From an uncultured Actinomycetes bacterium (lineage in GTDB: Bacteria > Actinomycetota > Actinomycetes > Nanopelagicales > Nanopelagicaceae), in NCBI GenBank assembly GCA_903897475.1, contig CAIUBS010000031.1, positions 1 to 37,778 of the forward strand: a stretch of 37,778 nt of DNA. The letters are read 5' to 3'. The stretch's first letter is position 1, and the number at the start of each line of letters is the position of its first letter. Below, in pieces: positions 1-37,778 of this stretch. Below the pieces are notes generated by a model, which had not been told where the DNA came from, searched no databases, and was given only the letters and a program-made list of their open reading frames with translations. Both the position numbers and the translations under genes were made by a program.

Positions 1-1161
1 ATCATCTCCAATTACTAATGCATACGTAGCGCCGCTCTTATCAGCAGCCTTCATTGCTCCCTTTAATCCCCTATCGCCGTAAGCCATATCGCACTTAATT
101 CCTGCATCTCTAAGTTGTGATAGAAGTTTGAAGCCAAATGATTTAGCTTCATCGGTGATTGGTGCAATAAACAACTCCAGTGGGTTAATATCTAATGGCA
201 AAGTTTTCTCAGCTTTGCATGCCATTAATACTCGATCAACTCCAAGTCCGAAACCGATTCCACTGACATCGGCTCCGCCAAGTGAGCCCATCAATCCGTC
301 ATACCTTCCGCCTCCGCCAATACCAGATTGAGCTCCAAGTAAAGGATGATCGAACTCAAAGGTAGTTCCTGTGTAATAATCCAAACCTCTCACCATTCTT
401 GGGTTAATTTGGTAAGCAATTTTCACAGAATCAAGCAATTCTTTAACTTTCTCAAAATGCGTAGAGCTCTCAGAACTTAAATAATCCAACAGCACTGGAG
501 CTTGTCTCATTTTTAATTTGATCTCATCTCGCTTATCATCGAATAATCTTAAAGGGTTTAGTTTTGCTCGCTCAGCACTTGCCTGATCCAATTCTAAGGT
601 TGAGATAAATTTAACTAAATCTTTACGATGTGCATCTCGGCTCTTGCTATCCCCCAAAGAGGTAATATTTAGCACGTATTGTTTTAATCCTAATTTCTTA
701 AAAGCAGAATCAGCAACCGAAATAACTTCAACATCGATCTCGGGATCGTTGTATCCGATTGCTTCTATTCCCACCTGATAAAACTGTCGATATCGACCAG
801 CTTGTGGTCGCTCTGCCCTAAAGAATGCACCAGAATAGAAAAGCTTTACGGGCAATTGTCCTTTATCCAAGTTGTGCTCAATTACTGCTCGCATCACGCC
901 AGCAGTTCCTTCAGGTCTTAGCGTGATCGATCTTCCACCTCGATCTTCAAATGTATACATTTCTTTGCTGACCACATCGGTAGATTCACCAACACCTCTG
1001 GTAAATACTTCAGTATCTTCGAAAACTGGTAACTCAATAAGGTTATAGCCTGCCAGCTTTGCACTTTGCAATAAAAGATCTCTTACATTTTCAAATTGAT
1101 TTGAATCTGGTGGAAAATATTCACTGACACCTTTGGGGGCTTGGAACTTACTCAACTTCAC
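1..1161 (-). CDS. hisS: Histidyl-tRNA synthetase, 3' end truncated by window edge; GTG start overlapping the stop of the upstream MBL gene (GTGA)
   Basis: Manual reverse translation gives [14 protein letters not shown]...[12 protein letters not shown]...[21 protein letters not shown]...[11 protein letters not shown], with class II aaRS/HisS motifs. Not in the ORF track because it runs off the edge. Confidence 0.93.
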
Positions 1162-1856
1162 CGCCCCATCTGATCTAAGAAATCGCTCTGCAAGTAAGGG
1201 TTTCTAACTCGCTCTGTTCCAATTGTAGTTTGCCCCCCGTGCCCAGGTAGGACATTTAACTCATCAGGTAGAGTCAAAATTCGATCTTTTAGGGTTTTTT
1301 TCATATCTTGTGCTGAACCAGTAGGTAAATCTGTGCGACCAATACTTCCAGCAAATAGAACATCACCTGATAAAAGTTGCTCATTATTGACCGTAAAAAC
1401 TACAGAGCCTTTTGTATGTCCAGGAGCAAAAATTGATTCAAACTTAAGACCAGCTAATTCGAAGTCTGAAAAATCTTCAAGCTCAACGACTTCGGAGGGT
1501 TCTTTAAATTTATCTGTACCAAAAGCTCTTAAGAGTTGCTCACTGACGCCACCACTATCTAGTGCTCCCATTGGATTGGATAGTAGGAAGCGATCTTCGC
1601 CAGTGATGTATGTTCTCATTGGAATTGATTTCGTTAAAGGTAATACGGAAAAGAAATGATCAAGATGTCCATGAGTTATTAGAACTGCAACTGGTTTCAG
1701 GTTATGGTGATCCAGCTTTTCTTTAATCTCCTTTATTAAGTCTGGCTTGCCTATACCAGGGTCGACAATCACGCACTCTTGACCCGAGCTGGGGGCAATA
1801 ATCCAGCAGTTGGTTTCAAAGTATGCAGCGATAACGCGATCAATTAACATCATCAC
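1158..1856 (-). CDS. MBL-fold (metallo-beta-lactamase superfamily) hydrolase, glyoxalase II-like
   Basis: Contains THGHLDH motif, [14 protein letters not shown] and LPGHGGQT. Confidence 0.9.
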
Positions 1857-2025
1857 CCCTATTTATCATCTCTGATCCTGCTTTGGATTTCCCAAATATC
1901 AGGCCACTAGGCTATCTTTTAGCCAGAAATAAACAGGTATTTAGATGCCGCTAGGCCTTTAAATGCAACGCCACCCCATAACGAAAGCTTTTTAAAGCGA
2001 TCGTGCAACGAAAGGTATAACTACT

Positions 2026-3333
2026 ATGGATAATCAAAACGCTTTTAACCTTTCAGGTACTGGGGCCGCGGCAGCACTAATAGGAGATCCTTCAAAGTTT
2101 GGTCGCGTTGGCGAAGACGGAACCGTTTATGTAATCACACCCGCTGGCGATCGAGCCGTAGGTTCATATCCAGGAAAAAGTGCCGACGAGGCGCTCGCAT
2201 ACTTTGTTAAAAAATTTGAGATGGTTGCCTCAGAAGTTGCACTACTAGCGGCCAGAATTAGATCTGGTGCCATGGTTCCAAGTGATGCACACGAGGCAGT
2301 TAATAAGCTTAGAAATCAAATTAAGGATTTAAATGGTGTAGGCGATCTAGTTAATCTTGCAAATTCTTTGGAAAAAATTCCTGCCTTAATCATCGAACAT
2401 GAAGGTGCTTACCAAGCCAAAAAGGCTGCCCAGGCAGCAGAACGCGAGGCACGTAAAGCTGAAGCAACAGCAATTAAAGAAAAAATAGTAGTTGAGGCTG
2501 AATCCCTAGTTGATTCTGTTGCTTGGAAAGCTACAACAGCTCGACTAAAAGAATTGCTTGATGACTGGAAGAAAGCACCGCGTTTAGATAAGAAGGTTGA
2601 CGCAGCACTCTGGAAACGCTTTTCTTCGTCTCGAAATAAGTTTGATAAGAGAAGAAGGACGCATTTCGCCAGCCTAGATTCAGAGCATAAAAAGATAGCC
2701 TCTTCAAAGGAAGTAATAGTAAAAGAGGCTGAAAGCCTTGCAAATTCAAAGGATTGGGTTAACACTGCAAAAAAATACAAAGTGCTTATGGATCAGTGGA
2801 AAGCTTCAGGCCGCGGTAAGAAATCCTCAGATAGCGCATTATGGGCAAGATTCAAGGCTGCACAGGATACATTTTTCTCAGCAAAGAACGCAGACATGGA
2901 AAAGCGCAAGGGATCAATGGCCGAAAATTTAGCTAAACGAGAAGTCATGATCATAGAGTTTGAGGCACTTCTTCCAATCACTGATTTTAGATCAGCAAAA
3001 AATAAGTTTTATGATCTAATGGGTAAATGGCAAAAAATAGGAATGACAGACCGCAAAAAGAGAGCGGCTTTTGACGGTAGAATCAAAAAAGTTGAGGATG
3101 AGATTATTGAATTAGAAAGAAACTTTCAGCGCAAAAGTGATCCAACGGCTAAAGCCCAGGCAAACAAAGTTGTGCAAGGACTTGCCGAAGCAATTGAAAA
3201 TTATGAGAAACAAGCAGAGAAAGCAGAGGCAGCAGGTCAAAGTGCTAAGGCCATGGTCGCTCGTGAAGCCGCAGCTGCTAGAAGAGCTTGGTTAGAACAG
3301 GCCCAAAAAGGGCTTACCGAATTTACTTCTTAG
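2026..3333 (+). CDS. DUF349 domain-containing protein
   Basis: Repeated W-x-x-A/lysine-rich helical modules (ALWKRFSSSRNKFDKRR..., ALWARFKAAQDTFF...) typical of DUF349; located beside rel as in other actinobacteria. Confidence 0.85.
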   Translation: MDNQNAFNLSGTGAAAALIGDPSKFGRVGEDGTVYVITPAGDRAVGSYPGKSADEALAYFVKKFEMVASEVALLAARIRSGAMVPSDAHEAVNKLRNQIKDLNGVGDLVNLANSLEKIPALIIEHEGAYQAKKAAQAAEREARKAEATAIKEKIVVEAESLVDSVAWKATTARLKELLDDWKKAPRLDKKVDAALWKRFSSSRNKFDKRRRTHFASLDSEHKKIASSKEVIVKEAESLANSKDWVNTAKKYKVLMDQWKASGRGKKSSDSALWARFKAAQDTFFSAKNADMEKRKGSMAENLAKREVMIIEFEALLPITDFRSAKNKFYDLMGKWQKIGMTDRKKRAAFDGRIKKVEDEIIELERNFQRKSDPTAKAQANKVVQGLAEAIENYEKQAEKAEAAGQSAKAMVAREAAAARRAWLEQAQKGLTEFTS

Positions 3334-5498
3334 TTATTAAAAACCCTATTAACGTCATAGACGCCCTCGACCGATCTAACTGCCGTTAGAACAGTGTCGA
3401 GATGAGAGGCATCCGCCATCTCAAAGAGAAACCTACTGATAGCCGTTTGATCCTTATTGGTTACCACCGAAGCACTTAGAATATTTACGTGCTGATCTGA
3501 AAGTGCCTTAGTTACATCTGAAAGCAATCTTGCCCTATCTAAAGCTTCTACTTGAATATTAACTAAGAACGTGCTTTTCGCTGAATTATTCCACTTAACA
3601 ACCACTATGCGATCTCCTTGATGAATCCGAAGATCAGCCATGTTTATACAATCACTTCTATGAACAGAGACTCCACTGCCGCGCGTAATAAAGCCAGTTA
3701 TCAAATCTCCAGGAACTGGAGCACAACACCTAGCTAGTTTTACTAAAACATCTTCAGCTCCTTCAACATCAATGCCTGTGACGCTTTTCCTTTCACGTTT
3801 TATTGGAGCTACAAGTGGTGAAAGATCATTCTCTGGATGCGCATCGACTGTTCCAATTAGAACCATCAGTTTTTCAATAATCGAATGGGCGGACACATGT
3901 CCGTTACCAACTGCTTCATACAAGCTTTCAATATCTTCATATCTTAATTCGTGAGCTAACTCCAAGAGCGCATGTCCTCCTAAAATCTTCTGAATAGGCA
4001 ACCCAGCTTTGCGCATTTGTCTGGCAATTGATTCTTGGCCTGCTTCGATTGCCTCTTCTTTTCTCTCTTTAGAAAACCAGGCTTTAATTTTTGAACGCGC
4101 CCGAGATGAAGTAACAAAGTTGAGCCAATCATGGCTAGGCCCGGCATTCAACCCCTTATTAGTAACTACTTCAACAACATCACCATTTACGAGATGGGAT
4201 TCAAGAGGAACTAATTTTCCATTGACCTTTGCACCTACACACTTATTACCAACTTCGGTATGGACTGCATATGCAAAATCAACTGGAGTAGACCCAGAAG
4301 GCAAAGCAATAACACTTCCCTTTGGAGTAAATACAAACACTTCAGGTGTTCGCAAATCATATCTAAGTGTCTCAAGAAAATCAGAAACATCTTCGCTTTC
4401 TTGTTGCCATTCATGTAATTGGCGCAACCACATAACATCTGGCGATGTTCCTGATTTACTATTTTTCTGTTTGTACTTCCAATGCGCTGCAATTCCAAAT
4501 TCAGCTCTAGCGTGCATATCGTAGGTTCGAATCTGAATCTCAACCGCCTTACCGTTTGGACCGATAACAGTTGTATGAAGTGACTGATAGAGATTAAATT
4601 TTGGCATTGCAATGTAATCTTTGAATCTGCCAGGAACTGGGCTCCACCGTGCGTGAATAGATCCTAAAACTCCGTAGCAATCCCTTACTGAATCCACCAA
4701 AATTCTTATTCCAACTAAATCATATATCTCATTAAATTCACGACCTCGTACAACCATTTTTTGGTAGACGCTATAGAAGTGTTTTTTTCTACCGGTAACT
4801 TGGGCAGATATTGATTCCGAATTCAAATCTGCCTTGATTGCTGCTACAACCTCATTTGTTAACAAATCACGTGCGGGAGATCTCTCCCCTACAAGTCGTT
4901 CTATTTCTTCAAACTTTTTCGGCTCAATAACTTTGAATGACAGATCCTCTAGCTCCCATTTAATAGCGTTCATACCAAGTCGATGAGCCAATGGTGCGTA
5001 AATATCGATAGTTTCTCTAGCTTTACGCTTAGCTTTTTCAACATCAATAAATTCCCAAGTTCTGGCATTATGCAGTCGATCGGCTAACTTAATCACTAAT
5101 ACTCTTATATCTCGAGACATTGCTACTACCATTTTTCGAAGTGTCTCTGCTTCAGCAGTAGGTCCGTAAGTTAATTTATCCAATTTAGTTACACCATCGA
5201 CCAAAGACGCAACTTCATCGCCAAACTGATCTTTAATCTGTTCAACTGAGTAAGAAGTATCTTCAACGGTGTCGTGTAGTAATGCCGCCATTACAGTAGG
5301 AAGATCCATTCCTAAATCAATAAGAATCTGAGCCACAGCAACTGGGTGGGTTATGTACTCCTCACCAGATTTTCTTAATTGTCCGGCATGAGCTTTTTCG
5401 GCGGCAATAAAAGCCTTTTCAAGATCTAGTGTTGAAAAACCTGGATGTGATTGCGTTAATCCATCAACTAGCGGCTTTAACAATTCTTTTGTTGTCAT
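3330..5498 (-). CDS. rel: Bifunctional (p)ppGpp synthetase/hydrolase Rel (RelA/SpoT family)
   Basis: HD domain ALLHDTVEDT, synthetase YDLVGIRILVDSVRDCYGVLG, TGS domain VFVFTPKGSVIALP, C-terminal ACT. Confidence 0.96.
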   Translation of the reverse strand: MTTKELLKPLVDGLTQSHPGFSTLDLEKAFIAAEKAHAGQLRKSGEEYITHPVAVAQILIDLGMDLPTVMAALLHDTVEDTSYSVEQIKDQFGDEVASLVDGVTKLDKLTYGPTAEAETLRKMVVAMSRDIRVLVIKLADRLHNARTWEFIDVEKAKRKARETIDIYAPLAHRLGMNAIKWELEDLSFKVIEPKKFEEIERLVGERSPARDLLTNEVVAAIKADLNSESISAQVTGRKKHFYSVYQKMVVRGREFNEIYDLVGIRILVDSVRDCYGVLGSIHARWSPVPGRFKDYIAMPKFNLYQSLHTTVIGPNGKAVEIQIRTYDMHARAEFGIAAHWKYKQKNSKSGTSPDVMWLRQLHEWQQESEDVSDFLETLRYDLRTPEVFVFTPKGSVIALPSGSTPVDFAYAVHTEVGNKCVGAKVNGKLVPLESHLVNGDVVEVVTNKGLNAGPSHDWLNFVTSSRARSKIKAWFSKERKEEAIEAGQESIARQMRKAGLPIQKILGGHALLELAHELRYEDIESLYEAVGNGHVSAHSIIEKLMVLIGTVDAHPENDLSPLVAPIKRERKSVTGIDVEGAEDVLVKLARCCAPVPGDLITGFITRGSGVSVHRSDCINMADLRIHQGDRIVVVKWNNSAKSTFLVNIQVEALDRARLLSDVTKALSDQHVNILSASVVTNKDQTAISRFLFEMADASHLDTVLTAVRSVEGVYDVNRVFNN

Positions 5499-5527
5499 AG
5501 CGCGCTGACCTGCTTTAGTTCAAGTTT

Positions 5528-6577
5528 TTATCGACGGCGATCGCGTTTTGGCTGATTTCTTGGTCCGCGTTCAATTTTAGATTCAGAGGCGGGAGCATTA
5601 ACTACCACCGGCTTATCAGCACGATTTCCAACTCGCTTGGCTAACGCCTTCATAGCCGGTTCACGTTCGCGAAGGCCGGCAAGGATTGGAGTGGCAATAC
5701 ATAAGGATGAGTATGTTCCTGTTGCTAATCCAATAAAGAGGGCTAATGAAAGATCTTTTAAAGTTCCAGCTCCCAATAGTCCGGCACCAACAAATAAAAT
5801 TGAACCTACGGGCAATAAGGCCACTAGTGAGGTGTTAAAGGATCTAACAATAGTTTGATTGACTGCAAGATTTGCAGCCTTTGAGTATGTACTTCGGCCA
5901 CTTGCAACAATGCCTTTAGTATTCTCCCTGACTTTGTCAAAAACTACTACCGTGTCATAAAGTGAATATCCTAAAATTGTTAAGAAACCAATTACGGTAG
6001 CTGGAGTTACCTCAAAACCCACCAAAGCATAAATTCCAACTGTTATAAACACGTCATGGACCACAGCAATTATTGCTGCGAGAGCCATTTTGCCTTCCAG
6101 CACCATTGCAAGATAAATCATTACAACTAGTAGGAATCCAATTAATCCTTGTATAGCTTTCCGGGTGATTTCTTCACCCCAAGAAGGTCCGATAATTTGT
6201 GAATCAATTGAATCAATCGATACCCTAAACTTTGTAGCCAAAGCATTCTCAACGGCCGATTGTTCTGAAGCAGTTAACGCATCAGTTTGAACTCTTACCT
6301 TATCGTTACCAATCTTTTGAATAATTGTTTGGGATTCTATTCCAGCACTTTTTACCGCTTCTTGTGCGCCAGTTATTGAGGCTGAGGGTGTATTAACCGT
6401 AAATGAAGATCCGCCTTTAAACTCAATTCCTAGGTGCAAACCTTGAGTGAAGATAGTAACTGCTGAAAGGATAATCAGCAGAGAGCTAAATGAATACCAA
6501 ATCTTGCGATTGGAAATGAAATCGATTGAGGTCTCACCACGGTATAGACGGCCACCTAAACCTGATAACTTAGACAT
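5528..6577 (-). CDS. secF: Protein translocase subunit SecF
   Basis: IEFKGGSSF, GYSLYDTVVVFDKVREN; adjacent to secD. Confidence 0.96.
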   Translation of the reverse strand: MSKLSGLGGRLYRGETSIDFISNRKIWYSFSSLLIILSAVTIFTQGLHLGIEFKGGSSFTVNTPSASITGAQEAVKSAGIESQTIIQKIGNDKVRVQTDALTASEQSAVENALATKFRVSIDSIDSQIIGPSWGEEITRKAIQGLIGFLLVVMIYLAMVLEGKMALAAIIAVVHDVFITVGIYALVGFEVTPATVIGFLTILGYSLYDTVVVFDKVRENTKGIVASGRSTYSKAANLAVNQTIVRSFNTSLVALLPVGSILFVGAGLLGAGTLKDLSLALFIGLATGTYSSLCIATPILAGLREREPAMKALAKRVGNRADKPVVVNAPASESKIERGPRNQPKRDRRR

Positions 6578-8103
6578 TATTTAGCCTCCAGATTTTCAGT
6601 AGCACGCTTGACTAAACCAGTTGATTTTGATGAAAAGCCAGAAAGTGAATGACCCTCATTAAAGAATGAGAACTTGGCTAAATAAGTCACAAGTGGCTTT
6701 GTAAAGAAGAATACTACGATCAAATCAATAATTGTTGTCAAACCTAATGTAAAGGCAAAACCTCTAACACCGCCTACGGCAAAGAAGTAAAGCATAATTG
6801 CTGCAATCATTGAGACAACGTCAGCAACAATTACCGTTCTTCTTGCTCTAATCCATCCAGTCTCAACTGCTGACTTAATAGATTTTCCTTCGCGAATTTC
6901 ATCGCGAACACGCTCAAAATAAACAATGAATGAATCCGCAGTAATTCCGATTGCCACAATCGCTCCAGCAATACCTGCAAGGGTAAGGGTAAATCCGATC
7001 CACTCACCTAACAGCAAAAATGAAAGTAAAGTCATTGCTGTTGCAATAAGTAATGAACTGACAGAAACTATGCCAAGACCGCGGTAGTAAACAATCGAAT
7101 AAATGAAAACAAGAATTAAGCCAAGAATTCCCGCTATTAAGCCACCTCTTAGTTGCTCTGCGCCTAAGGTTGGTGAAACTTGTTGCACCTCGCCTCGATC
7201 AAAAGCAAGTGGTAAAGCTCCGTACTTCAGTACATTTGCTAGATCTTGTGCATCTAGTTGTGAGAAATTACCAGTAATCTGCGCTGTACCAGTATTTATT
7301 GCTTCATTAATTCTAGGTGCTGAGTAAACCAGACCATCCAAAACGATTGCAGCTTGATTTTGAGGAGCAGGTAGTGAGGTAAGTCGAGAGGTCATCGCGC
7401 CAAACTTGCTAGTTCCCTCGCCATCAAACTCTAAGGTTACATACCAACCTGAAGCACCTTGTGGATCAACTAAAGAGGTAGCCTGAGTTACCTGTTTTCC
7501 AAGAACCTCTGCTGGTGCCAATATATATTTTGCAATACCTCCACGGTCACAACTAACTACAGCCTGTGCTTCATTACCACTTGAGCCACCTTGTCTATTC
7601 TGCGGCAAAGTGCAATCTAAGCTAGCAAATTGAGCACTTAATTCTGGCGTTACACCTGGCGGAAGTGCAGCCGGGTCACTACTTACTGAGGTTGCATTAG
7701 CTGCACCTTCGACCAATACAGGTCTAAATCTAAGTTCTGCTGTCTGACCAACTAGATCTACAATTCTGCGTCCAGTCTCACCCGGAACTGAAATTACGAT
7801 CTGACGATTAGCACCGGTACCTTGAGCTGCTACTTCAGATTCAGCTACACCTAGTGAATTAACGCGCTGACGAATAATTGCTACAGCTTGATCAATCGAC
7901 TCAGATGTGACACTTCCGTTTGCACCAGCTTCAATTCTCGGCTGCAATGTAACGCTGGTGCCACCTTGTAAATCTAGACCTAATTTAAATGAAGTAGCTC
8001 CTATTGCAAATGCTATTCCCGAAAAGGCCAAAATCGAAAGAAGTAAAATTGAGATTGTTCTAAGTGCACGCGATTGCGTGTTTGCGATTTTATTAGCAGA
8101 CAT
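6577..8103 (-). CDS. secD: Protein translocase subunit SecD (ATG at 8103 preferred; ORF track extends to a TTG at 8112)
   Basis: LGLDLQGGTSVTL, GITADSFIVYFERVRDEIREG; a -10-like TAGAAT overlaps the TTG, favouring the ATG. Confidence 0.94.
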   Translation of the reverse strand: MSANKIANTQSRALRTISILLLSILAFSGIAFAIGATSFKLGLDLQGGTSVTLQPRIEAGANGSVTSESIDQAVAIIRQRVNSLGVAESEVAAQGTGANRQIVISVPGETGRRIVDLVGQTAELRFRPVLVEGAANATSVSSDPAALPPGVTPELSAQFASLDCTLPQNRQGGSSGNEAQAVVSCDRGGIAKYILAPAEVLGKQVTQATSLVDPQGASGWYVTLEFDGEGTSKFGAMTSRLTSLPAPQNQAAIVLDGLVYSAPRINEAINTGTAQITGNFSQLDAQDLANVLKYGALPLAFDRGEVQQVSPTLGAEQLRGGLIAGILGLILVFIYSIVYYRGLGIVSVSSLLIATAMTLLSFLLLGEWIGFTLTLAGIAGAIVAIGITADSFIVYFERVRDEIREGKSIKSAVETGWIRARRTVIVADVVSMIAAIMLYFFAVGGVRGFAFTLGLTTIIDLIVVFFFTKPLVTYLAKFSFFNEGHSLSGFSSKSTGLVKRATENLEAK

Positions 8104-8188
8104 GAGAGCCAATTCTATGCTTTCGACACTTTATTGAGAAATCCAGCTAGCGCATAGAAATTTACGCACTAATTCTGAGAGAATTCAC

Positions 8189-9244
8189 CTACTGAGCAAT
8201 GTCAGGATCTTGGTCGAAAAGCGTCGCATCGGTGCCAATTTGTGCAGACAATGGCGGTTTAATACCAAGATGCATCCAGCCTGCAGCAGTTGCAATTCTG
8301 CCCCTTGGAGTTCGGGCCATAAATCCCATTCTTACCAAGAATGGCTCAGCTAGTGATTCGATCGTTTCAATCTCTTCACCCACTGACATTGCCAAAGTTG
8401 AAACACCAACTGGGCCACCATTAAAGTTTTTAACTAAAGCAGTTAAAACCGAATTATCCAATCGATCCAACCCAATCTCATCTACTTCATAAATTTTTAA
8501 CGCAGCATGCGCGTGTTCTATCTTTATAATTTTCTCTCTATTTACTTGAGCATAATCGCGAACTCTTCTTAGCAATCTGTTTGCAACTCTTGGAGTACCT
8601 CTAGACCTAGAGGCAATCTCTAGTATTGCTGGTCCTTCAATTTCAATTTCCAGCAAATCTGCACTTCGCCTAATGATTTGTGCCAACTCATCAGATTCAT
8701 AGAAATCTAACTGCGCTGTAAAACCAAAACGGTCTCTGAGTGGGCTTGGAAGTAATCCGGCTCTAGTTGTAGCTCCTACTAAAGTAAAGTGTGGAAGTTC
8801 TAAAGGAATTGATGTAGCTCCAGCCCCTTTTCCCACTATTACATCAACTCGAAAATCCTCCATTGCCATATAGAGCATCTCTTCTGCGGGCCTAGACATT
8901 CTATGAATTTCATCAATGAATAAAACTTCTCCCTCAACTAACGATGAAAGTATTGATGCTAAATCCCCTGCATGTTGTATAGCAGGACCTGATGTAATTC
9001 GAATTGGAGTACTCATCTCAGATGAGACAATCATGGCTAATGTTGTTTTACCTAAACCTGGTGGTCCAGAAAAAAGTATATGGTCTGCAACCATTGATCG
9101 TTCTTTAGCTGCAGTAAGGAGAAGATCAAGCTGATCTCGCACCCTAAATTGTCCGACAAACTCCTTTAAAGTTTTTGGCCGCAATGCTAGCTCAGCGATT
9201 CTTTCAGCTTCATCCGAACCCGAGTTAATAATTCGTTCACTCAT
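8189..9244 (-). CDS. ruvB: Holliday junction branch migration DNA helicase RuvB
   Basis: [31 protein letters not shown]. Confidence 0.97.
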
Positions 9245-9831
9245 TACTTGTTACTACTAACTTTTAATGCCAATTTCAAAATTTCTGCAGCTGTTAAGTT
9301 GTCAATCTCTGTGCTTTTTGCAACCTGTGAAACCATATTCGCAGCATCCTTGGCTGAGTAACCCAATCCCTCAAGTGCATTTTCGACCTGGTTTTTAAGT
9401 GGATGGTTTTTACTTGTTGCGCCATTAGCAAATTGGGCTACCTTATCTTTTAGTTCAAGCACCAAGCGCTGAGCACCTTTCTTACCAAGACCTGAGAAAG
9501 ATTCAAGTAATTTTAGATTTCCAGAGGATATAGCACTAGCGATCGTAACTGAGTCAGAGCCAGACAAAATAGATTGAGCCACCTTAGGTCCAATGCCAGT
9601 TACAGTAAGAAGTAATTCAAAAAAATCTCTATCTGCTACCTCTAAGAAGCCAAAAAGTGTAAGAGAATCCTCTCGCACCACTAGATATGTATAAAAGTCA
9701 GCTCTACTTCCTATCTTCACTCCCGAGGTAACTCGATTTGGAACCTGGACTAAAATTCCAACGCCACCAACATCAACAACTACAGCGCTAGAAGAGGTGG
9801 ATTTGATAATTCCGGTAATTGAGCTAATCAT
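9244..9831 (-). CDS. ruvA: Holliday junction branch migration protein RuvA
   Basis: [11 protein letters not shown]..., [32 protein letters not shown]. Confidence 0.95.
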
Positions 9832-10349
9832 TTTTTCTTAAGCGCCTTTTTCTTTGCATTGGCCAGACGGGCATTTCCTACACCTCGCCAATGATGGCAG
9901 ATAGCAAGGGCCAAAGCATCAGTACTATCGACAGGTTTAGGAATTTCTTTTAATTTGAGCAGTCTCTTTACCATTTGCGCTACCTGTTTTTTATCGGCCC
10001 TCCCCGATCCGGTCACAGCCGCCTTTACCTCGCTGGGTGTATGAATGCCAACAGGTATGCCGTTTTTAGCAGCTAACAACAATGCAACTCCAGCTGCTTG
10101 CCCGGTTGCCATGGCAGTCTTCACATTAAGTTGGGAAAACACTCGCTCTACAGCAATCACATCTGGCTTAAACTTACTAATCCAAAAAGAGATTTCTTTT
10201 TCCAATTCAAGTAATCGAAATTCTAAAGCGGCATCCGGATCAGTTTTAATCACGCCCACACCAACCATCGAAAGATTTTGTGAGCCGGTCGAGTCAACAA
10301 TTCCAATTCCGCATCTAGTTAAGCCAGGATCAATCCCTAAAACTCGCAT
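9828..10349 (-). CDS. ruvC: Crossover junction endodeoxyribonuclease RuvC
   Basis: [53 protein letters not shown]. Confidence 0.96.
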
Positions 10350-10355
10350 AGGTTA

Positions 10356-10361
10356 AGCCTA
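10356..10361 (-). promoter_or_regulatory. Candidate leaderless -10 for ruvC
   Basis: TAGGCT-TAACCT-ATG. Confidence 0.4.
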
Positions 10362-10379
10362 ATCAGCGATAATTATATA

Positions 10380-11135
10380 TTAACTAAGGCTCGCCATTAC
10401 CTCATCTGAAACATCGAAATTACCGTAAACATTTTGCACATCATCTAGCTCTTCAATCGCCTCGATTAATTCGAAAACCTTTTTAGCCGTTTCACCATCA
10501 ATAGGAATTGACATAGTCGGAAGAAAGGAAGTCTCTGCAGAATCGTAATCAATACCAGCCCCCTGAAGTGAGGTTCGCACTGCAACTAGATCTGATGGGG
10601 ATGAAACTACTTCAAATGAGTCACCTAGATCGTTGACCTCTTCTGCACCTGCATCAAGTACAACTTCTAAAATTTTATCCTCAGTAATTTTTCCACCCTG
10701 TTTTGAAATAATCAGCACCCCTTTACGATTAAAGAGATAGGAAACAGATCCAGGATCAGCCATATTGCCGCCGTTACGTGTTACGGCAACTCGAACTTCA
10801 GAGGCAGCTCTATTTCGATTATCAGATAAACACTCAATTAATAAAGCAACACCGCCGGCGGCGTAACCTTCATACATAATGGTTTCCCACTCTTTACCAC
10901 CAGTTTCAAGTCCTGCCCCACGTTTTACTGCACGGTCTATATTGTCAGCAGGTACTGAGTTCTTTTTCGCTTTAGCAATCGCATCAAACAGTGTTGGATT
11001 TCCTGAGATATCAGCACCGCCAGATCTAGCGGAAACTTCAATTGCCTTTATCAATTTCGCGAAATTCTTGGCACGTCTTGAATCAATTATCGCCTTCTTG
11101 TGTTTGGTAGTTGCCCACTTGGAATGACCGCTCAT
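10380..11135 (-). CDS. YebC/PmpR family transcriptional/translational regulator
   Basis: [53 protein letters not shown]. Confidence 0.96.
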
Positions 11136-11145
11136 TGTTTATCCT

Positions 11146-11751
11146 TTAGAAAGTTGCTAGTTGTTGGCATATGTTTTCTACAAAATATTTATGTACTCGA
11201 TTATCCCCGGTTAATTCAGGATGAAAGGAGGTAGCAAGTAAATTACCCTGACGAACAGCTACAGGGTGATTCACCCCTGCCGGATCAGCCACCTCAGCCA
11301 AAACTTCTACATCTGCACCAACAGACTCAACCCATGGGGCGCGGATAAAGACTGCCCTAATCTTGGGTTCAGTAATTCCTTTAAATTTTAGATCTGTTTC
11401 AAATGAATCTACTTGTCTTCCAAATGCATTTCTTCTAACGACCATATCTATTCCACCAAAACTCTCTTGACCTTCAATTGCATCTTTAATGCTATTAGCA
11501 AGCAAAATCATGCCCGCACAGGATCCGTATGTTGGCATTCCACTCTTTATTCGATCTGAAATTAAATCAAATAGATTAAATGATCTAGCTAACTTGGCGA
11601 TAGTCGTTGATTCTCCACCTGGAATAACTAAACCATCAATACTTTGGATTTCACTTTTAGTTTTCACTGCAAGGGCTTCGACGCCGCAATCACTCAATGA
11701 CTGGATATGTTCACGAACATCACCTTGGAGTGCAAGAACTCCAATTTTCAC
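11146..11751 (-). CDS. pdxT: Pyridoxal 5'-phosphate synthase glutaminase subunit PdxT
   Basis: [43 protein letters not shown]. Confidence 0.96.
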
Positions 11752-11753
11752 AA

Positions 11754-12647
11754 TTACCAGCCCCGCTCCGCTAATCTATGTGGAACTGGAATATCAGCTA
11801 CATTAATGCCAACCATTGCATCACCTAAACCTCTAGACACATCAGCAATCACTTTTGCATCAGTGAAATAAGTTACTGCCTTTACACATGCAGCCGCTCT
11901 TTTTGCTGGATCGCCAGATTTAAAAATTCCAGAGCCAACAAAGACACCATCTGCGCCTAATTGCATCATCATGGCTGCATCTGCTGGAGTAGCGATTCCA
12001 CCTGCGGTGAAAAGTACAACTGGTAACTTTCCAGTGCTAGCCACCTCTTTTACCAACTCATATGGCGCCTGCATATCCTTTGCAGCGACAAATAATTCAT
12101 CCTCACGCATAGATGTTAGTCGGCGAATCTCTGAAGATATTGAGCGCATATGTGTTGTTGCATTTGAAACATCTCCAGTTCCAGCTTCACCTTTAGATCT
12201 AATCATTGCTGCGCCTTCATTAATTCTGCGAAGTGCTTCGCCTAAATTAGTTGCACCGCAAACAAACGGAATTGTAAAATTCCATTTATCAATGTGGTTT
12301 GAGTAATCAGCTGGAGTTAATACTTCAGACTCATCAATGTAATCCACACCAAGTGATTGCAAAATTTGTGCTTCTACAAAATGACCAATACGAGCCTTTG
12401 CCATTACTGGAATCGAAACCGCTGCTTGAATCGCGGCAATCATGTCTGGATCAGACATACGAGCAACTCCACCTTGGGCGCGAATATCTGCTGGCACGCG
12501 CTCAAGTGCCATTACAGCAACTGCGCCTGAATCTTCAGCAATCTTTGCTTGCTCGACATTAACAACATCCATAATCACGCCGCCCTTAAGCATTTCTGCC
12601 ATGCCGCGTTTTACTCGTGCTGTTCCTGTTTCCTTGGCCATTATCAC
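11754..12647 (-). CDS. pdxS: Pyridoxal 5'-phosphate synthase lyase subunit PdxS
   Basis: [52 protein letters not shown]-like GGGAG upstream. Confidence 0.97.
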
Positions 12648-12737
12648 TCCCTGAAAATCTCTAGTCGCTAAGTGTACTAATTAAATGGTGAGGGTAAGAA
12701 CAATAAAAATGAAGCCCTGCTCACATCACTAGGCGTA

Positions 12738-13727
12738 CTAGGGGGTAACTACAGGTTGCTGGTCGGTTAAAAAAACCCAAATTCGACCCGGCTTAAAGTT
12801 TGCAATCTTGCCTTCATCATCTAGCCACGTGGTGACATCTTCTTCGCTTTCTCGCTTCCAAGTTAACTCATAACTAAAGCCATCTCTCAGCATTAAAGCT
12901 TTTCCGGTGCCAGTGGTCTTGGTAAATGGAGTTACTCCACCAAACTTATCGCCATAAATTGATGGCGTGATCGAAACCAATTGAATTATTGCAGTATCAG
13001 CATATAAATGCTCTCCTGATGCGGCTAAGTTTGGCTGATCTGCAAAGTAAATCAAATACTTTTCTAAGTCCGCATTCCATCGCAACTCATACCGAGCATT
13101 GGGCCATTTAATCTTCACAATAGAAGCAATGCTTTGGCTCTCTTTCGCATCTCCAAAAACCCAGGGGGCCTTAGTGGGCCTATCGATGACAGTTTCTTCT
13201 CTCGCGTTTGCTCTTTCTAGCAACAGATCTGGCTTTAAAATCATATTAACTGGACCTGGTCGATTTGGATCTTTGCCATAAATGCTAGGCGGATTTCTTT
13301 CCGCAGATAAATTCTCTAAGTTCGCTGCAGCTAATACCGGTCTTAATTTTGATTGTGCGCCACTATATGCAAATCCAACTCTGCCATATTGTGCCAAAAG
13401 TTCGATATCAGAAATTCGTGCGCTTCTGACCGGGCCAATTAGTGGCGGCAACTTCGAAGAGAAAATAGCTGCAAGTCGAGTAAGTCCGGATTCAACCTGC
13501 TCTACATAAATTGCATCGGCAAGTTCTATACCAATTTGTGGATGGGCAACTTTAGTGTCATCAATTTTAACCACCAGTATTTGATTGTTTTCTCCTGGCA
13601 TCCCATTTATTAGATTGTTTTCAACTTCAGGTTTGTCAATCACCTCAGTAATATTTGTAAAACTAAATAATGAAGCGAGAACAACTGTTATCGACAAAAC
13701 CAATAAACTTCTCTTGATTATTTTCAT
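12738..13727 (-). CDS. DUF3048 domain-containing (YerB-like) secreted/lipid-anchored protein
   Basis: N-terminal hydrophobic segment; VVKIDDTKVAHPQIGIELADAIYVEQVESGLTRLAAIF...GPVRSAR. Confidence 0.85.
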   Translation of the reverse strand: MKIIKRSLLVLSITVVLASLFSFTNITEVIDKPEVENNLINGMPGENNQILVVKIDDTKVAHPQIGIELADAIYVEQVESGLTRLAAIFSSKLPPLIGPVRSARISDIELLAQYGRVGFAYSGAQSKLRPVLAAANLENLSAERNPPSIYGKDPNRPGPVNMILKPDLLLERANAREETVIDRPTKAPWVFGDAKESQSIASIVKIKWPNARYELRWNADLEKYLIYFADQPNLAASGEHLYADTAIIQLVSITPSIYGDKFGGVTPFTKTTGTGKALMLRDGFSYELTWKRESEEDVTTWLDDEGKIANFKPGRIWVFLTDQQPVVTP

Positions 13728-14242
13728 AAAGAATCATCTTCAAATGCATAGCGAACTGGCAACGGAGCCTTTCCCGCCAATCTGAAGAGACGAATTATCC
13801 ATTGAGACCTTACATTTCTAGTTGCATTCACAGCTTCTAGGTGGATGTTAATTGCTAACTTCACTTTGCTGGTTAGATCCGATAATTCAACCAATAACTC
13901 TGACGGTAATTCCAAGGCATTATCTAAGGCAGCGTTTTGGACAAGTTTTAAGGACTCAGACAAGATGCTCTCGGCAGAAGATCGCTCAATAATATTGGCA
14001 TCCCTTGCTGCCGTAGCAGAGGTTGAAATTAAATAAGCCGTAGCCGGGTCCAAATTTGATTCAGCAACAATCTCTTGAGCAAGTGCGGCTCTTTTTTGTA
14101 GGAGAGAATCAAGAGTAGCCCACGAAGTTTCAACTCGGTGATGCAATCTATCTAAACGCGAAGCCGAGAAAGATAAGTACCAACCAATTAGTACGATAAA
14201 TAAGAGAACTGCTAAATTTTCAAGATTCATCGTCTGCTCCAA
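13724..14242 (-). CDS. LemA-like membrane-anchored coiled-coil protein
   Basis: Single N-terminal TM segment followed by RLDRLHHRVETSWATLDSLLQKRAALAQEI, LemA-like pattern; last gene of the lipid operon. Confidence 0.6.
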   Translation of the reverse strand: MEQTMNLENLAVLLFIVLIGWYLSFSASRLDRLHHRVETSWATLDSLLQKRAALAQEIVAESNLDPATAYLISTSATAARDANIIERSSAESILSESLKLVQNAALDNALELPSELLVELSDLTSKVKLAINIHLEAVNATRNVRSQWIIRLFRLAGKAPLPVRYAFEDDSL

Positions 14243-15387
14243 AATCTATTCTCGGAAGAAAGCGTAACTCTCTGCCCACCGGCGATAGCCATTTCGTACA
14301 CACTCTCGATTTGTTCTGCAACTACTTGCCAGTCATATTTTTGTGCACTTAGTTTGCCATTAGTTGCAAGTTTTTCTCTTCGAGCATCATCTCTTAAAAG
14401 AGCAACAATAACTTTGGCTAAATCTGAAGAATCTTCGTTTCTAAACAATGCGCCTACTTCACCATTTTCTAGAACAGCCTTAAATGCAGGTATATCACTT
14501 GCAACCACAGCTGTTCCCGCCGATAACGCCTCGGTAAGAATGATTCCAAATGACTCTCCGCCAGTATTCGGAGCTACGTAAATCTCGACTGATTTAAGGA
14601 AACTTTCCTTTTGTCTATCGCTTAACCTTCCAAGAAAAGTTATACGATTTTGCAGTTGGGGGTTTAAGTTTTTCACAAACTCATCGCTATCCCCAGGACC
14701 TGCTATCAAATACTTTACATCTGGTACAAACCTAGCAACTATTGCTAATGAATCAATTAAAACTTGCAAACCTTTGCGAGGCTCTTCAAATCTACCCATA
14801 AAGCCAATTGTGTTAGGGCCACTGAATTCTTTAGTTATAGGCGCATTGGCATATTTCTGGCCGTCAATCCCATTTGGAATTACAACTGCATCAGTGTCGA
14901 AATGATCCTTAAGAGTTGATCTAGCTAGCTCGCTTACAGCGATTCGAGCGGTTAGTTTTTCAACTATAGGCTCGAGAATGGGACCAATTGCATAAATAGC
15001 TTTCTTCTTGGGTGTTGAGACATGAAATGTTCCAACAAGTGGACCTTCTGCAGCTGAACAAGCCAATAAGGAAAGGGATGGAATTGCTGGTTCATGCAAG
15101 TGAAGTAAATCAAAATCACCAGATGCGATCCATTGCTTGGCTCTTGAACTAGCAAGTGGCCCGAACAAAACTCGAGCAACTGATCCATTTACCGGAATTG
15201 ATATTGGCTTTCCTGCATTGACCACATAATCTTCGAATGAAACTGCGTCATCACTAATTGGAGCTAGTATCGAAACAAAGTGGCCTTCGCCAATTAAATA
15301 CTCCGCCAAATCCCGCATGTGAGACTGAACTCCACCTGGAGTGTCCCAACCGTAGGGACAAACCATTCCTATTCTAATTTTCTTCAT
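14227..15387 (-). CDS. pimA: GT4 glycosyltransferase, phosphatidylinositol mannosyltransferase (PimA-like)
   Basis: IRIGMVCPYGWDTPGGVQSHMRDLAEYLIGEGH, FMGRFEEPRKGLQVL, APNTGGESFGIILTEALSAG. Confidence 0.85.
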   Translation of the reverse strand: MKKIRIGMVCPYGWDTPGGVQSHMRDLAEYLIGEGHFVSILAPISDDAVSFEDYVVNAGKPISIPVNGSVARVLFGPLASSRAKQWIASGDFDLLHLHEPAIPSLSLLACSAAEGPLVGTFHVSTPKKKAIYAIGPILEPIVEKLTARIAVSELARSTLKDHFDTDAVVIPNGIDGQKYANAPITKEFSGPNTIGFMGRFEEPRKGLQVLIDSLAIVARFVPDVKYLIAGPGDSDEFVKNLNPQLQNRITFLGRLSDRQKESFLKSVEIYVAPNTGGESFGIILTEALSAGTAVVASDIPAFKAVLENGEVGALFRNEDSSDLAKVIVALLRDDARREKLATNGKLSAQKYDWQVVAEQIESVYEMAIAGGQRVTLSSENRFWSRR

Positions 15388-16234
15388 CTATCCAAATCCG
15401 TTGCAACATATGCCAGTCAACTGGAGAGTCCTTAATTCGCTTAGCAAAATTATTGGCAATAGATTGGGTTACGATTTTAATTTGTTCCTCTTTAGTTCCA
15501 GATACGGGCAATTTTATCGTTTCATCAAAGGTAATTTCTATTCCTTTATCAAGGTAGCGAATATATGCAGTTAGTAATGGTGCACCACTTTCTATTGCCA
15601 AGATGGCAGGTCCAGAGGGCATTTTTGCCACCCCACCTAGGAAATCAACCTCTACACCACTTCTTGACATATCTCTGTCAGCAACTAGTGCAACAAGTTT
15701 TCCTGATCTTAATCGCTCTAGCAGAATCGGAATAGTTTTCTCTTTGTGGCTAATAGGTTCAATTCCGATAGAAGATCGGTAATCTAAAAATTTTCTAAAT
15801 ATCGCCTCTGGTTTTAATTTCTCAACTACAGCGGTCAAGGTTATTCCAGTTGAGCAAAAGTAAGCTGCGGCATGATCCCAATTCCCAGCATGAGGCAGAG
15901 CTACGATACAGCCTTTTTTTAACGCAATTGGATCACGCAGTAAATTTTCTCTAATTACATATGTAGTTTCAATAATTCTATTTTTGCTCCATTTATTTAA
16001 TCTAAAGGTATCAAACCAGTAACGTAAATAAGATCGCATTCCTAATTTTGTTAAATGATTTAGCTCTTTATCTGAGATTTCGGGTTTAACTCTTTTATAA
16101 TTACTTCTAAGACGCTTAACTCCTTTACTATTTTTCTTGAAGACAAAATCTGCTACAAAACTTGCCAGGGCGTAAGCTATCTTCTCAGGCAATATTCCAA
16201 TAAATTTCCAAGCAAATAGATAAAACAAATACAT
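15374..16234 (-). CDS. LpxL/HtrB-family lysophospholipid acyltransferase (phosphatidylinositol mannoside acyltransferase-like)
   Basis: GCIVALPHAGNWDHAAAYFCS..., VALVADRDMSRSGVEVDFLGG; position between pimA-like and pgsA-like genes. Confidence 0.82.
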   Translation of the reverse strand: MYLFYLFAWKFIGILPEKIAYALASFVADFVFKKNSKGVKRLRSNYKRVKPEISDKELNHLTKLGMRSYLRYWFDTFRLNKWSKNRIIETTYVIRENLLRDPIALKKGCIVALPHAGNWDHAAAYFCSTGITLTAVVEKLKPEAIFRKFLDYRSSIGIEPISHKEKTIPILLERLRSGKLVALVADRDMSRSGVEVDFLGGVAKMPSGPAILAIESGAPLLTAYIRYLDKGIEITFDETIKLPVSGTKEEQIKIVTQSIANNFAKRIKDSPVDWHMLQRIWIDEEN

Positions 16235-16830
16235 CAGCTCACCGCTTTATAGACAATCATCATCCTCTGATAAACAGTAAAAATTGAGATTAAAGTTACG
16301 ATCCATAAGCCAATCGCTAAGGCGTATTCAATACCTAAGCCATGTAGACCATATGCAATCAAAATAACAATCAATCTTTCACTGCGCTCAGCTAGTCCAC
16401 CATCGCACGTAATCGCTAAAGATTCTGCCCTAGCTTTTATATAGGAGACCATAAATGATGCAAATGCGGCAATTACAAAAAGAATAACAATTTGATCAGA
16501 TGACTCAAGAAAGTACAAAAGGCCTCCAATAAAAATTGCAGCATCACTTATTCGATCTAAAGTTGAATCTAATAAGGCTCCCCATTTACTTTCACCCTTG
16601 TTTGAGGCTCTGGCCACTGCGCCATCGAAAAGATCGGACAGTACAAAAAGTGAAACAAGTATTACACCAACAAAAAAATCACCTTTCGGAAAATAATAAA
16701 GGGAGGAGGCAATAGCTCCTAAGCCACCAAGTGTTGAGATCATATTTGCACTCACGCCTATTTTGACCAGTAAATTCACAATAGGGGAAATAATTTTGGC
16801 GACTGGATCGCGTAATGAACGCTGCAACAT
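16234..16830 (-). CDS. pgsA: CDP-alcohol phosphatidyltransferase (phosphatidylinositol phosphate synthase-like); the 17133 start in the ORF track is too long, ATG at 16830 or 16839 is likely
   Basis: DLFDGAVARASNKGESKWGALLDSTLDRISDA matches the CDP-alcohol phosphatidyltransferase motif; the region 16856-17133 is better explained by the opposite-strand ORF. Confidence 0.85.
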   Translation of the reverse strand: MLQRSLRDPVAKIISPIVNLLVKIGVSANMISTLGGLGAIASSLYYFPKGDFFVGVILVSLFVLSDLFDGAVARASNKGESKWGALLDSTLDRISDAAIFIGGLLYFLESSDQIVILFVIAAFASFMVSYIKARAESLAITCDGGLAERSERLIVILIAYGLHGLGIEYALAIGLWIVTLISIFTVYQRMMIVYKAVS

Positions 16831-16855
16831 AATTCCCATCGTAGGCTTACCACTG

Positions 16856-17446
16856 ATGAGTAACCTAATTAACGCACGGTTCATACTAGGAATATCTCCT
16901 GAGAATGAGCAGATTGGCGCCGTTCTGGGGTTACCGGTTGCTGAGATTGATGACCCAACTTTAATTACCGCAGATGTCGTGTTGGTAGTTGCAAGTGCTA
17001 AAAATGGAATCGATTCAAAAGTTTTATCTAATTGGCCAACTTTTCGTGAGCTATATATCCCAACAATTGTTCTAGTTACTGATTTTGAAGATGGGGATGT
17101 TGATTTTGAAGATATGAGCGCAATTGTGGGCAAGATGCTCGAACCAGTACTAACGCCATATTTAGTACTTCATGCCGATGATGGCCAACCAACTGCACTG
17201 ATTAATTTGGAGGATCAAATGATCACTGATTACTCATCTGGCAAAATTACCCAGATTCCAAGTGATAGTGAGCATCGCGAGCTGATCTTAGAGTTTAAAG
17301 AAGAGCTAGCCTCTGCACTTAGTGAAGGAGGCTGGGAACAGTTTGTTCAAGGATTAGTAATACCAGCAATCCCATTAATTATAAGAAACAAATTGGGCGT
17401 TGCAGAAGTAAAAAGATTTTTAGATTTGATTCCAACCAGAGGCTAG
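16856..17446 (+). CDS. Stand-alone degenerate EF-G/FusA-like G-domain protein, nucleotide-binding motifs lost
   Basis: MSNLINARFILGISPENEQIGAVLGLP... then ITADVVLVVASAKNGIDS..., VLVTDFEDGDVDFEDM, DGQPTALINLEDQMI..., FVQGLVIPAIPLIIRNKLGVAEVKRFLDLIPTRG align by eye with successive EF-G G/G'-domain segments; start moved to 16856 to clear pgsA. Confidence 0.6.
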   Translation: MSNLINARFILGISPENEQIGAVLGLPVAEIDDPTLITADVVLVVASAKNGIDSKVLSNWPTFRELYIPTIVLVTDFEDGDVDFEDMSAIVGKMLEPVLTPYLVLHADDGQPTALINLEDQMITDYSSGKITQIPSDSEHRELILEFKEELASALSEGGWEQFVQGLVIPAIPLIIRNKLGVAEVKRFLDLIPTRG

Positions 17447-17962
17447 TAATGCTCTGCTTTCCTGCAGTAACTGTGGAAGAACTTTTGTCTTACCTATTAT
17501 TGGCATAAAGTTTGCATCTCCTGCCCATCTTGGAACTATATGTTGATGAAAGTGGCCAGCAATCCCTGCCCCTGAAACACTGCCTTGATTAATTCCGATG
17601 TTAAAGCCAACTGCATTACTTACTTTTCTCAATACTTTCATAGCATGAGCGGTAATACTGGTTACTTCATTTTGTTCTGATGTGGTTAACTCTGGAAGTT
17701 CTGCCACATGTCGATTTGTGCAAATCAGAAGGTGGCCAGCGTTATAGGGGTAAAGATTCATCACCGCATACACATCTTTGCCACGAAAAACTATTAATGC
17801 TTCTTCATCACTTAATTTTGGAATTCGACAAAATGGACATTCGATTGTATTTCCAGGTAACGGTCTATTTTCACCCTCCAAATATGACATCCTATGAGGT
17901 GCCCAAAGTCGCTGCCAATTATCGGGCATTCCGGCTCCGCCAGAGATTGATTTATCTGACAT
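17420..17962 (-). CDS. HIT-family protein (Ap4A phosphorylase/hydrolase-like)
   Basis: CPFCRIP..., NLYPYNAGHLLICTNRHVAEL, GIAGHFHQHIVPRW. Confidence 0.93.
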   Translation of the reverse strand: MSDKSISGGAGMPDNWQRLWAPHRMSYLEGENRPLPGNTIECPFCRIPKLSDEEALIVFRGKDVYAVMNLYPYNAGHLLICTNRHVAELPELTTSEQNEVTSITAHAMKVLRKVSNAVGFNIGINQGSVSGAGIAGHFHQHIVPRWAGDANFMPIIGKTKVLPQLLQESRALLASGWNQI

Positions 17963-19957
17963 TTATATTTGAGTGCGATCTCTGATTGCAGATAAAACTT
18001 CAGCTATTGCGTCTTTGATCTGTATTTGATTCTTCTGCTCACCATTACGGTAGCGAAATGAAACTGCGTTAGCATTTTGATCATCCTCACCGGCAATCAT
18101 CATGAATGGGACTTTTTCTAACTGAGCATTTCTAACCTTTTTTTGCATTCGATCATCAGAGGTATCAATATCTACTCTTATTCCAGCTTCTCTAAACTGC
18201 TTAACCACCTCTGATAAATATGGCGTGAAAGAATCAGCGACAGGAATTGCTCTGACTTGAACTGGAGCCAACCATGGCGGAAAGGCGCCGGCATAGTGCT
18301 CGGTCAGTACGCCAAAAAATCTTTCGATTGAGCCAAAGAGTGCTCTATGAATCATGACTGGTTGCTTAATCGATCCATCAGATGCGGCATAACCTAAATT
18401 AAATCTCTGTGGCAATTGAAAATCCACTTGAATTGTGGACATCTGCCAGGTGCGACCAATGGCATCTTTTGCTTGCACTGAGATCTTTGGTCCGTAAAAT
18501 GCTGCACCACCTGGATCTAAAACTAACTCTAGCTTCTGTTTTTCTGCAGCCTGGCGTAAAGCCTCAGTAGCACTCTCCCAATCCTTATCTTCACCGACAG
18601 ATTTTTCTGGATTCTTTGTAGAAAGCTCCAAATAAAAATCAGTTAAGCCATAATCTCTCAATAAATTAAGTACAAAGGTAAGCAATGAATCTAGCTCATC
18701 TGCCATCTGCTCTTTCGTGCAATATATATGTGCATCATCTTGGGTAAAGCCACGAGCCCTAGTGATGCCATGGACTACCCCAGATTTTTCATATCTATAG
18801 ACGGTACCGAATTCAAATAATCTAAGTGGTAAATCTCGATAGGATTTTGAGGAGGATTTATAAATTAAATTATGAAAGGGGCAGTTCATCGGCTTCATGT
18901 AATACTTTTGTCCTGCTTTTTTTAATGTTCCATCTGCATGAAACTCTTGATCCATCTCCATTGGTGGATACATACCATCTGCATACCATTGCAAATGACC
19001 GCTGGTTTCAAATAGTGCCGCCTTAGTTAGGTGAGGTGAATATACAAATTGGTAATCCTCTTCTTCATGCCTTTTCCGAGAGTAATCCTCCATCGCTCTT
19101 CGAATAATCCCACCTTTGGGATGAAAAACAGCTAGGCCTGAACCAATCTCTTCTGGAAATGAAAACAAATCTAGCTCTGCACCCAATTTTCTATGGTCAC
19201 GCTTTTCTGCCTCTTCTAATAAATGCAAGTACTCATCCTGAGCTTGCTGGCTTGGCCAAGCCGTTCCATAAATTCGTTGCAGCATAGGATTTTTTTCTGA
19301 GCCTCGCCAATATGCTCCTGCTGCTCGCATTAATTTAAAAGCAGGAATGTGTTTTGTTGATGGCAAATGAGGACCACGACAAAGATCACTCCAAACAGGA
19401 TTTCCATCTCTACCCAAATTGTCGTAAATTGTTAACTCCGCACCGCCGACCTCTACAGATGAGTCGCCTTCGATCGCGCTAGACTTTAAACCAATTAATT
19501 CACATTTATAAGGCTCACTCTTTAACTCCGCTAGTGCATCCTTTTCAGTTACTACCCTCCTACGAAATCTCTGTCCAGCTTTAACGATTTTTCGCATGGC
19601 ACTTTCTAACTTCTCTAAGTCAGAAGGTGTAAAAGGATTTTTAGGATCAAAGTCGTAGTAGAAACCATCCCGAATTGGCGGACCAATGCCCAATTTGGTC
19701 TCTGGAAATACCTCTTGAACTGCTTGAGCTAACACATGTGCAGTTGAGTGGCGTAAGACATTAAGTCCATCGGGTGAATCAATACTGACTGATTCAACTA
19801 CATCTGAATCGTTTAGTGGGCTCCATAAATCTTGCAGTTGTCCGTTAATACGACAAACGATGACTTCAGGTCGATCCTCAAACAGGTGAGTAGGTCTTTT
19901 ATCTGAATCTACAGTGGCGGCTTTGCCATCAACTGTGATCTTGATTTGGCCTGACAT
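17963..19957 (-). CDS. thrS: Threonyl-tRNA synthetase
   Basis: TGS domain, [50 protein letters not shown]. Confidence 0.97.
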
Positions 19958-19963
19958 AACGCT

Positions 19964-19969
19964 AGGTTA
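19964..19969 (-). promoter_or_regulatory. Candidate leaderless -10 for thrS
   Basis: TAACCT-AGCGTT-ATG. Confidence 0.45.
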
Positions 19970-19995
19970 GCAAAGCAGGGGTTAAAGAGGTGTTA

Positions 19996-20289
19996 TTAAC
20001 GAAGGTATTCGTACCAAATAACTAGGAAAACCAGTGAGAGTAAACAAAGTCCTGCGAAAATTAGGAACTGATGCTTCTTTTGAATTTTTGCTGCATCTGC
20101 TGCTCGTGTTGCAACTCCTTTGGCAGATGTAAGAACCCGAGCTGCCCAAGCAAACTCGGAAGCTAAAATTCCAAGCCCAGTAAAGATTATTAACCAGCCT
20201 GGACCTGGTGCAACTAATGCCACTACTCCAATCAAGGTTATTAGACCACCAACGATTCCAACTAAAACTCGTTTGAATACTGGACTCAT
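19996..20289 (-). CDS. TIGR02611/PGPGW-family small membrane protein
   Basis: VALVAPGPGWLIIFTGLGILASEFAWAARVL carries the PGPGW motif; ATGA overlap with the upstream pabC-like gene. Confidence 0.8.
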   Translation of the reverse strand: MSPVFKRVLVGIVGGLITLIGVVALVAPGPGWLIIFTGLGILASEFAWAARVLTSAKGVATRAADAAKIQKKHQFLIFAGLCLLSLVFLVIWYEYLR

Positions 20290-21056
20290 GGATTAATATT
20301 ACTAAATAACTTCGCTTTAAATTGATTAATCAGATCGTTTCCAAGTAAATTTTCATTAAATAACTTATCATCAACTCTCTTTACTGGTTGAATAAGTCGT
20401 AGTGAGGAGGTTACAAAGAGTGCCTTTGCTTCTAAGAGTTGTTCAAAGGTAATTTCAATCTCTTCAATGTCAAACCATTTAAGTAGCAGCTCTCTAGTTA
20501 TGCCAGGAAGACAACCTGTTGAAAGTGCTGGTGTCTGCCAAGTAGAACCATTAAGAATTAGCAGGTTAGAAAAGCCGGTTTCAACCACAAATCCTTTCTC
20601 ATTTTCAAAGAGTGAATCATCAAATCCCAGTTGGGCTGCTTTTCTTACGGCCAACAGGGATAACCCATATGAAATTGATTTAACTCCAACTAACCCATTC
20701 TTAGAATCAACTCTTTCAGAAAATTTAGTAAGCGCAATTGCCTGCGCAGGCTTTGACAGCTCCTCTGATGAGATAAACCAGTTACCGTCACTGAGAACAA
20801 CTAATCTAACCTTCGATTGACCAATTTGCCCTTGTAGTAAATTTGAAATACCAACCCTGATATCGATCTCTGCAGGTAAGGTTATTAGTAACTTAATTGC
20901 TGACTTTTCAAGTCGGGCTAGGTGACGATCAAGTGCTATCGGTTTGTCATCGATAGCAAGAATAGTTTCAAATAAACCATCTCCTCGAATTAGGGCATCA
21001 GAATAGGGCAGATTCGCAATATCACTTTGAATAATCCCGTTTACTAAGAGTTTCAA
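20286..21056 (-). CDS. pabC: Class IV aminotransferase, aminodeoxychorismate lyase (PabC)-like; TTG start at 21056 overlapping the pabB stop (TTGA) is more plausible than the 21116 start
   Basis: LLVNGIIQSDIANLPYSDALIRGDGLFETIL, GFVVETGFSNLLIL, TGCLPGITRELLL; follows pabB. Confidence 0.82.
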   Translation of the reverse strand: MKLLVNGIIQSDIANLPYSDALIRGDGLFETILAIDDKPIALDRHLARLEKSAIKLLITLPAEIDIRVGISNLLQGQIGQSKVRLVVLSDGNWFISSEELSKPAQAIALTKFSERVDSKNGLVGVKSISYGLSLLAVRKAAQLGFDDSLFENEKGFVVETGFSNLLILNGSTWQTPALSTGCLPGITRELLLKWFDIEEIEITFEQLLEAKALFVTSSLRLIQPVKRVDDKLFNENLLGNDLINQFKAKLFSNINP

Positions 21057-22039
21057 AATATAGCTCCAGATGCTATTGCGATTAATCGCTTTGCCTTCAA
21101 CTGAGTCTCTTCCCACTCACTAGCTGCATCACTTTGCCAAGTAATACCTGCACCAGTTCCAAAGTTTATCCTGCCATCATTTTGCGACCAGAATATGCGG
21201 ATACCAACTGAGAGCAATGCTTGATCATTATCAATCCAGCCAATTACACCACAATATGGTCCTCGATCGATTTTCTCTATCTCTTTTATTAGCTTCAGTG
21301 CCGAGGATTTTGGTGCACCACTAATGGAACCGGCTGGCAGTAAAGATGTAAGAATTTTACTCCAACTGATTCCAGCACTTAAGCGTCCAGTTATATCTGA
21401 GACTAGATGAAATAACCCAGGATGAGATTCACTAGATAACAATCTTGGCACATCAACGCTGCCCGGTTTGCAAATTGCACCAAAATCATTACGCATAAGA
21501 TCTACGATCATTACATTCTCAGCTCGATCTTTTTCACCAAAATCATCAACCTTAGATGTTCCTTTAATTGGCGTTGTCTTAATTACCTCTCCATTTCGCT
21601 CCAGAAACAACTCCGGAGAGGCAGATGCAATCTCAATACCAGGCAATTTTAAATAGCTTGCAAATGGTGCTGGATTATTCTTCTGTAGTTTTCCCGCTAG
21701 ACCCAAGAGAGATTGTTGGCAGGCCGTGGTTAAAACTCTGCATAGATTTACCTGATAGATATGGCCTTCGGCAATTCTTTCTTTAATTAAATTGACATTG
21801 CTCTCAAATTCTTCTTGAGTTTGGGAAGATTGCCATTTCCCGCTTACACCTTGCCAATTAGTATCTGGTAATTTACTTGAGATTACATTTGCAAACCTTG
21901 CGCATATCCATTCACCTTCAAAGGTATTAACTACTGCCCAAAAGCCACCTTTATCAAGGCATGCTGGATCATTTGAAATTTCAACACATTCGGTTGCAAG
22001 CCGATTTGCCATCCAAAAGGTTGAGTTGGAGTAATCCAT
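21053..22039 (-). CDS. pabB: Chorismate-binding aminodeoxychorismate synthase component I (PabB-like)
   Basis: EGHIYQVNLCRVL, SASPELFLERNGEVIKTTPIKGTS, ENVMIVDLMRNDFGAIC, LLPAGSISGAPK. Confidence 0.93.
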   Translation of the reverse strand: MDYSNSTFWMANRLATECVEISNDPACLDKGGFWAVVNTFEGEWICARFANVISSKLPDTNWQGVSGKWQSSQTQEEFESNVNLIKERIAEGHIYQVNLCRVLTTACQQSLLGLAGKLQKNNPAPFASYLKLPGIEIASASPELFLERNGEVIKTTPIKGTSKVDDFGEKDRAENVMIVDLMRNDFGAICKPGSVDVPRLLSSESHPGLFHLVSDITGRLSAGISWSKILTSLLPAGSISGAPKSSALKLIKEIEKIDRGPYCGVIGWIDNDQALLSVGIRIFWSQNDGRINFGTGAGITWQSDAASEWEETQLKAKRLIAIASGAIF

Positions 22040-22045
22040 GTTTGA

Positions 22046-22051
22046 ACGCTA
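22046..22051 (-). promoter_or_regulatory. Candidate leaderless -10 for pabB
   Basis: TAGCGT-TCAAAC-ATG. Confidence 0.45.
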
Positions 22052-22133
22052 CCGCCAACGGCAGTTTTAGGTTAAATAAATTACAATTGTGCGCACCGTG
22101 GCATAATGCGATAGATTTCACCCTCTGAAATAC

Positions 22134-22209
22134 GCGGACGTAGCGCAGTTGGTAGCGCGGAACCTTGCCAAGGTTCAGGTCGCCGGTTCGAACCCGGTCG
22201 TCCGCTCCA
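22134..22209 (+). tRNA. tRNA-Gly(GCC), CCA encoded
   Basis: GCGGACG acceptor pairs with CGTCCGC; anticodon arm GAACC-TTGCCAA-GGTTC; T-arm GCCGGTTCGAACCCGGT; 3' T-CCA. Confidence 0.97.
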
Positions 22210-22247
22210 CTAAATAATTAATTTTAGATTTAACAACAAAAAAGCTA

Positions 22248-22321
22248 GGTCGGATGGCCGAGAGGCGAGGCTCGGGACTGCAAATCCCGCTACACGGGTT
22301 CAAATCCCGTTCCGACCTCCA
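22248..22321 (+). tRNA. tRNA-Cys(GCA), CCA encoded
   Basis: GGTCGGA acceptor pairs with TCCGACC; anticodon arm CGGGA-CTGCAAA-TCCCG; T-arm ACGGGTTCAAATCCCGT; 3' T-CCA. Confidence 0.97.
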
Positions 22322-22325
22322 GTAC

Positions 22326-23342
22326 TTAAGCTTTTGGTGGACGCGAGAGTATTCCAGCACAATTTTCAATTGAAAATTCACCAGCGCAGTGTGGAATCAC
22401 TACCGCATCTCCAGTACTTACATTAAACTTTTCGCTGTTTGAAAAATTCATAACGCCACTACCTGCAAGAACTAAAAACACACCAAACCCAGGCTCAACT
22501 TTTTTGCTATCGCCAGTTAGATAATCTGCCCTAAAAAAGTTATCTGCTATTGATTTAAATATCTGATGGGATGCGCTTTCACTTTCTTCAAATCTACTAA
22601 CAATCTGTAATTGCTGTTCTTGGGTAAGTGGATCTAATCGAAGCGCATCTAATGCAGTATCAAAACCAAGATTTAAGTGCCCATCCTTATCCCCATCTAC
22701 TGCAAAGCCATCCCATTCCAACAGTATGGACAGATCAGTCGGTTCTTGTAACTCTAAAACAAAGATCCCAGCCTCAATTGCATGCGGCACACCAGCAGGT
22801 ACAAAGATCGCATCCCCTGCCTTAACATTTTTAAACTCTAAACTGTTTAGTAAGCCTGTTGAATCATGATCTTTTACTAGTTTTGCTACCTGATTTTTTT
22901 GCATTCTCTCTTTAAAGCCCACGCCAACTCGAGCACCTATTGGTGCATCTAAGACAATCCAAGCTTCAGTTTTTCCATGATTTAGTTGTAATTTGTCCTT
23001 GGCAAATTTTTGATCAGGATGGTAATGAACTGGTAAACGTTGATCAGGATCTAAAAGTTTGATTAAAACCTCAGTAGAGGTACCAAACTTTTCAAAATGC
23101 TTCTCTCCTAGCCATGTGGTTGGATCAGAATTAATTTCATCCCTTAGTAGATTTCCAGAAGCTAATTTAGAAAGTCCGTTAACCTCTTCGCCAAAGCGGG
23201 TGGTGGTAGATCCGATCCACTCCTCTGGTCGCATCGGACCACCGGGTCCATTACGAAGTTTGCCAATTCGATACCCACCTTTATAGAAATGATCAAATTG
23301 ATTTGAAGGTAATTTGGCAGGCTTGGCAGATGAATTACTCAC
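22326..23342 (-). CDS. manA: Mannose-6-phosphate isomerase class I / cupin-type sugar isomerase; GTG start
   Basis: LDPDQRLPVHYHPDQKFAKDKLQLNHGKTEAWIVLDAP, GDAIFVPAGVPHAIEAGIFVLELQEPTDLSILLEW. Confidence 0.85.
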   Translation of the reverse strand: MSNSSAKPAKLPSNQFDHFYKGGYRIGKLRNGPGGPMRPEEWIGSTTTRFGEEVNGLSKLASGNLLRDEINSDPTTWLGEKHFEKFGTSTEVLIKLLDPDQRLPVHYHPDQKFAKDKLQLNHGKTEAWIVLDAPIGARVGVGFKERMQKNQVAKLVKDHDSTGLLNSLEFKNVKAGDAIFVPAGVPHAIEAGIFVLELQEPTDLSILLEWDGFAVDGDKDGHLNLGFDTALDALRLDPLTQEQQLQIVSRFEESESASHQIFKSIADNFFRADYLTGDSKKVEPGFGVFLVLAGSGVMNFSNSEKFNVSTGDAVVIPHCAGEFSIENCAGILSRPPKA

Positions 23343-23348
23343 TCTTAT

Positions 23349-23354
23349 AGTTTA
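23349..23354 (-). promoter_or_regulatory. Candidate leaderless -10 for manA
   Basis: TAAACT-ATAAGA-GTG. Confidence 0.5.
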
Positions 23355-23359
23355 AGGGT

Positions 23360-23365
23360 TAAAGT
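23360..23365 (+). promoter_or_regulatory. Candidate leaderless -10 for the type II PMI cupin gene
   Basis: TAAAGT-TACTTC-ATG. Confidence 0.5.
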
Positions 23366-23371
23366 TACTTC

Positions 23372-23713
23372 ATGCTAGAAAAGTCTGATCGTCCGTGGGG
23401 TCGCTATGAGGTACTGCAAGAAGGTGCCACATATAAAGTGAAATCTATACATGTGCTACCTGGAAAAAGACTTTCATATCAACGTCATCAACAGCGCAGT
23501 GAACACTGGTATGTGACTGATGGCGCTGGCGAAGTAACACTTGATGGCAAAGTTATTAAAGTTTCACGCGGATCAATAATCACAGTTCCCCAAGGATGCG
23601 CTCATCGAATGAGTAATACTGGTGAAAGTGAATTAATTTTCATTGAGGTACAAACCGGCAGTTATTTTGGCGAAGATGACATTGAGCGAATTGAGGATGA
23701 TTTCGGTCGCTAG
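23372..23713 (+). CDS. Stand-alone type II phosphomannose isomerase cupin domain protein
   Basis: DRPWGRYEVLQEGATYKVKSIHVLPGKRLSYQRHQQRSEHWYVTDGAGEVTLDGK...VPQGCAHRMSN, as in the C-terminal domain of bifunctional GMP/PMI. Confidence 0.9.
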   Translation: MLEKSDRPWGRYEVLQEGATYKVKSIHVLPGKRLSYQRHQQRSEHWYVTDGAGEVTLDGKVIKVSRGSIITVPQGCAHRMSNTGESELIFIEVQTGSYFGEDDIERIEDDFGR

Positions 23714-23727
23714 TAGACTTTAACCAC

Positions 23728-23802
23728 GGACGATTAGCGCAGCGGTAGCGTACTTCCTTGACATGGAAGGGGTCACTGGTTCGATCCCAGTATCGTCCAC
23801 CA
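23728..23802 (+). tRNA. tRNA-Val(GAC), CCA encoded
   Basis: GGACGAT acceptor pairs with ATCGTCC; anticodon arm CTTCC-TTGACAT-GGAAG; T-arm ACTGGTTCGATCCCAGT; A-CCA. Confidence 0.97.
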
Positions 23803-23812
23803 TAATTGAGTA

Positions 23813-24664
23813 ATGAGTAACTCTTTCGCCTATCCACCTCCAAATGACGGAAAGCCTTTTCGTCTAAGCATGGGTTTACGCGAGCTTGATATTAGTAACT
23901 GGATTGAGGGCGGTACAGATTTAAGTATTCAATTGCAAGAACGAAACCAAATACTTGCTGAAAATCGTAATCAAGTATTTCAAACTCGATCAGAGCATGA
24001 AGCTGCAGCAAATCATTTTGCGCAACAAATTGCCGAAAATCTCAAGAAATACCACCCTGAATATGAAGTTATGGGATCAAAGATCAAACATATTCCAACT
24101 AAAATCGAGGTTGATTTACTTAACGATCATCCATTTGTGCAACTTGCCAAGGTAATTGCAGAAGATCTTTGTCTTTTAAATTCAGATAATGGGCAATGGC
24201 GCCTAGTTTCAGCTGTGGTTATTTTTCCATCAAGGTGGAATCTGTTAGAAAAAATTGGCAAAAGTATTGATGATATTCATATCCCAGTTCCAGGTTATGA
24301 CCAAGCATTAAAGCCTTATATGAGTGAAACCTTTAACAAGGTAAAAGTAGGCAGACCTGTTTGGCGCAAGAACTGGTCACTTCATGAAACCTCACTTCTG
24401 CACGAGCCTTTTTATGTTGAAAATATCGCTCGTGTTGAAGATTATTGGTGGCGCACTGAGCGTCAAACTTTAACTGCATCTAGCGATAAGAAGTACCTTC
24501 TTTTCACAATCAGAAACAGAAGTGAGCCTCTAGGCTGGATCAAATCTGATCTGGAATCTGCCAAGCAATTTGCCCAAACTTTAGCCTCATTGAGTCCAGA
24601 GATGCTTAAGTACAAGCACTTAGTTGAAAAGCGAGAGGAGCTAATTAACTTCCTAAATAATTAG
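23813..24664 (+). CDS. DUF3445 / heme-dependent oxidative N-demethylase-like protein
   Basis: MGLRELDISNWIEG, VSAVVIFPSRWNLLEKIGKSIDDIHIPVPGYD, RVEDYWWRTERQTL. Confidence 0.78.
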   Translation: MSNSFAYPPPNDGKPFRLSMGLRELDISNWIEGGTDLSIQLQERNQILAENRNQVFQTRSEHEAAANHFAQQIAENLKKYHPEYEVMGSKIKHIPTKIEVDLLNDHPFVQLAKVIAEDLCLLNSDNGQWRLVSAVVIFPSRWNLLEKIGKSIDDIHIPVPGYDQALKPYMSETFNKVKVGRPVWRKNWSLHETSLLHEPFYVENIARVEDYWWRTERQTLTASSDKKYLLFTIRNRSEPLGWIKSDLESAKQFAQTLASLSPEMLKYKHLVEKREELINFLNN

Positions 24665-24702
24665 ATTCTTGCGGGGTGTAATAGGGATTTAATCTTTGGA
24701 GT

Positions 24703-24708
24703 TAGAAT
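24703..24708 (+). promoter_or_regulatory. Candidate leaderless -10 for the nitroreductase gene
   Basis: TAGAAT-TAAAGT-ATG. Confidence 0.5.
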
Positions 24709-24714
24709 TAAAGT

Positions 24715-25464
24715 ATGAGTACAAATCGACCCGATCCTGAATGGATATCGGAATTTTTAGCCTCCAGAAGAAGTACAAGAGATTTTCTTTCAACTCCAGT
24801 ACCTGATGAGATTTTAGATCAAATTCTCACCGATTCACTTACCGCACCTAGTTGGTCAAATACCCGACCATTTAAGGTTGCAATTGCAACTGGTGAGGTA
24901 AGAGATCGAATTAGTGGTGAATTTTTGTCTAGATGGCATGTGTTGTCCCGAATTATGCGCAAAGGAGTCAGAAATAAGTTGCGTTTAATCTACTCAAGAT
25001 ATGGCCTACCAACTAGCAATAGATCAATTGTTAAACCATATGTAGCAGAGCTTCGGCCTAGAGCCCAACGGGTAGGTAAAGAGTTATATGAGTTATTTGG
25101 TGTAAAACGTGGTGATAGAACTGCCCGAGATGCACAGTGGGGTAAGAATTATTCATTCTTTGGCGCACCTGTTGAATTGTTTATTTATATTCACAAAAGT
25201 TTGCATATCTATGCCGCATCTGATGCTGGTTTAATGATGCAAAACTTAATGTTATCTGCCCATGCACATGGATTGGGCACCTGTGCTCAAGGGGCAGTAA
25301 ATATTTGGGATGATGTAATTCGTAAAGAGTTTGATATTTCCAAGGATTACCGGCTGCTGTGTGGTTTAGCAATTGGTTACCCCAGTGACGCTCCAGTTAA
25401 CTCTTTTCAGGCAAACCGAATTGATGTAAGTGAAATGGTAGTTAAACCAAAGAAATCTAAATAG
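24715..25464 (+). CDS. Nitroreductase-family protein
   Basis: RRSTRDFLSTPVPDEILDQILTDSLTAPSWSNTRPF, SDAGLMMQNLMLSAHAHGLGTCAQGAV. Confidence 0.92.
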   Translation: MSTNRPDPEWISEFLASRRSTRDFLSTPVPDEILDQILTDSLTAPSWSNTRPFKVAIATGEVRDRISGEFLSRWHVLSRIMRKGVRNKLRLIYSRYGLPTSNRSIVKPYVAELRPRAQRVGKELYELFGVKRGDRTARDAQWGKNYSFFGAPVELFIYIHKSLHIYAASDAGLMMQNLMLSAHAHGLGTCAQGAVNIWDDVIRKEFDISKDYRLLCGLAIGYPSDAPVNSFQANRIDVSEMVVKPKKSK

Positions 25465-26019
25465 ATGCCTATAAAGGATCCTGCACGCAAATCTTATTTT
25501 CCTGCTATCGAAAAAAGGTATGGAAAACCAATGAAGCATTGGTTTGCGATAATGGAAAAAATAGAGGGTCAGAAATACCCTGAACAAATTGCCTACCTTC
25601 GTGGTAAGTATAAGTTCTCCCAGGTTCATGCCAATGCCCTGGTTATGTACTCACGCGGGTCAAAATCTGCCCATAAATTTAACTCAATTTCTGATTACTA
25701 CAAAAGTATTAATACTGTGCAGTCAAAAACCATCAAATCAATCTTTAAGATAATTTTGGAGAAGTATCCAGCCCTAGATTTAGTAATTGCGTGGAATCAC
25801 CCAATGCTTAAACTTAATGATCAATACATTTTCGGAATATCAACGGCTAGAAATCACATCCTTATCGCACCCTTTAATTCGACTGTCTTTAAAGAGTTTG
25901 CGCCTTTTTTCGAGGAGTTTAAGGTAAATAAGAAGACAATCGGTTTACCAAATGATTGGAAGGTAGATAAGAAACTTTTACTGAGATTAATTGCAACTGC
26001 AATTAAGTACTCTAAATAG
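25465..26019 (+). CDS. DUF4287 plus DUF1801/DUF5655-like two-domain protein
   Basis: GKPMKHWFAIMEKIEGQKYPEQIAYLRGKYKFSQVHANALVMYSRG resembles DUF4287; C-terminal AWNHPMLKLNDQYIFGISTARNHILIAPF resembles DUF1801-like fold; starts immediately after the nitroreductase stop. Confidence 0.75.
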   Translation: MPIKDPARKSYFPAIEKRYGKPMKHWFAIMEKIEGQKYPEQIAYLRGKYKFSQVHANALVMYSRGSKSAHKFNSISDYYKSINTVQSKTIKSIFKIILEKYPALDLVIAWNHPMLKLNDQYIFGISTARNHILIAPFNSTVFKEFAPFFEEFKVNKKTIGLPNDWKVDKKLLLRLIATAIKYSK

Positions 26020-26020
26020 A

Positions 26021-26725
26021 TCAGCTATTTTTTAATCCTTTACCATTTCTAGCATCCTTCAGGGAGTGCACTCCGTGAGGGATAAGTTCAGCTGCTGCAA
26101 CTGTAAGCATAATTCCAGCAACCACAGTCAATAACTTAGCCACAAAAACTTCAGATAGCGATGAGCTTTCATATAGAACTACGCATGCCCCTAATATCTC
26201 AGAGATTGTGGCTGCTGCTACCAAAAAAAATACTTTGCGAGCTGACATTCCTGCTGCAAGTGCGGTGACAGCAATTGCTAATCCTTCAGGAATGTTATGA
26301 AGTGAAATGGCAAGTGCAGAGATTAGACCGGACTGAAAGTCTACGATCGTAGTTGAGATTGCAACTGAACCTTCTGGAAAATTGTGCAAGGTAAGTGCTG
26401 CTGCAACTAAAATTGCAGACTTCTCTAACTTGCTGCCAGAGCTTTCAAGTTTGCCTGCTGCGAATCGAAGAATTAAAACTACCGCTATGCCAATTGTTAG
26501 CCACAAAACAATAGAACCAATATTTAAACCAGCTTTATCAGCAGTCGGTATTAACTCAAATATACTGACCAAGATCATTGCTGATGCTGCAAATAGCAGA
26601 GCAATAGCAACTAGATAATCTGAAAGCACTCTTTTGATCGCAACAATCAACCAACCAATCATGGTGGCCAAGGCAGCAACAATTGAGAGCAAAAAACCTA
26701 CCTGATTATTATCTAAATTAATCAC
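26021..26725 (-). CDS. ZIP-family divalent metal transporter; GTG start
   Basis: LHNFPEGSVAIS and LHNIPEGLAIAV motifs in a multi-TM protein. Confidence 0.92.
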   Translation of the reverse strand: MINLDNNQVGFLLSIVAALATMIGWLIVAIKRVLSDYLVAIALLFAASAMILVSIFELIPTADKAGLNIGSIVLWLTIGIAVVLILRFAAGKLESSGSKLEKSAILVAAALTLHNFPEGSVAISTTIVDFQSGLISALAISLHNIPEGLAIAVTALAAGMSARKVFFLVAAATISEILGACVVLYESSSLSEVFVAKLLTVVAGIMLTVAAAELIPHGVHSLKDARNGKGLKNS

Positions 26726-26744
26726 AGCAGATAGCCATTTGAAC

Positions 26745-26770
26745 TTTACTCACCATAGTTGGTGAATAAA
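26745..26770. promoter_or_regulatory. 26-bp near-perfect palindrome, putative operator of the ZIP transporter gene
   Basis: TTTACTCACCA-TAGT-TGGTGAATAAA: 11 bp arms with one mismatch; overlaps a TATGGT -10-like hexamer on the minus strand. Confidence 0.55.
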
Positions 26771-26790
26771 CTCCGATCAAAACTGAGAGG

Positions 26791-29923
<3,133 letters not shown>

Positions 29924-29939
<16 letters not shown>

Positions 29940-30322
29940 ATTAGATCCATTCTCTCTTTGACCGCACTAACATCATGTGGGGTACCGATTAACTCGAACT
30001 GGTAAAGCAGGGGAACATTACACTTCTTAGCTATTAACTCACCGGCGTAGCAGTACTTGTCGCCAAAATTTGTATTTCCAGCGGCAATTACACCTTTGAT
30101 TAAATCTCTATTCTTCTTTACATTTAAAAACTTAATTACTTGCTTTGGAACTCCTGATTCATCCTTGCCATTGCCATAGGTGGGGGTCACCAACACATAA
30201 GGCTCGGCCACCTCGATCTGATCACTTGCTTGTAGCGGAATTCGCACCGCCGGCAGATCTAACTTCTCAACAAACCTCTTGGTGTTTTCAGAGACGTTGG
30301 AAAAGTAGACGATGTTAGGCAT
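29924..30322 (-). CDS. nrdI: Ribonucleotide reductase flavodoxin-like activator NrdI
   Basis: [46 protein letters not shown]. Confidence 0.95.
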
Positions 30323-30340
30323 GGTGACAAAAAGATTACT

Positions 30341-30568
30341 TTACGCAACCGACAGCTTGGAGATCATATCTGGCCTAAAACCTGACCAGTGAGCATCCCC
30401 TGCAATTACCACCGGGGCTTGTTGGTAACCTAAAGATTTGATCAGCTCATAAGCATCCTCATCAGTACTCAGATCCACAATCGAGTAATCGATCTTGCTC
30501 TGATCTAGATACTTCTTCGTCGTATCGCACTGGATACAAGAAGGTAACGTGTAGACAGTTACTTGCAT
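30341..30568 (-). CDS. nrdH: Glutaredoxin-like NrdH-redoxin
   Basis: VTVYTLPSCIQCDTTKKYLDQSKIDYSIVDLS, YQQAPVVIAGDAHWSGFRPDMI. Confidence 0.95.
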   Translation of the reverse strand: MQVTVYTLPSCIQCDTTKKYLDQSKIDYSIVDLSTDEDAYELIKSLGYQQAPVVIAGDAHWSGFRPDMISKLSVA

Positions 30569-30970
30569 GAGCTCTCCTTAAAATTAGGGTCGCAAAATGA
30601 GCAACAAACATTGAAAGGTTAGGAATTGCCTTTGCAGTATTTACTCGTCTTGCAGACTTTCACTTCTTAATATTCCAAATTAAGAACTCCGGTTTACTCG
30701 CGGGAAGATGCGGTAGTGGGATAACGCCGGAAGAATCTGGATTTTGTCCTATTAAGTTGTGAAAGACAACTATAAACCCGCACTATAGGTTTGTGTGGGA
30801 GCGACACGAACTCTATCCACACACCGGGGTGATTTTCTGAGCGCAAAAAGCAGCGGTTTTAAATACTTTTCCCCACCCCAGCCATCTGCTCTTGTCCAGC
30901 TCTTAGCAGACACCCCCTCTAGCCAGCCCAATGCCCACCGGTAGATAAAAGCAAACAACGCAAGATCCAA
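30569..30970 (-). ncRNA. Putative structured leader RNA or small RNA upstream of nrdHIEF
   Basis: 402 bp gap without a convincing ORF; at least five inverted repeats: 30885-30910 (TCTGCT/AGCAGA), 30826-30879 (GGGGTG/CACCCC), 30792-30823 (TGTGTGG/CCACACA), 30755-30771 (AGTTGT/ACAACT), 30664-30686 (TTCTTAAT/ATTAAGAA). Confidence 0.4.
30813..30821 (+). promoter_or_regulatory. DnaA-box-like nonamer CTATCCACA
   Basis: 8/9 match to TTATCCACA upstream of nrdHIEF. Confidence 0.3.
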
Positions 30971-31552
30971 CTAGCCAATATCTTTTAATAAATTATTCAT
31001 AAGCTCAATCTCTTTGTTCTGCGAAGATTTAATCTTGGCACCAAACTCTTTTATCTTGGCATCCCTTGAGCCTTCTATCATCGCCACCATATCAACTGCA
31101 CCTTGGTGATGAGCAATCATTCCCTTTAAAAACAACATATCGAATTGATTACCACGGGCGGCTTTAAGTTGTTCAATTTCACTATCAGAGAGCATTCCAG
31201 CCATTGAGTGCATTGAGTGACCTGGATCCTCACCCTGTCCTGCTGCTTTTAGCCAAATCTTCATCTGTTCAATCTCTGGCGCCTGTGCGTCTTTAATTTG
31301 TTTGGCTAAATCCAAAACTTGCTGATTTTTTGAGTTTGCATTTGCCAGATCTGATAACAAAATTGCTTGTTGGTGGTGAGGAATCATCATTTGTAAAAAC
31401 ATTGCATCATCACCATTCATATTAGATGAGAGCGAGCTGTGATCCATACCCATTCTAGAATCATTACCTGCATTATTTTCCACTAGGGCGTTTATGCCCA
31501 AACTTGCACCAACAAAGGCTAATATCGAAAGCAATAAAAATTTACGATTCAT
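30971..31552 (-). CDS. DUF305 domain-containing secreted/anchored protein
   Basis: N-terminal signal/TM; FLQMMIPHHQQAILLSDLA and FLKGMIAHHQGAVDMVAM duplicated motifs. Confidence 0.93.
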   Translation of the reverse strand: MNRKFLLLSILAFVGASLGINALVENNAGNDSRMGMDHSSLSSNMNGDDAMFLQMMIPHHQQAILLSDLANANSKNQQVLDLAKQIKDAQAPEIEQMKIWLKAAGQGEDPGHSMHSMAGMLSDSEIEQLKAARGNQFDMLFLKGMIAHHQGAVDMVAMIEGSRDAKIKEFGAKIKSSQNKEIELMNNLLKDIG

Positions 31553-31659
31553 GGCTTACTCCCTTTAAAACTATGATGCAAATATATGCAATTTACCTGA
31601 GAATTAATATAGAATGATCTTGAAACAATTGTGATTTTAAATTCATCAAGTAGGCAATC

Positions 31660-32181
31660 TCAGGATAGGTTTTTACTTAATACCTCAATCTTTCGACCAG
31701 GCTTAATTAGCTCCTCAACAAATCTATATCCTCGATTCTCATAAAACGCTCGCTTGCCCTCTGTCCAAAGGTAAACCAGATTGATTCCATAGGAGAGAGC
31801 TTTTTGCTCAATTAATTCCAAAACTTGGCTACCTATACCAGTGCCCCTTAGATCCTCTCTGACCACAAATGCCACAATCCAAGGGCGATACTTTCTTAGC
31901 TCCTCAAAATCATCAAAATCACATAAGCCAATTGAGGCAACTACCTCTTCTACTCCGGCCACATTTCTAATGGCTAGAAACAGCAGCTCTTGGTTATCGC
32001 CAGAGTGATCCCAATTTAAGTAATTTGAATTCTTAGTATTTTCATAAAAATTGTGCCAATCCTGAGCAGAAAACTCCTCTTTGCCGCTTCCCCATAATTT
32101 AAGGCTCCAAGCCAGTGGTTTATCGGCATGCTGGGGCGCCTGACTTATGGGTACTAATTGAATTAGATTATCCATAGCCAT
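31660..32181 (-). CDS. GNAT-family N-acetyltransferase
   Basis: PWIVAFVVREDLRGTGIGSQVLELIEQKALSYGINLVYLWTEGKRAFYENRGYRFVEE. Confidence 0.9.
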   Translation of the reverse strand: MAMDNLIQLVPISQAPQHADKPLAWSLKLWGSGKEEFSAQDWHNFYENTKNSNYLNWDHSGDNQELLFLAIRNVAGVEEVVASIGLCDFDDFEELRKYRPWIVAFVVREDLRGTGIGSQVLELIEQKALSYGINLVYLWTEGKRAFYENRGYRFVEELIKPGRKIEVLSKNLS

Positions 32182-32193
32182 TTTGAACTTAAA

Positions 32194-33543
32194 TTAATTG
32201 ACTAAATCAGCACACATTTTTTCAAATGCTTGAGTGTGAGCATCTACATCGCTTATGGTGGTATCAGGACTAATAAGTGCCATATTATGAAATGGCGTAA
32301 TTAGAAAACCATCATTGAGCATTCGCAAATGTATATATTGTTCCAATTCAAAATCGCCAGCATCAGCAGCTTGCCTACCATTAATTGGCGCGCTAGATGC
32401 AAACATGTACTCAGCTCTTGCACCTAACCGATTTACCGTCCAATTGAGCTTATATTTTTTAATGCTCTGCTCAACTCCATCAGCCCAACGATTTCCTAGC
32501 TTTATCATCCGCTCAAAATTTTCTGCCGTTAAAACTTTGCTTAAGGTTGCTCGCATAGCAGCTAGTGATAATGCATTTGCTGCCAGGGTTCCTCCCACAC
32601 CTCCGGTATCAATTACCTCAAGCTCTACCAAATTTTTAATTGAATCTGCCACATGCTTTTGCATGCCAAATGCTCCAGTTGGAAAACCCCCACCAATAGC
32701 TTTACCAATAGTAAGAAAATCTGGGCACAGACCTAACTCTGCTGTCATTCCACCTGGGCCAACTGAAATGGTGTGAGTCTCATCAATAATAAGCAGGGCC
32801 TCATATTTTTTGGCAAGTTTTTCGACCTCTTTTAGATAGCCATCTGCTGGTAAGACAATGCCAACATTAGTCATTGCTGGCTCCATCAAGATTGCAGCTA
32901 CATCATTATTGGCTAGTGCTTTCTTCATGGCTACTAAATCATTAAATGCCACAACTCTGGTGGTTAGATCCAGATCTACTGGCGCTCCAATATTTCCCTC
33001 TCTGGCAACTGTTTTACCTTTCTTATCTAAGGTAGCAAAGCTTTCATCAACGCTGCCGTGGTAGCAGCGATCAATAACTATCACCTTTGATTTGCCGGTA
33101 ATTAATCTTGAGTATCTAATTGCATGACGGTTGGCATCTGTAGCAGATACGGTAAATTGCCAAAAAGGTAGATTGAATCTGCTGGATAGATCTGCCGAGA
33201 CATCAGATGCATCTTTAGTGGGCAACATTGCTGACATGCCTTTGCCAACTTGCTCTCTAATTGCTGTCACTACCGCATCTGGTGAATGGCCAGTCATTGA
33301 GCCAGTATCACCTAAACAAAAATCTACATAGGTGTTGCCATCCACATCAACAAAGGTGGCACCCTTAGCCTCTTCAACAAATACTGGGTGAGCACCTGGC
33401 CACTTAGCCATCCAGGACATGGGAACACCATCTGGCATATTTACTTTTGATTTTTCAAATAGCTGACCACTTTTTGGATGCAGGTCGATGAATCTTTTCT
33501 CTTCGCTGGCGCGCAGTTCGGCTAGCTTTGCCCGATCAATCAT
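32194..33543 (-). CDS. Class III PLP-dependent aminotransferase (GSA-aminomutase-like, substrate unknown)
   Basis: FVDVDGNTYVDFCLGDTGSMTGHSP, CYHGSVDESF, LLIIDETHT, TIGKAIGGGFPTGAFG (PLP lysine). Confidence 0.9.
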   Translation of the reverse strand: MIDRAKLAELRASEEKRFIDLHPKSGQLFEKSKVNMPDGVPMSWMAKWPGAHPVFVEEAKGATFVDVDGNTYVDFCLGDTGSMTGHSPDAVVTAIREQVGKGMSAMLPTKDASDVSADLSSRFNLPFWQFTVSATDANRHAIRYSRLITGKSKVIVIDRCYHGSVDESFATLDKKGKTVAREGNIGAPVDLDLTTRVVAFNDLVAMKKALANNDVAAILMEPAMTNVGIVLPADGYLKEVEKLAKKYEALLIIDETHTISVGPGGMTAELGLCPDFLTIGKAIGGGFPTGAFGMQKHVADSIKNLVELEVIDTGGVGGTLAANALSLAAMRATLSKVLTAENFERMIKLGNRWADGVEQSIKKYKLNWTVNRLGARAEYMFASSAPINGRQAADAGDFELEQYIHLRMLNDGFLITPFHNMALISPDTTISDVDAHTQAFEKMCADLVN

Positions 33544-33549
33544 GGCTAA

Positions 33550-33555
33550 AACCTA
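33550..33555 (-). promoter_or_regulatory. Candidate leaderless -10 for the class III aminotransferase gene
   Basis: TAGGTT-TTAGCC-ATG. Confidence 0.45.
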
Positions 33556-33585
33556 CCCCATTACGAAAAAACGCAGAAATAGCAA

Positions 33586-34380
33586 TTAGAACCTAGATCT
33601 AATCTCCCATAAATCTGCAAAGACTGGTTTAAATAAAGTGGAGCTTAAATAATCTACGCCACTAGACCCACCTGTTCCCATTTTTTTACCAATAGTTCGC
33701 TCGACCATCTTCACATGACGATAGCGCCACTCCTGTAGACCTTCATCAATATCAACTAATCTCTCGCAGACCATTGCCGTCTGTGGATCACTTTGATGCA
33801 GCTTTAGTAAAACATCCTGCACCTGTTCATTTGATGAGTAGGCAATAGATTTATCGCGAGTTAATACTTCTTTGGGAATTTGATGTCCGCGTTTAGTTAC
33901 AAACTCAAGAGTTGAATCCCAAATCGAATTTTGCTTGGTAAGGGATTTAATTTCTTCTGCGACCTTTGGGGGTAAATGGCTAGCTAATTTGCTATCGCGT
34001 CTTCCAAGTAAAGCTTCCACCATTCTAAATTGAGCCGATTGAAACCCACTTGAAGAAGAAAGATAGGAGCGAAAGGCGTTGAATTGCAGCGGAGTCATCG
34101 TTTCTAAGATATCTATCTGGGCCACACAGAGTTTTAATATCGTGCGAATTCTTCCTAAAATCGATAGCGAATAATGGGTATCACCAGCCTCTAGCGCTGA
34201 CTGGGCTTGTTTGAACTCATGAATTAACTGCTTAAACCAAAGCTCATAAGTTTGATGAATAATGATAAACAGCATCTCATCATGCTCTGGACCTGTCGAT
34301 AATGGCCTTTGAAGTTTTAATAATTCATCTACTGCAAGGTAGGAGTTATAGGTAAGTGCGGATTCGTATTTTTCACTCAT
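33586..34380 (-). CDS. kynA: Tryptophan 2,3-dioxygenase
   Basis: TYNSYLAVDELLKLQRPLS, HDEMLFIIIHQTYELWFKQLIHE, WRYRHVKMVERTIGKKMGTGGSSGVDYL. Confidence 0.96.
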   Translation of the reverse strand: MSEKYESALTYNSYLAVDELLKLQRPLSTGPEHDEMLFIIIHQTYELWFKQLIHEFKQAQSALEAGDTHYSLSILGRIRTILKLCVAQIDILETMTPLQFNAFRSYLSSSSGFQSAQFRMVEALLGRRDSKLASHLPPKVAEEIKSLTKQNSIWDSTLEFVTKRGHQIPKEVLTRDKSIAYSSNEQVQDVLLKLHQSDPQTAMVCERLVDIDEGLQEWRYRHVKMVERTIGKKMGTGGSSGVDYLSSTLFKPVFADLWEIRSRF

Positions 34381-35660
34381 GTGACTCTTGAACCACTTTC
34401 TTTAACTCCCTTGTACTTACCACTTGAAACCAGATCTCTGATTCGCTCAAAGCCATCCCATACTTCAACATATGAGGTAGCAAGGGGTGAAATTGCTAGG
34501 CGAATTGAGTTGGGCGTTCGATAATCTGGAATAACTTTAGAAATACTTCGCAGCGCAATGCAGATCTGAGCAGCATCTGGATGAACCAATGAAATATGTC
34601 CGCCACGATATTGAGATTGTCTTGGCGTATTTAATTCAAACCCCAACGGCTTTAGCCAATGGTCAAATAGATCAATCATCAAAGTAGTGCCAATTGTTGC
34701 CTTCTTGGCGATCTCACTGATGCCTGCCTCTTGAATCAAGTTAAAAGCAGTTTGTACACAGCGAATTCCAATAAGTGAAGGTGATGCAATTTGAAATCCG
34801 CGAATGCTCTGCGCCCTTTCAAATTTTGGACCCATTTCAAATTGGGCCTCTTGCGCAAACCATCCCTGAATTGGAACCTGCAATTGGTTTTGAATGCGCT
34901 TTGAAACATATAGCCAGGCGGGTGATCCTGGGCCGGAATTACCATACTTGTATGTACAACCAACGCAAAGATCAGCACCTGAGTGATCTAAATTTAATTC
35001 AATTGCCCCAACTGCATGACTTGCATCCCAGACAACTAATCCGCCTACTGCTCTAACTTGATCAGTTATAGCTTTAATATCCGTTCTAGCTCCTGAGCGA
35101 TACTGAATCACTTGAAATGTAACTAATGCAACATCTTCATTCAAATATGGAGCTAAAACCTCAGTTGTAATTCGTTCATTGGTTGCAATCTTTGGATCTT
35201 CGTTATCAATAATTACAAGTTTTAATCCCAGTTGTTCGGCTATACCTTCTAAAATGTATCGATCTGTTGGAAAATTAGCTGCATCTGTAATTATGGTTTT
35301 ACGATCTGGCTTAGATCTAATTGCCGCTAAACAGAGTTGATAAAAATTAACTGAAGTTGTATCGCAAACTAGCACTTGACCAGTAGCTGCTCCCAGTGCT
35401 GATTTACCCAAAAGATCACCAGTGGGCTGGGCTTCATCTACCCAATGGCTCCAGCCAGAGACCAACTCTGGTCCCCACTCTTTTTGTAGAAAATCATTTA
35501 CTGCTGTGATAGTGCGTTTGGGCAATCTGCCAAGTGAATTTCCATCTAAATAACAAAGAGTTGGGTCTTCAACAACAAACTCAGATTTATACTTTGCTAA
35601 AGGATCCTTACTGTCTAGATCCAACGCGTATTGACGATCTATCGGATTAGATTTATCCAT
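34377..35660 (-). CDS. kynU: Kynureninase
   Basis: YLDGNSLGRLPK, WDASHAVGAIELNLDHSGADLCVGCTYKYGNSGPGSPAWLYV, RGGHISLVHPDA. Confidence 0.95.
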   Translation of the reverse strand: MDKSNPIDRQYALDLDSKDPLAKYKSEFVVEDPTLCYLDGNSLGRLPKRTITAVNDFLQKEWGPELVSGWSHWVDEAQPTGDLLGKSALGAATGQVLVCDTTSVNFYQLCLAAIRSKPDRKTIITDAANFPTDRYILEGIAEQLGLKLVIIDNEDPKIATNERITTEVLAPYLNEDVALVTFQVIQYRSGARTDIKAITDQVRAVGGLVVWDASHAVGAIELNLDHSGADLCVGCTYKYGNSGPGSPAWLYVSKRIQNQLQVPIQGWFAQEAQFEMGPKFERAQSIRGFQIASPSLIGIRCVQTAFNLIQEAGISEIAKKATIGTTLMIDLFDHWLKPLGFELNTPRQSQYRGGHISLVHPDAAQICIALRSISKVIPDYRTPNSIRLAISPLATSYVEVWDGFERIRDLVSSGKYKGVKESGSRVT

Positions 35661-35739
35661 TTAATTTTTCGTTCTTAATTTTGGCCAGTTATTTCTCACA
35701 CCTAAAGAGTATTGATTAATATTGCAATTGAAAAGCGGG

Positions 35740-35745
35740 TATGCT
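35740..35745 (+). promoter_or_regulatory. Candidate leaderless -10 for marC-like gene
   Basis: TATGCT-TTTAGT-ATG. Confidence 0.5.
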
Positions 35746-35751
35746 TTTAGT

Positions 35752-36375
35752 ATGCAGGATTTAGCCGCACTCTCCGCCCTAACTTTTGGCGCTCAAGCCT
35801 TTGTGACCTTATTTGTGATTTTAGATCCACCTGGAGCGGCTCCGATTTTCCTTGGCTTAGCTGCTGGAAAATCTGTTAAAGAGCAACGCAAGTTAGCTTG
35901 GCAAGCAGCCTTTGTATCACTTTTTGTAATTGTCACCTTTGCTCTTTTTGGCAACGCATTATTGGATTATTTAAATATCTCACTAGCAGCACTACAGGGC
36001 GCCGGTGGAATTTTGTTACTAATTACCGGTTTAGGTTTGTTGACTGGCTCGCTAGTTGAAAGTGAATCAGCTGCATCTCAAAACATTGCCTTAGTACCAC
36101 TTGGCACTCCACTACTTGCAGGCCCTGGAGCAATAGTTACCACCATGCTTTATGTTCAAAAGGCAAATAATGGTGAGCAATTAACAGCTTTGGCACTAGC
36201 CATAATTGCAGTTCACTTGATAATCGGAATAACTTTTATGTTCTCAACCAAAATCCTTTCAGTAATTAAGGATTCGGGTGTGACTTTGTTGGCGCGAATT
36301 GCTGGCCTACTACTATCTGCAATTGCAGTTGAGATGATTGTCAGCGCAATTAAGTCATTCTTTAGTATTTCCTAG
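35752..36375 (+). CDS. MarC-family membrane protein; ATG at 35752 preferred over the 35722 ORF start
   Basis: AFVTLFVILDPPGAAPIFLGLAAGKS, VPLGTPLLAGPGAIVTTMLY; -10-like TATGCT lies inside the extended ORF. Confidence 0.9.
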   Translation: MQDLAALSALTFGAQAFVTLFVILDPPGAAPIFLGLAAGKSVKEQRKLAWQAAFVSLFVIVTFALFGNALLDYLNISLAALQGAGGILLLITGLGLLTGSLVESESAASQNIALVPLGTPLLAGPGAIVTTMLYVQKANNGEQLTALALAIIAVHLIIGITFMFSTKILSVIKDSGVTLLARIAGLLLSAIAVEMIVSAIKSFFSIS

Positions 36376-36405
36376 ACCCTACTTAGATCTGTCCTATCCG
36401 GCAGG

Positions 36406-36411
36406 TATCTT
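36406..36411 (+). promoter_or_regulatory. Candidate leaderless -10 for the DnaQ-like exonuclease gene
   Basis: TATCTT-TAAACC-ATG. Confidence 0.5.
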
Positions 36412-36417
36412 TAAACC

Positions 36418-37062
36418 ATGGTCTTAGGTAGCACATCACTTCAACAAACAACTTTTGTGATAGTTGATCTTGAAACCACTGGATCCTCACCAAAAAAAGG
36501 TGCAGCAATAACTGAGATTGGTGCTATTAAAGTAAAAGCAGGTCAGAATCATGGCGAATTTGAGTCATTTGTTAATCCATTAACACCAATTCCAGAGTAC
36601 ATAACTCAAATGACTGGAATTACCGATCTGATGTTGGCAAAGGCCCCAGTCATAGATGAGATTCTTCCGGCTTTTTTTGAATTTGCCGGAGATTCAGCCC
36701 AAAGTATTTTGGTCGCCCACAACGCCCCGTTTGATCTTAGCTTTCTAAAGAGTGCGGCGAAGGAAATTGATATCAAGTGGCCTGAGTATAAAACCCTAGA
36801 TACAGTAACAATTGCAAGGCAAGTACTTACTAAGGAGGATGTACCCAACTGCAAACTTTCAACATTGGCCGAGTTTTTTGGCACCAAAACCGAACCAAAT
36901 CATCGTGCTCTAGATGATGCCAAGGCAACTACTGAAATTTTGCACGGTTTAATTGAAAGGCTTGGTAGTTTTGATGTTCATACCGTGGATGCACTTATGG
37001 AGTTTGCCAAGACTGCCGCTCACATCCAACGCAAAAATTACTGGGGTTTAAGCTCTATCTAG
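36418..37062 (+). CDS. DnaQ-like 3'-5' exonuclease (DEDDh), without a Cho/GIY-YIG extension
   Basis: FVIVDLETTGSSPKKGAAITEIGAI, LVAHNAPFDLSFL, PNHRALDDAKATTEIL. Confidence 0.92.
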   Translation: MVLGSTSLQQTTFVIVDLETTGSSPKKGAAITEIGAIKVKAGQNHGEFESFVNPLTPIPEYITQMTGITDLMLAKAPVIDEILPAFFEFAGDSAQSILVAHNAPFDLSFLKSAAKEIDIKWPEYKTLDTVTIARQVLTKEDVPNCKLSTLAEFFGTKTEPNHRALDDAKATTEILHGLIERLGSFDVHTVDALMEFAKTAAHIQRKNYWGLSSI

Positions 37063-37420
37063 CACTGACAATCGCATTGGAAAGTTCAATCCACTTACTC
37101 AGAACTGAAAGTGCCGCTCCAGAATCTAAAGCTTGATTTGCCATTACTAAGCCGTTGGCAATTTGATTTTGCAAGGTTAGATGGAAATCACCCTTAAACG
37201 CTGCAATAGCAAATGCAGCATTCAAAGTTACTGCATCCCGCATCGGCCCAACCTGGCCATTAAAAATACCTCTAGTAATCTTGGCATTAAATGCGGCATC
37301 GCCACCTGCCAATGCTGAAATCGGCGCTGCAGTTATGCCAAGTTCAGCTGGGTCAAAGATAGTTTCTTCAATTTTGCCATTACTAATTTGTAAGACAGTA
37401 GTAGTAGTTGATAGTGAGAC
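37055..37420 (-). CDS. trpD: Anthranilate phosphoribosyltransferase, C-terminal fragment (N-terminal part absent beyond about 37420)
   Basis: Frame reads VSLSTTTTVLQISNGKIEETIFDPAELGITAAPISALAGGDAAFNAKITRGIFNGQVGPMRDAVTLNAAFAI, TrpD C-terminal domain; reading past 37420 turns into unrelated sequence. Confidence 0.85.
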   Translation of the reverse strand, partial: VSLSTTTTVLQISNGKIEETIFDPAELGITAAPISALAGGDAAFNAKITRGIFNGQVGPMRDAVTLNAAFAIAAFKGDFHLTLQNQIANGLVMANQALDSGAALSVLSKWIELSNAIVSAR

Positions 37421-37778
37421 CTTTGATAAATGGCGGAGTTAAAACTGAACCTCCAATTGAACCAATTTTAGGCCCGATATGAAATAATAATTTTTCTAGA
37501 ACATTGGATTCAGCAATAGTATCATCATCAAGCCTCCAAACCCATTCATAACCCATTGTATTTGCCATTTGATGATTGTAATGTTGACCTTTTTTACGCC
37601 CAAAAATTACTTCCCATTGTAAACTCTTTTCATCCATTATTTTAAAAAGATAATTATAATGTTGCATTTCTCTTAAATCTTTTGGATCATCATTGTCATC
37701 AAAAATAACTATAACATTATTTGATTTATGTTCTTTTTTAATCAATTGCACTAATTCTATTTTATCTTTAGGTAATGA
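37421..37778 (-). CDS. Family 2 glycosyltransferase fragment, open at the window edge and abruptly terminated at the trpD junction
   Basis: SLPKDKIELVQLIKKEHKSNNVIVIFDD...HYNHQMANTMGYEWVWRLDDDTIAESNVLEKLL..IGSIGGSVLTPPF, GT-A DDD-type motif; visibly more AT-rich than the rest. Confidence 0.65.

What the first reader, a model, noticed from the sequence alone, without database searches (positions are those of the whole stretch)
16856..17446. Stand-alone EF-G-like G-domain with its GTP-binding motifs erased, divergent from pgsA
Seen directly: the ~196 aa product tracks segment by segment with an EF-G G/G' domain. FILGISPENEQIGAVLGL sits where a P-loop such as VLVGHSGAGKTTLVEALL would be (GK[ST] replaced by NEQ). 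ADVVLVVASAKNGIDS sits at the DGAVxVxDAVxGVE strand. IVLVTDFEDGDVDFEDM sits at the NKxD segment (NKMD replaced by TDFE). VIPAIPLIIRNKLGVAEVKRFLDLIPTRG matches the end of the G domain ([29 protein letters not shown]-like). About 40 residues covering switch I and DTPGH are missing, and domains II-V are absent, yet the ORF is intact with no stops. I recall, unverified, that some actinobacteria carry an intact EF-G-like paralog at this pgsA/HIT/thrS locus. If so, this would be a reduced pseudo-GTPase kept after loss of the translocase body. Such proteins could act as ribosome- or lipid-operon-associated regulators, but that function is speculation.
Basis: partly seen in the sequence, partly recalled or inferred. 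Interest (0 to 1): 0.7.

Follow-up and report, generated by a model that had tools for sequence, protein, structure and literature searches.

The report
Shrunken, non-GTPase relic of EF-G2
Tiny freshwater actinobacteria of the order Nanopelagicales keep, under strong selection, only a fragment of an accessory translation factor (EF-G2) from which the whole GTP-binding machinery and four of five domains have been deleted, so a former GTPase seems to survive purely as a binding protein of unknown role.

Summary
The 196-aa ORF (ATG 16856 to stop 17446) is a positional orthologue of actinobacterial EF-G2. The gene order thrS-HIT-[this gene, antisense]-pgsA-acyltransferase-PimA is the same in other actinomycete families, where the slot holds a ~715-aa EF-G2. 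Profile comparison (E 4e-24), an AlphaFold model (pLDDT 89) and Foldseek (top hits EF-G, including ribosome-bound M. smegmatis EF-G2) agree. No P-loop or DxPG occurs in any of 78 aligned members, and [NT]KxD matches in one. Switch I/II, part of G' and domains II-V are gone. It is not decaying: 147 of 150 genomes of the order have it, no match holds a stop, and dN/dS is ~0.10, like pgsA. Transitional forms exist: one genus keeps full-length EF-G2, another a ~325-aa version. New here: a near-invariant 10-mer, ATCGTAGGCT, between the divergent starts reads as two overlapping -10 boxes, a shared leaderless bidirectional promoter with pgsA. Function is unproven. My best guess is nucleotide-independent docking through the retained acidic G' surface, possibly on the ribosomal L7/L12 stalk (about 0.35).

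The parts
16856..17446 (+). Reduced EF-G2 (mini-EF-G2): 196 aa, G-domain remnant (b1-a1, b4, a3, b5, a4, b6, a5) plus reduced G' subdomain; no GTP-binding motifs; domains II-V absent
16877..16927 (+). Codons 8-24: position of b1 / former P-loop / a1 (RFILGISPENEQIGAVL); other genera still read ..YGHPSA.. or ..LIGHSTADL.. where EF-G2 has LVGHSGSGKTT
17150..17263 (+). Codons 99-136: G' beta-sheet block LTPYLVLHADDGQPTALINLE...ITDYS, the longest near-invariant stretch of the family
17264..17350 (+). Codons 137-165: acidic G' helices (EHRELILEFKEEL...); F147 invariant, E139, H140 and E150 near-invariant
16838..16847 (.). ATCGTAGGCT: overlapping -10 boxes, TAGGCT (+) for this gene and TACGAT (-) for pgsA; putative leaderless bidirectional promoter
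16234..16830 (-). pgsA (CDP-alcohol phosphatidyltransferase family), divergent neighbour; likely start at ATG 16830 (MLQRSL..) rather than 16839
17420..17962 (-). HIT-family protein, convergent neighbour; its 3' end overlaps this gene by 27 nt
17963..19957 (-). thrS, threonyl-tRNA synthetase, flanking synteny marker
15374..16234 (-). acyltransferase (PatA-like by position), flanking synteny marker
14227..15387 (-). PimA-like glycosyltransferase, flanking synteny marker

Best explanation
The gene is the Nanopelagicales orthologue of actinobacterial EF-G2, reduced from about 715 to about 196 residues. Shown: the catalytic motifs (P-loop, switch I, DxPG/switch II, [NT]KxD) and domains II-V have been lost; half a G-domain core and a trimmed, acidic G' subdomain remain; the protein is under strong purifying selection. 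Inferred: it is made from a leaderless bidirectional promoter shared with pgsA, folds as a compact G/G' remnant that cannot bind or hydrolyse GTP, and works by nucleotide-independent protein binding inherited from EF-G2. The most likely partner is the ribosomal L7/L12 stalk, which contacts the G' acidic helix in EF-G, or another ribosome-bound partner of EF-G2. This last step I put at about 0.35; the identity and the loss of the GTPase motifs at about 0.95.
For: Identical synteny with full-length EF-G2 in the same slot and orientation in other families. All 78 aligned members match NF009377; hhalign E 3.7e-24 vs full-length L079. AlphaFold pLDDT 88.6 and 91.3 for two members only 35% identical; Foldseek top hits are EF-G/EF-G2, E 5e-11 and 1e-12, TM about 0.7-0.8. 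No GxxxxGK[ST] or DxPG in 78, one [NT]KxD match; P-loop and DxPG present in 31 of 31 full-length EF-G2. dN/dS median 0.10 over 81 pairs; pgsA 0.115, acyltransferase 0.09, HIT 0.07, thrS 0.04. Complete genomes with the short form hold one canonical EF-G beside EF-Tu and no second full-length EF-G. The a4 helix, G' sheet and acidic helices are the best conserved parts and net charge stays near -19 as in EF-G2. EF-G2 of M. smegmatis binds the 70S ribosome (9k0z title) although no ribosome-dependent GTPase was seen (PMC3832671). Acidic G' residues contact L7/L12 in EF-G (PMC8446442; PMC3150367).
Against: No expression, binding or phenotype data. Of the three EF-G acidic residues named for L7/L12 contact, none sits at a strictly conserved column here; the conserved acids (E139, E146, E150) lie earlier in the helices by my own alignment. 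The N-terminal 35 residues are poorly conserved, so b1/P-loop homology rests on other genera and on the models. The trimmed G' could equally have acquired a new partner.
Confidence: 0.8

Rival explanations
1. Selected protein with a new, non-ribosomal role, for example a partner or regulator of the phosphatidylinositol / PIM pathway proteins (PgsA, acyltransferase, PimA) with which it appears to be co-expressed.
For: Near-invariant putative promoter shared with pgsA and fixed synteny with the lipid genes; the switch regions that normally contact the ribosome are lost.
Against: The synteny predates the reduction: full-length EF-G2 sits in the same place in other families, so the neighbourhood is inherited. 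No lipid- or membrane-linked feature was seen in the predicted fold.
Confidence: 0.3
2. Decaying pseudogene of EF-G2.
For: Large losses of domains and motifs; faster evolution than thrS.
Against: Open in 147 of 150 genomes of 15 genera, no stop inside any match; dN/dS about 0.10; 13 invariant residues across 78 sequences; confident compact fold.
Confidence: 0.02
3. Kept for a DNA or RNA reason: the reading frame protects the bidirectional promoter, or its transcript acts as antisense to HIT, while the protein itself is dispensable.
For: Extremely conserved promoter-like 10-mer between the divergent starts; convergent 27-nt overlap with HIT in this genome.
Against: Purifying selection acts on amino acids through a frame that overlaps a neighbour only in its last 27 nt. 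The strongest conservation is in the G' block, far from the promoter.
Confidence: 0.05
4. Still a nucleotide-binding protein that uses migrated or replaced residues.
For: Pseudoenzymes may have migrated residues and keep ligand binding (PMC10211241, by abstract); a few lineages keep TKIE at the G4 position.
Against: The P-loop, both switches and the DxPG strand are all gone, and the guanine-specificity motif is eroded in nearly all members.
Confidence: 0.05

Closest known systems
Actinobacterial EF-G2 (fusA2; EFG II subfamily; NCBIfam NF009377; M. smegmatis EF-G2, PDB 9k0z/9k10)
   Same: Same genomic slot and orientation (in most families examined), homologous G core and G' region, same acidic character; the M. 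smegmatis protein already showed no ribosome-dependent GTPase (PMC3832671).
   Different: Here about 196 aa instead of about 715; P-loop, switches and [NT]KxD lost; part of G' and domains II-V absent.
Thermus thermophilus EF-G-2 (PDB 1wdt/2dy1)
   Same: Best non-actinobacterial sequence match and among the top structural matches.
   Different: Full five-domain protein; ribosome-dependent GTPase according to PMC3832671.
~325-aa EF-G2 of genus g5 (G028, G110, G154; loci L080-L082)
   Same: Same slot, P-loop and switches lost, same order.
   Different: Keeps the G' helical segment and a C-terminal tail that weakly resembles domain V (2 to 31 of 1000 shuffles score as high).
pseudoGTPase domains of p190RhoGAP
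   Same: GTPase-like fold described as a pseudoGTPase (PMC5593906, by title and abstract).
   Different: Domains inside a large eukaryotic RhoGAP protein; not a translation factor.

Membership tests
EF-G2 / EFG II (NF009377) | Five-domain architecture, about 700 aa | tested here: not met
   196 aa; only the profile's G/G' part is matched
EF-G2 / EFG II (NF009377) | Score over the curated cut-off (890 bits) | tested here: not met
   40 bits
EF-G2 / EFG II (NF009377) | Orthologous position thrS-HIT-X-pgsA-acylT-PimA | tested here: met
EF-G2 / EFG II (NF009377) | Homology of the G'-containing domain I | tested here: met
   hhalign E 3.7e-24; 78 of 78 members; Foldseek
Translational GTPase (Pfam GTP_EFTU) | G1 P-loop GxxxxGK[ST] | tested here: not met
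   0 of 78 members
Translational GTPase (Pfam GTP_EFTU) | G3 DxPG and switch I / switch II | tested here: not met
   DxPG 0 of 78; region deleted in the alignment
Translational GTPase (Pfam GTP_EFTU) | G4 [NT]KxD | tested here: not met
   TDFE in the window protein; one pattern match among 78 members
Translational GTPase (Pfam GTP_EFTU) | GTP binding and hydrolysis | not testable with these tools
   needs biochemistry
L7/L12-stalk binding factor | Acidic G' helix A | tested here: inconclusive
   Helix present and acidic (median 8 acidic residues in 137-166), but the exact EF-G contact residues are not strictly kept
L7/L12-stalk binding factor | Physical binding to the ribosome or L12 | not testable with these tools
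   needs experiment

The most novel reading that the evidence does not exclude
A stand-alone, nucleotide-independent remnant of a translocase-like GTPase acts on the ribosome of abundant freshwater bacteria, for example by occupying the L7/L12 stalk to throttle GTPase recruitment. It would show that the selected function of the enigmatic EF-G2 lies in its G/G' region and not in GTP hydrolysis or translocation.
Probability: 0.3. Interest if true: 0.85.

Novelty: new variant of a known kind. Interest (0 to 1): 0.62.

Why it matters
The role of EF-G2 in actinobacteria is unknown. Here evolution has done a deletion analysis: in a whole order of streamlined genomes only the G/G' remnant is kept, under selection, without any GTPase motif. 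That points to the selected part of EF-G2 function and gives a small, expressible protein to test it with. Nothing found in Pfam, NCBIfam or the papers searched describes a translation factor reduced to a non-catalytic G/G' stub.

Tried and rejected
Pseudogene: rejected. Viral or mobile origin: the scan of viral contigs gave no relative. A different protein family by chance: rejected, since Pfam and NCBIfam scans of 78 members give translation-factor GTPase models and nothing else credible. Domain V remnant in the ~325-aa forms: only weakly supported, so not claimed as shown. Single versus two independent reductions: the tree groups the full-length and ~325-aa genera together with 88/78 support, but a tree with the ~325-aa forms beside the short ones is not rejected (AU p 0.24), so left open; the short forms themselves are one clade (100/100). 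The sigma-70 consensus scan found no promoter; it demands a -35 box, so the -10-only arrangement was examined separately. A paper on 9k0z was not found.

Full report
What is there. The ORF runs from ATG 16856 to the stop ending at 17446 and encodes 196 aa. A single-sequence search gives a weak but specific EF-G2 signal (NF009377, E 1.4e-10, only profile positions 99-216), the Thermus EF-G-2 structure, and no significant Pfam hit.

Same gene as EF-G2. In most of the 20 loci taken from other actinomycete families pgsA lies beside a long EF-G-like ORF; where the flanks are complete the order is thrS-HIT-[gene, opposite strand]-pgsA-acyltransferase-PimA. L103, L115 and L118 show no pgsA nearby, so EF-G2 is elsewhere in those genomes. 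In Nanopelagicales the same slot holds the short gene. hhalign of the family against a full-length EF-G2 gives E 3.7e-24 over 123 columns. The profile finds M. smegmatis EF-G2 (9k0z) at 1.6e-14. All 78 members match NF009377.

Structure. AlphaFold models of the window protein (pLDDT 88.6, pTM 0.87) and of a deep-branching member 35% identical to it (91.3, 0.89) are confident. Foldseek returns EF-G-type structures (EF-G, EF-G2, RF3) throughout the top of both lists, including EF-G2 on the M. smegmatis 70S ribosome. The window model has b1, a1, b4, a3, b5, a4, the G' sheet and helices, b6 and a5; the stretch with switch I and switch II is gone (about 60 residues shorter than EF-G2).

No GTPase motifs. 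Across 78 members there is no GxxxxGK[ST], no DxPG, and one [NT]KxD match; 31 of 31 full-length EF-G2 have the P-loop and DxPG. Several genera still read YGHPSA or LIGHSTADL where EF-G2 reads LVGHSGSGKTT, a visible scar of the P-loop.

Not a pseudogene. A match is found in 147 of 150 genomes of the order, all 15 genera, none with an internal stop. dN/dS within the genus (Nei-Gojobori) has median 0.10 (81 pairs with dS under 2), against 0.115 for pgsA, 0.09 for the acyltransferase, 0.07 for HIT and 0.04 for thrS. The frame overlaps a neighbour only in its last 27 nt.

Transitional forms. One genus of the same family (G174) keeps a 724-aa EF-G2 with GHSGSGKTT, DTPGY and TKLD in the same slot. 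Another (G028, G110, G154) has a ~325-aa version, already without P-loop and switches but with the G' helices and a tail that may be domain V (weak). The short forms are one clade, 100/100 on a tree of five neighbouring proteins; whether the ~325-aa form shares their reduction is unresolved. Complete genomes with the short form hold one canonical EF-G next to EF-Tu and no other full-length EF-G. The window's own assembly is 78% complete and its canonical EF-G was not found.

Shared promoter. Between the divergent starts lies ATCGTAGGCT (16838-16847), once in the window (0.04 expected). In the named-genome set (L119-L198) 71 of the 78 loci whose start region is present have the exact 10-mer and the other 7 keep AT-NN-TA-NNN-T (my count from those tables). 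These are the closest 80 relatives, so the figure is biased, and some deeper genera (L083-L086) lack the motif. Spacing is mostly 6-8 nt to the start of this gene and to that of pgsA. It reads as TAGGCT for this gene and TACGAT for pgsA on the other strand, sharing TA. In this window 8 of 36 genes have TANNNT exactly 6 nt before the start, against 0 to 3 at other spacings, so leaderless starts look common. Bidirectional promoters made of pseudo-symmetrical sequence are known in prokaryotes (PMC12825309, by abstract). The motif was not found at the loci with full-length EF-G2.

How it may work. EF-G2 of M. smegmatis showed no ribosome-dependent GTPase (PMC3832671) yet was solved on the 70S ribosome (9k0z title). 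In EF-G the acidic G' residues contact the L7/L12 stalk (PMC8446442, PMC3150367). The stub keeps the G' sheet and an acidic helix, and its charge (-19 in the comparable region, same as EF-G2). So nucleotide-independent docking is the simplest inherited function. This is inference; a lipid-pathway partner, suggested by the shared promoter with pgsA, is the main rival. The synteny predates the reduction and so gives that rival no extra support, but the tight promoter was seen only with the short form.

Distribution and names. Named relatives are MAGs, single-cell genomes and genomes labelled Nanopelagicaceae, Nanopelagicales, Nanopelagicus, acI or unclassified Actinobacteria; a few labels (Bifidobacterium breve, Streptomycetaceae) are probably wrong. 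The scan used one degenerate pattern, so more distant relatives may be missed.

Noticed in passing
16838-16847: ATCGTAGGCT, near-invariant in most genera of the order, reads as overlapping -10 boxes of a leaderless bidirectional promoter for pgsA and this gene; conservation exceeds a plain TANNNT box, so a regulator may also bind.
   Followed up: partly
16830 vs 16839: pgsA start is probably ATG 16830 (MLQRSL), 7 nt after its -10 box, not the upstream ATG at 16839.
   Followed up: partly
window, 36 genes: TANNNT 6 nt upstream of the start codon in 8 of 36 genes: leaderless transcripts look common in this organism.
   Followed up: partly
codons 1-7 of the gene (16856-16876): The N-terminus is variable, yet a short (N/D/S)LI stretch recurs across several genera; it may reflect a pgsA -35 region lying inside this coding sequence.
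   Followed up: no
L080-L082 (G028, G110, G154): ~325-aa intermediate EF-G2 with a possible domain V remnant directly after the G domain, domains II-IV apparently deleted.
   Followed up: partly
G040, G196 (family f5): Another small-genome family shows no full-length EF-G2 and, in the one genome searched for it (G040), no stub: a possible independent complete loss.
   Followed up: no
G155 and G015: Two copies each (in G155 one of a different genus type): probably mixed bins.
   Followed up: no
33586-35660: Tryptophan 2,3-dioxygenase-like and kynureninase-like genes in a streamlined genome (annotation from reading, not searched).
   Followed up: no
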